Positions 1 to 64,000 of a stretch of DNA of 64,000 nucleotides are shown here, piece by piece. The notes under the pieces are model-generated. The model did not search any database. It had not been told where the DNA came from and saw only the letters and a list, made by a program, of their open reading frames with translations. The stretch comes from Choanephora cucurbitarum (lineage: Eukaryota; Mucoromycota; Mucoromycetes; Mucorales; Choanephoraceae). Every line of letters starts with the position of its first letter. Position 1 is the stretch's first letter. A program made the translations under genes and the position numbers. The stretch covers positions 1-64,000 of the forward strand of contig JAIWNI010000055.1 in assembly GCA_025331435.1 (NCBI GenBank), written 5' to 3'.

Positions 1-3000
1 TGATCAATTACTGTTTGTCAAAATAGTGGTTGAGTATTTTTTTTTACCTTCGCCAAAGTCCTCTAGTGATTCTAATCCCAATTTCAGTATCTCAAGCAAT
101 CCTGAGGTGGCAATTTTCCACAAAGGTGTTTTGTCATCGCCATGTTTATATGAAGGAGGACAATCATATTTTAGTTTCATAGGAAGACCATAGGCTCCAA
201 TGATGCGCTCGAATACGCCTTCTGTATAAAGAGATAGAACATGAACATGGTCCTTAAACAGATCAGCAACTAGGCTGCTGCACTTTTTGTTCAAAGCAAT
301 ATATGTCACAGTAGAAAATTTTCGCTGACTAGGAGGGATGTAGCCGCGGTTCTTGTTTTGCTTATCTTCAGGAGGGCTTAGGAATGCGAGCGTCATGTAT
401 TCTGCTAGGTCAGCAAGTACAAGAGGAGGTACGCCTTCTTTTTTCATGTCAAGCGTCTGAACTGCTTCGAGTACAGCCTCTTGTAAAGGAGAAACATGAT
501 CTACGTCAGGTCGGTATTGAGGACTAGTAGAATAAACAAGCAAGTTGCGAAGGATACTTAAGAGGGAGCTTACATCATCTAACGTAAAAGTAGAATAGAT
601 ATGCTTGTACAAGTCAACAAACATACTGACGTAAGATGTCAACGTATCTTGCGTAAAATCTTTAGAAATAGGAGCAACACTCGAGGATGAGAGTGAGAGG
701 GTAAGCGATTGAAGTTCAGCCTCATCATCATAGCTTTTATGCTTCTTCTCGGATTTATCTTGTAACGGCTGATCATCCATAGACTGGCTTATGCTGTACC
801 CAATAACTTCCCATGTATTCCATGCTTTGCGCCAGAGGTTCATCATCTTGGAAGAGTCTTTGTTCTCGGGAGAGACAGTGACAATTGTCTTGAAGCTTTT
901 AATACTGGCAAATGACACTTCTTGACTTGAACGCAAGCATGAATCCTCCAAATGGGCTAGAAGAAGAGTAAATGCGCGTTGAAAATGTTCCAGCTCATGC
1001 AAGTCATTTGAAAAATCTTGGAATATGCTTGAGATGCCTGTTAGAATTAGAACCTTGGTCTCGTCCCATTGCTTATCTGCAGTGTCACGGGAATGGTGTA
1101 GCATGAAGCCCGATGAATCACGATCATTATGTGCATTAGGTGAGGATGCTTTGCTAAGGGAGATTTTGGAGGCACGAATAGATGACATCTTAATGGAGTC
1201 AAGCAGAGGAAACAATACTTCCCATATGCAGGTATCCCATAATTGTGGGCCAAGGACATGTCCATTCATAGTGATTGTTCTGAACAATGTTTGATTAGCA
1301 CCATTGCGTACCTCTGGGCGCCAGTCAATACAAGTGTGCGACAATTGGAGTAACAAGAGCATCCAGAGAACGCTATATGTCTTGGGATTGCCATCATCTT
1401 CATCCTCAAGTTTTACATCAATGTTCATATGCTCCTTATCTATCTTTTCATCTACGAAGGCTGAATCTTGTTTTTTTATCAGGTCAATGCGTCGAGTTTG
1501 AATAAAATCAGATAGATTCCATAACAGTCCAACAGCCGTCAAACTGATGTTTAGATCATCACTTTGCATACCAAAGGACCCAAGGGTAGCGATACAAAGT
1601 CGCAAACAATCAGGTGAAAGCAAGGACAAGAAATCAGTACAGATAAGTTGCAAGCTGGCGAACGCAACCTTGATCAGACCAGTGACCGACTTGGGCCCAG
1701 CAGCAGCCATGATACTACCTGCAAAAACAGAAGAAGCAGTTGTATCAATGCTTGCACGTTCATTCTTACTTTCAGAGTTGGAGTTTTCTTTTTCCTCTTC
1801 TTCTTCCTCATCACTGTTACTATCAAAGCTAGTATCTGGGGGAGGACCAATAGCACATACAGCTACATGCCTTAACATGTCAAAGATAAGCTTCCATCCA
1901 CAAGTGAGCGAATGGCCTGCTGTTTGAAGCAAATTGTTCAATGTTTCAAGACCCATTTTTTGAACTTCACTAAATATCTTGGGATTATTGCTTATGGCTT
2001 CCTGTACAAGAGCCTCATCCTTTGTAGGTGTTGTATAGTTGATACATTGATTCAGCACAACCAAAAGGCGTTTTTGAGTATCCTCGTTCACTTGGTTGTA
2101 TTCAGAAAGAACAAACTCCATAGCTGTGGTAATTACATTCGAAATTATCACACAACATTGTGAGCGAACGGAAGAAGGCGTAAGAGGATAATTGGCGGTT
2201 GCGATCAAATGAGAGGTGATGAGGTGCCATGCTTCAGATGAAGATTCTTTTTGGGTATCAATGAGGCGCCCCATGTCTAATGTTGCAATGTACTCTAGTT
2301 TGTCTAGTGCAAAAGATCTATTGTTGAATATTTTCTACCAAGACAGACAAATGGATAAGCATCGTTTTGAATCCAAAGGAATAGAAAGTCACTTACGATT
2401 CTTGAAGATTTACTCGCTGATAATGACTGACTGTCAGAGAAAGGAGCACCGCTTACTTCCGAACTAAGGCGACATAGTGCAGATGAAAAAGCCATAAACG
2501 ACTTATCATCAAGGTATCTGCTGTTTTCAAACAGTCGTTGAAAAGACGCACTGATGATCGGTAAATGGTCTGCATCCATCATCTGGTTCAATGGTGCTAA
2601 TGCAATATAGAATTAGATTGAACTGTTTTGATACCTCTAATGCATTTACTTACGAGATGTAAGGCCAGGACTTTGATTAGCTGATGCGACTGATGAATTT
2701 GTCATTGTTCGTCTCAAATTATTAGCTGAGCCAGTAACAGGTGTATTTGAGGACCCTTTAGGAACTGGTCGATTGAACAACAGGAAATCAGCAAGTTGCA
2801 AGGTTTCCAACACAAGGTACCACGACGATCCTAGCACACTACTAAGAAACATAGCTATGTTCAGCAGAACGCGAAGACTATACAAATTCTTTTCATTTAA
2901 AGTAATGTTGACTAAAGCCTGCTGTTGTTGTACAGAGAGGTCTGTGAATGAGATAGCATTTGATGTGCTTATAGACGAAAGTGTAGCAACGCTGGTGGAG

Positions 3001-5065
3001 CTTATTGTACTTTTAGTAGCAGATGTAGAAGTGAGCCCCGAAGACAACAAAGGAATATTCGGGATTGAGTTCTTGCATAGGTTGGTCAAAAATGCATCAC
3101 GAGGTGTGATCAAGTCTAGTACACCACAGACATTAGTGAAATTTTGATATGATCGCATTGTACTCTGAAATAGCTCTTCATCCAAATTAGCTGTCAAATA
3201 GAATGACATGGCTGCTAACAAGCCAGGCCATGCTACGTTGGCCATTTCAGTCACAATAGTAAGATCCTTTTTTTGATCGGTTCCTGATTCATTTGTTGAT
3301 GCTGATTTTGTAAATCCGGGTGAAAATTCAGGCAATGCATATCCTGCCAATCCATCTGCAATTGAGTTAAGGCAGACAAGTGCAAGGTAGTAGATGTATG
3401 TGTCAGGAATCGTAGGAGGATCAGACTTATCTAATTGATCAATACTAAAAAGCAGATTCATATTCAGATACCATGTCCAGTAGGAAAGAAAATAATACAA
3501 TACCATTGAATCCGCATGGTCGAGGAAGAAGTACTCAAGCTTTCCAAAACTAATGATGTATGCTGATTTGTATGAGACGAATAAATGCCAGTATTTTGCG
3601 ATCCATAATCTAAGCTATCTCTTCCTCCCTGGCTGGCCCCAATAGACTGAGGCTTCTCTGTCGCAAGTCTGCCAAAGGCTGTGATCATATCTCGGAATAC
3701 ATTGGTTGAACTGCCTTGCCCGTCATACCATTTGTAGATCGAGCTAGTCAGTGCAGCATCACTACATATGCCCTTAAATATTTCCATGGCTAGTACACGA
3801 TGCCAGATTGGATTTTCAGGCTCTAGGATTTTGACAAACATAGACAAGAATATTTCGCACTCCATCACCAGTAATTCACTGAATTGCTTGACGAGAATAT
3901 AGACAACTCGAGTGAGACGCATGGTATGAGGAAATTCGCTTTTCTCGGAGAAGTTCTTGATGAACATTGGACAGACACGCTCTTTTAGGATGGCGTTCAA
4001 TTCCTTATGCTGTTATATCATATGTCAGCTAAGAAAAAAAAAGACAAAGAAGCACTCTATTATGTTTCTTTACCTCTCTAAACAATCTGTAGTGATTTGT
4101 CAAAATACTTTCAATCAATTCCAAACCAAAAGTTTTTGATAGATGTGTCAGTCGAAGATATTCTGGCTGATCTCCATTTGTCAGTAAACAAAGATCTTGG
4201 AATAAATAGTAAGCATCTTTTGCACATGGCCGTAGCTGTATCTTTTCTCCTGTGCTGATCTCAACTTCATGAGTTGTTTCTGCCTCTGATGGTTTTGATG
4301 CATTCTCTTTTCCCACTTTGTCAAAAACGAAAATCACAAGCTGACGCAAAGTAGCCGCTGCTGTATTGTTGACGACGGCAATTTTGGAGTCTTGCAGACG
4401 AAAACAAATCAAAAGTGCCTGTTCACAGAGAAATTTCAGCCTTTCTCTTCTGAATTTTCTATATCTTTTTCAAGAATACCTCTGCAAGAATGTCATCGTG
4501 TACACTTCTGTAATTGCTGAGGAGTGGTAATACTGTCTGTAGAATTTTCAATTGAATGTCCATACCATGAACACTGATATCGGTCAATGTCCTCAAAACG
4601 GCTCTAATCGAAGTCTAAGCAAGAAGCAAGTTAACTCTTGTATAATTCTCGAGACAGTAAATGCGTACTTCGGGTATAGCGTGAAAGGAAATCAATTTTT
4701 GTATACAACCTATTGCAATGGTAACCAATTTGACTTGCTTTGTTTCACAGGCTAGCACAAAGGGACGTAATGCATCTTCTGTTTTTGCAAGTTCTATAAA
4801 ACATTGTTCAGTACTTCAAATACGACATAAAAAAAAAGTGTTGCCATCTAATAGCTCACCATTAGCTATGCTGTATCCAGGTCTCTCTTTAAAACTTCGT
4901 AAAATGACACTGAGTCGCTCTGCTGCCTAGAACAAACACACAGGTTAGATTGAGTGAGTATGGTGATAGATTGACATGAACCTCTTTGATTTCAGGATGC
5001 TTTCTTCTAGCTTCACTAGAAAGAGTCAACAACTCAGTCTGCAAGAAAGCTGTAAGACCGCTCAT
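1..5065 (-). CDS. MON2: MON2 homologue, Sec7/BIG-related Golgi-endosome trafficking scaffold (3' end cut by window)
   Basis: Large multi-exon gene read leftwards from ATG at 5065 (MSGLTAFLQTELLTLSSEAR). Recognisable coding blocks lie at about 4984-5065, 4029-4412, 3464-4000, 2646-3506, 2397-2591 and 48-2294. The last block runs to a donor (GTAAAA) at 47-46, so the 3' end lies outside the window. Family landmarks include TAGHSLTCGWKLIFDMLRHV and LEYIATLDMGRLI, plus a C-terminal part with YDCPPSYKHGDDKTPLWK. MON2 proteins are HEAT-repeat relatives of the large Arf-GEFs without the catalytic Sec7 domain. They act at the trans-Golgi/endosome with Dopey and a P4-ATPase flippase. An acidic Glu/Asp-Ser run near 1780-1830 looks like a disordered insert. 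The gene diverges from the deaminase at 6478. Identification is firm; individual splice sites are approximate. Confidence 0.9.
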
Positions 5066-6477
5066 ATGGCTTTATTGAAGTAATGCTGCTTTATTTCGGC
5101 AGATGACAATAAATCGCGAAAACGAAAGGAAAGAACAAAAGAGCGAGAAGGAGTAGGTGAGAGAGGAAAAGAAAAAAGGGACCCTTAATGCCCACAACAA
5201 ATAAATAAGGAAACTCGTGCTTAGGTACGCAAGAAAAAATAATAAGTAAAAGAATAGAACTCCTCTTGGCATGATACGTTGATTTGTCTCGGCCAATCAC
5301 AATAGTAAGATGTAAAGCTTGATTTACTTCAAATATATGCATTCTTTTGTCTATCAAAGATAAACACATACACTACTGTAACATTGCTACTAGGACTGAT
5401 ACTATAGTCTCTGCTTTTATCATTCTACAAGCATCATGCATCGCTTTAGCATTCTGATTAGCTCCACAACGGATTACTTGGCTTGATAAGGATTTATTGA
5501 AAACTAATTAGTGAATAGGATTGGTTTTTCTATCGACTGAGTCTATAACCAATGATACAGTATTTGCTCGATTTGAGAGTGTTTGCTTTAAGAGCATACT
5601 CAATTTAAGAGTACAGTCTTTCAGAACGAATATCATTTCAAGCATTAAAACACTGTGCAATTCAAGAGTGTATTCGACTTAAGATTGCTTTTTTTATCAA
5701 AGATAATAGCCCACCTGAATAAAGCAGCTACTGCACTTGTTCTGCTTTCAACCATATTTTATTGGTTATAGTTGAGTATATTCGGCAATGTCTTATTTGT
5801 GCCTTTATGCTCTCTTTGTTTTTCATGTTTTTTTTTAGGATCAAAACATATCGTTTTGCGCTTGAATAGAAAGACAAGTTTGTGTAATAACACTATTCTC
5901 CTATTCACAAACCTTTTTTTTTTGTTTTAGCAGAATAGAGGTATAGTTTTAAACCAAATGTTTAAATTCTTTCTCTCCTTCCTGTTCTTCTGTTGTCTCA
6001 AAGTCATATGTGGTTTTGAAATATGAGTATCAATCAGTCACTGCTTTTCAAGATATCTGACCTTGTCTTCTGACTACTTTAAGCTACTGCTTTGTGTTAT
6101 TGTTTACTTGAATACGCTGTTGCGCAGCAACACACTAACGGGGTTAACAGGTTGGCCATTTCACAAAGCATACCGCTCTTTAAGCAATTTATGTATGTCT
6201 TCAAGCTATCACATCTATATTTAGATATACAACGACAGCAGTAGCAATTGGTTCCATGCCCTCTTCTAATGATCAGCGTAAATTGCATTCATTTCTAATG
6301 AAAGCTTCCCGTCTCCAAGAAAAAAAAAGGGGGGCTCGTTGCTTTCCTAGCTTTTCAGACAAATATGGCTACTGCATTCCATTGTTCGGGAAATCAAACT
6401 TCGATCCGCAGTATCGGCAACTAAATTCAGGAACATATAAGCAAGCCGAAACACGAATTATATGCCAGTCTATTTCT
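5066..6477. other. Intergenic, divergent promoter region with a MITE
   Basis: AT-rich spacer between the divergent MON2 and deaminase genes. It contains the MITE at 5558-5733 and several T-rich runs near 5820-5930. Short open frames here have no recognisable protein character. An ATG at 6256 is in frame with the deaminase but adds a stretch unlike the family. Confidence 0.6.
5558..5733. mobile_element. pogo/Tigger-like MITE, copy A
   Basis: A non-coding element of about 176 bp begins CAGTATTTGCTCGATTTGAG and ends GCAGCTACTG, so both termini read CAGTA inwards. It is flanked by TA on the left (5556-5557) and CA on the right, which fits a decayed TA target duplication. Inside are several imperfect copies of a CTCAATTTAAGAGT motif. 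The same architecture, in the same orientation, occurs at 59411-59565. CAGT termini with a TA target are typical of Tc1/mariner-pogo elements. No transposase is present, so it would be non-autonomous. Confidence 0.7.
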
Positions 6478-7649
6478 ATGGTTTTCACAAATTTAATAGA
6501 CTTCTGCAAAGAGCTTCCCAAGATCGAGCTGCATGCTCATCTCAACGGAAGTCTGAGCCCCGCAACTATGCGTGAGCTTGTAGAACTAAAGAAAGATCAG
6601 AAGCCAGAGTTAGCAGAGTTCAAGATTCCAACCTCTCTGACTATACAGAAGTAAGCACTTGAAGTTTAACAAAGTTGTAGTCATGCTAAACTTCAAGATA
6701 GCTTTTTCCCCTTGTTTCGTTTTATCTATCAACTAACAGATGATGAGGCAAGCGTTCGCATAGCTACACGTAACATTATTCGTGAATTCGCACAAGATGG
6801 AGTCAAGTATCTCGAATTAAGAACAACCCCACGCTGCAATGCCGAGACAGGTAAGCACTTCAGTGATCTAAGCAAATCTCATTGTCTTGACATGGTTCTT
6901 TTGCATCGAAAGGTATGACAAAAACATCGTATCTTGAGGCTGTTGTTTCTGTACTTGAAGAGAACAGAACAGACGATATCATTGTAAAATTGATTTTGTC
7001 AATTGATCGTCGTAACACACTTGAAGAAGCCCAAGAGACAGTTGATTTAGCCCTGGCTTTTCGTTCTCGTGGTGTTGTTGGAATTGATTTGTGTGGTGAT
7101 GTAGAAAAGGGATCTTTTGCCGAGCTTAAACCTGCTTTTACAAGAGCACAAGAGAATCAATTCCCAATCACTTTACATTTCAATGAGATTGAACAGAATA
7201 TGGTGGAAGGTCCTACTCTACTTTCCATCAATCCCAATCGTTTGGGACATGCTACTCTACTTGATGAGGTTTGTCGTAAAACAATTTATGCAAAAAGCAT
7301 TCCAATTGAGATCTGTATGACTTCAAATGTACTATGTAAAACTGTCAAGACATTTGAAGATCATCATATCAAAGATCTCTTGAATGACAATCATCCTTTC
7401 ATTTTATGTGTAAGTCTTCAAACTGTAGTCATTTTCTTTTTGTGCTTATAGTTCCTTTAGACTGATGACAAAGGTGTTTTCTTTTCTGAATCCTCCAATG
7501 AGTACCGATTGGCTGGAGAGACATTCAATCTAAATTATGAGGATTTGTACACCATTTCTTTCCGTTCAATTGATGCTATCTTTGGTAGTGATGAGTTGAA
7601 AAAACATCTGCAATCAAAATGGACTGAATGGAAGAATCAAAACCTATGA
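6478..7649 (+). CDS. ADAL: N6-methyl-AMP deaminase (adenosine deaminase-like, ADAL/MAPDA)
   Basis: Four exons. The start at 6478 gives MVFTNLIDFCKELPKIELHAHLNGS, and the HAHLNGS zinc-ligand motif sits at the usual place near the N-terminus. The first intron runs from GTAAGC at about 6652 to a TAG acceptor near 6701 and continues with NFFPLFRFIYQLTDDEA. The next two introns lie at about 6850-6912 and 7409-7459. Other deaminase landmarks are TTPR, GMTKTSYLEA, GIDLCGD, HFNE (His/Glu), GHAT, CMTSNVLC and TDDKGVF (zinc Asp pair). This subfamily hydrolyses N6-methyl-AMP to IMP and methylamine, recycling modified RNA nucleotides. Length, about 350 residues, is normal. An upstream in-frame ATG at 6256 was not used because its extension is unlike the family. 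Confidence 0.92.
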
Positions 7650-8479
7650 TTGGGTTAAGCTTGCTATATCAGATTCATGGCTCGGTGTTACAAATATGCG
7701 TTATGTTGGTTACAAGAAAGAGAAACAAGCATTCTTTGCTACACCCTCTTCTCTTTCATTTCATACATATTTGAATAATCGTCTCTTAATAAACTTGTCA
7801 ATAGCCATTGTGTTCATTTCTTTTCATAATTGACTACAATTCTACCTACATTTCAAACATGTTTGACCGATAAGATCCTATTTCAACCTGTTGCTTAAAG
7901 TTGGGTATTACTTGTGCTGTCAACTTCTCTCATTCTTTTTTCCTCTTTTTTTTTTATCATTATGAATTGCTCCATAAACACAGATACTCGAGAATTGAAA
8001 GGTAGAAAAGTCAGACTGTATCGGCTATACTTGCTGCGTTGAAACTTTAGGTTAGTTTATCCGCTCTTTATAACCATGAGCTAATCTTTTGCTATTAATA
8101 AAGTTCAACATACTTCAGAATCATAAGAAATAACAGACACGAGTTTTGATAGGTTGCTGAGTATTTTTGGTTAAAATTAGTAAACATATAGAAAAAATAT
8201 GGAAAATCAAAAGGCTAATTTTATTATCTAAAAGAAATATGCTATTTATACACTTTCTCGCAAGTTATCTTGGTAAGAGAAGGCATTGGGTCTAAAGATG
8301 GTATGTATTTTAACGTGAATATTGATATAGATGATGAAGGATAAATTTATGTGTAAATGTATATCCATGAATGTATGTATATATGTATGTGAGAGGATGT
8401 ATATATATTTTATCCGTAATTTTTTAGTTGTTTTTCTTTTCTAAAAAAAAGTTCTATCGAAAGTGAGAGAACAATGGGT
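7650..8479. other. Intergenic, convergent 3' region
   Basis: AT-rich sequence between the convergent ends of the deaminase and the mucin-like gene. It has T runs and a TATGTATATATGTATG simple repeat near 8370-8410. No gene or RNA is recognised. Confidence 0.6.
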
Positions 8480-10078
8480 TTATTTTTCATGAGGAGGTTC
8501 ATGAACAGGTTGTTTTTCTCCCACAATGGGTTGAGCTACAGCTGCTGTAGTGACAGCGCTGAGTTGTTCCTGCGGAGGATGGTCAGCAATGGGCGATTGT
8601 GGTTGTTGTTTATCTGGTAACACTTGTTGTTGTGGTAACATAGCAGTGTCTTGGTATTGTCCATTGTTGTAATACATTTGTTGCCCATCTTGAGCATACA
8701 TCATCTGTTGATCTTGTTGCATTGGATAAGGTTGATTAGGGTCGCGGTACATGTGTTGTTGTTGACTGGGATCGTGATACATGATTTGCTCGTGATACAT
8801 GCCAGGTTGCTCACCAATGCCAGGCTGTTGAAGGTTGGGTTCATGGTACATATCTTGTTGCATTTGACTGGCTTCATAGTATAGTTTGTCTTGATGTTGA
8901 AGTTGAGGAGAATAGACGGGGGCGGCAACATAGCCCTGAGCAGGTGGACCGGGATAATACTGTCCAGCAGCATTAGTTTCTGATTGTTGGTGAACACCCG
9001 GGTGATAAGCCATTGCAGGAGAAGACACATGGTTATAACCCTCGTAAGGCTGTTGCTCTGTGGTCCCGACCTGGAATCCTCGCTCCGATGGATGTGGTTC
9101 CCAATTTTCCTGAGCGTCGGCATCTATACCAGTTTTAAAGCCTTCATACTCATTATTGGGCACCCAAAGATCATCCATTGTACGAGGAGGACGGTTTGCT
9201 CTGCGCTGTCTACGCTGTTTACGACGGATGAGCATTAAGGCAAAGGCGCCAATGAACATGAGAGCGACAAAACCGACAACGAGACCTGCGATGAGACCTG
9301 CTTTATCATCTGAAGAGCCAGATGTTTCAGGGCTACTAGAGACTGAAGCGCTGGGTGAACTACTAGAGGCGGAGTTTATCATGGATGATGTAGATGTTGT
9401 TGAAATAGCTTTAGGGGATGCTGATGAAGTAACGGCTCCTGCACTAGATGAAGCCTTGCTAGATGCAATTGCAGCAGCAGAGCTGGAAGGTGCAGCAGCA
9501 GAACTGGAAGGTGCAGCAGCAGAGGAAGCAGCTGTAGTTTGAGGAGCAGATGTAGTTGTTTGTGCAGCACTGGATGTCTCTGCAGGCTGTTGTGTAGTAG
9601 TAGTAGTGGCAGCTGTAGTAGGTTCTTTTGTAGTGGTGGTGGTGGTGGTGGCAACAGGTTCTTCTGTTGTGGTAGCTACAGGTTCTTTTGTGGTGGTAGT
9701 AGCAGCAGGCTCTTTCGAAGTTGTTGGGTCTGCCTTTTGGGTTGTGGTCGGCTTTTGGTTCTGAAAGCTATCGTCTGCGCTTGCATCGTCAACAGCAGCA
9801 GCAGCGGCGTTTTTATAACTTTTCTCATTGACAAGATTGGAATCACTAAATACAAATGATGGTGTCTCTAAAGCAGCAGCAGCAACTGTCTTCTCATTGA
9901 GAGAGTCATTCTTGGAGCTAGATGTATGTGACTTGCTGTGTTTACTGTTATTAGAAGTTGTAGTTTCTTCTGTATAGTCTGCAATTGTTTTCGAATGTTT
10001 CTCGGTTGTAGTTGAATCGGCCATGTTATGAGAATTAGAAAAAATAGAAAAGAAAACAAAAGAGGGTGCGAAATGCAC
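8480..10078 (-). CDS. Mucin-like single-pass plasma-membrane protein
   Basis: Intronless frame of 532 residues. Its N-terminal half is Ser/Thr/Ala-rich, with short repeats of the type KEPVATTT and runs such as [20 protein letters not shown] single hydrophobic segment follows (GLIAGLVVGFVALMFIGAFA, around residues 262-285), then a stop-transfer cluster RRKQRRQRR, then a Gln/Pro/Tyr/Met-rich cytoplasmic tail with many YHEP/MYHD-type repeats. This plan resembles fungal wall-stress sensors and mucins (Mid2/Wsc-like), but no cysteine-rich sensor domain is seen. The start is uncertain: MHFAPSFVFFSIF at 10078 gives a short hydrophobic N-terminus that could act as a signal peptide. The next ATG at 10024 (MADSTTTEKH) would give none. 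Specific function unknown. Confidence 0.75.
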   Translation of the reverse strand: MHFAPSFVFFSIFSNSHNMADSTTTEKHSKTIADYTEETTTSNNSKHSKSHTSSSKNDSLNEKTVAAAALETPSFVFSDSNLVNEKSYKNAAAAAVDDASADDSFQNQKPTTTQKADPTTSKEPAATTTTKEPVATTTEEPVATTTTTTTKEPTTAATTTTTQQPAETSSAAQTTTSAPQTTAASSAAAPSSSAAAPSSSAAAIASSKASSSAGAVTSSASPKAISTTSTSSMINSASSSSPSASVSSSPETSGSSDDKAGLIAGLVVGFVALMFIGAFALMLIRRKQRRQRRANRPPRTMDDLWVPNNEYEGFKTGIDADAQENWEPHPSERGFQVGTTEQQPYEGYNHVSSPAMAYHPGVHQQSETNAAGQYYPGPPAQGYVAAPVYSPQLQHQDKLYYEASQMQQDMYHEPNLQQPGIGEQPGMYHEQIMYHDPSQQQHMYRDPNQPYPMQQDQQMMYAQDGQQMYYNNGQYQDTAMLPQQQVLPDKQQPQSPIADHPPQEQLSAVTTAAVAQPIVGEKQPVHEPPHEK

Positions 10079-11431
10079 AAAATAGATGATGAATCAAGAA
10101 AAGTTTTTTCTTTTTTACTTTGTGCGACATTGAATGAAGGAGTGATAGTTTGACTGGAGCCAAAACAAGGTTGCACAATGAAGTAGCTTAACCTCTTTAA
10201 ATCATTTTTTCTTTCAAATAAAAACCCAAGATCTTCGACGGCTCCATAAAAGGAAACGAGGCACATTGAATGCCCTGGTGCTACTAAGGTATAAGAGTTC
10301 AGCTCTGAAATTACAAGTCACACAAACACTTGGTGTTTGAATAAATAAACTTAGTTCTTTTCTATATTAAGACATTGCCCCTCTTACATAAGGCTTCTTT
10401 CAGCTATGTTTTGGTGTCGGATACATTGGGTGTCCTGGTTTTGAGTGTAGTCATTCTGTTAAAATCTTTACGTTCACCAAACGACATATATCGTATGATA
10501 GCCTTTAGCTACAGTCCTTGGTCTTGTTGACCTCTTGTTAATGCAGCTGACCTTCATTCAGGAACATATCTCAAACGGATGTATTCCACCAGGATGCTTC
10601 TGATGTTAGCAGCGGCATTTGTATTTCTATTTCAGAATCGTAATAAGCTAAAAAGAAGTCTGAGCATGACTTGCCAAACCAGCATTGACTTGTTCTGTAT
10701 ATCAGACGCCATTGTCTGTCCGGAAGGTCAGGCAATGAAGAAGCGACTTGCAACTGGCGCGAAGACATAGCTGATCTAGGCCATCCATGGCAGCTTGAAA
10801 ACACCATACTCTTTCGCATTTCAGGCACATATGTCATGGACCAACAAAAGGAATTCTTGATACTAAAAAAAGGCTTTTGCAATTGATAAAACAAGTGTTG
10901 CGCTTGATATCATTATCACAAGCCAAAGTAAAATTAACCTTTATGAAATAGACTGTTGATTACAAATCACCTTTAAGGTACCTTTATGCCTTTCTTTCTC
11001 CAAGAAAAAAAAAACTAAAAGACTGAAGCCATTGCAACAAGTAGCATCAAGATATGCAATGGCATTCTTTTACAATGTTTTTGTTAATTGACCCTTCTTT
11101 CTGAAGCCCATCCAATGTCAATATCACATTCGTTTAAATCATTGCGTTTCTTCTCCTATAACTCAGCGATATAGCTATTTGAATGCACGCCGTCAGGGTA
11201 TTGCACTCCAAAGCAGCTAGTGCTGAGGTTGCTGTTTTCAAGTGACAACTAACAACAATAAGAAAAGAGGATGACACAGCTCAAAGGTGTCAAAACTCCG
11301 GTACATCCAAAACACCTGACACCTTGTGTTCTTAAGGTGACTGTTGTCGTTCTTTGAATTTTCTTGCTCTCTCTCTTTTTTTTTGCAGTTTTAGTAAACG
11401 CGCTCACGCGTTTTAAAATAATTAATACAGC
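10079..11431. other. Intergenic with a slightly GC-richer patch
   Basis: Promoter region shared by two divergent genes. The patch at about 10560-10890 is less AT-rich and is open on the minus strand for 107 codons. Its translation (ending in SEASWWNTSV) resembles no family I know. It could be a gene remnant or chance. The remainder is AT-rich with T runs near 11370. Confidence 0.4.
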
Positions 11432-12843
11432 ATGGCTATCTGTAAGTTTTATGCGTCAGGCAACTGTAGATACGGTAGTAGCTGCAACTTTGAACATATC
11501 GGGGCCCAACAAAATCGATGGGGGGCTAATAACACAACTAATGTAGCAGCAAGTAAATACAAGTAGGTATAGATATATATGTTTTATCTACATATACCTC
11601 TTTATCTAAAAAAAAAATTATGCTGTGTTTAGTGAGACATCCCTAAAGAGCGATCTCACAGAAGCAAGGCCTCAATGGAAACTCAGTGTATATGGTCCAG
11701 CAAAAGAAGAGCCGAATTTGATTGTTGGTACCGACAGAAGTTGCGAAGAGGATAGATATTTGTATTATACGAGTATGCGAACAACCAACAATACCTCTCA
11801 ATATGCAAGTTTAATTGTATCATGTCGCCTAAGCTAGAGAGAGAGATCTAACCGATATTTCTTGACAGATGACGAGTTATGAGCAGTTATTCAATCAAAT
11901 GGAAGCTCAAACAAACGCTATCGTAAACAATCCAACTGCAGCCATCAAACATTACGAAAATGAAAAAGCAAACCGTGTCAGTCCTTTTAGCGGTAATGGA
12001 CCAGCCAGTCATTCACTTAGACCATTTACTGGATCAACAGGAGGAGCATTTGGCACAACAGGAGGAGCATTTGGAAAACCCTCGGCCTTTGGATCCACAG
12101 GAGGAGGAGCATTTGGACAGCCATCTGCATTTGGACAGACAGCTACATCATCTGCATTTGGCGGAAACAGTAGCTTTGGATCCACAAATACCTTGGGCAG
12201 TGGATCAGCATTTGGATCCACAAGTGCTTTAGGAAACAACACCAGTGCGTTTGGATCGACAAGTGCATTAGGCAGTGGATCAGCGTTTGGATCGACAAGT
12301 GCACTCAACAATGGGTCAGCCTTTGGATCCACGAATACCTTGGGTAGTGGATCAGCCTTTGGATCGACAAGTGCATTAGGAGGCAACAGTGCGTTTGGTA
12401 AACCCTCAGCCTTTGGACAAGCAACCCCACAAGCTTCGGCGTTTGGATCTAACACAACCACCGGATCAGCCTTTGGGTCCACCAATACACTCGGTTCTGC
12501 CTTTGGATCAACGAATGCGCTTGGAAGCAGTAATACAGGAGCGTTTGGGGCAAGCAATGCGTCATCTGCGTTTGGTGCTACCTCTGGCCTAGGCAATGGG
12601 TCTGCTTTTGGACAGACATCAAGTTTAAGCAATAACGGATTTGGCTCTAACAGTAGTACAACTGGAATGGGTGCCTTTGGTGCAGCCAATAATACCACGT
12701 TTTCATCAGCGACGACCACGTCTCAGACGATGAGCACTGAAGGCATCGATGGAGCTAAACCTTCAGAGCTAGAGGCCTTTTCTGCTCCACAGTTTACGTA
12801 TCGTGCTATACCTGAAGTAGAACCCCCTGCTCAGCTTCGATAA
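11432..12843 (+). CDS. NUP42: NUP42-type nucleoporin: CCCH zinc finger plus FG repeats
   Basis: Three exons. Exon 1 (from ATG 11432) encodes MAICKFYASGNCRYGSSCNF, a CCCH finger spaced C-x7-C-x5-C-x3-H. Intron 1 runs from about 11564 to 11629. Exon 2 has RPQWKLSVYGPAKEEPNLI followed by an acidic linker. Exon 3 begins within codons reading YAMTSYEQLFNQMEAQTNAI after an acceptor at about 11868. A long array of SAFGS/SAFGK/LGSGSAFG repeats follows. The C-terminus FSAPQFTYRAIPEVEPPAQL resembles the short tail by which NUP42/hCG1 binds Gle1. NUP42 sits on the cytoplasmic face of the nuclear pore and helps Gle1-Dbp5 release mRNPs. The finger in a separate small exon is easily missed; the ATG at 11869 alone would give a truncated protein. 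Confidence 0.9.
12045..12660 (+). repeat. Degenerate tandem repeats encoding FG motifs
   Basis: The nucleotide sequence repeats units close to GCATTTGGATCCACAAGTGC and variants, spelling SAFGSTSALG-type peptides. The repeats are similar at DNA level and not only at protein level. This suggests recent slippage or unequal exchange within the NUP42 FG domain. Confidence 0.8.
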
Positions 12844-14618
12844 GAGATCCAGAATGTTAATAATAAAACAGTATGTTGAACAAAAGAAATTATGTTGGTA
12901 AAAATAGCTTTTTTTTTTCTCTTCAAGAGCAGGTAACCGAGAAAATCTACCTTTTTGCAGGATGATGATGTTGCACAGAAAAATTGAGGATAAAAAAAAA
13001 TGGCGTGAATCGAAGGAAGAGAAGGATATCGCATGGATAAAAGAAAGCAAGAGAACAAGAGATGAATTGCCAAATAAGCAAGTTTTGTATTGTTAGATGT
13101 TTGACTTCAAGACAAAAAAGAAAAGCATATCTTGTCTGCAGATAACTTAATTGCTAGGGGAAACTCTAAATGCAAGCTGCATTTATTATCAATCGAATGA
13201 CCATGATTAATGGCTCAAATTAGACACGTCGTTTCTTATTCTTTTCCTTCTCACTGCAATATCTAAAAAAAGACTTGAACAGGAAATTAAACTTACAAAT
13301 TTAATTTTCTGTAGGCTACATAACTTCCAAACAAGGTACAAACTATCGTTATTATGAGCGCATATCTTCAATTGGCTACCTACTTTGACTTTCTACTGTC
13401 ATACTGACAAAGTGCATTAACAGCCAGTCTCAGTGAATGTAACACGATCAATTAAAGAGAGAGAATTGTTTATATTTCGAAAGAGTACAAAAAAGAACTT
13501 TTTGTTTCTTTCTAAAAAGATAATCAGACAAAAGAAAGATCTCTCTTTCTAGAGTTGAACAAGATCTTTTTCTTACTCAGTTCCTTAAAGGTACCTGAAT
13601 TCAATTTGTGTGTCGGAAATACTACTTGCACATGAAATGATGTCAAACATGAATAATGCTTTTTCTGGTTTAAAGAAAACCTGTTGGCATTTGACCTTTG
13701 TTGTCTATTCATTACTTCATTCTTTACTTTTCATAATAAAGAATAATCTGTCTGTTAGCAGAGTAAGAAGTAGAAAGGGGGGGTAAGAAAGGAGACTACT
13801 GTTAACCTGTTTAAATGTTGTTGTCATATCACTAGTCATCTTGTTGATCAAAGTAGTGTTTTGGTTGAATAACACACTGCCATTTCATTTGAGTGTATAA
13901 AACAACACACAAATCTGTTTACTATAGAAACATAGAACATTGTCGATAGACCATGCATAGAACCTAGTTCTTTATGAGAACTTGGAGCTATAAACCTTTA
14001 TTTCTGAGTAATTAAAAAGTTATATGTTATGATAAGTCTTTATGAGTAACGTTAAAAGATAAAAAGTCTAAACGGGTCTTTGTAGCTGATAGAGATAACG
14101 GTTTAATCTATGGATAGACTTTTCTTTCTCTCTCAATAATTTTGAGTACAAAGCAATAAAGTATCCAATATAATCTGTGGTGTATTTGTGAAACTCTGTT
14201 TATGTTGTATCCTCAGTATAATGGAATAGATTAAACTCATTGGCACACTTGTTATGGAATATGCCGTATAAGAGTAACACAGTCTAGAATTCTTGATTAA
14301 TGAAAGAAAGGAGAGTTATGGAAAAAAAAAGTAAGAGCGTATTTATATATGTATATATGTATATTTCCTTCTACAGGAAAAAAAAATGGTGTGTGTAAAT
14401 ATCATATAAAGATAGGAGCTGAATAGTAATGATTAAACATGTACAGTTTGATTTTGCTAATGTACAAGATAATAAAAACATGGTTTCTAACACACACACA
14501 CATAGTGAGTGAGTCAAGTGAGATGAATGGTATTTCTAGTGGTGGATTTGTTGTATTTTTTTTTTTTTTTGCTTCTCTGTAATAGCTTGTTTATATACAG
14601 TTCTAAGAGATTTGGCGA
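12844..14618. other. Intergenic, convergent, no gene seen
   Basis: AT-rich spacer of 1.8 kb between NUP42 and the PUF gene. It has T/A tracts, a TATATATGTATATATGTATA stretch near 14343-14362 and a CA run near 14492. Short open frames (for example minus 13524-13712) show no protein character. Confidence 0.6.
14592..14599 (-). promoter_or_regulatory. Candidate PUF-binding element in the PUF gene's own 3' UTR
   Basis: On the minus (sense) strand this reads TGTATATA, i.e. UGUAUAUA. It lies 20 nt beyond the stop codon of the PUF gene and matches the consensus UGUANAUA predicted for that protein's repeats. One 8-mer in an AT-rich background can arise by chance, so autoregulation is only an inference. 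Confidence 0.4.
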
Positions 14619-17600
14619 TCAATGTTCTTCAGGAACTGCAGATAGAATAGTGCCTAAAGACTCTGCCATGTCTTCCTGAGGTATCTGTTCCTTTTCTTCA
14701 ACATCTTCACCTAAAGTGTTTTGATGAGAGTTGATTAAAGGTAGCAACTTTTCCACTTCTATTTTCATAAAAACATACAGTAAGTCATTGTCTCTATAAA
14801 AAAAAACGCGCGTGTTGTCTTACTTTGAATCAAGTGTTTTCCGTAGGTATATTTCTTTAAAGATTGAAGGTGAGGCTTAATCTTATTGACCAACAATTCG
14901 CGTTGATCATCATCCACAATATCCAACATTTTCTGGATAACATAATTGGCATATTGATCCTTCATCATGGTGACAAGAGGCAATGTACTAATATGGAAAC
15001 AGTCAGTCAATAGACATAAGCTTGCTTAGATTTACTTACCCATCTGATCGAGGATGAAGTACTTCTTCAATCAACAATTGACGATCACGCTTAGATCCAT
15101 GATCGACACATTTCTCGACCACATTACTAGCAAACTTATGCTTGCTGAGTTGAAGTACTTGACCACGAATCTTATCGATCACAAGTGACTTATCGGCTGG
15201 CTTGCCACGCTCCAAGATATGCTGAATAACATAGTTACCATACTGATCTTGAACAAGTTGGCCAGTACATCGATGTAATTCATCCAAGAGAGGGCCCTGT
15301 ATGAGCAATAAGTCTACCTTCCTTTGTACTAACCTTGGTGTTGATACACTTACTGTTTGATCCTCAGTACAATGTTCAAACATACGCTGAATGACACGAC
15401 AGCCATAAGGATGAGTAGCCAGATTATAGACTTGGCCATGGAAGGCATCAATGATGAATTGAATGTGCTGAGCAGGTACGCGCTCAATAGCCTTTTGGAT
15501 GACATGATTACCATTCTGATCTTTGATGCACTTAAGTACACAGCCATCGAGTTCCTTGACAAGAGTGGCCTGTTGCTCAGTCAAGACATGCTCAAGTGCC
15601 TTTTGGACCACACGACAGCCATACATCTGAAGAGAGAGAGAAAGGACATGACCTTCCATCTGTTTGGCCAGGATTGTCTTTTGCATCTGATTGCCGTGTT
15701 CAAAGAACTTTTGCAAGACATAGTTGCCAAAGACGTCTGTCATCAACTGAAGTGCATTAGGCAAGACTTCTTCAAAAACCATCTGCTTTTCATCGCTGTT
15801 GGCTGTCTCAAGCTTCTGTTGGATAAATCGAGATCCATGCTGATCACCGCTGAATTCAACAATGTGGTTTTCGATATCCTTGAGTTCATACTTTTTGTTC
15901 TTTGAGTTTCTGAATTCTTCTAACAATGGACTACGAATGTTCAGAGCCATATCTTGAGTAGATGAGATAGGAGGTTGTGATGATGGAGGAGGAGGAGGGG
16001 GTTGATGGTGATGGTGGTGGTGATGGTGACTTTGTTGTTGTTGTTGTTGTTGTTGTTGTTGCTGATGATGGTGATGTTGTTGTTGATGGTGATGTTGACT
16101 ATGGTGATGCAAATGACGGTTGTTGTCATGTCTATTTCTATTTTGCATAGGGTGGTTGTTTGTATTATGAAATCCCTGTTGTTGTTGTTGTTGTTGTTGT
16201 TGAATTTGTTGTTGTAGCAATAACTGTTGTCTAGCAGCCAGTAATTGTTGTTGTTGTTGTTGAATCAACAGTTGCTGTTGTTGCATTTGTAAAGCACGAA
16301 GTTTTCTATCGTTGGCAGCAGGAAGTGTACTTTCTGGGAAACCAGTAGTATCCATATTGGCAGGTGCTGTCAAAGGACCATGACCTAAAGCAGCAGCCAC
16401 TGAAATAGACAGTTAGTCAAGTTCAGTAGGAAGAAATAAAAGCTTACTCTGTTGTTGTCTACGATAAGCAGCATCTCCTTGACTCCAACGACCATACATG
16501 GTTTCATTCAAAAGAGGGTCTATGGCTGGATCGATAGCTGAATCCATGACAGCAGAGTTATTATAGGAAGCATAAGGTGGATGGCCATAATAAGGACTGG
16601 CATTACCACTTGTATAACCAGGCTGTTGTGTGAAGCGAGAGGATTGACTGCCTGCCAACAGATATTCATCTGCCGTGCTATCCTCATTGAGACCAAATGT
16701 ATTGAACTGGTGTATCATCTGGTCTTCGTTATACATGTTTCGGGCAGGAGGTGTTGAGCTGGGTCGGACAGGAGGGGTCGAGATGAATTTGTTGCGCAAA
16801 GAGGGTGAATGCTTGATCATGCCATCATAATCCAGTGCGTTCAGTTGGTCTCGGTATTGTTTCTGGATAGCATCTAGATCACCCGTAGATATGACAGAAG
16901 AGGGGTCATCTAATCCACCGAAACCTCCGACACCGGCTGTGGCTACAGAAGAAGAAGAAGAGGCTACGTGACGCTGACGTGCCTGTTGAAGAGCAAATAG
17001 TGGAGACGGTGTGCGAGGGAAATCCTAGAGGATGTTCTCTTTGAGGTTTAGTTCTCTTTTTCTGATTGGTTCAAACAAACTCCACCCCCTTCTCTCTCAT
17101 TCTCTCTTTAATTAAATGATTTTTTTTTTACCTGTTGGATCAAATCAACTAAATTTCGTTGACGTCGACTGGCTGAAGATTCATCTTGTTGTTTAGGTGT
17201 TTGTCGACCATTTGCACTATAGGCATTAAACCCATTGATTCTAGGGTCATGCTGTTGCATATAATCTAATAAAGAAATCCTATTTTAGTAGAGATAAAAA
17301 AATAAGAAAAAAAAATAAACTTGCCATCATCTGCATTTTGCCATAATTGCCATGATGGATGATGACTGTTTTCTTGTTGTTGTTGTTGGTGATAATATTT
17401 TAGTTGTTCGGGATCCATATGGTGTCCGTCTAACATATCATTTCCGCGTCGAGACAATAACTGTTGAGGAGGTGCACTAGTAGAACGAAGGTCATCTGGG
17501 AAAATACTCGAACCAGTTGTACTAGGGCTCTGTTGAGGCATAAACAACTCGTCATATTCTAGTTTACCGTGTAAAAGTGCAGCTAACTAGAGCAATAGTT

Positions 17601-17733
17601 TACGAGATGAGAAGAGTTTTCTTAAACGAGAAAATCATTTTTCTTTTACCTGTCCTTGAGGCTGGTTTTTTGCCTTTGGTTGGTGTAAATCAGATTTCTG
17701 AATGTTTGGAGACATAGGTCCACGCGGCAACAT
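14619..17733 (-). CDS. PUF: Pumilio/PUF-family RNA-binding translational regulator
   Basis: Multi-exon gene starting [20 protein letters not shown] (ATG at 17733) and ending LSAVPEEH, stop at 14619. The N-terminal half is low-complexity (Ser, Gln, His, Pro). The C-terminal half has eight PUF repeats. Base-contacting triplets read in order: SRFIQ, NYVLQ, CRVVQ, NHVIQ, CRVIQ, NYVIQ, SNVVE, NYVIQ. These are the residues of classical Pumilio/Puf3 proteins, which bind UGUANAUA in 3' UTRs and recruit deadenylases. An in-frame intron lies near 15299-15355, so reading straight through it adds spurious residues between repeats 5 and 6. The last exons are at about 14822-15010 and 14619-14765. Protein length is roughly 900 residues. 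Identification is very strong; mRNA targets unknown. Confidence 0.93.
15990..16290 (-). repeat. Poly-Gln/poly-His/poly-Pro trinucleotide tracts in the PUF gene
   Basis: Runs of TTG and TGG/TGA on the plus strand encode Q9-Q11, H8 and P6 tracts on the minus strand, just N-terminal of the PUF domain. Such tracts are length-unstable and probably disordered. Confidence 0.85.
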
Positions 17734-18885
17734 GATGGATAGATAAGAAAAAGCGTAGGCTGCTTTTAACTTATAAATCTATTTAACAAGAAAAAAAAAA
17801 AGTAAAAAAAAAAGGACTCTAATGGATAGTGAAATTTAATTTAAAAGTCAGGGTAAATTTGCCTCCCCCCCCTCCCCTTTTCGATTGCTTACTTGACAAA
17901 TGAAAGGAAAATGGACTATTAATAATCTACATAGACTCTTTTTTTTTTTTCTTCTTTTGATAGCTTATTTATAGGCAAGTGCTATAGTTAACATGCTCTG
18001 ATTTTATATTGAATGAAGTATGCATACTGCTTTTCTTCTTTGAAAGGTAATCTCTCTTTAGAAAGTACTTTAGCCAGTAGTCTCCGTCTTGGTGTTAAGT
18101 TTGGGTTTAGTGTTGTGTCACTAGTGTGCTTTTCTAATGATCTATTCAAGGCTACTGTTCGATAAAGAGATGTGTGTAGTTCATATTGTCTTTAGCAAAG
18201 AGACTTCTCATTGAACTATTGTTTCAATAGGCATTTCATAGTGTGTTCTAAGGTGAAAGATTGCTCAGATCAAAAAAGAAATGTACATGTTTATGCGCTT
18301 AAAAGAGAGTGACAAGAGATAAGTCTGTTCAAGAAGATGATAGGGTTATTTATAAAACAATATTTAAACCCAAGGAAGATGAGGCCTTATGTTGAGAGAA
18401 CTACAATCATCTTTCTTGTTTATGTGGCCATCAACCAGCTATAAAATATCTTTTTTTAGTTTCTATGTACTGTATGACGAATTAGCATTACACATAGCAA
18501 TCTACTGCTCTGCTAAAAAAGTTAAAGTTATCTAATGCAAATCAATAAAGAAAGAGACTTCAGTTTAAGCAACCTTTAGATAACCATGCTTTATCGCTTA
18601 GGAGCTCTTTGGCCTTTATCTAAGGATAGCTCTATGTGTGGTTTTCTTGTTACTATCATTTTGTATACAAAGAACATCTTAACAGCTTAATAGGTTGGCT
18701 ATGTTCTTTTCTTTTTTGCATAGACTGATGATAAAGTATCTTATAGCACTAGTATCTATCCAATAAGGTAAGACAAATAAACGCATTGTTTGCTTATGTA
18801 ATTCAACAATAGACTTCTCTTCTTTTTTTTTAGGTATCCATTGATTTTGTACATTTTTATTAATCTATAATAAAGGGGAGATAGT
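17734..18885. other. Intergenic, no gene seen
   Basis: PUF promoter region and downstream spacer: AT-rich, with a C-rich patch ([18 protein letters not shown]) near 17863-17877. No supported feature. Confidence 0.55.
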
Positions 18886-19705
18886 TTAAGAGCTGGTTCT
18901 TCGTTCTAATGCCTTTAACATCTGATCTCTTCTTTGCTCTGCAGAAAGTGAGTTCAACTCTTCAACTGACATATCATCAAAGGTCTTTTCAGCATCATCA
19001 GCTTGCTGTTTCTTTTGTTGTTGCTCCATCAACTTCTTTCTGGCCTGAAGGACCATAAACTCCTTACGTTTCTTTAACATTTCCTGTCGCTTATCAGGAC
19101 TTGCTTCCCATACTTTAGGTGGTTCTTGTTCCAACTCTTTTTCCTTTTGAACATCAATCTTATATCTCTGAACCAGATTGGGATGACTGGGTGAACTACG
19201 CGCATTGGTGCTACTGCTACTCGTACTGGTATTCATGGTGGGACTGTTTGTAGTGGATGAAGGTGGCTATAAAGAAAAGAAAAAAAGGGTGAGATAAAGA
19301 ACAAAGGTATATCGTTTTCTTTTTACCAAAGGAAGACTGCCATCACGCAATGCATTGTCTACTGTAGTCTCAACTGAACCTGTTCTTTGAAGGTCTGCTT
19401 GAATGGCGGCTGTAGGAATATCAGGAAACATAGCGCGTACTTGCTCAATCTAGTAGAGTAAGGTGAGTGTTTTTTGCGATGTTATGTAGACGACATCTAC
19501 CATCTGAGGAGTAACACGATGCATTCGTCTGTTGACTGTTCGTCTTGTGCCTGATGGTTGTTGTTGCTGTGGATTTCCACCTTTTTATTGTTTTCGATGA
19601 ATAACATGAATGAGTAATCTTGCATCCTTAGTCCTTACCAAGCATCCAACGTAAGACAATCAGAATAAGAAATACTGCGACTAATATAGAGACACTATCG
19701 TTCAT
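18886..19705 (-). CDS. CUE1: Cue1-like ER membrane protein with CUE domain
   Basis: Start at 19705 gives MNDSVSILVAVFLILIVLRW, an N-terminal membrane anchor without a cleavable signal. The next exons encode RRMHRVTPQM, then VEQVRAMFPDIPTAAIQADL, a CUE ubiquitin-binding domain with the MFP and di-leucine-type features. The last exon (18886-19236) ends in a basic helix, RQEMLKKRKEFMVLQARKKL, like the Ubc7-binding region (U7BR) of Cue1. Cue1 recruits and activates the E2 Ubc7 at the ER membrane for ER-associated degradation. Anchor, CUE and C-terminal helix in this order match the family. Overall length is about 200 residues. Confidence 0.85.
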
Positions 19706-21168
19706 TTTCTTTATAGCAAAAGAGAGAAATAAATAATAATAATAATCACCTGTAATGAATGATAAACAATTATCCGAAAAATTGGGATGATCTAACAGTC
19801 ATTTGGATTAGATCGAGTCAATTGATATCCGCTTTATTGTCAAGAGATACATACAGGGGAGTTGCATTGATAGTTAAATAAGCTATTTCCCTTTTGTTCA
19901 ACTGCGTCATCACCAAGTTCTCCTATACAGACATGCAATGATGGATAGAAACACATGGTGCTTTTGGATATCTTCTCCAGTACGCATAGGCTTATGAACT
20001 GCTGAAGAGGGAGCCAGTGTTACTGCTATCGAAAGGCAGAAAGTGTTACTGAGAGATGTTAACGAATGATACAACATGAGAGCCATGTGATTGTTTCTTT
20101 ATAGGCTGTATATACATTTGAAGATCCAAAAAAGAACAATGACATTGGATACAGGGTAGTACTAAAGAAGATATCAACTAATCAGAGCATATTCATTAGA
20201 TAGTCTCATGGGCCAGAAAGAAAAACAATCGGAAACTTCCAGCATTTGGTAATCTGTACGTGCTCGGATGTTGTTTGCGTCTGTGAAACATTTCGTCTTT
20301 CGATTACTCAATGTTTTATTGCCAATTTTAGTGATAAATTTGAGAATGACAATCAAGCAAGATGATGCACATATGGAAACCACATTGCAGTTACTCTGAG
20401 CCATGGTCGGAACGGTTAAAGAAGAAGAAAACAAACAAGTGATGCATGGCTCAAGTCAGATACAAATGAATATGTTGATAGACCATTTTATTCAAACGTA
20501 TGCTTGAAACAAACAAAGAAGAAATGGGTTACTCTGTAGTGAAATAGACAGATGATGTATTACAAGAAAACCAATCTCAGCCTATATAGTTGCTATCCTC
20601 ATGATAAACAGAATAGGTAGTTTTTTTTTTGAACTATACGATAGTCTATGTCATTTTAAAGAAAGGCAGGTGGAAAGAGGAGAAGTCAATACAACAAACA
20701 AACACAACCCATCGATGGTACAAATAAAATGAAAAAGAAACGTAAGTATACTCTAATGCATTGTTTAGAAAAATAAATGAAGCCACTCAATAGCCAAAAA
20801 TCAAGTCTAAAGGCTGTTAACGCCAAATTGCATTGTTATCAAAAATGAACTGTTTTGTGTACCAGCATCACCTTGTAAGAGAAATCAGACAACTTGTGCA
20901 TGCTGAGAAAAAAAAAAGAGGGAGCTTATGATCAAAATACCTCTAATATTGTACTGCTTAAATACATACAATTTCATTTAGTGCATTATTTATTTGTTTA
21001 CAAGCCTATATTGGCCCTTAATTGACAACTTTGAAAGTTAAATAGAAGTTATAAGTAGTAGTATATGTCAGTTAAAGAAATAAGAGGAGGGGGGATATCA
21101 TGATCATTTTAGACAAACACACTAGTGTTTTTTTTTAATATGGAGAGATGAGTTGCCACATCTTGTTC
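19706..21168. other. Intergenic, no convincing gene
   Basis: AT-rich spacer. A minus frame at 20174-20434 contains MAQSNCNVVSICASSCLIVI followed by a basic stretch. It has one hydrophobic segment but no family resemblance and no clear promoter. It is considered unsupported. Confidence 0.45.
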
Positions 21169-22028
21169 TTAGTCGTTATTAGATGGCTGTCGTTGATGGT
21201 TGTCCAGTTGATTGATGGCCAAGTGATGATCACTGGATAGAGAATTCGAATAGACCTTTTTCCCTTTATAGGAAAGACTACCTTGCTGCTGTTCATATTG
21301 TTCTTGTCGAAGCATTCGCATCGTCTCAAACAGGGCAGAATCTAGTTGTTCTCTTAGACGATTGTTCTTTATCTCATTTCGCCTGGCAGCAGCTAATTCC
21401 AGTTGTTTCCGAACACGGTCATGTTTTTGCGATTCAGTGGATAGACGAGAACTTGCATTACTGGAACAGACTGATCTGATGGTAGATGTTAATGCGGGAT
21501 CCTTGGTCATATGTAAATGATGGATTTCTCGTTCATTCTTATTGTTCAGTAAGGGTGGTCCATCTCCAATCAGGGTGGGATCATGACTATAGACAGAATC
21601 ACGACGATAGTTGGATGTGTGCTGAGTTGCATCTAATGCCTCCATCAATTCTGTCTTCCATTCAGAGATATTGTTTTCCAAGACCGATAGACTTGGTTTT
21701 GGGCGAATCGATTGACTAGTGAAATTAGTTGTTCTCAATGGGTCGAATGAAGCACTTGATTTCTTTTTATAAAGTTGAGCTTAATATAAGAAGAATGAGT
21801 TATCGATAAAAAATATAAGACACAAAGATATGGCTTACATTCGCATTGACCAAATAGTTTCTTACAAAACTTTGTAAAGAAATTGGTGTTCAAGTGTTCA
21901 CGCTTGGATGAACATTCGTCTCTATAGTATTACTCAGAAATTACAATTTTTTTTAATGAAATGACTTACTTGTTGATCTCTTTGTTTTCCCAAAAAAAGG
22001 ATCGTTTTTTACCAATTCGTTTATTCAT
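21169..22028 (-). CDS. Hypothetical protein, probable coiled-coil
   Basis: Three coding blocks on the minus strand. MNKRIGKKRSFFWENKEIN starts at 22028. A second exon encodes DECSSKREHLNTNFFTKFCK and the final exon (up to about 21780) ends HQRQPSNND at 21169. The middle has charged helical sequence (KQLELAAARRNEIKNNRLRE and ALFETMRMLRQEQYEQQQ) that could form a short coiled coil. No family is recognised. Good splice signals at both introns (GTAAGT donors) and conserved reading frame support a real gene of about 240 residues. Function unknown. Confidence 0.6.
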
Positions 22029-22942
22029 GACTATATTGGAAAGATGAAAAAAAATTAATTAAAGGAAAGGAAAGTTAAAAGAGGAGGGGGGGTAGGGCAG
22101 GGCCAAAAATAAAAAGAGAGAGAATTTTCGAAAAAAAGAAAAAATAAAAGAGAGAGAGAAAAAAGAGAGAGCGGAAAAGACGGAATAGGTCCGAATTTCT
22201 CTCAAGGGTAGCACTTTTTTTTTTTTATTTATTGAAATTACACCATTTCCGAAAATAGATTGTGCACTTGCCGAAGAGAAAAGAAAGCTTGTGAATCCAA
22301 TTCATAGATCATAACTTAAGCTACAAGGTCATATGGTAGTTAAACAATGGAGTTCCCAGCCAATCAAACGTATCCAGTGTCTATCTGGTGCCCTGTTCTG
22401 TTGACATTAAGAAGTGACTAGACTTGGAAAGTGTCTCTTTTCGGATCAAAGTTCATCAGTCAATCCTTTTGGAGAATGATCAATTCAGACCTCCTTTCTT
22501 GGTACAAAAAGGGCGTATTGTTTATCATAAAGAATTTCTCTCTCAGTATCTTCCATGAATATCATGCCACTGTTTTTCTTTTATGTCTTTCCCCATAAGA
22601 CATTCTCTCGTCATTGCCTCTGAAATGAAATGTCTTTTAGTTTAGAACAAGTTTCCTTTTTGTTTTTTTTTTCTCTCTCTCTCTCTTGTTGTACGAACTT
22701 TGGTTCAGATGACCCTATCTTAGTACTTGCTCATTATTTCTCGGGGATCTTTTTAGGTGAGATCTCGATGGATGGTCTTTTCAAAAGGCCGTTATGAGAT
22801 ACATCTCTTCCAAAAAAAAAAGGAACCAGATGTGTTGATAGACAACAATTAACATGTACAATTTGAATGTAAAATAAGCTATTGTGTATAATGACCTTAT
22901 TTACTCTATCATCATAAGACACAACTGTATTTTGTTTATTTT
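22029..22942. other. Intergenic with strand-biased purine tract
   Basis: At 22040-22200 the plus strand is almost entirely purine (GAGAGAAAAAAGAGAGAGCG-type), just upstream of the hypothetical gene on the minus strand. A complementary CT-rich run follows near 22660-22690. These look like polypyrimidine promoter tracts. No other feature seen. Confidence 0.55.
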
Positions 22943-24782
22943 TCAAGTATCGATATGAATAGTGGATTTGGTTGCTTTGACATCGTTGTCCAAGACAGTA
23001 GCAATTGGATAAGCGCGTAATGACCACAGCGTCTCCTTACCCTTAGGAGATTTCGGTAATTCTGGAATAGCATCCCAATCAGATGCTTCCAGTCGAGCCA
23101 TCTTACCATGGAATGAAAATGACAAGAGCATAATGATAGCAGCAATCACAGCTTGAAAGATGAGACCATAAATCATGTTATTGACAGGTATTCCCTTAGG
23201 ATCCCTTGTAGCATCTAGAATCAGATTAAAGATAAATCCAAACGCTTGAGCACCTTGCCATAAAATAGAGCTCGATGTGGATTCAGCTACTGGATAAGAG
23301 ACTATGTGATAAGACACATGTCAGTCATTGCTGAATTAACAAAAATAAAAACGTCACCTACTTTCTGAGCCTAACTCAATCACGACAGGAACCAAAAAAG
23401 ATAAGAAGAATTGGTTCATTGTCAGGACAAACAACAAGAAAGCAAAAGAGCCTCTTGGAACTATCAGGAGAATCAACTGCCATTCTTTTTTTGTTTCATG
23501 ATCTACTTACTAACAAAGATAAAAGCAACATTTGTAATAAACACCATAGGCGTTACTAGTTTCAACAATAACTTGTGTTGCTTTGTTTGATCAAGCACTG
23601 GACCTGCAGTAGCTACATAAAAGAGACATCTGTTAACAAAAAGCAATCCTAGTCCAGTTGAATTCAACACACTTTACTGCAGCCTAATGTTCCAGCAAAA
23701 AAGGCCAGCGCGTTCATTAGACCAGCATGTTTATCTGAGTAACCATAGGGGCCAACAATCTGTGCAAATAGTGAGCCAAAGGCAATACTTAAGCCTACAT
23801 TGAACGAATGAATAAAGAACAGAATCCAGAAATTAAGGTTTTTCATCAGCATCTGAAGACCCTTCAGGTAAGGGGGTCGCTCTACATCCGATTCGGTCGT
23901 CGGTGGTTTAGGGGGCTTGGAAGGCATTGACAGTAATAAGAGAAACGTCAAGCCAGTAAAGCCAGATATTATATGTAACTATGCTAGCAATTGAGTGATC
24001 CGAATTCCAAACTATCTGAATCCCTCACTTACCACTAGAGGTATCTTGTCTATATAGGTAGCAATGCTAGGAATAGCAAACATGACCAAAATAGCACCAT
24101 AATTTGATGCTAAGTAGAACAAACTTGATTTCTTTAGAATCAAAGTTCTGTCTTTTTTTTTTCTAATAATCATCTTACCTACAAACATGCCAGCTGTGGC
24201 TCTTAAGTTTTCAGTAAACCAAGTTGAAGCAAACTAATGTTGAAAGAGAAATAAACCATTAGATAGGATTATTATTTCTTTTCTTCGTTACCATAGTCAT
24301 GATATTTAATGCCATAGGTGAAGCAATTGAACCCAATGTTTGACCTGTCATTGTCCAGACAAATGAAGGTGGATTGGCAATGGTAGCTAGACTTCGAATG
24401 GCTGATCCTAGAGCACACAAGACACCTGCTATTACAATCTAAGAAAAAAAAAAGCAAACACAGTGAATCAAATCTACAGAAAGAAAGAAACAAATGATCT
24501 TACAGATAGCTTGACACCTAATTTTTCAAACAGATATCCAGTAAAGAAACTCATAATCACATAAACAATGCATTGAACATTAGCTAGCCAATTGACAACA
24601 CTTAGAGTGATACCAAAATAATGGCTTGTCAGAGTAGGAATTGAACTGTAGGTGTATTGAAAGACGGAAATGGCTGTCCTCAGTAAGACTAATAGAAATA
24701 GAGCATACCATGCTTGAGGATATGTCTTTGGTGCGTCTTTGGACTGTATGGTTTCAGTATCTGATTCGGCATTATCTGTCAT
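22943..24782 (-). CDS. MFS transporter of the FLVCR/DIRC2 type
   Basis: Multi-exon membrane protein starting MTDNAESDTETIQSKDAPKT (24782) and ending STIHIDT (22943). The first helices, YALFLLVLLRTAISVFQYTY and GITLSVVNWLANVQCIVYVI, match the FLVCR signature in which helix 1 is followed by a WL pair. The family's inter-helix motif IVYVIMSFFTGYLFEKLGVK is also present. Later exons encode TGQTLGSIASPMALNIMTMF, ASTWFTENLRATAGM, NFWILFFIHSFNVGLSIAF and further helices, giving a complete 12-helix layout. Relatives export heme or carry choline/ethanolamine in animals; the fungal substrate is unknown. An in-frame ATG 20 codons upstream (MKRFLCYFPY) is possible but less likely. Confidence 0.85.
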
Positions 24783-25083
24783 TGAGTGATGATGATGAGA
24801 AAGAAAGAGTGAATAAGGAAAATAGCAAAGAAATCTCTTCATTGTGGTTTTAGGAGATTTTAGGGATATTAAGCAGACTATAAACATCTTCTATGTACTT
24901 GCATGACTCTATAAACTTTGAGCGAGTTTTGAGATCCCGCACACATCACCAAAACAGTAATGTACACATGATGTTCTATTTATATGGTGAATTTCTTCTT
25001 CTATTTTACAATTTTCGTTCTTTTTTCTTGTTCTTGCGAAAAAAAAAAGTGTAAGCTGTAGAAAGTGACATAGAAAAAAGATC

Positions 25084-25564
25084 ATGGCTCACTCTTCTGT
25101 ACCATATCCTATGCATCAAAATCGATTATCATTCCACCAGCTTACTTCACCACATGCCATGATAACCGAACCTATTGATCCACCCATCGAATCTCTTCAT
25201 GATCATCCGCAAGAGATTACCTGGTTATTCTTTCGAGATAACAAATGGATTCCATTTCAATCCAACAATCATTACAAAATAGAGCAGGCCTTTACTTTGG
25301 GAGGTAAAATAGTCCAGATTTGTTTGATGTTGCCCTTATTCACCTTATTGTGTTCTATATAGGGATTTATGTAGATATAAAAGGTAATATATTGTTTCAT
25401 ACCATAAGCAAACAACATACTTTTTTTTAAAAAAAAAGATAGAAATACTAATTTCAATAGACCTTAATTTTCCACATTTAAAGAGTATACGCGTATTTCC
25501 AACTAGAATGTATCTATCTTACTTGGGCATGAAATACCGATTGAGCTGTGTAATACAGGGTTGA
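25084..25564 (+). CDS. Small protein with WWE-like fold signature
   Basis: Three exons. Exon 1 (25084-about 25302) encodes MAHSSVPYPMHQNRLSFHQL and then ITWLFFRDNKWIPFQSNNHY, followed by KIEQAFTLGG. A tiny exon (about 25363-25384) supplies IYVDIK. The last exon, after the acceptor near 25460, encodes DLNFPHLKSIRVFPTRMYLS and ends LSCVIQG. The pattern W-x(6)-W-x-P-F, IE-x-A and V-D resembles WWE domains, which bind ADP-ribose or mediate ubiquitin-pathway interactions. A VFP-x(2)-MYLSYLGMKY tail follows. Total is only about 118 residues, so the domain stands alone. It is convergent with TFB3, with 52 bp between stop codons. Domain assignment is tentative. Confidence 0.65.
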
Positions 25565-25616
25565 TGACTATTACTGAAAACAGCACATTTGTTTATTAAT
25601 TAATAAAAATAATAAT

Positions 25617-26821
25617 CTAATCTTGTAAAGGGGAGCACAAGACACCTGTAAAAGCAGACATAAGGGCACGTTGATGAGCAAACCGAGCAGTATAACCACC
25701 GGCTCTTGCCTGCTTGTTGTTGTTCAGATAATCCACTGTTGGATCCTGATAACTCTCACGCACAATATAACCACTGGTGTATTCATAGGCAAGCTCATAA
25801 GGATCAAATAGACTCTCTGCTTCCTTTGCAGCATGATCACTGTCCATGACAGATGAAATCCAAGAAGGCATAGATGATTTGGTGGTTGTGTTCGATTGCT
25901 TTAGAGCAGAGGATCGCTTAAGTGCAGTTGCCTGTCTACTCTGAATCACAGACTGTGCTGATTTGTTACTGTTGGCTAATTCAGCAATAATATCAGACTT
26001 CTCAAGTTCCTTTTGTCTTCGCTCGTCCTCTAACTGCTGTAGGTATTCTTTATGCTTCTGCTCTCTTTCTTGTTTATCCAATTCGTCCTGGTAACTCCTG
26101 ACCCTCTGTTCATTGACACTTCTGGCCTGATTGGCTGCAATACTGTCCTTGTTCTCCTGTTCATACGCTGCGATCTTTGCTTCTGTTTCTGCTACATCTA
26201 CTTCATTCATCAAATTAAAAGCTTTTTTTTTTGGAAATTATCAGTACAGATTTTTTTTTGTTGCTGCATAATCGATTTTACTTATATCTTCCACCATTTC
26301 CAGATAATCATTATAAGCCCGTAAACTGGAGAAATCTTCAGGTCGTTTATTGAATCTAAACAGATAATTTAGTGATCAGAAGCAGCTTGCCCTTAGCTTA
26401 CTTACACTCTGGCTGCTCTTTTACGAATACGCACTTCTTTTTCGACAGCCAAGTCCTCAAAGATCTGCGACATGAACTGATTCTTTCTTAGGACTTGTAG
26501 GCAGATGGGACAAGGTGCTGGTCCTGCTCCAAACAGTCGATCAATACATGACTCACACCTAACATGGTCAATGTGTTTGTCTTTTAAGGAGAAGGCATCA
26601 TTGAGCTTACATTTTGTGAAAGCATGGCGATACTAGTAATTTGAGATTAGGTGTAAGATATTTATCACTTTTACAGACTGGACATTGAGCATCTTCTTCC
26701 TGTAAAGCACCATGTTAGTTTATGCATGCTACACTAGTACAACACTACTTGCTTGAAATGACACCACAGAAGAACCTGTTTTGCCAATCATAAGAGTTTG
26801 ATGCTTTAATGTGTTTGTCAT
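25617..26821 (-). CDS. TFB3: TFB3/MAT1, CDK-activating kinase assembly factor of TFIIH
   Basis: Start at 26821 gives MTNTLKHQTLMIGKTGSSVV. Downstream exons encode an N-terminal RING finger: EEDAQCPVCKSDKYL, SPCFHKMCESCIDRLFG and PCPICLQVLRKNQFM, with C3HC4 ligand spacing. The MAT1 hallmark FEDLAVEKEVRIRKR-RVFNKRPEDF follows, then a long charged helical region (EAKIAAYEQENKDSI onwards) and a C-terminal region ending GVLCSPLQD. In TFIIH this protein bridges the Cdk7-cyclin H kinase to the XPD helicase, serving transcription initiation and repair. Exon order and length (about 310 residues) match the family. Confidence 0.93.
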
Positions 26822-27699
26822 TGTTATACTGAAAAAAAGAATGAATTTACACAACCAACTCTTTTTTTTTCTGCGGTTTTTACGCACGGTGCTTTAATTT
26901 TTATTTTAGGTATAGTCTGTCTCTTTTCTCTGTTGATTATGTCTTTACAGGGAGAACTGTAAACGTCTTGATTGCAAGAATCTATTTGAAAACAACATTT
27001 TACTGACATTTATCAAAATTTTGCTTGTGTCAATAAAGCTTGATATTACAAAGCACGCCAGTCCATATGCTTGTAATGGTTCTTGGTACAAGCGATGAAA
27101 ATCGCTCAGTAAATTTACAGAGTGAATTGATTTGAAAGAAAGCCAAAGGCTATCGAAGACGTTTGTATACAGTTGCACATAGGAGTGTATAGCAGCCAAC
27201 CACTCTCTATGCTCCTCTTTCTATCTGATTTAGAGCCAGCAATATATTGTGTTGCACCAACACCATGATCTGTCTAAATAGCAATCTGTACGAGTTTATA
27301 ATGGTTTTTATCAAGCACTGGTATTCATTACTCTTATTCTTTGACGAGCACATATATCGTTGGTCATTGCGCATAATAAATGCTTATTGTCGATCAAGTT
27401 GACAAGTGAGTAAGTTTATAGTGATAATGTATTCCTTTAGTCAGGACATGCAAAGTTCTAATTATCTCGATAGCTGTTGCCTTTACTATAGCTTAAAAGA
27501 GGTAAAAGCATATCGCATAGCAAACATTGAATAGATAGAAGGCTCTTCTTGTGATTGAGTGATAAGGATCACTGCATGCCATCTTTTTTTTTATGTTAAA
27601 AAAAAATAAACTCAGTCAAAAGTATACACACTCGCAATTGATGCCCTAGTGTGTACACATAAACTTTTTTTTTCTAGTTATTTGTTCTAAAAGGCAATC
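26822..27699. other. Intergenic, divergent promoters
   Basis: AT-rich spacer between TFB3 and SRP19 with poly-T next to SRP19 at 27664-27673. Short minus frames at 26824-27199 show no protein character. Confidence 0.55.
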
Positions 27700-28625
27700 A
27701 TGTCCATGTTAAACAACCTCAAGAAGGCTCAAAAGAACCATGTGTTCTTAGATGACGATGACATGGACATTGACAACATGGACTTTCCTCTTCCAACTGA
27801 ACCTTCTTCATCAAGACCTACTGGTGGCATGCCCAATTTTGGTGGTGGCATGCCTAACTTTGGTCAAGGTGGCATGCCCAACATGGAACAACTTCAACAA
27901 ATGATGCAAAGTATGGGTGCTGGTGGTTTAGGAGACATGGCTGGTCCTCCACCTTCTCGTAAAGATTTCGTGGCTGTAGCAACTACTGCTTCGGGTAACA
28001 CTCGTCAGATGCATCCAGATGAATACAAAGAGTAAGTTGTTCAAAAGAAGAGAGAAACCGGATCACTCATGACTTGACAGTTGGGTTTGTGTTTACCCTT
28101 GTTATATCGATGTTGACAAGAGTGTACTTGAAGGTCGTAAGATTGCCAAAGAAAAAGCAGTCAAGAACCCTCATGCTTACCATATGGCCATTGCTTGTCA
28201 GAAGTTAGGCTTTTCAGTTGTTTACGAGGTTTGTTCTTACAAAAAGAGAAAAAAAAAAAGAGGGCATGCAACTCATGTTAGTTCATTAGGGTAAGCGTCA
28301 TCCTCGTGATTGGGCCAATGTAGGTCGTGTTCGTGTTCAGATCAAAGACAAATCAAATTTCTTTGTCAATCAAGAAATCATTACACGTAAGCAATTGTTT
28401 GCGGCTATTGCTAGATTATTGCCTGCATGTCAAAAGGAAGGTGATGTGCCCAAGAGTATTGTAGGCCCTACAACTACCTTGGCTGAGATTGAAGCTAGAG
28501 CAGATGAAGAACGTATGGCTCAAGGATTACCCACTTTGGCTGAAATGCAAGCTCAGAGTGCACCTCAACAACCTCAGGTACCTGCTAAACCCAAAAAGCA
28601 AAAGATCAAATACGTGCGCGGTTAA
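27700..28625 (+). CDS. SRP19: Signal recognition particle subunit SRP19/Sec65
   Basis: Start MSMLNNLKKAQKNHVFLDDD at 27700. Exon 1 ends QMHPDEYKE (about 28031). Exon 2 (about 28081-28228) encodes WVCVYPCYIDVDKSVLEGRK and KNPHAYHMAIACQKLGFSVV. Exon 3 (about 28290 on) encodes GKRHPRDWANVGRVRVQIKD and ends KPKKQKIKYVRG. This is the canonical SRP19 fold with the RNA-binding GR(K/R)xP and basic C-terminus. As in Sec65 there is an N-terminal extension, here Gly/Met-rich with repeats GGMPNFG. SRP19 binds the SRP RNA helix 6/8 tips and prepares it for SRP54. A second SRP subunit, SRP9, lies 11 kb downstream, unlinked in operon terms. Confidence 0.94.
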
Positions 28626-28986
28626 AGGCCTAAGCTATCGTTCCTTTTTTCTTCTGTATCTATCATCTGTATATTCTGTGCGTAAGCGCAATGGATACTT
28701 TCTTCGTAGGAAGAGAGAACTCATGTACAATATCCACAGAACTCCATTAATAAACACATTCATGCAATCGTTTAAAAGAAAAGGCTATACAAAAAAGGAA
28801 AATGAATAACGCAAGCTGATGACGAATTCTCTCTACAAAAAAGGAAATAGCTGGCTTTTTAATAAAGTCCGACATTGACTAATTTGGTAGTTTGATTTTC
28901 TTTTTTAAATGTACAACCAGAAGGCAATGGAAGAAATTAACCAGTTTATTTTCGAAAAGAAAGAAAGAGTCTAATAATAGAAATAT
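28626..28986. other. Convergent 3' intergenic
   Basis: Short spacer between convergent stop codons of SRP19 and the oxidoreductase; AT-rich, nothing further seen. Confidence 0.6.
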
Positions 28987-30736
28987 CTACCATTGTCTTT
29001 GAATGCGAATGTTTTCAGCTTGAGCAATGCCTTGGGCAACATGCTCAGCACTAGCAACACATCCCTCCAAAAGTGGAATACCTTTCCAACAATATGATCC
29101 AACAAACCAAAAACCATTTTGACCTTGACATGGTCCTAATGTCCAAGACTTATTCTCATTGATAAACAATTGAGAAAGAGCTCGTTTTGAGTTAAGCGTG
29201 ACAGTAGCACGTTCAAACCAGGCCACCGAAAGGACCTTTTTTGGGTCCACAGCGATACAAGGATTCGTTGTCTGCATATAGATGATATTACCTTCATTGC
29301 ATTTTTCCATGTTGTGAGTCATGTTTAAAATATGTGTGGTCATGGTTGTATCATGAGGATAAGGTATAATCAAATCACTGTGACCTGGATCTACTCGTTT
29401 GTCTACTTTAGCCAAATTTAATGCTTTCCAATGATCAGGATTGGATGGCAGGAGACGGGTATCGGTATGGTTGATAACTAAAGCTGTATCGTATTCGAAC
29501 TGTTCAAGCACCTGCATCTGTGTCTCTACCTGTTTAATTTCAGACTTGTATTGATCGAATTGGTCAAAGGAAGTAGGCTTAAGTGCATCTGCATAACTAG
29601 ACAACATTGAACAGGCTTGATTTCCTTGTGTAGCAAAGATGATATGATCAAAATCGTATTGTGTACCATGTTCGTCGATTAATAGGAATCGGTGTTTGCG
29701 GTTTGGATTGGGTTGAATAGCCGTGATTTGTGTTTCCAGATGAACATGCTGCAAGGGTGCAGACATTGTCTTGACCACCTGTTGTACACCACATCCAGCC
29801 ACATAAGATTCTTGAAATAAGCCCATAGCCATATATTCTTTAACAATAAATGATGAGTATGTGCAATGTATCATGCCATAAAATTAGGTTCTTACCTAGA
29901 ATATCAGAAGCTGGGTAACTTAACATAGATTGATAGGAGTTTGTACAGACAGCTGCAAACAGAGGCACAAAAATTTCATGTGCAAAATAAGGATGAATAT
30001 AGTATCTCTTGAAAAAGTCACCCAATGTCATATTGCAGAGCGAATGATCGGGATTTTCTAGATGGCCTCGATAATAAGACCAAAGAGCGATGCACATCAG
30101 CCAGAGATAAGAATAAGCAATAATTAATGATTGCCAGCATTGCTGCATGAGCTGTGTAAGTTGGTTCTGTGCCTTAGATGCTACTGTACCAAGACGGCCT
30201 ATGGTTCGGGAGCCACTGTAGACTAGATAAGCATGATTCTCTGTAAAAGACGCTACTTGGCTTGCGGGTACAGGCTTGTTTAATCTTTTGGATTGCATGA
30301 TACGATACCAACCAAAACTGAATCTGGCCTGTTTAGCGGGTATCTGAAGATGCTCATACAGTTTAGACAGGTGTGAATAATAACCTATTAGATAAGCATC
30401 ATTCATAAACCAAAAAAAAAAATTTTTTTTTAAGAAATGAATTCTATTTGTACGACATCACATTTTACCAGACATGTATGATCGCATTGGTACCTAAAAA
30501 GAAAGAGTATTTTAGATAACATACACAAACAGAGAGCGAGGAATTCATACGTCAATTCTGAAGTTCTTCTCAGGTCCTATTGAGATAGAAGCAGCATCCA
30601 TACCGAGAGAAGTGTTTTTTTCAAACAAATGAACTTCAACATCTTTATTTTCGCTTAATAAATAGGCAGCCGATAGACCTGCTAACCCTGATCCGATTAC
30701 TGCTACATTGATCTGTTTGCTTGTTTTCGAAGGCAT
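28987..30736 (-). CDS. FAD-dependent amine-oxidoreductase-like protein (COG2907 type)
   Basis: Exon 1 starts at 30736 with MPSKTSKQINVAVIGSGLAG, a Rossmann GxGxxG dinucleotide site followed by EVHLFEKN, the acidic ribose-binding end of strand 2. A 25-nt exon at 30469-30493, flanked by TTTTTAG and GTAAAA, supplies VPMRSYMS. It joins in frame to GYYSHLSKLYEHLQIPAKQA. Later exons encode FFKRYYIHPYFAHEIFVPLF, YVAGCGVQQVVKTMSAPLQH, IIFATQGNQA and a C-terminal GQNGFWFVGSYCWKGIPLLE that closes the FAD site. COG2907 proteins are predicted flavoproteins often found next to lipid-modifying enzymes in bacteria. Substrate is unproven. Complete, about 540 residues. Confidence 0.85.
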
Positions 30737-31513
30737 GATATTTGTAAAGAGAAAAAGAATATGAAAATGAAAGAAAGAAAAGGAAGTGAATAGAAAGATT
30801 GACGTATCCTAAATAAAATCTTGTTTTAACTATTTGCCCCCCTTCCTTTTTTATTCGCTTTCTTTTGGAATTATAACCCCTCCCGTTTTCCAAATCAGGT
30901 AGCGCTCTCAATTTTGAGATCTGACAATGGCCAACTTTACCTACCAATTTAGGCAATGAACGTCATTTTGACTTGCTTAGAAAGTGAAAGTGATGGCAGA
31001 GTTACTGTATAAAAAACAAGATTTTCTTTCGGGTTGAGTGACAGTATCACAATAAGAAGTTACCTTTTCTGAATTCCTCAAGCTTGAAACTTGGCTTGCT
31101 AATCCTGTAATAACAGTAACAACTTGTTTTGATATGTAACAAACTGGAGCATTCAAGATATGCAAGGAATGTTGTTTAAGGCTTTGTGTTGGTATTCAAA
31201 CAACCCTTTAAAAGCATTGTACTTAAATGGAATCTTCCGCCTTTTTTTTTTCTTTGAATCGATGATTTGTTGTTAAAGCCCTGCCCTTCTTTCTTCAAAA
31301 GAAAAAAAAAAGAACAATTCCTAAGGATGTTGTTTGTATTCTATTAACTCATTTTATCAGCCACATATCTGCATGAAAAAGATGATTTCATCCTTTGTCT
31401 TTCTAACATACACAGTTTTGGGTTAAACCCATAATAGCTTAACTTTTTTTTGAAGTGTTTCAATATATACATATACTTTTCTTTTGTTAAGATAACAACG
31501 ATAAATTAAGATA
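30737..31513. other. Intergenic, no gene seen
   Basis: Promoter of the oxidoreductase and downstream spacer of the mannosyltransferase. AT-rich with T/A runs; the small open frames are not protein-like. Confidence 0.55.
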
Positions 31514-32629
<1,116 letters not shown>

Positions 32630-33764
32630 AAGCTTGAGCTTATCAACTTATTTCTTTTATATATTTAAGCACAGTTCATGTTTATGTTGTCAATTGTACC
32701 ATTCTTTTCAAAAATGACACTGATGCAATGCTTCATGATCTCGATATAGCATATAGTTCATAGTGTTTTCAGGGGCTAAGAAACATGGTATAAAGTGTCT
32801 TGGAGTGCTTAATTCTTCTTTTTTTTGTGTCAATTGTAATCTTAATGGCATTAGCAGGATAAAATTTCTTCTTAATAAGACAAAGACATACCATCATTTC
32901 TTAGAGATATGCTTTCTTGCCTACTCTTTTTCAGTACTAGTGGAATTCAGTTTGCTACTTTATGTTGACTTTTATGTCAGAAAGAAAAAAAAGCTTATGA
33001 GTCGCAGACAAAAGACATGTTGTCCCTGCAAAACTTGATAGCATCAGTACAGGATAGAAGCCTTTGTAAGCTTAGTTGTATACATTTGCTGTGGATAAAG
33101 AACTATTACAAGCATGTAGCATTGCAGATTTATGAAAGACATCTACAGAATAAGACAGCTGAACGCTTTTTTTTTCTTGGCATATAGAGAGACTGAATAT
33201 GCTTACCAGACACCAATCAGATTTCATAATTCTGTATCGTCTGCGATGTTGATGTTTCTTTCAAAACATTAATAAGCAGAGACTTCAAGAGAAGTCAACA
33301 ATTGTTTCTGGCAATTACGTATTAGTCAATGTTTGTTTGTTTCAGACAACCATCTTTTTTTTTGTACTATCAAGCAACTATCTAATGGTGCTTAAGCAAA
33401 ATTGATGGTCAGAAGAAAGCACAAACCTGGTTTTTTTCTATGAGTGAATCAGCAAGTAGCTGTCTAGGCGAGCAAGGGTCATGTACTATTTTTCTTCTTA
33501 GAAATTAAATAAGACTTAGGGTATGAAACTGTCTGCTTTATAAGCTATGAGTGATATCAACAGTCTATCGAATGCGAAGGTTCTAGATATGCTCTTCATT
33601 ATATAATAATTTTTCTAAGCATATCCGGAGATTGAAACTCTTGGTAATCACTCAGTCATGCTTTGAAATCAAATGGTTTAATATAAAATAGACGAGATTT
33701 TTTCTGCTTCTTTTGTCTCGTTTAAATGAAGTTTATCTATATCATTCGATTACTTATAGCTACA
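32630..33764. other. Intergenic, divergent promoters
   Basis: AT-rich spacer of about 1.1 kb between the mannosyltransferase and pirin. A plus frame at 32763-33038 has no recognisable protein features. No RNA gene recognised. Confidence 0.55.
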
Positions 33765-34732
33765 ATGACAACACCTATTTCCAACAATGAAAGAATACCT
33801 AGAACAATTACCAAATCTGTCCTTTCGAGAGAACAAATGGACGGTGTAGGTGCACGAGTATATCGTTCTATCGGCTCTTATGCACTTCGCAACCTAGATC
33901 CATTTTTGATGCTAGACGAGTTTGATGTGGAAGCACCTGGCGGTTTTCCTGATCATGTACGTATCACCTCATTCAGGATTCAAATTGAGCAATGAATTGA
34001 CTCTGTAACAAATAGCCTCATCGTGGATTCGAAACAGTCACTTATATGCTAGAAGGCGAATTTTTGCATGAAGACTTTAAAGGACATAAAGGCCGTATTG
34101 GTCCCGGAGATCTTCAATGGATGTCTGCTGCCAGAGGCATTGTTCATGCTGAAGTACCTGCAACCAACACACGCGCTCATGGTCTTCAACTCTGGGTTAA
34201 TCTATCGAGCAAAGATAAGATGTCAGAACCTAATTATCAAGAATTTCCTAAAGAAAAGGTAGTTCATGTTCAGCCAGAAGAAGGGATAGCCATCAAAGTG
34301 ATTGCTGGTGAATCCTACGGAACCAAAAGTCCAGTCATGACTCGTACACCTACTATGTTCATTGATGTCAAGCTAAAGAAAGGCAAAAAGATGGAGCAGG
34401 TGATTCCAAAAGACTATGCTGGGTTTATCTATACTATCGCTGGCTCTGCTCTTTATGGTGGTTCACAGCATGCATCAGAGGCGCATCACACACTTTTCCT
34501 AAGTAACAACGAAGGCAATTATATTCCTGTTGAATCTACATCAGATGATTGTCATTTTGTGGTGATTGCAGGCCAGCCGATTGGTGAACCAGTAGTGCAA
34601 CATGGACCATTTGTCATGAATACACAACAAGAGATTTATCAAGCATTTGCAGACTATCAACATGGTAAAAACGGTTTTGAAGGAGCACCAGGCTGGACTT
34701 CATCTATTCGCAGTCGATGGGGTAGAAAATAA
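33765..34732 (+). CDS. PIR: Pirin, cupin iron-binding protein
   Basis: Two exons separated by an intron from GTACGT at 33958 to a TAG acceptor near 34014. The junction reads GGFPDH|PHRGFETVTYMLEG. Metal ligands of human pirin (two His, His, Glu) are present as HPHRGFE and IVHAEVP. The C-terminal cupin has YAGFIYTIAGSALYGG and ends SSIRSRWGRK. Pirins are nuclear or cytoplasmic iron proteins; some act as quercetinases or transcription cofactors. The chosen start (MTTPISNNERIPRTI) matches family length. An ATG at 33726 would add a hydrophobic leader MKFIYIIRLLIAT of uncertain meaning. The stop is only 16 bp from the convergent PUS3 stop. Confidence 0.93.
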
Positions 34733-34748
34733 TAGTAATAAAGTTTAT

Positions 34749-36101
34749 TTACACATCTGATTCCATTCGATCCATTTTACGCTTTTGACGTACTTCGAAT
34801 TTCTCTTTCTTCACTTGATCTGTATCACAGCGAGGTCTGTCTAACAAAAGTTTGTATTTGTTCAGTCGTGTTTCTTTGCCACCACCTAACACAATGGTAG
34901 CCACACCATCGGGACTAGTGACACCACGTTGTTCTGTAAAGTCCCTCACTGTCTTGATGGTCTGATCTGGCATCATCACAGGGAATCCACCAACCTTAGT
35001 GAAATAATATTGGCAGGTCAAGCTACGAATCATCTGAACAGTCCACTCCTCATTGTAATGCAGGTATGTGCGATAAGAAGAAGGTAAAGGATCATATACA
35101 GAATCCCGGAAGGAATGAGTCCACTGTAAATTCTTAAATTCACAATCGTACAAGACAAGAGGTAGATCACTGGCCATTGGGAAATCAGGCTTGGAAGGTA
35201 CTTTTTCAATATCCAACAAATCACGTATCACTTCAGGGGCTTCAAATCCTTGTCCTACCAGAAACAAGACAGACATCATGAATCGTACCTGATGCCACAA
35301 AAACGCAGTGCCTTTTAATGTAACCTGGTAAAACTCAGATCCCTCGCTAATGCCTGATGTCTGTGTGTATTCGACTGGGTCAATGGTCATTGAAATGATA
35401 TGACGCTCATAACTCAAGACATTCTTTGAAGGATCCATCTTGCAGAAGTTTCGGAAATCATGATGTCCTTCAAAATAACGACAAGCCTGTTGCATTTTGT
35501 CGATCTGAAGTTTGTTGCGAGCAAAGAAGTACTTGTATGTACGCCCTGTACAATGGAATCGTGCACTGAAATCGTCTTCAACTGGCGCCCAGGCAAGTGC
35601 ACGAATGTCAGGTGGTAGCATACGGTTAAGTGTATCGACATAGGCATATTCTTGATCTGCTGGTAAGAGTCCAGGTGTAGGATCTGATTGAAGCTTCTTA
35701 GATCGCACCTGCAAAGCAATTACCTGGCCCAATCCACTAACACCTTTATCTGTACGACCACAACGACTGTAGTCACTAGCTTCTATGTTTTCTACTAAGC
35801 GACAATTTATCAAGGCCTTAAATAACATGTCTTCAATCGTAGGTATTTCCTCAGGTCTGTTTTGACTGGCATAGCCACAATAGTTCCATCCAAGATAGGC
35901 TATACGTAGAGCAATTTTACGCTTTGTGTATTTTGACATGTCAAAAGGTCTCTTTTCAGTCACTGTCTTGCGTTTCTTTTTGTTTTTGTGTTCTTTTTCG
36001 GGTATCTCTTCATTATTCAGATTGCCTGTCAGTTGGCTTTCAAGTTCTCTAATACGCTCTAAAAGTTGATCTCGGCTGAAACTACTGTACTTTGAGTCCA
36101 T
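34749..36101 (-). CDS. PUS3: tRNA pseudouridine(38/39) synthase
   Basis: Intronless 450-residue protein starting MDSKYSSFSRDQLLERIREL. TruA-family landmarks are KIALRIAYLGWNYCGYASQN, YSRCGRTDKGVSGLGQVIAL (catalytic Asp in GRTDKGVS), DIRALAWAPVEDDFSARFHC, RTYKYFF, CRYFEGHHDFRNFCKMDPSK and LKGTAFLWHQVRFMMSVLFL. The FCK-x-D block and the N-terminal charged region are typical of the Deg1/PUS3 branch. That enzyme converts U38 and U39 of the tRNA anticodon stem to pseudouridine. An N-terminal coiled-coil start (DQLLERIRELESQL) is normal for PUS3. Confidence 0.94.
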   Translation of the reverse strand: MDSKYSSFSRDQLLERIRELESQLTGNLNNEEIPEKEHKNKKKRKTVTEKRPFDMSKYTKRKIALRIAYLGWNYCGYASQNRPEEIPTIEDMLFKALINCRLVENIEASDYSRCGRTDKGVSGLGQVIALQVRSKKLQSDPTPGLLPADQEYAYVDTLNRMLPPDIRALAWAPVEDDFSARFHCTGRTYKYFFARNKLQIDKMQQACRYFEGHHDFRNFCKMDPSKNVLSYERHIISMTIDPVEYTQTSGISEGSEFYQVTLKGTAFLWHQVRFMMSVLFLVGQGFEAPEVIRDLLDIEKVPSKPDFPMASDLPLVLYDCEFKNLQWTHSFRDSVYDPLPSSYRTYLHYNEEWTVQMIRSLTCQYYFTKVGGFPVMMPDQTIKTVRDFTEQRGVTSPDGVATIVLGGGKETRLNKYKLLLDRPRCDTDQVKKEKFEVRQKRKMDRMESDV

Positions 36102-36242
36102 GCTGATGATAGAGATAGGAAAAAAAGAAAGAACTAATAAGAAAAAATAGGAAGAGAGAAAATGAATGCTTCATCTAAGCCACCTTTGAAATAAACCTAT
36201 TTCTTTTTTTTGCATAAATCCTTTTTCTTTTCTTCAAACCCA

Positions 36243-38059
36243 ATGACTGATTTCGAACAAAAGAGCCAAACTTTCTGGCGATGGCTTGAAAAGAACAATG
36301 CTACACTGAGTGAGAAGATAGCTATTCAAGATTATCGCTCAGAAGGAGCAGGCCGTGGTGTAGTTGCTACTGAGGATATCAAGGTAAACTAAAGCGCATA
36401 TAAAAAGAGAAGAGCTTATTGAAATGAATGGCTACCAGGAAGGAGAGCTTTTGTTTTCGTTACCCAGAAGTATCCTCTTGTCTCCATTGACAAGTGAAGT
36501 AGCCAAAATGGATGGACTTAAGGAAGAAATAAGCCAATTGAATGGATGGAGTCCATTGTTTGTCTGTATGATGTATGAAATTCAAAAGGAGAACTCTTTC
36601 TGGAAGCCTTATTTCGGTAAAGCAGCCCATACAGATGAGTCAATTGTTGGCTAACACCTTTTTTCTTGAAACAAAAAGACGTCTTGCCTAAACAATTTAG
36701 TACACCTATGTTTTGGCAGCAGCAAGAATTGAAAGAGTTAGAGGGCACTGATATTCCTTGTAAGTTCCCTTTTTTTTTTCTTCTGACAATTGTCAATAAG
36801 TCGATTTAGAGACTGATTTAATCGAATAGCCAAAATTGGTAAAGAAGAGGCCGAAGCTTTGTTTGAGAATGAAATCAAGCCATTGTTTGAGGTAACAGAA
36901 GGAATTTATCCATGTTCTACATGTGATGACTAACGATAAAAGGGGAACAGAAATATCCTAATGTATTCAAACCCGAGATTCACACATTAGATCTGTTTCA
37001 TACCTGCGGTTCATTGATTATGGCTTATAGTTTCAACGATGAACTTCAAAATGAAAAGAAAGGAGAAGAGGAAGAGGAAGAGGAGGACGAGGACGAGGAG
37101 GAAGATACTAGTTTTATTGCCATGGTTCCTATGGCAGATATGTTAAACCATAAGACAGGCTATAACAACGCTCGCTTATTTCATGAAACAGACAGTCTTC
37201 AGATGAGAGCCATCAAGGACATTCAAAAAGGGCAACAAATATACAACACTTATGGCGATCTGTGTAATGCTGATCTGTTGCGCAAATACGGATTTACTGA
37301 TGAAAAGAACGAATTCGATTTGGTCGAGATTGATGGTCCCTTGGTTGTCCAGAATTGTTGTCCCGACCAAGACAAATTATTGGTCGAAAAAAAGGTACTT
37401 TTAAAATAGGAACAGTTTAGCCGCTTTAGGCTTATATCAGGCTGATCATTCTCTTTGTATAAAAATAGATTGATTTCTTGATGGAAGAAGGCGTATTAGA
37501 TGAGTAAGTTTGAACGATATGATTAAAGGCTGCGTCTTGACCTTTGAATTGAATAGATGTTTTGTTATTGACACAACATACGAAATTCCAGCCGAGCTTA
37601 TCGTTTCTGGTATGTGTGTAACCTACAAGATAATTTTACCTATTCTGGAAATTAATGTTCTTATTAGTGCATGTCTTATCGACATCTTTGGATGAGTTTG
37701 AAAAGATGGAAGAAAGGCAAAAATTACCCAAGCCCAGGTTGACGAAAGAGGCTAAGGATACAATCCGTGCTGTTCTAGAACAGAGACTGTCTAGATACCC
37801 AACATCATTAGAAGTAAGCTATCTAAGGCAGATCAGAAAGCATAAAAAACTAAGTCTATTTTAGGATGATATATCCTTATTAGAAGCCACAACAGATGTT
37901 AATAAGAAGAACGCTTTGATTGTTCGAACAGGCGAGAAGAAGATCCTGAAGGCTGCTTTGGCCACTTTGGACTCCATGCCAACCGTTGCTATGGATACAA
38001 ACAAAAGATCTGCATCAAAGCCAACTCAACAGAAAGATAGAAAGAAGCAAAAGGTCTAA
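36243..38059 (+). CDS. SET-domain lysine methyltransferase (RKM4/SETD6-like)
   Basis: At least eight short-intron exons beginning MTDFEQKSQTFWRWLEKNNA. The SET N-terminal part includes YRSEGAGRGVVATEDIK and EGELLFSLPRSILLSPL. After an i-SET region come HTLDLFHTCGSLIMAYSF, an acidic insert (Glu/Asp run encoded near 37060-37105) and the cofactor motif MVPMADMLNH with IYNTYGDLCNADLLRKYGF. The tail reads FDLVEIDGPLVVQNC and ends with a Lys-rich KPTQQKDRKKQKV. NH and GxY are the S-adenosylmethionine and catalytic elements. Yeast Rkm4 methylates ribosomal protein L42; human SETD6 methylates RelA. The precise substrate here is inferred from family only. Exon edges are approximate. Confidence 0.85.
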
Positions 38060-38223
38060 ATAAAGAAAACAATATTATTTTTTTATATGATAGAAAAAAG
38101 AAAATATGACCAAAAATAGGCATTTAATTAATTGTTATTTTAGTCAGACTTTATCTATTTATACAGCAACTTACTTTCTCTCTTTTTCTTCTCTCTCTTC
38201 CTCTTCCTTGTTTTTAGCTATAA

Positions 38224-38950
38224 ATGATTGTAGTTTCCACTTTGAATACAGACGCAGACTTTCATTCAGGACTGTCACATAATCTTTCCTTGCGTGTTCG
38301 ACACGGCACTGATCATTTAATACTGTACACTGCTTACAATGTCAAGTCACTATTGGAATGTTCAAGAGAAAGAACATCTTATCAACAAAGGCTATTACCT
38401 ACTTTATCTGTATTTGTTCGCCATCTATTCCATCATTGCCAATTGACGCCTACTCTCTTGGTGGTGACACTTATCTATCTCCAAAGGTTAAAAGAAGGGT
38501 TACCACTTCACTCGAAAGGAGGTAGGTTATGTGTTATCTGGTAACGAGAGCAAATTGGCTAACATGACTTTAGAATTTGATACGCCCTACAAAATATTTA
38601 TCGCAGCAGTTGTCTTGGCAACTAAATTTATTGAAGACAAAAGCACCATTACTCAATCTATTTACCGATTTATTTCTCCGCTCTACAAAGCCAGAGACAT
38701 AAACGAGATGGAAAGAAGCTTTTTAGGTAAGAGATAAGCAAGAAGTTTTGTTTTATTCATCTATCTGACCTGACACATTCTGTTTTTTTCCTTGTATTTA
38801 GGTGTTGTTAAGGTAAAAGCTTATTGCTGAAACGATAGATGGCATACGTAACTAACATTCCTAATATAGTATAACCTGTTTGTTGACCTGTCAGAAGTTC
38901 ATGAATTTGTTAAAAACCACAAAGATCTACTTGAATTTGACTTCCAATAA
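38224..38950 (+). CDS. PHO80/PCL-type cyclin (181 codons, contains an 11-nt exon)
   Basis: Exons 38224-38521, 38574-38726, 38802-38812 and 38870-38950 sum to 543 nt (180 residues plus stop). The spliced protein reads LYLQ-like helices (TLLVVTLIYLQRLKEGLPLH), KGEFDTPYKIFIAAVVLATK, FIEDKSTITQSIYRFISPLY, INEMERSFLGVVKYNLFVDL and ends LLEFDFQ. This is a single cyclin box typical of Pho85 cyclins, which pair with a Cdk5/Pho85 kinase. Exon 3 is only 11 nt (GTGTTGTTAAG), flanked by ATTTAG and GTAAAA. Without it the conserved GVVKYNL block is lost and the frame breaks. The start lies 165 bp after the methyltransferase stop on the same strand. Confidence 0.88.
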
Positions 38951-39287
38951 GTAACAAGATACCCCCCCTCACTTTGTAAAGTGAATTGTTGTAAATAAGC
39001 CTTATTCAGGAGAAAGAAAAGATGTTGTATACCGTTTTTTAAAGAAAGTATCTTTTTCTTTTTTGATTAAATAAAGAAGAAAATGCAAATATCGAGCGAA
39101 TGAAGATGTAGTGTAAAGAACACCTATTCTTTGAATGTTACTATGGCATCTCAAGAAAGAGAAATAGCCTTTGACTTATGATTGGCCAGCTTTGTGATGC
39201 TGGTTTCTAAATTAGTTAAGGCCCTCTGGTCACACTATTAGTTTTTTTTTTCTCTCTCTCTTCTTCTATATTTTTTTTTTGCATAGA

Positions 39288-39812
39288 ATGTATATTACAA
39301 ACTGGGACGAATTTCAAAAGGCTGCAGAAGACATATATACAGCTTCTCCCGAACAAGTAAATGAAGAAGGCGTTTTAGTCCGATTTTTCAATTCTTACGA
39401 GATCTTTTTTAGACACGTTATGTTCATACTTTTCAACGTTCAGATGGCGATCTTGTTTTGAAAGTGACAGACGATAGAACAGTAAATACATACATAAAAG
39501 GAAGGGAAATACTGTTTAGATGACTGAAAACCAAAGTTTTTAGTTGGTGAAGTACAAGACAAACCAAATGACGGACCTTAAGAAGTTCATTGCTCTAAAC
39601 AGTGAATTGATGTTGAAGATGATGAATAAAGAGATGGGTAAATATACACACACATATTATAGATACGCGTGATATTGACTACAGCGATAGATGAAGATAC
39701 AGTGATACCCGATGCTACACCAATTTCTGTAGCAAAAAACAGTGTTCCTGAAGTGAAGACAGCTTCACCAAAGCAAACACCAAAAGGAAAGAAGGGAAAA
39801 AAGAGACGATAA
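39288..39812 (+). CDS. SRP9: Signal recognition particle subunit SRP9
   Basis: Four exons. MYITNWDEFQKAAEDIYTAS starts at 39288. Exon 2, after a TTTTAG acceptor, reads TRYVHTFQRSDGDLVLKVTD. Exon 3 reads LVKYKTNQMTDLKKFIALNS and exon 4 is a low-complexity tail ending PKGKKGKKRR. The TNWxEF start, RxSDGxLxxKVTDD and VKYKT(N/D)Q blocks match human SRP9. SRP9 pairs with SRP14 on the Alu domain and slows elongation while SRP docks at the ER. The basic C-terminal extension is longer than in the human protein, as in fungal Srp21. Length is about 110 residues. Confidence 0.92.
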
Positions 39813-39938
39813 ACTCCCCCCCCCCCTCACCCACAAAAATCACACGCAATGGTAGTAACAGTAATAATAAAGAAAAAGCGATTATTTTCTATTTTCTTAA
39901 GAGAAATTGTATGTTTATTTATACTATATACAACAAGC

Positions 39939-40321
39939 TTATTGTTGGTAAGAGAAGACGTTCTTCAAGTCTATTTTAAAGAGAAAAGTTAGTGGTGGAC
40001 ACACTCCAAGGTGCTTTCGTTTACTTACAGCCATCTTGTTGAGAGAGACGGTTGAGGGCATCGTCAGACTCAGCTTCCTTACGGAGGAAACCACAGAAGG
40101 CGTAGGTGGAGAAGGTGTTTTGGGCACGACCTTCAGCATCAACATCAGCAATGTTGATTTGAACAGAGGCATGGTCCTTGGCAGTGATGAGACGGTTAGT
40201 GGCAGAGCTATGGTTGAAAACAAAAAAAAAGTAAGCAAGATGATAGAAATCATGAGGTTGTACTACTTTACCACTTGCGAGGAATGTAGAGGTCGATAAC
40301 TTGGCCTTCAGAGTTCTCCAT
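39939..40321 (-). CDS. RPS21: Cytosolic ribosomal protein eS21
   Basis: Three exons. Exon 1 (about 40273-40321) encodes [17 protein letters not shown]. Exon 2 encodes [20 protein letters not shown] and [20 protein letters not shown], ending RLSQQDG. Exon 3 starts at a TAG acceptor near 39977 and completes a codon to give [10 protein letters not shown], stop at 39939. This is the complete 87-residue eS21 sequence of the 40S platform/head region. Its 3' end faces SRP9, whose stop is 126 bp away. Confidence 0.95.
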
Positions 40322-41876
40322 TTTTTATAAGGGTCGAAAAGAGAAAGAACTAGTCCACTGGCACACTTCTTTAGCCAAAATAAAAACAATTTTTTTTCTT
40401 ACTCCCCTCCCCCTAGTCTACCAAGCCACATCACTGGAAATTTTTGGTACCCCCAAAAAAGGCTTAGAATCTTTTACAGCTAAAAAATATATGAAAGATG
40501 CAAGTAGTGTGTTTGGCTTCACCAAGGCTATTGAACAGTCTTTATAGTACTGTCACTTCAATTGAATAGAACATGTATAAGACTCAACTTGGTCTATGCT
40601 GTAATTATGTATAAGAGGCTCTCATATGTCTCTTGAATGGCTATAGTTACAATGCAAATAGGCTGACTATCGGCCCTAACAAACGAACGTCTACATGCAT
40701 TGGTTTATGCTGTCAATACAGAAACGAGTTCGATATATCTAAATGACCAACGAAATTAGCGAGTCACGTTTTGCCAATAAAAAACTTACTTGAGTCGATT
40801 ATCATGCTTCATGTGCAGCCAATACATTTACAAAAAAAGACGTTGTTTTGTTATTGAAATCAGTGTTGGAGTGATTAATGGTTCTTGAGAGAGCAGGGAG
40901 AGTTTGTTGGAAGAGCAAAGAGCAGATAGTTTGTCTTTTGAACTTGTATTACAACAATTTCGGACAGAATTGTAGCAGACGAAGGAATTTTTGACTACTT
41001 TACTTTGCTTAATAGTATGCGATTTTGCATAAGTAAGCTTGTTGAAACAATAGACACATTTTTGCCAAGTATAGTTTGCATTGGTGGTACAAACAGTTGC
41101 ATATCTTGAATATGTGTCATGCTTCTAAATATCACCATATCTTAGATTACCTTAAATTCTTGAGCCTACACCATACCTGTGGTCACCAATCATCATCACC
41201 AAGTCTTTTCTTCTCTGATATCTTCTTTGAGAGGGCCTGTTCTTCGGATGTGTCAAACATCACAAAATTACAGAATTGCACAAGAAGTACGCTGAAGCTA
41301 TTCAATGGTACAGTACAAATCATAATATTCAGTCATAAAGACTGAAATGGATGGATAAAATTCATGCAATTTTATCTCTTCCTCATTGAAACTCATCTCA
41401 AAAAGTCATAACTGTCAATATCAATAAACCTGATATAGGTGAACGACCACTCAACCAGATGCCTTATCCTTCTATCACAAGATAGGCCATTGTATCTCGA
41501 AATACAATAAGGACAAACTGATTTTAATATGCAACAATCGAGTAAAAAGCCTAAATTCTGAGCCTAAATGAGAGTTCATTAACTAGATTAAAGGTATTAT
41601 TGAATAACCTTCTAATACAACATAGTCTAAACCTTTGATCAGATCTTGAGCTTTGGAAGTACATAAAAGCTAAAGTATCTCAAGAAGCTACCTTTACGAC
41701 TTTGAAAAAAAGATTAGCTTGCACCGACTCCCTTTGATTTTCTCTTAATTCGTTAGTCATTTGGATGTATTCAAAAGGTTTCATCCGGAGTTTAAATAGC
41801 TTTCATCATAGCCCATAATGTTGTTAACTTCTTTTTCACCTGTGATTTTTTTCTGTACAAGACAAACTAGCTCAAT
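40322..41876. other. Intergenic, divergent promoters, no gene seen
   Basis: 1.55 kb of AT-rich sequence between the eS21 and E2 start codons. A pyrimidine-rich stretch lies at about 40390-40420 near the eS21 start. A plus frame at 41076-41345 has no protein character. Confidence 0.55.
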
Positions 41877-42650
41877 ATGCCACCCAACATGCACAAACGT
41901 ATTTTGAACGAGATAGAGGATGTCAACAGCGACAATACAGCTCCCCTATTTGTGTATGTTCCTCAAGAAAGCAACATGTGTAAAGTGAATGACATCTCGC
42001 ACATCACTCTTGACTTAATCATTTCCTGACTTTTAGATCATATCATCGGCTCAATAGAAGGACCACCCGACTCACCATACGAAGGTTGCTTCATTTGTGA
42101 AAAAATAAACAGAGATAACATCTAACATGAGTAGCATAGGCGGTACTTTCTTACTTGATATCAATCTGAATGTATAAGTAGGATACGCACTTCTGTAGCA
42201 TTATACTGACTATCTGCTTTGTTTATGAAGGATAACCACCCTTTTGGTCCACCCAATATCAAATTCATCACTAAAGTGTATCATCCTAATGTCAGCTCAC
42301 AAACAGTAAGTGAAGGCTCTATATTCTACAGTTTTATTTCTCTAACCAGATTATTAGGGTGCTATTTGTCTGGTAAACTAAGAGAGATCTTTAATTGATG
42401 ACACAAAAGCTGAAAAAAAAATTAGGATGTTTTGAAAAGCAACTGGTCTCCTGCAATGACACTAAGAACTAGTCTGATGTCAATTCAAGCTTTGCTGGGT
42501 GCTCCAGATGCCTCCTCGCCTCAAGATTATCAGGTTGCTAAGGTCTACACTGCTGATTTTCCAGAGTTCCTTAATGAAGCCAAGCTTTGGACAAGGACTT
42601 ATGCTAATCAGTCATTAAATGCTTACATAGATGCAACATTTGAAAACTAA
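41877..42650 (+). CDS. UBC1: Ubiquitin-conjugating enzyme E2, UBC1/UBE2K class without a UBA domain
   Basis: Six short exons. The spliced protein reads MPPNMHKRILNEIEDVNSDN, YHIIGSIEGPPDSPYEGGTF, DNHPFGPPNIKFITKVYHPN, SSQTGAICL, DVLKSNWSPAMTLRTSLMSI and QALLGAPDASSPQDYQVAKV. The active-site cysteine is in GAICL (near 42369), just before an intron with donor GTAAAC. TKVYHPN and ILKxxWSP are UBE2K/Ubc1 features, an E2 that extends Lys48 chains. Those relatives carry a C-terminal UBA domain. Here the protein stops soon after the E2 fold (NQSLNAYIDATFEN), at about 165 residues, so the UBA appears absent unless a further exon is used. Confidence 0.88.
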
Positions 42651-42792
42651 GAAATGTATAAACAGGATTACTTTTTTTTTTCTTATAAAAAACGTCAATA
42701 GGTCAAGTAAGATAGGCAGACAAGACATCAACTACTTGATTCATTGAGGGACGCTATGTATTTTAGATATGTTTAGTTTTAGTTGAGCTCAT

Positions 42793-44731
42793 TTAGTTTT
42801 CTGCTGTACTTGCCAATTTTGATTCACCCTCCCACATCTCCATAATTAACATCAGTAATTGATGAGGGTAAATCTGACTTAGCTTTCCTAAAGGTGGTCT
42901 TGTATGATGCTCCTTCACTGCCACATAAAGAGCATGTTCAGTCAAATCTAACTTGATGTTAATAGAAGAGCAAATACATGTGAAAGTGTGTGGAGAGTAT
43001 ACCTTGAAAGGGATATCCATATTCTCCCCAGCTCAGGATTTCCCAAAATATTAGCCCACATGCATACACCTTTATAATATACAGAATGAGTCTTTTCCGT
43101 CTTAAACAGAAGGTTGTAGCAACAATTTTAACTTACATCCACCTATAAGTAGCAGTTAAGCAGAAGAACATGAGAATTAATTAGGTACAATTAAAACAAC
43201 TTACTTTTTCAGTATAACTTGGATTCGAAGACCAATATTCAGGTGCTACATGATGCATTAGTAGCTATTGACTTTACAGGAACAACACTACCTTGCCTTA
43301 AAATAAGAAATTGATAAGCATCAATCTGTATCTTAATCTTGTACAAACAACTAGCTTACCAATTAGGTGTACCACAATGTGTATGCATCAGTACATTTGC
43401 TTTTGGCCTAATTCTTGCTAAGCCAAAATCATTGACTTTAGCTCTATCATCTCCCGAAATCTAATAGTTGAACCTTGTTTATACTGGGTAAACTTGTATT
43501 ATCCTGCTACTGATTATTTACCAAGATATTCATCGATTTCAAATCCTATGCTCTATACAGGTAAGAAGGAGAGTTTGGAGATGGCCAATAAAGGACCTTC
43601 TCTATATATATTTTTTTCTTTACTTACTCTGTGAATGATAGAAGGTCTAAAAAAAAGTATAAATAACTCAACAAATGATACTCAAAAAGATACAGTAGAC
43701 TTACCTTCTCGTATGCAAATAAGAGACACCAAGTGCTATATCATACATATACATCACCTTGTGGGTATTGTCAGTTGAATTCAAGTAAATGCTCAAGCAT
43801 GCTTTACCAATTGAGAGAAATTAGGCTTCTTGTAATTTCGAATGACATCAAACAAATCGCCTTTGGAGCACAACTCGGTGATGATACACAAGTGTTGGGG
43901 ATTTGTGCAGACACCAATAAAGCGAATTACATTTTCATGTCTCAATTGCCTATAGCATACATACAATACGTTAAATGCATTGCTGGCTAACTTTAAAGAT
44001 AACTTACTTTAGCACATTGATCTCGTGCTTAATTTCTTCCAAGTCCACTTGATTGAAATGAGTTAAGCGTAACTCGCCAATAGCCACTGGTTCCTGATAT
44101 AGCTCATCTGTATCAGTTCTCTTTCAGTCCAGAATAGTTTTCAAACTTACACCCTTATAGGAACCTATGATATAGACACGTTTGTTCGAACTGTTTCTTC
44201 TTTCTTGGATAAACACATACCTGCAAAACAATCCTTAAATCCCCCACTCCCAAGCTTTTTCCCTACTTGGAGTAAATGATAGGGAATATCATAGTCTGGA
44301 TTCTTGTCATCAAGAAACAACATGGACAGGTCACGTGAATTCAATTCAAGTCGTTGTTGAGGAGGTAATGTAGAGGAAGAGTCTGGTAACAATTCCAATG
44401 CAGTGTAAAGCCTTGGAGTCGAAGGTGCTGGAACGAGACGAATGTTTTCTTTCTATCCCAATGCATAAGTAACCTATTTTGTCTTACTCAATCAACTCAC
44501 CCAGCTAATCAAATCCTCTATCAATTCAGCCTTGGCTCCTTCTGTCCTCAATCCTCTCTCTTGACAATATTCTATGATATCAGCCAACATAAGCTTGTCT
44601 AGAGAGTCTCGATCAATTATCTAAAAGAAAAAAAAGGCCATGTCTTTATACCTTTACGCAAATGATCTATATGAAATGAAGCATACCTCAAGTGATGAAT
44701 CGATATGTCTACTCAAGATTTCAAACATCAT
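42793..44731 (-). CDS. SAP-domain protein kinase with microexons and displaced ATP-binding lysine
   Basis: Fifteen exons, 5' to 3': 44687-44731, 44501-44620, 44221-44452, 44151-44164, 44008-44093, 43808-43949, 43705-43757, 43628-43646, 43522-43545, 43360-43460, 43292-43296, 43205-43245, 43137-43142, 43003-43069, 42793-42947. They total 1110 nt, 369 residues. The N-terminus has a SAP-like helix pair (SLDKLMLADIIEYCQERGLR then KAELIEDLIS). The tyrosine-kinase-like catalytic domain follows: KKLGSGGFKDCFAGSYKG, EPVAIGELRL, EIKHEINVLKQLRHENV, ITELCSKGDLFDVI, IIHRDLKSMNIL, NDFGLARI, CGTPNWQAPEYW and VDVYACGLIFWEILSWGEYG. HRD, DFG, APE and the subdomain IX Asp are intact. The VAIK lysine is Gly, while a Lys in GGFKD matches the WNK lysine site. 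Substrates unknown; activity is inferred, not shown. Confidence 0.85.
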
Positions 44732-45112
44732 AATGAAGGTATTGGAGAAAAAGAAAACCATATGAAACCTCCTTTCGCATCTTTACTCTTATGTCTCTAT
44801 CAGCTGATGGTGATATTGAAATACAGCATAGTAATACAACATGTGACGAAGACACAAACATATGCTTATTATGAGCCTGAAAGAGTGGGGATATCTTATC
44901 TTTTCTTAGTGTAGGCTAAATGGTAGCTACAAAGTTGTACGAAATGATACTTTTTTTTTATTTTGAGAAAAACTGCTTGTAGAAATGCCATTATGCTAAA
45001 ATTACTCCCCTTAAGACTACATAATAAAGAAGTATCTACATAATCTCAAATGAATTAGCATTGTAACACCTTTACATTAAACCGAGTATATGCTTTATTA
45101 GTTGACACTTTT

Positions 45113-46514
45113 TTATATATAATAAGAAGCAAGTGCACCTATGAAGGCAACAGCAGCAGTGGTAACATGAATATAAGAAGAAGATGCTATGCTTTGTTCG
45201 CTTTTTTTTTTGTGTTTACTGTTATTAAAATCAATTTGTCCAATATCTCGCTTTTTTCTCCCTCTAGTCTGTGCATTTACCTTTTTGTGGGTAACTCTAC
45301 ATTTAGCCCTTTCCATGCCTTTTCGACAAAAAGGGTTTTTCCTTTGATGGTAGAAACAACCCAACTTCCAAAATGAAGACCTCCAAAGAATTTCAAATAG
45401 CCGGAACCTTTGTTTGAGCCAAAGCTAACAAAAATACCATCAAAATGTTTGCTGTATACTACGGAAGGTTGTTGATTATGCAGGGCCATCAAACTTAAAT
45501 TCTCAACGAGTACGGCCGTCTGGTACTTGATGATGTTTGCCATCTTTGGATCTTCCAAACCGGCCACATCGCCCAAAGTAAACACATGAGGGAAGATAGG
45601 ATCATCTACTTGAAGCGTGCTCTTTACTTTGATATATCCATCACGTTTAATCAGGCGGCGCCCCATCTCAGTATGCTTGAGCCATGAAGTACCAGGTCGA
45701 TTTCCAGCAGCCATAAAAACGAGGTCGATGTTTTCCACAGTAGATCCATTGATCAGATTGACAGTACCGCCCTGAGGTTTATAGAAGGGCTCACCGGGAG
45801 ATCCCTCCACGACAGCTTTGGTATTAAAGACGTTTTCTACATGATTTTCACTTAGCAGTTTGTTCATACTACTGCGCATTTTAGGCGTAATACCGATGGC
45901 ATCATTTAGGTAGTTGCTTTCGCTATGAACAATGACCAGTCTCTTTTCTGGGTAATGCTCGCGAATTTCGCCTGCAAGCTCAATACCTACTGGACCACCA
46001 CCAACGATGAGGATTGATCGAGCGGCTTTGATTTCAGATTGAGCGGCTCTGAAGCCATCAACAATTGCTTGGTAGTCTGTATGAGGCGACTTGAAAGGAG
46101 CAGGGTAGTCTGTGCCTGTAGCTATGATCAAATAATCGTACGAGATTTCATTACCAAACTCTGGCACTTGTTGATCCAATATGATCTTGTTGGTGTAGAA
46201 CTCAGAAGCTTTAGCTTTGATGGTCTTATGTCTCTTGTCTTGGAAAAGGTTAGTGTATGGAATGAGCATCTTGTCCTCCTATTCAATGACTGCTGCTCTG
46301 GGACTAGCAATACAGTAAAAAAAAATGCGAATTCTATAGGTTACCAAGGATAGTCAATGACCGTTTCAAAGTTGTCGTATAGAATCAAATTTACTTTCTC
46401 GATCAAAATAATATGGTGCTCCTGGTCGTTTGCTTTGGAAAGGGCTTTTTCAAGTGCAATAGCAGTTTGAGTTCCTGCAAAACTACCACCAATGATGACA
46501 ATATTTTTAACCAT
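45113..46514 (-). CDS. AIFM2/FSP1-like NAD(P)H oxidoreductase with C-terminal anchor; N-terminal segment damaged or spliced out
   Basis: Exon 1 (46395-46514) encodes MVKNIVIIGGSFAGTQTAIA and HHIILIEK, a FAD-binding Rossmann start. The main exon (about 45294-46278) reads EDKMLIPYTNLF, YDYLIIATGTDYPAP, SILIVGGGPVGIELAGEI (NAD site), VFMAAGNRPGTSW and VFTLGDVAGL. A short final exon after an intron (GTAAAT to AACAG) adds YIHVTTAAVAFIGALASYYI, a hydrophobic tail anchor. Relatives reduce ubiquinone or act as AIF-like oxidoreductases. The segment 46279-46333 encodes the conserved SPRAAVIE block but is broken by a one-base shift in a T9 run and an in-frame TAG. A 116-nt intron (46279-46394) would remove it and keep frame. 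Whether the product is active is uncertain. Confidence 0.8.
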
Positions 46515-47235
46515 CTTTTAGATTAAAAAAGACGAAGAAAAAAGAGGCTCGTTTTCGAAACTGAATATAAGTGTATTTAAAGTGGTTTGTTTATTTGGTG
46601 GCCTTATCAGATGAATACTATCTTTGAGGCTTCTGTTTTGTTTTTAGAAAGAAAGGCACAAGATCTCTTTTTCAAGCTACTAAATAACAAGCTGGTGAGA
46701 CAACGTCTCCTACTAAGAATTGTTGCCAACAGAGCAGTCATGTAATGCTTTTCAATAACTTCCGTTTCTTTCATCCTTCTAATTTCTTTGTATTGACTTT
46801 CAAGGCAGGTTTATATCATCGCAACTTCAGCTTTATTCTAGCAAACTACATATAGATATGTAGGTGATCTGCTTTACTCCAAAGTATTAAAAAGTAAATG
46901 AAAATATTGCCCTAGCTTGTAGCAAGCAGATAGGATGCACCTATTGGCCTTGAGTTTTTTTAGATGTTCGGAAAAACCCATCGCCTCCTTTACTTGCTTG
47001 AATAGGTAGCTCAAGTTATCTGCCTTATGATTCATTTGACTTGCTAAGAAAAAATTGTTCCTCTGCAAGTATATCTTTATATTAAAATCCTTTGTTGTTC
47101 TTCAATTCATTTGTACGCGAGAAATAAGGTGATGGTATCCATTAGATTGAACTTCTGTTATAAAAGGAAGGAGAAGTCGTATTGCTTTTACTTAAATCAA
47201 GAGTAGCTATATGAAAGAGAAAGAAAGATGATGCT
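46515..47235. other. Intergenic, no convincing gene
   Basis: AT-rich spacer. A minus frame at 46874-47068 (64 codons, ending LGQYFHLLFNTLE) is mildly protein-like but has no family match and no support. Confidence 0.4.
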
Positions 47236-48248
47236 TTAATTTGATGTTTGAGTGTTTGCTGGAATATCACTAAAGAGGCTCTCTGTTCGGTTTCGAGATG
47301 AAGACAGTCCCGAAGAGGAAGGCGGCCATGAGGGACACATAACAGGGCCGTAACGAGCATAATGATGTATCACCACGTTTTCTGTCTGGTCCCTGATCTG
47401 TGTTACAATTGCCTGTTCATATTTGGGTGGCGGATGGCAAGCCGAAACATAAACAGGAAGCGTTTGACTACTCCTACAAGAGGCCCTATCACCAGCACAA
47501 GAAGGAATCGTACGAAATGAGGGAGGTGCTGAATGAGGCATAGAAGAAGAAGATTCACAGCACTCTTGTTTCGCCTTTTGAAAAGGCAGCCATTGCTTTT
47601 TTCTGCAAAACCAAAAGAATATAGCAATAAATAAAACACATGTTGTACAGCAAGATGCAACAATTATCAAAACATGCTCCTTGGTTTGATGACGGTCTAT
47701 TTTTCGAGGCTGACTATGTGTTTCTGAAGATTTGACAGATGGCAAAGGTTTTGGCTCTGGTAATAGATGATTCTTGTTTCCTATCAACATACAATTACTC
47801 GGGTTGCATGTCAGGCTATGCAATGTATATGTGCTGGACCGTCCAGAAGTTTTATAATACTGAAAACATTCCACATTTGTTGCACAGAGACCTTAAGAAA
47901 TAACTTCATTAGATTCAAAAGTGCTAACTGGAACCGAGCTACACATTTAATTTTACTACTCCTATTGTCATCTATCAGGCAATCATCAAACCAGTCATAC
48001 AAATTAGTTCTGTTCGTCGTGGCTTCTCTACAAGCATTAGCGTCCGTAATGCAAGAATCTCGAAGACACATTGCACAATATTGACATAATCCATCTTCTC
48101 GGCAGTGCTGATTAGATATTAAGTCACACTTGTCTAAATCTTCTTTTTCTTCTTCTTCAACTAATTCCGTCTGTGCTTCATAATTTTCTTCTTCATTGTC
48201 TTCTCGTACAAGTTCTTGTTGAACAAGGTATGGTAAAAGATATATCAT
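47236..48248 (-). CDS. Cys-rich single-pass membrane protein with PPxY motif
   Basis: Two exons joined across an intron of about 50 nt (donor GTGTAG, branch CTAAT, acceptor TTAAG near 47891). The join gives KCLCATNVECFQYYKTSG. The N-terminal domain is acidic, then Cys-rich (CDLISNQHCREDGLCQYCAM, CLRDSCITDANACREATTN). One helix follows, HVLIIVASCCTTCVLFIAIF, with a basic stop KK. The cytoplasmic tail holds CHPPPKYEQAIV, a PPKY motif of the kind bound by WW domains of NEDD4/Rsp5 ligases. The first ATG (48248) gives MIYLLPYLVQQ, only part of a signal peptide. The open frame continues upstream as KKISFLLFLANYF with no ATG, so an upstream exon is suspected. No named family; a Rsp5-adaptor role is speculation. 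Confidence 0.65.
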
Positions 48249-49529
48249 GAAGTAATTAGCAAGAAAAAGAAGAAAAGAGATTTTTTTTAGTACATATATG
48301 CGTAATTGAGCTATATGTGTTATGCCTTTATGGTTTTTGATACATTAAAGAGAAAGTTTATTAAAAGCTATAAGACTTCTTTTCTTTTCAAAAAGTAGAG
48401 ATACATTAGGCATTTCAAGTCAGAGTATATGTGAGACAGGACCTAGAAAAAAGGAGGTAGAAAAAAGGAATGATATGCATTTGTATTGATGAAAGACCTG
48501 CAGAAGGATATTTAAGAATAATGTGACATGTTGATCGTTCTATTAATAAATCAGAATTCTATACCTGCTTGCTTTATTGAAAGATGTTTTGCATATCAGA
48601 TTGACACTCAAAGGATTGCAATTAGAAGAGGTATGAATAGAGTCATAACACTCTATTCACAACGCTATTGAGATTGCAACCATCTATAAAGCCTCATGGA
48701 CAAGAGCGTCTCTACAAATGCTACGGGTTCACTCTTCAGGAAATCGCAGTTACATTGATACATTTTCACCTTATGTGATGTATTATCTTAGCATAAAATT
48801 GTTGGACCTGTAGTATTTAAATGTCAGTGCTCATACATGCTTATTGTTTTGTCCTCAAAGTACTTTAACTAAACACAAAAATCTAAATTCCTCAAAAGAT
48901 ATTAGGTCTTGGTATATCTAGTCTGCTTGCTCATAATATGAAAAGGCATACTTACTTAGTTATCTCTAAATGTACTTACTACAAAATAAAATAAAAAAGA
49001 ACAAGCTAGGAAGGAGGCACACATGGCCCTCATATGTAGAACTCGAACTATCGCCACTTGTGATGACACCTGAAACTAGTAAGACAAGTCGTCGATTTGA
49101 TGATTTCTAATCATTATTTGGACTAGCATCTATCAAAACTAACTATTACATGGATTATAGAAAAAGTTTCACTAACTCGATATTTCGTCATAAGTTTGGA
49201 TCAAAGGGAAAGGGACAAAAACTATCTCAATTTGTGATACGTAGATATGTATGCTTCAGAGCTACTTATTTTCAAAGCAGACAAAGTAGTTGATTTTTAA
49301 ACGAAACATAGTATTTACCTTATGTCATATTTTCATTGATGTTTTTTTAAACAAGCTGTTAAACTTCTTCCTCTTCTTCCTCAAGATGCTTTTATGACCA
49401 CTTTCGTAACTTCATAAGATAATTTTTAAAGAAAAAAGTGAGAAGAGTATCCAAACAAGAGATGATGATGCTATCTTTTTTTTTATTGTGTTGACTGAAA
49501 ATTCATTTTTTTCACAGATAAAACTGTAT
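48249..49529. other. Intergenic, no gene seen
   Basis: AT-rich spacer between the membrane protein and the bHLH gene. No coding or RNA feature is supported, apart from a possible upstream exon of the membrane protein near 48249-48350. Confidence 0.5.
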
Positions 49530-50592
49530 TCAGAAAAATGCATATGTGGAAGGGGAGCGATTCAATTTCTTTAGTGATTCGTTTTCCAACAAGAGCCTTT
49601 CAACCTCGGACAAGAGTTCATTTTGCATTCCCTTCAAGTGCTGAAGTTGTTGAATGGCTATTGAAGATTAGTCTTAAGCATAAGAAGATCTGAGCACGAC
49701 TTACTTCTGGTCAATAGAGCTGCTTTACTCATCTTCTTAATGTTGCATCCAGGCAGATGCTTCCTTAGTTCATCAAACCCACTCTTAATCTGGGCACGTC
49801 TTCTTTGTTCAGACTGAATGTGTATCTTGCGGCGGATTTCAGCATTTGATTGTAAACTAAGACAACATAAATACTCAAAAAAGCATTTTCCATGTTGTAC
49901 ACCTACTGTTTTTCTTGTGTCTGATCCTCTCTGTCTTCTTCAGAAAATTCCTCTTCAGAGAAACCTTTCGAGTCAAGAGCACAGATTTTTTTGTGTTTTG
50001 GCATTTGCTCTTCTTCTGGAAATCTTGAGCGAGTTCTTTTGCGCTTGTTACTGCTCATTGCTTCGGTTTTTTTATCATAGTTTTCTTTGGAATACTCTAG
50101 AAACTCTGTTTGATAGAATTCTGTTGGAACAGAATTGGCACGAGTGATGATTTCTTTAACTCGAGCTCTCTCAGCATGGCTTATCTTTGGCTCAGGATTG
50201 TCTACTTCAATACTGATATTCTGCGAATTTAATGCATTCGCTGATGAAACAGGTTCTGTATTAGTAGTCATTGTCTGTTGATAATAGCCTAAGCGAGATA
50301 TAGTTGATTGATTATAGTTAGATACAGGGGTAAGTTCTACTGGTACTGGTTGAAAAGCATAGGCTATATTTAAAAGAAGGAGAATTTTTTAGTTACTCCC
50401 TGAATCCCTTTCTTTTTTGTGTATGTGCTATTATCATTTACTTGAACAATTGGTATAATTGTTTTCATGAGATGAGATTGAATGTGATGTCTTGGCGGAA
50501 GAGGTTGATTCGTGAACAAGCTCGGGTTGAGTGTTGACCATTATTGATGGATTTGAGTAATTATAGGTATGTGACAGGGCGATTTCGCTCAT
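49530..50592 (-). CDS. bHLH(-Zip) transcription factor, MLX/MAX-like
   Basis: Exon 1 from 50592 encodes MSEIALSHTYNYSNPSIMVN. Middle exons are low-complexity and acidic (GFSEEEFSEEDREDQTQEKQ), with a basic patch SNKRKRTRSRF. The C-terminal exons encode the DNA-binding domain: NAEIRRKIHIQSEQRRRAQI, KSGFDELRKHLPGCNIKKMS, KAALLTR, then IQQLQHLKGMQNELLSEVER and LLVENESLKKLN. The basic region has the H-x3-E-x3-R pattern of class B bHLH proteins that bind CACGTG. Helix 2 runs into a leucine-spaced helix resembling a zipper, as in MLX/MAX/Mondo partners. It ends RSPSTYAFF at 49530. Target genes are unknown. Confidence 0.85.
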
Positions 50593-53534
50593 TGTTTCTT
50601 TAAACGATTGGATTTTCGGAGGGATATAAATGAAAGGAAGGGCAGGCTAAAGGAAGCTTTTTTCAGGAAAACAAAGTTAAATAAATTGAAGTAAGAGTAA
50701 AAAGAAAAAGAAGTTTATATACAGATCTTATTTTTAACAACCGAATGGCAGGAGCAACAGCAAAGATGAATTAAATGACAAGATAATAAAAACCACTTTG
50801 GTTCTTTTTGGTGTGTATTACCACGTTGTCCTTTTGTGAACTGTTACACATCTTCAAATCATTCCAGAAATAGATTCTTTTCTCCCTTAAGCACATAGTT
50901 TGCTTTAGATGAAAGCGGTAAGTTTTTTTTTTTGAAAAGTATGTTTCAAGAGAAATAGCAGTTGAGATGTGTATTGTTAAGAGCTTTAGTTTCAAGTCAA
51001 AGCATTAGCCTACTTTCAAGATATCAACAGTACAGTTTCAAGACAAAGAAAATGCCACAGTTGGTTTTTTAGACAATCAGATGGCTACATGAATAACAGC
51101 TATGTGTAATGATCTCGATTACTTCAAAAGAATAGAAAAAAAAACGGATCTATCAGGGAGATGAGTTCTTGATGTGCCTACTTTCTTATGCGAGCCTCTA
51201 GCCTGTCTTTTCTTTTTGTATCAAGTTCATAGCAAGCTTCGTGGGTTATGTCCGCATCATTTACCCTGTGTTGCCACAGCCTGAGGAACTTGTGGCGCAT
51301 CTGACACAGGTTCAACAAGTTTCGTACACATCAACGGTCACTATGAAAGAGTTTTCTTGTGCTCTCTAAAGAACCCCTGGTTGTATCATAATCCAGTTCC
51401 TTCAGTTTTGTCAAACCTCTTTTGATTATTTCACTGCTAGGCGCTGCAGCCTCATCTTATTTAAATGTTCTTGATTTTCATTTTATTTGAGACTGAATTA
51501 CTATGTCTATCTTCTTAGTGTACTGAAAAGGCTTTCTTGTACCTATACATGGAACTTTACAAAAGTTTTTCTTCTTCTCTCTTTTTTTTTATCAGATTGT
51601 AGAGGAATAAACGCTAGTTCTAGCATTTGCACGAAAGAAGATATAGGATGCAACAAAAAGCTTCTGGAGACAAAAAAGAGAAAGTCTTTCGGCATTTAAT
51701 AACCTGTTTGGCTCCTATTCTTGACATTCTCTAGAAAGCCACAGGAAAAAGAGTCAGACTTCTGGTCAGAGACATTAGCACAAAGTCTAATTATCTGAAT
51801 ATTATTCATGGCTTGTTAGGACGAAACTCAAACCCCAAGTGATCATTTGAGGCTGCTAAGGTACAGATCAATAGCAATATTTGTAGGTGATATGATCTGC
51901 CTTTTTTTTTCTACTATGTATTTCATTAAGAAAACCGATCAAATTCCTCAACTGTTGTGAAAAAGAAAACCTGTACAATGCCGCTTTTAATAGACTATCA
52001 CTAACTGCTTACAATATCCATTGGTCTAGCAACTTGTCTTGTAATTCGTTTACAAACATGCTAAAATCCCATTACTGTGTGAAGTTACCCCATTTTTACC
52101 TTATCACCGTGGGGATAACTCAAGCTACAGATTCTTCATTGATAATCCTACAAATGGCATGTCAGATAGACTATCTTCAGATAAAGGTCCTACAGAAACA
52201 ATAAGATGAGTAACAGGAATCCACGTTTCAGAAGTGATGTTGCGTACGTTGTCATCAGTAGTCACCATAAAGCCTCATCCCTTTCTTTCTTTTCTGCAAA
52301 GCGTCAATACCCGCCAAGGCTTATGACAAAATCCCTCTAATTTGGACTCAATAAGGTCAGAGCATTTTTATGATCAACATGTTTACAATTCCTTTAAATC
52401 GATTGCTTACTTTAATACTTTGCTCCTATTTTTTGTTTTATTTGAATGAGGTGCTTTGCTTCTCAATCTTATAAAAAACGGTCATCAAATCAAAAGGATA
52501 TTGTAAATTAAGATAGGTATTAATGGTTTGGATATTGAACACTAACTAGTATCATTTACAGCTTTAGTATACTATTCGCGTCAATAGTATTCTCCCTGAT
52601 TTCACATTTGAGCAAACATAACTATAAAAAAATTCTATTAAGCCGCCTTATAGCAAAATACATTATAGAGGCCTATTCACAGTTGACCGCTTCTCCATTT
52701 ATTTGTTACGAGCAACACTCGATTCTTTGCTTCTTAATCATCTAATATTAGTCTCTTTTTTTTTTACCTAATTTTTTTCTTATTTATATAGACCAAGAAG
52801 GAGAACTTTAAGGGAGTATCGGATCGTTGATACAAATAGTTCAACTGAATGAAAGCTGAACCAATCAATCTGCTTTCAGCCAGCCAAGCCAGTTGTCGAA
52901 ATAGACCAATGTGTTCCTCTGAAATTGGATCGTTGAATCTAAGAATCTTCAGAATACTATTGCTCAAGGATAGATTGTAAAGACAGAGTAGTTTAGACAG
53001 AAAGCTTTTGAATCAAACACCCAACTATGACAATTCTGTTTTTCCCAAAAAAAGAAAGATGGCACAAATCTGAAATTCAAACATTGTTATACAATTAGGC
53101 AGGTAGACATATGCAACAACAAAAAAATGGATTAGAAAAGCGTTTAAGAAAACTTTTTGATTGGTCAAAGAAGTAGAAGGCGTGGAGTAAGAACGAAAAA
53201 GGAAACCATATTCAACTTTAAGATCACCCACACGGAAACGATGCTCATACTTATGTTGTAACAATAAGCAGTAGCAGATTTAAAGAGATGAAACGTTACC
53301 ATAGCACTCTAAGAAAAAAGAAGGTTTGAGCGAATGACATCATCCTGTTATTTAAAGAAAGCAAGTAGTTTAATTCTTGTCTTCTAATTCTTTTAACCCT
53401 TCTTTTGGTGTGCATCTTTTGTTACATTGATATATATATATCCCGATTTTCTCTCAATTTTTTTCTTTTTATACTTCTTTTCCTTTCTTTTTTCCTTTCT
53501 TACACCTTCCTCTTTCTTAATAGTCTAATACAAA
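50593..53534. other. Long intergenic region, possibly with decayed sequences
   Basis: 2.9 kb with no gene I can support. Patches that are less AT-rich occur at about 51230-51330 and 52080-52340. In the latter the minus strand is open for about 43 codons (DDNVRNITSETWIPVTHLIV onwards) before a stop. Two minus frames at 52764-52967 and 53025-53264 are mildly protein-like but unrecognised. A pyrimidine-rich stretch at 53450-53520 marks the promoter of the following gene. Confidence 0.4.
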
Positions 53535-55297
53535 ATGGGATTAAAGAAGCTATTCACGCATAAAGAAGATCATGAAAAAAAATTGAATTATGACGAGAAG
53601 CGCAATCTCAGCAAATCATCTTCATTATCTATCAGCAGTTGGAGCCACAAAGACCGAAAGCGTCATTCCTCTATCATACCTTCCTTCACCTTCAATGTCC
53701 AGCCATACTCTGCCCTTGCACCACAACACAAGAGAGAACAAAGTGACTCAACGCCATAGCATGTACAATCCAGTCATATCCACAAAGTCTCCCATAACAC
53801 CCTCAGAATCATTTAATGAAGTGAACGATGTGGTTGGTATGCTAAGAAACTCTTCGTCTTCTGAGTTCTCTTCATTTACCACAAATGGCTCAAATGAAGA
53901 TATTTGTTTTTCCCCTGATACTTTTGCAGAATCAACTGGTGATTCAAATAAATATGAAATTGTGTTGGAGGACCCTCAAGAAGAGAATGCATTTCATTCC
54001 TTACTTTATCAAAACGGGCGTGTCACTCCTGACTCCGCCACTGCTTATACGAAAAAGGAAACAGAAGGTAAAAATAAAACAATAGGGAAAATTTCAACTA
54101 AATGTTGGTAATTTAGATTCTTTATATTCTGAACTACTTTTGGTGCAACAGCAGTTAAATGCTATCAATCCTGGTCACACAGTTGAGATGAGAAAACAGA
54201 TTGGACATGTTAATAATCTCCTTGTCAAAGCACTTGAGAGTAGTATGCGTCTGGAGGCCAAAGTCAAGACGATTGTTCAATCATCTAAAGATACTATAAT
54301 GACTATGGAAAAAGATAACAAATCGCTTAAAAAGGAAAACCAAAAGACAAGAGAAGAGATGGAGCACACTATGTCTTTGTTGGTGGAACTTAGGACCAAC
54401 CATGCCACTATGCAAGCACAAGCCTATAAAAATGAAACACAACTGCAAGAAATGGCATTGCTGTTGCATTGTCCAATAGACGACTTGTCTCAACAATTAA
54501 GAGTCACGACAGAATTAAACCATCAGCTGGAGCAAGACAAGCTAGAGTATATAAAGCAAAACGAGACAAATATACAGCAAAAGGAAGAGCAAATAGCATG
54601 TATGGAGCAAGAGCACGCGGAAGTTAAATTAAAGTTGGCGTCTTGCACGACAATGAATAAGGAGCTTGAAGAAGAAAAAGAAGAGCTGCTGGCTCAGCTA
54701 GAGAAGACAAAGGAATTGGAAAACAAGTTGGACGCACTAGAGGCAGAGAACAAACAACTTAAAGATGACCTGGTGGTTATAGAAAACGTATCGAGAGAAG
54801 CAGCTCAATCGGTGATGGATGAAAATGAGCGTCTAGAACATCAACTACAACAACTAGAGCTTTTGTATAGTGGCAATGACGAGGAAGTAGAGCACTTGTG
54901 CGACAATACAAGTAAACGGGTACTTGTGGCTGATAACCGACAGCTGAAGGCAAAGTTGAAAGTAATGGAACAAACGCAAGCTGAGAACGCAAGCTTGACC
55001 GAGCTTGTAGGCTGTCTACAATCTAGAATAAAGGAGCTAGAATATAGACATACCAAAAGTAGTCATCTACTCCCTAAGTCTATACCAGAAGCCGAACAGG
55101 AAGAACTAATGCGAATGCATACAAGAGCTCAACTAGGTTTGATCGAGTTTTTAGAAGGAGAAGACAACATCACATCAGCAATGGCCAAGTTCAAGAAGCA
55201 GTTGGAAGCAGATATGAGAGAATTCACCTCAACCGACACATTGGACTCTATTTACCCTATTTCTTCCACAATTTCTGTCTCTGAAAGTATGTGTTAA
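53535..55297 (+). CDS. Coiled-coil protein, apparent +1 frameshift near 53,700-53,760
   Basis: The start at 53535 follows a CT-rich leader and gives MGLKKLFTHKEDHEKKLNYD. Frame 1 continues to PQHKREQSDSTP and stops at 53757-53759. The neighbouring frame picks up directly with QRHSMYNPVISTKSPITPSE and an acidic Ser-rich region to KKETE. A 50-nt-scale intron (GTAAAA at 54068 to TTTAG near 54116) leads to the last exon: DSLYSELLLVQQQLNAINPG and a coiled coil of over 250 residues (heptad-rich, e.g. KELEEEKEELLAQLEKTKEL). No intron with good signals explains the shift, so a sequence error, a disabling indel or unusual splicing is likely. The family is not recognised; a cytoskeletal or tethering role is only a guess. 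Confidence 0.7.
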
Positions 55298-55738
55298 GAT
55301 TATTTGTGTTTCGTAGCATATAACAACAACAAACAAAAGAAACAGATGGCGATGATTTTGATCACATGTTAATCTCTTTCTCTTCTCCCACCTTTTTATA
55401 CCATATACGCTTTCCTCTTTTCTACTTCTTTTCTTCTATTTATAATTAATTGTTAGTCATGTAATAAAGAAAAAAGAACTCTCCTTGTTTTGTCAAAGGA
55501 GAGTGATAATTGCTATGTATTTATTTTGACTAGACAAAATAGTTTAAAGATAAATCGTTTGTGTATTCAACACAATCGGAATGCCAATCAGATAAGGTAG
55601 GTTAAAGATGACAGTAAGCAATATGGATTGATGTAGAATGATAAGCATCGGATTTGCCTTGTTCGGTTCCTTAATTTTGAGTTATATAAAGTCTCTTTCT
55701 CTCTGGTTTATAAAACATATCTTTTTTCACTTTATACT
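55298..55738. other. Intergenic with TATA-type promoter of the microprotein
   Basis: AT-rich 3' UTR of the coiled-coil gene (AATAAAG at 55463) followed by the promoter of the next small gene. Confidence 0.55.
55683..55691 (+). promoter_or_regulatory. TATA box of the zinc-knuckle microprotein gene
   Basis: TATATAAAG lies 48 nt before the ATG at 55739, followed by a CT-rich stretch suitable for a start site. Seen directly; function inferred. Confidence 0.55.
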
Positions 55739-55907
55739 ATGCATCAAAGCCCAATTGAACCTATGCGCAACACACAAGTAGAAGGCGTTACATGTAAAGT
55801 GTGTGGCTCTCATAACCATATGACAAGTAAGTTAAAATATCATGGCAAATTCAAGAAGATTCTAATATCTTTTTCTTTTCTATCTAGAGCATTGCCCAGT
55901 CATTTGA
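55739..55907 (+). CDS. 35-residue standalone CCHC zinc-knuckle microprotein
   Basis: Exon 1 (55739-55826) encodes MHQSPIEPMRNTQVEGVTCK-VCGSHNHMT and exon 2 (55888-55907) completes K and adds HCPVI before TGA. The 61-nt intron has a GTAAGT donor and TCTAG acceptor. Only after splicing does the sequence form CKVCGSHNHMTKHC, exactly C-x2-C-x4-H-x4-C, the zinc knuckle of RNA-binding Gag/AIR/CNBP-type proteins. The exact motif regenerated by the intron argues strongly that this is a real gene. The unspliced frame runs on for 97 codons and loses the last cysteine. A TATA box lies upstream. Possible roles are binding single-stranded RNA or acting as a competitor of larger knuckle proteins. No homologue is known to me. 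Confidence 0.7.
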
Positions 55908-56203
55908 ATACCAAAACCTTTATAGACTTTACCAAGAAAAAAAAATTAGATCTCTCTCTTTGCTTACACTTGTCCTTCCCCCACTTCTTTCTCCCTTTGG
56001 CTCTGATACATGATAAGCTACCATTCAATTAGAATAACAATAAAAAACAGTGCGTTTTCTTTGAACTCAACATTAGTGTCACAAATCAAACTTAAACTAA
56101 TGGAAAATCCCTCTGTTTGTCATAAATACACTCAAAATACACTTCTAAACATGCACGTGCTTTTTTCAATCAGTTGTTTATTCTTGTATGTAAATATTAA
56201 AGT

Positions 56204-57019
56204 CTATACTGTTTGATAGGCATTGATACCTAAGCATTCGGACACAGTTACAAATGTGTAGTTTTTGGAACGGACGTAGTCTACCATCCAAGGAGTGAGC
56301 ACCTTAGCAGATTGTTCATGCACATCATGTTGAAGAGCAATATGACCCATTGTTTGACCAGGAACATCAGCTTCGACAACCTGTCTGACAAGATCTTGTT
56401 CACTGGCCAAACCTCTGTGTTCGTAGTCCTTAGTGTCGACATCCCATAAAATGCTACTGTAACCAAGACGCTTGACTACTTGAGCAGCAGCTTCATCCAT
56501 TACACCTTCTGGGGGACGCATGAAAGTAGGTCTATGAGTCTGTTAGTATCTATGTATGGAATGAATACAATACAAATAATACCTTTGACCAATGGTTTCG
56601 TATACCAAATCAGAAAGATTGTTCATTTCGCTCTCTACTTGGTTTGTTGTGAGCCCACGAAGAGGGATGTGAGAATAGGTATGGCTGGCAATTTCATGAC
56701 CCAATTCATGGTAGTATTTCAATACATCAAGATAAGACTTGGTACCATCTGTAGTGTTGGAAGTAGCTTCTCTGAAGTTAGTGACCCAGTTGTGACCATT
56801 GATGAAGAAAGTTGCTTTAATGTTGTTTGCGTGTAAGTATTTGGCAAGATCCCAAGAGTATTGGAATGGACCATCATCAAATGTCAAAGCAAAGAGACCA
56901 GGTCTGTTACAGTGAGTGTATGTATCAATTAAACTTGATACAGTTGTGTTTGATGAGATAGGAGCAGCGTATACTGCAACTACAGCTAGCAATAAAGTAA
57001 TCAAAGTAAAAGTGTACAT
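56204..57019 (-). CDS. CDA: Polysaccharide (chitin) deacetylase, NodB family, copy 1
   Basis: Start MYTFTLITLLLAVVAVYAAP at 57019, a clear signal peptide. One intron separates IGQR|PTFMRPPEG (about 56525-56585). NodB motifs: LTFDDGP (motif 1, catalytic Asp and zinc Asp), SHTYSH (motif 2, zinc His), RPPEG (motif 3), WDVDTKD (motif 4) and LQHDVHE (motif 5, catalytic His). The C-terminus is NAYQTV. About 270 residues, secreted, with several N-glycosylation sequons (NTT, NNL, NYT). Such enzymes remove acetyl groups from nascent chitin to make chitosan, a major wall polymer of Mucorales. It is the first of three same-strand paralogues within 6.4 kb. Confidence 0.93.
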
Positions 57020-57074
57020 GATTATAAGAGAAGAATGAATGAGATAGAGAAAAACGAGTTCGATTCCATGAGTC

Positions 57075-57082
57075 TTTTTATA
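57075..57082 (-). promoter_or_regulatory. TATA box of deacetylase copy 1
   Basis: Minus-strand TATAAAAA about 56 bp upstream of the ATG; comparable elements precede the other two copies. Confidence 0.5.
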
Positions 57083-60000
57083 TGAATTCAAAGACCATAC
57101 AAAGCCTTTCTCTGGCTGAGTGATGGTGGTACAAAGGTAATGCAGGTAGTTGTATATTAAAACAAAAGACTCATTACCTGAATAATTATAGAATTGTTGT
57201 CATGACATCTAATTATATTCATTTGCCAACAAAACATACAAAAACTAAAGATGTTTGATGGAGAATCATCTTTTCTTGTTCATTGTTGCTTGGATTTTCC
57301 TTATTTTTCTCACAGCAAACAGTTCCTTTACCGAGATTTTACAACAGCATAGAATTACTTGGAAAGGAAAAAAGTGAGAAATCTATTTTGACGGATGCTA
57401 AAAATAGGCATAACACCTTTCAGAAATCCAAAGATTCTTGTCAACATTGCTTCCTTGTTGGCTTATAAAAAAAAATAAAAAGCCATGGTGTTCACTTTTG
57501 GAGAGCCACAGGAAAGGCTGTTTACTAACAAGCACATTGTTTCTTTTCTCTCAAACAACATCAATCAGATTACGTCTGGTACTAAAATCATTTCAAGCCC
57601 ATTATAGACGTTTTTTTTGAAAGATAATAATAGAAAGTATATTTTCAATGACTCAAAGGTTGACATTTATGGCCATGGAGACTTCTGGCTTATGGATACT
57701 TGAAATTAAAGATCACATGAGCAACTCAAGCCTGCGCAATAGCCCCTTTTCTAAAGCGCCTTTGCATCGCATTGTTGGCGATGTGAGGGAAAACAGGCGT
57801 CAACGTAATACGCATCCACTATGTTCATTGGTATCATCAACGCGACAAGAAAAATGAGCTTCATCTTCGATTTGATTCATATTGAGTACTTCTTTATAAA
57901 AATAGAGCAATAACTATTTTAAGAATGTATTGCAAATCAATAAGTTGATGACATAACTCTACACATTTGAAGTGAACAAAAGAGGAAGTTGGCTTAAAAG
58001 ACTGACTAGATCAATTCAAGGATATTCAGGTGAAATGAACTTCAGCCATAACGTGACCAAACAGAACATACAAAGCATTTCCTTTCTGTTTCTTTACGGC
58101 TCATTCATGAGTTGCTTGCTATACACTAATATGTTTCTTTTTGCTTGACTCTTCCGAGTTCATTTTAGAAACTTAATTATGTATATCAAATGCAAAGGCT
58201 AGACGAAGATTTTTATAAGATACGTAGCTTATAGATTTTCATGTAACATCAACTGTATGCGAGACTCTAAAGTTTTGAAGAGCTTATTAAAAGCCATCTG
58301 CTATTTTAATGGCAGTAGAGCTCAGCCATTTCTACTGTGAGAAAAACTACTTGTGAGATTTGCAGATAGCTTGTTCAATTTCTCTACAGAGATCTTCTTG
58401 TCCTTCGTGTTTTTTTATGAACTTAACACGACATCGGTTACTCCTTATTTTTCTCGGAAAGATTAATCTGAAACAACCTTTTTATTGAAGAACATCTATA
58501 TTCTAATCTTCCTCTACTGCTCAAAACTAGCATTACCAAAACAAAACAAAAAACTTTTAGTTCTGTAGTTGTAGATATATATTGCGTTGAATAGCTCAGG
58601 ATGATTGAGCTTAGCAATGTGCTCGTGTTATGTTTCTCAAACTTTAAAGCATGCTTTAAATCTCGACATGGCAACATTGATTAAACCAAGTTCTTGAAAA
58701 ATATCTCAAGAAAAAGTCTTGCTTCTGTGGTTTCAAAGTGCCAAAATACACACCATTTTCACCATAATCTTCATCTCTTTATCATTTGATTTCAACACTT
58801 GAGAAAGAAATACTTTTGAGAGATAAACATAGCAACCAATATAGCTTACTTAACTCCTTTTTCTGATGGCTTTCTTATCGCTTGGTACTCAGACATGAAA
58901 ATGCTATCATTTTCAAGATTTGGTGCTTTCTTATAGTAACACCTTATGTCACTCGTAACAATATATCACAATAAGTAGCATCCTAGTGTCATGAGCGCTG
59001 GATCTGAATTCTAAGAGAATTCCTCTGATTGGTTGATAGGCAAAGAAGTTCTCTGACCCTTTAGAAAATTCTGGATACTGCATATCATCCTAACGACTAC
59101 TAGAAATTTCCATGCTACTTAATATAAATAATTGTCTTGCTCACATTAAATAAAGATCATCTTTTACCCTTCCTCAAAAATATCTGTTTTCCTGCCCTTT
59201 TAGGCAACTACTTAACATTCGAACCACGCACATATTTCACTAGTCGAAGAAGAAGAGTCAGCCACTATAGCAGACAAGATTTGGTTATTATGCTTCTCGC
59301 CTTTTTATAGTGCACTTTTTTTCTTCTACATAGGGTATATTCAGTAATGAGCAATAAAATTAATCGAGCTTAAAGCTAGCAAGTAGATGAAGAATGGATA
59401 CTTGCATATACAGTAGTCACTCAATTTAAGAGTAGCTGATTTAAGAGTGCAATCCTTTAACTTGAAAATCGCTTCAAACACTAAAACATCATCTGATTAA
59501 GAGCATGCTCAATATAAGAGTGCATTTCTCAAGTATATGCACACTCTCAAATAAAGCGACTATTGTAACTAGATAATGCAGACTAGGTAAAACGTTCTCA
59601 GATACCAGATAGCTATAATTGATCTTTTTTTTATTTTGAAAAAGTACTCAACCATCCTAAACTTGGCCATACGCAATCTAACCAGCTTCTATTGTGCTTG
59701 TGCTTACTAGCTGTTAACACATCCAGTACTTATTTGTGTTTCTGTTAATACTTTTATTACATGAGTGCTAAAGGAAAAGTCCTTCTTTTCTATCCGTCCA
59801 AATCGATTTATGAATTTAGGCAAGTTTATTAGTCGATTGTGTAACTTCTTAAATGAAACTGATATTATTAGAAATGGTATCTAAGCTACTTTGATACCAG
59901 CAAGTAGCATGTATCTGACTACTAAGAACTCAACAAAGTGTGTATATGTTTACTCATACGATTAGTTAAAACATAATAAGTGTAGAAAGTTTCTATCTTA

Positions 60001-60298
60001 ACATTACAAAAGGAATTAGAGTCAATTCAAGCATTTGTTGTCTTCTTTCAAGAAAAAGCGTCGGATTCTCAAAAATGACTGGCTATTGCATGATCATCCA
60101 ACTTCGTGCCTAGCAAAGGCACTTTAATATCCGCACATTGCTGTCAAATTTCATTTTAGCGTAAAGAGAACGAGATTTTGAAAACTCCGCATGTAACTTA
60201 GAACTAAATATAAAAAAGATGACTATGCCTTTTCTAAACAAGATTTGTCTGGATTAGAGGAACACAAAGGAAAGAAAGTTTATTAGGCGTCTAGCAAA
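57083..60298. other. 3.2-kb spacer inside the deacetylase cluster, with a MITE
   Basis: AT-rich sequence between copies 1 and 2. The only structured feature I see is the MITE at 59411-59565. A less AT-rich patch at about 57700-57850 is open on the plus strand without recognisable protein. Other short frames are not protein-like. Confidence 0.5.
59411..59565. mobile_element. pogo/Tigger-like MITE, copy B
   Basis: A 155-bp element starts CAGTAGTCACTCAATTTAAG and ends GAAAGCGACTATTG-like (right terminus GCGACTATTG). Its termini form an imperfect inverted repeat (TAGTCACTCAATTTAAGAGT against TAGTCGCTTTATTTGAGAGT). It is flanked on both sides by TA (59409-59410 and 59566-59567), an intact target duplication. 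The interior carries repeated CTCAATTTAAGAGT-like units and resembles copy A at 5558-5733 in the same orientation. No coding capacity. Confidence 0.78.
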
Positions 60299-61290
60299 TT
60301 ACAAAGCAAGGGTGATATCGATGTGGGTTGCGTTCTTAATAGCATCAGCAGCATCAGTAACAGTACCGTTGGTGGAAAGGGTATCATTTCGGTAAGCAGG
60401 AATACCGATACAGTCAGAGACAGTGACGAATTCATAACCCTTTTCCTTGATGTAACCAACGAGCCAAGGAACAAGTTCAGTAACAGTGTGTTCATGGATA
60501 TCGTGTTCAAGGGCAATGTGACCCATAGTGACATTGGCAACATCCTTGTCAATAACGTTCTTGACTTCGGTTTGTTCAGCAGTCAAACCTCTATTACGCC
60601 AGTCGTTAGTGTCAATGTCCCACAAGATGTTGTAGTAACCGAGATCCTTCAAGACCTTGCTGGAGACAGCATCAGTGACACCTTCAGGAGGACGCATCAA
60701 TTGAACTCTATCAAGATGGTAAGTGATCTAATTTCTAAAAGCAATCGTCTTTCAAACAACTCACCTCTTGCCAATAGCCTTGAAAATGATATCAGATTGA
60801 GTGTTCATTTGCTCTTGGACTTGGGCTACAGTCATGTTAGCAAGATCCTTGTGTTGCCAGGTGTGACTAGCAACTTCATGACCTAAATCGTAGTAATGCT
60901 TAATTACTTCCAAGTAGGTCTTGGAGCCTTCTTCAGTGGTGGCATTGGAGTGAAGAACATCACTAGAATAGAAATTAGTCAACCTGTCGTCTGTTTCATT
61001 TGTTAAAGTACATACACAGCATTGGCACCGTTAAGGAAGAAAGTAGCCTTGATACCTTGTTCGTTCAAGGTCTTGGCCAAAGCCCAAGAGTATGGGCCAG
61101 GTCCATCATCGAAAGTCAAGGCAAAGATGCCGGGTCTGTTACAATGAGAGAATTTTTCGACACTGGTAGAGTTGCCGGCCTTGGCAGCTTCAGTGGCAGT
61201 TGATGCAGCAGCTGTAGTGGTGTGTGTGGGACGACCCATAACAAGGGTGGCAGCATAAGCTAAAGTAAGGAATAAGGCAGAAGCACGCAT
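60299..61290 (-). CDS. CDA: Polysaccharide (chitin) deacetylase, NodB family, copy 2
   Basis: Start at 61290: MRASALFLTLAYAATLVMGR, a signal peptide, then a Thr/Ala-rich linker. Motifs: LTFDDGPGPYSW, SHTWQH, RPPEGV, WDIDTNDW and LEHDIHEH, all five NodB elements intact. Introns lie at about 60967-61009 (donor GTATGT) and just before QLMRPPEG (about 60709-60768). The C-terminus continues past IPAYR with a 25-residue extension ending HIDITLAL and containing Asn-glycosylation sites. It lacks a convincing GPI signal. Same predicted role as copy 1. The paralogues differ in intron number, so duplication is not very recent. Confidence 0.93.
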
Positions 61291-61676
61291 GATATAAAGG
61301 AATGTAAAGGTGAGTTAGATGAAGAAAAGAAAGACATCGAGCTTCACAGGTATTTATACAATTTTCTTTTAGGTGACCATACTCCAAAAATAAGATATTG
61401 ATAGAATTCTATAATCTATAAAATTCTTGACATGCGGGAAACAAACTCTCATATATCGAATAGAAAACGAAGATCATTATTTTTCCAAATACACTCGTGT
61501 TGCATGGCAACCAATTGTTGCATTTTCCTTATTTGATAATTAAATGCACGGAAGATTGATGCACAAAAAGAGATTTTAATAAATACAGTGTTATCTTCTA
61601 AAATAAAGTTAAGGCGAGAGAAGTTCCCTTTTTTGATTCTAAAAGGTAAAGGGGTTTTAAAAAATATACAAGAAAT
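61291..61676. other. Spacer between deacetylase copies 2 and 3
   Basis: Promoter of copy 2 and the short 3' UTR of copy 3; AT-rich, no other feature. Confidence 0.6.
61351..61360 (-). promoter_or_regulatory. TATA box of deacetylase copy 2
   Basis: Minus-strand TGTATAAATA about 65 bp upstream of the ATG, preceded by AAAATT; closely similar in sequence and spacing to the element of copy 3. Confidence 0.55.
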
Positions 61677-62608
61677 TTAGCTATAGTAAGCAGGGACGCC
61701 CAAACAATCAGAGACAGTAACAAACTCATAGTTCTTGGACTTGATGTATTCAGTAGCCCAGGGAACGAGTTCGTTTACGGTTTGTTCAAAGACTTCATGT
61801 TCAAGAGTAATATGGCCAATAGATTGAGGAGTATCTTTATCCATGGTTTGGTAGGCAGCCTTTTCTTCTTCAAAGTTGTGGTTTCTCCAGTCGTTGGTAT
61901 CAACGTCCCAGTTGACAACAGCATAACCAAGCTTTCTCAAGGTAGTCAATACGTTTTCGTCATAAGCGCCGGTGGGAGGACGCATGATAGCAGGTCTAAG
62001 TCCAATTGCCTTCTTGATAATATCAGATTGAGTGTTCATTTGGTATTCAATGTCTTCAGCAGAGAGACCAGCAAGCACCTTATGCTCATAAGTGTGACTG
62101 GCAACTTCATGACCCATTTCTTTGTAGTGAGCGATAACTTCCATGTATGTCTTTTGGCCATCAGAAGTCTCAACACTATCAGTTTCAACGTTACTGTAGA
62201 AAGAAACAGTGAGTTACAGTGAAAAGGTTTGACATTTTTTAAATAACTTACACCCAGTTGTTGCCGTTGATGAAGAAGGTAGCTGTAATGTTTTGCTCCT
62301 TGAGGGATTTGGCAAGATCCCAAGAGTATTGGTAAGGTCCATCGTCGAAGCTAAGAGCAAAAACGCCAGGTCTGTTACAAGAAAGGTAGACACCATCTTG
62401 AACATTGCTACCAGTAGGAGCTTCAACAGGAGCGGGAGCAGAGTAGTTTCCAGTGTTGGCATCAGTCTATTAAGAAAATGAGGCCAATTTAGTAAGGTCT
62501 GTAGGACAATAATCTTCTTCATTTTCTATTCTTTCTACTTACGGAAGTAACAGGTGCACCCATGGCAAGAGTGGCCATAGCTAAAGTGAAGGCAGCAGAG
62601 AAGAGCAT
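61677..62608 (-). CDS. CDA: Polysaccharide (chitin) deacetylase, NodB family, copy 3
   Basis: Start at 62608: MLFSAAFTLAMATLAMGAPV, a signal peptide, exon 1 ending VTS. Introns lie near 62467-62542 and 62195-62248. Motifs: LSFDDGPYQYSW (Ser in place of Thr), SHTYEH, RPPTGAYDE, WDVDTNDW and, at motif 5, LEHEVFE. The motif 5 histidine is kept but the following Asp is Glu and the second His is Phe. The intron before motif 3 found in copies 1 and 2 is absent (GLRPAIMRPPTG is continuous). It ends CLGVPAYYS. Probably active because zinc and catalytic residues remain, but kinetics or substrate may differ. Secreted or periplasmic, about 265 residues. Confidence 0.93.
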
Positions 62609-62668
62609 TTTGAGGGATCGATGGAATAGAAATGAGATTCTGATTGTACTGAGCGAATGTAAATTCCC

Positions 62669-62680
62669 TTTTTATATACA
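62669..62680 (-). promoter_or_regulatory. TATA box of deacetylase copy 3
   Basis: Minus-strand TGTATATAAAAA about 65 bp before the ATG, preceded by an A-rich run and ATT as in copy 2. Confidence 0.55.
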
Positions 62681-64000
62681 ATTTTTTTTTGCTAACTTTA
62701 TTTCCTTTTGTTCAATCATTTAAGCGTACCTATTTTTATACATTAGGCTGAAAAATTGTGTCTAGGCGGTTGGTTGGAGTAGGTTTTAAAACTCGGGATA
62801 CTAAGCAAAAAAAATCATACCGTAATGGCACAAACTTAATTGTTAATTGTCCAATTCAAGGTATTTGTGCATAGAAAAGGATAAATTGTCCAATAATCGC
62901 TTTGTTTATGATTACAATCATATTAAACCAACAAGTAACCAGCAAGTTGTAAATCTTGGATGTTTCTGGAAAATATATTTTAAAAGACCACTCTAAAACC
63001 GAGAGCAAGAATCTGACGTTATGGCGTAGTGTTCAGGTCTATTATTACTTTTTAGTTAACTTCGGCCCTTGATCTCAAGAAAATTTTTTTTTTAGAAAGC
63101 GCTTACTCTTTTTTTTCCTATTTTTGTAATAAAATTCAGTTATTTTTAGAGCTTTAAAAAGAAAAAAAACAATCAAACCATATGACGAGTACTGTAACAA
63201 TCACGGATTGATGGCTTTGTCCTGAACGAGGCTTACCTTCTTCCGGGCTTTGCTTCTGGAATTATCGATACAGAGAAGCGAAGCGTTTCTTTGTAGATGG
63301 AGAGAATAGAAGGTAACATCCATGGCTTGTATCCTAGCTAACATTCAACCTTGAAGTGCTGCTCAACATAATGCAATCGTCCTTTGATGATGAACGCAGC
63401 CTCTTCTGGATCTAGAAAAGAATCCGAGTATACCTTTGTAGTACAAAGAGCTTACTTGGAAGGCTGATGGAAAAAGAAGAACTCGAAAAACAATCAGCAT
63501 ACAATTTTGATGCTAAGCTTTTTTTGTTAGTAATGGAGAGAAGAAAGGGAAATCAAAGAGCCATATGAGCTTGACATGTCCTCTCAAAGCGAAACGAGCC
63601 AAAAGAGAAAATACAAGAGAGCAGATATAGCATTTCCCCTCTTCTTTGCTGCATAAACTGAGAAAAATGTATATTTGCTAAGCGGATCTGTATACGAAAC
63701 TGATGTTTACCTGGATTTTGCAAACATCGCAGTTAAAATATGCGCTTATTAAAACTGCCGAAAATGCAGCCAGCCATGATGGGAATGAAACAATGATCCT
63801 TTGTCATCGATTCATCATCGATTAACGGTTAATAAGCGATTCTTGATAAGGAAATGGTTTATATGATCATATAGAAAACACATCTATAAATCTTATTTAC
63901 AATGATGAGACACAATGGCGAGTCAAGACGACATGTCTTCTTTATTTTCTCAAATAGTCAAAAGAAAGTAATAGAATCATGCGGGCATACAAAATGATTA
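62681..64000. other. Right-end intergenic with a possible decayed coding exon
   Basis: Mostly AT-rich. On the minus strand at about 63350-63520, two blocks joined by a GTAAGC...TTCTAG intron read KLYADCFSSSSFSISLP and NPEEAAFIIKGRLHYVEQHF, then stop. This is protein-like but no start, continuation or family is clear. Confidence 0.35.

Follow-up and report, generated by a model that had tools for sequence, protein, structure and literature searches.

A six-nucleotide sequence, GTGGAT, within a protein kinase gene of the fungus Choanephora cucurbitarum is very probably a genuine, constitutively included coding microexon, an old one that was kept because the kinase depends on it and that many gene finders overlook. 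The gene is encoded on the minus strand of the 64,000-nt stretch of contig JAIWNI010000055.1 that we analyzed (the window); its features are listed in Table 1. The case for the predicted microexon being real is built on the sequence itself, on a unique splice solution, on the pattern of exact losses in public gene models and on the presence of Val-Asp in transcript-like homologues. Constitutive inclusion in C. cucurbitarum is what we infer from the same evidence.

Table 1. Features of the kinase gene, with positions in the window.
Feature	Position	Strand	Length (nt)	Content	Remark
Kinase gene	42703..44731	minus		16 exons; 379-aa protein, SAP-like stretch and TKL-like kinase domain	hand-built model
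Exon 4	44151..44164	minus	14	GSYKG	DELYQ instead in P0001
Exon 8	43628..43646	minus	19	..PSIIHR	
Exon 9	43522..43545	minus	24	DLKSMNIL, catalytic Asp238	exact loss in P0013 and P0066
Exon 11	43292..43296	minus	5	GCAAG	completes W-Q of GTPNWQAPE
Exon 12	43205..43245	minus	41	APEYWSSNPSYTEK	ends ...TATACTGAAAAA at 43205, then GTAAGT
Intron 12	43143..43204	minus	62	GTAAGT..TAG, ends CTTATAG	putative branch site TTAAC, about 13 nt before 3' end
Exon 13	43137..43142	minus	6	GTGGAT, Val295-Asp296	subdomain IX Asp
Intron 13	43070..43136	minus	67	GTAAGT..AAG, GTAAGTTA to TTATAAAG	putative branch site CTCAT, about 17 nt before 3' end
Exon 14	43003..43069	minus	67	VYACGLIFWEILSWGEYGYPFQ	begins GTGTATGCATGTGGG at 43069
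Intron 15	42754..42813	minus	60	GC-AG (GCAAGT..TAG)	same joint in P0001
Predicted spliced joint with the 6-nt exon				...GAAAAA/GTGGAT/GTGTATGC	
Hypothetical spliced joint without the 6-nt exon				...GAAAAA/GTGTATGC	
Predicted cDNA string, which would be at variance with a single 135-nt intron				GAAAAAGTGGATGTGTATGC	

The coding sequence of the gene model is 1140 nt long including the stop codon and is interrupted by 15 introns, 14 of them GT-AG and one GC-AG, with lengths of 46-82 nt (mean 59). Five exons are tiny (14, 19, 24, 5 and 6 nt), and all five are located inside the kinase domain. No Rfam family matched at the gathering threshold between positions 42600 and 44900. The public protein nearest to the 379-aa model, P0001 (C. 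cucurbitarum, Mucorales), has an N-terminus 10 residues longer and is identical to the model at each aligned residue outside three stretches, all of them at tiny exons; the rest of the gene model, including its GC-AG intron, is thereby confirmed. In those three stretches P0001 carries DELYQ in place of GSYKG and lacks both GTPNWQ and VD, that is, the 5- and 6-nt exons are lost, and each of the two gaps corresponds to a one-intron alternative listed by our enumerations of splice joints. In P0001, DELYQ arises because the acceptor of exon 5 is set 14 nt further upstream (44094-44107, minus strand), which replaces the 14-nt exon with the frame kept. This swap is probably an annotation error of coincidentally equal length. 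When joints around exon 11 were enumerated with GT donors and introns of at least 35 nt, the motif GTxxWxAPEYW was obtained in one of 16 two-intron models and in none of three one-intron models.

Read along the minus strand at 43142..43137, the DNA gives TATAG-GTGGAT-GTAAGT. The sequence-only reading had proposed an exon at exactly this place, leaving its strand unstated, between 62- and 67-nt introns with a good acceptor and a good donor, and the hand-built gene model bears this out. GTGGAT is thus a predicted coding microexon in the usual sense of the term, a tiny internal exon that lies in frame between good splice sites. The residues assigned to it were also correct: in the comparison with solved kinase structures Asp296 falls on the Asp of subdomain IX, and the EKVDVYACG created by the joint aligns with EKSDVYSFG of CTR1. 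Without VD, the PF00069 score of the protein drops to 155.8 bits from 169.3. We also enumerated in-frame joints between exons 12 and 14, with introns of at least 40 nt; one-intron models could use GT or GC donors, two-intron models GT donors only. None of the five one-intron models supplies the Asp, while exactly one of the nine two-intron models does, and that model is the one with the GTGGAT exon.

The bare splice pattern is not rare, as YAG-N6-GTRAGT occurs twice across the 64 kb against 1.77 expected, and a genome-wide search for YAG-GTNGAY-GTAAGT returned three occurrences against three in the reversed control, i.e. no enrichment. Within the 135-nt gap, YAG-N6-GTAAGT appeared in 37 of 20,000 dinucleotide shuffles and the looser AG-N6-GTRAGW in 117. 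When AG-N6-GTRAGW had to enclose a [VIATS]-Asp pair, a single shuffle of the 20,000 contained it. The significance of GTGGAT is in its place and its content.

The Val-Asp pair, which the earlier reading expected in orthologues, is kept in 98 of 120 aligned homologues, and the other 22 are gapped there (exact deletions, fragments or garbled ends). Exact loss of the pair with good flanks is the commonest clean deletion among 124 homologue models and occurs in ten of them (P0001, P0003, P0004, P0006, P0023, P0025, P0080, P0105, P0115 and P0121). Other exact losses are fewer: counted over all lengths, the runners-up occur twice, and among losses of just two residues between good flanks there are otherwise only LK and QI, each seen once. 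By name, the ten models come from Choanephora cucurbitarum, Mucor plumbeus, M. fragilis, Parasitella, Backusella, Pilaira, Pilobolus, Endogone, Jimgerdemannia and Thamnocephalis. Thamnocephalis belongs to Zoopagomycota and Jimgerdemannia to Endogonales; leaving aside these two, Endogone and Choanephora, we take the remaining genera to be Mucorales. All ten entries originate from annotation databases (ncbi, nr or uniref, with P0115 also in eukprot), and each has a second missing or garbled stretch, mostly at or beside another tiny exon. A query carrying the Val-Asp-free joint of P0023 gave 101 matches among 103 candidates and listed eight of the ten models; P0121 was newly found in this way, and P0006 and P0105 were absent. 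The gene model of P0064 (Mucor atramentarius) reads EKVDISNCTSSKLLTHFLYLQVDVYACGL, with Val-Asp on either side of an extra stretch.

The repeated exact loss of Val-Asp is best read as one old exon that appears to have been missed again and again. The 6-nt exon is probably common to Mucoromycota and at least one lineage of Zoopagomycota, and a single origin would account for this distribution, with repeated independent origin as the alternative. Scans of a prokaryote and a viral sequence collection with P0002 as the query returned no genomic relative, which is unsurprising for a gene of fungi; exon structure in other species is therefore deduced from errors in gene models.

As transcript-like homologues we hand-picked in-family entries from lgn, jgi and ena sources whose longest contig is under 1.9 kb, which gave 16 of 173 proteins. 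Each contains one long uninterrupted frame of 247-408 aa, and for an intron-rich gene the combination of a short contig with such a frame suggests cDNA. The site is covered in 15 of the 16 (P0136 is garbled before the site and was left out of this count), and [VI]D is present in all 15. P0124, from an NCBI MAG with a 1081-bp contig, also has Val-Asp and stands outside this set. The closest member is P0002, a 379-aa protein 91% identical to the model, which contains both WQAPE and EKVD; with a longest contig of 1266 bp it is probably a transcript contig. The remaining transcript-like homologues are at most 64% identical, and therefore the 6-nt exon is not necessarily present in their genes. Errors of read-through in two other entries are also informative. 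The Cokeromyces protein P0029 reads EKVDVSS, which fits a GTNAGY donor directly after Val-Asp. P0007 from Rhizopus azygosporus reads GQVDVYACG, as if Val-Asp were preceded by an acceptor but not followed by an intron. The downstream intron is thus probably absent in Rhizopus, in which case the 6-nt exon would not be universal.

These observations bear on three other accounts of the locus. The sequence-only reading suggested that inclusion of the exon could be an on/off switch, with condition-dependent splicing producing an active kinase with the Asp or an inactive in-frame kinase without it. Its premise that skipping is frame-neutral is correct, the residue concerned is of known importance, and a condition-dependent 20-nt microexon has been reported for Xlr2 of Trichoderma (PMC11121469). 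The switch itself finds no support in the homologues, however: not one of the 15 site-covering transcript-like sequences is Val-Asp-free, and the sequences that are Val-Asp-free are gene models defective elsewhere as well. Skipping would also require a 135-nt intron, well outside the range of the 15 introns of this gene, and the other tiny exons matter equally, as the 24-nt exon holds Asp238 and skipping of the 5-nt exon shifts the frame. We regard a regulated switch as very unlikely.

Slightly less credible still is an account with no microexon at all, in which a single 135-nt intron separates exons 12 and 14 and the protein is a degenerate kinase truly devoid of Val-Asp. The ten public gene models that read EK-[VI]YAC, including P0001 for the same protein, agree with it. 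Against it, every one of the 120 aligned homologues either has V-D or is gapped there, the HRD Asp, the DFG Asp and the alphaC Glu are all retained, and Val-Asp is present in P0002, from a transcript-sized contig; the six bases and their splice sites would moreover have to be a product of chance, of the kind that only the one shuffle reproduced. The least probable account is recursive splicing, in which removal of intron 12 leaves GTGGAT as a weak donor at AAAAA/GTGGAT and the exon is then lost by re-splicing. The exon does start with GT, and re-creation of a 5' splice site at the joint has been described for some exons (PMC6224609). GTGGAT is nevertheless a poor match to the donor consensus with GTAAGT directly behind it, and it serves as the donor of none of the 15 introns of the kinase gene.

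If GTGGAT is a constitutive microexon, as we favor, introns 12 and 13 would be removed one after the other by intron definition, in an order that can only be presumed. The splicing machinery is reported to be unable to assemble on both sites of a microexon simultaneously (PMC8831610). Because both are short introns with a donor, an acceptor and a plausible branch site of their own, GTGGAT need not be recognized as an exon. The exon would supply Val-Asp, whose Asp is the subdomain IX residue; this Asp is said to stabilize the catalytic loop (PMC526369). In an AlphaFold model of the Rhizopus relative P0005 (29 sequences, pLDDT 76.1), the corresponding Val272-Asp273 is near the start of a helix spanning residues 270-286. 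GTGGAT is probably needed by the enzyme, and the exon may have been retained over time because its loss would damage the enzyme. Skipping would yield an in-frame protein that is probably inactive, and we see no sign of the cell making such a protein.

Ultra-short coding exons are already known in plants and in Fusarium, and the Choanephora kinase exon adds to them. The one-nucleotide exon of the Fusarium cytochrome P450 CYP621A is similarly fungal, coding, located in a conserved motif and resistant to annotation, and in both genes the unsplit intron is about twice the usual length (139 nt in Fusarium and 135 nt here); that exon breaks the frame, whereas the 6-nt exon is frame-neutral (PMC12940212). 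Conserved misannotated microexons of plants are comparable in being tiny, coding and old, and in being left out of many gene models at the cost of a few residues (PMC8831610), and the Xlr2 microexon was likewise found in a filamentous fungus and was not predicted in the JGI gene model (PMC11121469). The single-nucleotide exon of Arabidopsis APC11 is constitutive and ultra-short as well, but it is 1 nt long and belongs to a plant anaphase-promoting-complex gene; before that case the smallest constitutive exon known is reported to have been 6 nt (PMC4674806). The kinds of evidence differ: RNA reads back the Fusarium exon (PMC12940212), RNA-seq revealed the plant microexons (PMC8831610) and inclusion of the Xlr2 exon depends on glucose (PMC11121469), whereas the Mucorales exon is read from sequence together with homologue models. 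Our literature search, mainly outside subscription journals, found no earlier report of the GTGGAT exon of this kinase.

From the Mucorales, the locus would contribute a 6-nt coding exon that is vital, seemingly old, placed in a catalytic core and apparently spread across early-diverging fungi. In several species the catalytic core of this kinase is misrepresented by the public models, and the ten homologue entries without the subdomain IX Asp, which probably lack it through annotation only, might be taken for pseudokinases. Where an identical pair of residues is exactly missing from many gene models, this sign may serve as a cheap finder of conserved microexons without RNA data.

We conducted domain analysis of the spliced protein. 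It matches the Pfam kinase families PF00069 (1.4e-49) and PF07714 (4.8e-49), and its N-terminal SAP-like stretch scores 22.4 bits against the Pfam cut-off of 23.9; PF02037 (SAP) is matched at E <=0.001 in 17 of 29 relatives. Among the best 60 of 2586 matches to solved structures, the first is a chain of EGFR that contains the kinase twice (TK), followed by CTR1, MAP3K12, TNNI3K and B-Raf, which we take to be members of the TKL group, and none is a WNK. By profile and solved-structure matches, the predicted kinase domain is nearest to TKL members. Published kinomes differ on this group, one paper reporting TKL kinases to be absent from fungi (PMC3019232) and another reporting isolated fungal TKL kinases, with many in Laccaria (PMC2838846).

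The spliced protein has the canonical residues E161 (alphaC), D238 (HRD), D256 (DFG), E283 (APE) and D296. Its Gly loop reads LGSGGFKDC and its beta3 strand VAIGELR, which puts Gly143 at the position of the usual catalytic Lys and Lys128 after GxGxF; we assume that Lys128 is equivalent to Lys233 of WNK1. In the alignment of 120 homologues, counting those with a letter at the position, Lys128 is kept in 118 of 118, the VAIK lysine of beta3 is absent with G at position 143 in 112 of 114, and the alphaC position has a Glu in 118 of 119. A distant set with names from Phakopsora, Tilletia, Tremella, Rhodotorula, Melampsora and Amoeboaphelidium (the first five presumably Basidiomycota) mostly has the loop Lys with G, A, S or C in beta3, a few of its rows being fragmentary or broken at the lysine positions. 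A tree was built from 52 of 56 rows, those that were long enough and had a residue at each of the two lysine positions: 43 have the loop Lys without the beta3 Lys, seven have the beta3 Lys without the loop Lys, and in two (P0156 and P0160) the Gly loop is broken, so that they were assigned to neither group. One branch with support of 100/100 parts the 43, together with those two, from the seven, among which there are long branches. In the AlphaFold model of P0005, Gly120 is in the strand 115-122, and we drew no geometry from this model as its Gly loop is of low confidence.

A Gly-loop Lys without a beta3 Lys is a WNK-like lysine arrangement, seen at the level of sequence in one fungal TKL-like group. 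We lean toward the view that a single shift took the catalytic lysine out of beta3, where Gly, Ala, Ser or Cys now stands, and placed it directly behind GxGxF in the Gly loop, which would make this an active family convergent with WNK and not a set of TKL pseudokinases. WNK1 and POMK are reported to use a lysine shifted to beta2, and WNK kinases resemble the fungal proteins in lacking the beta3 VAIK lysine and having a nearby lysine as a possible replacement (PMC10211241). By sequence the fungal family appears nearer to TKL, and its likeness to WNK kinases concerns the lysine alone. TKL pseudokinases are reported to be numerous in plants and fungi (PMC10211241), and therefore this family may have been counted there as inactive. 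If the reading is true, the TKL-like lysine-shift group includes early-diverging fungi, Basidiomycota and an aphelid-named protein, and its catalytic core in Choanephora is largely spread over exons of 5, 6, 14, 19 and 24 nt. We found no report of such a lysine shift in fungal TKL-like kinases in the literature that we searched, mainly outside subscription journals.

A protein search of the genome returned no close paralogue with the same exon among the scored candidates, the other loci being 24-43% identical. For the related kinase P0081 (C. cucurbitarum A0J61_08116), the only good match in the genome is the window's own gene, and the P0081 record may therefore be from another strain or species. 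Beside the kinase gene, at about 41880-42650 on the plus strand, there is a convergent neighbor gene with small exons that, judged by eye only, is similar to ubiquitin-conjugating enzymes.
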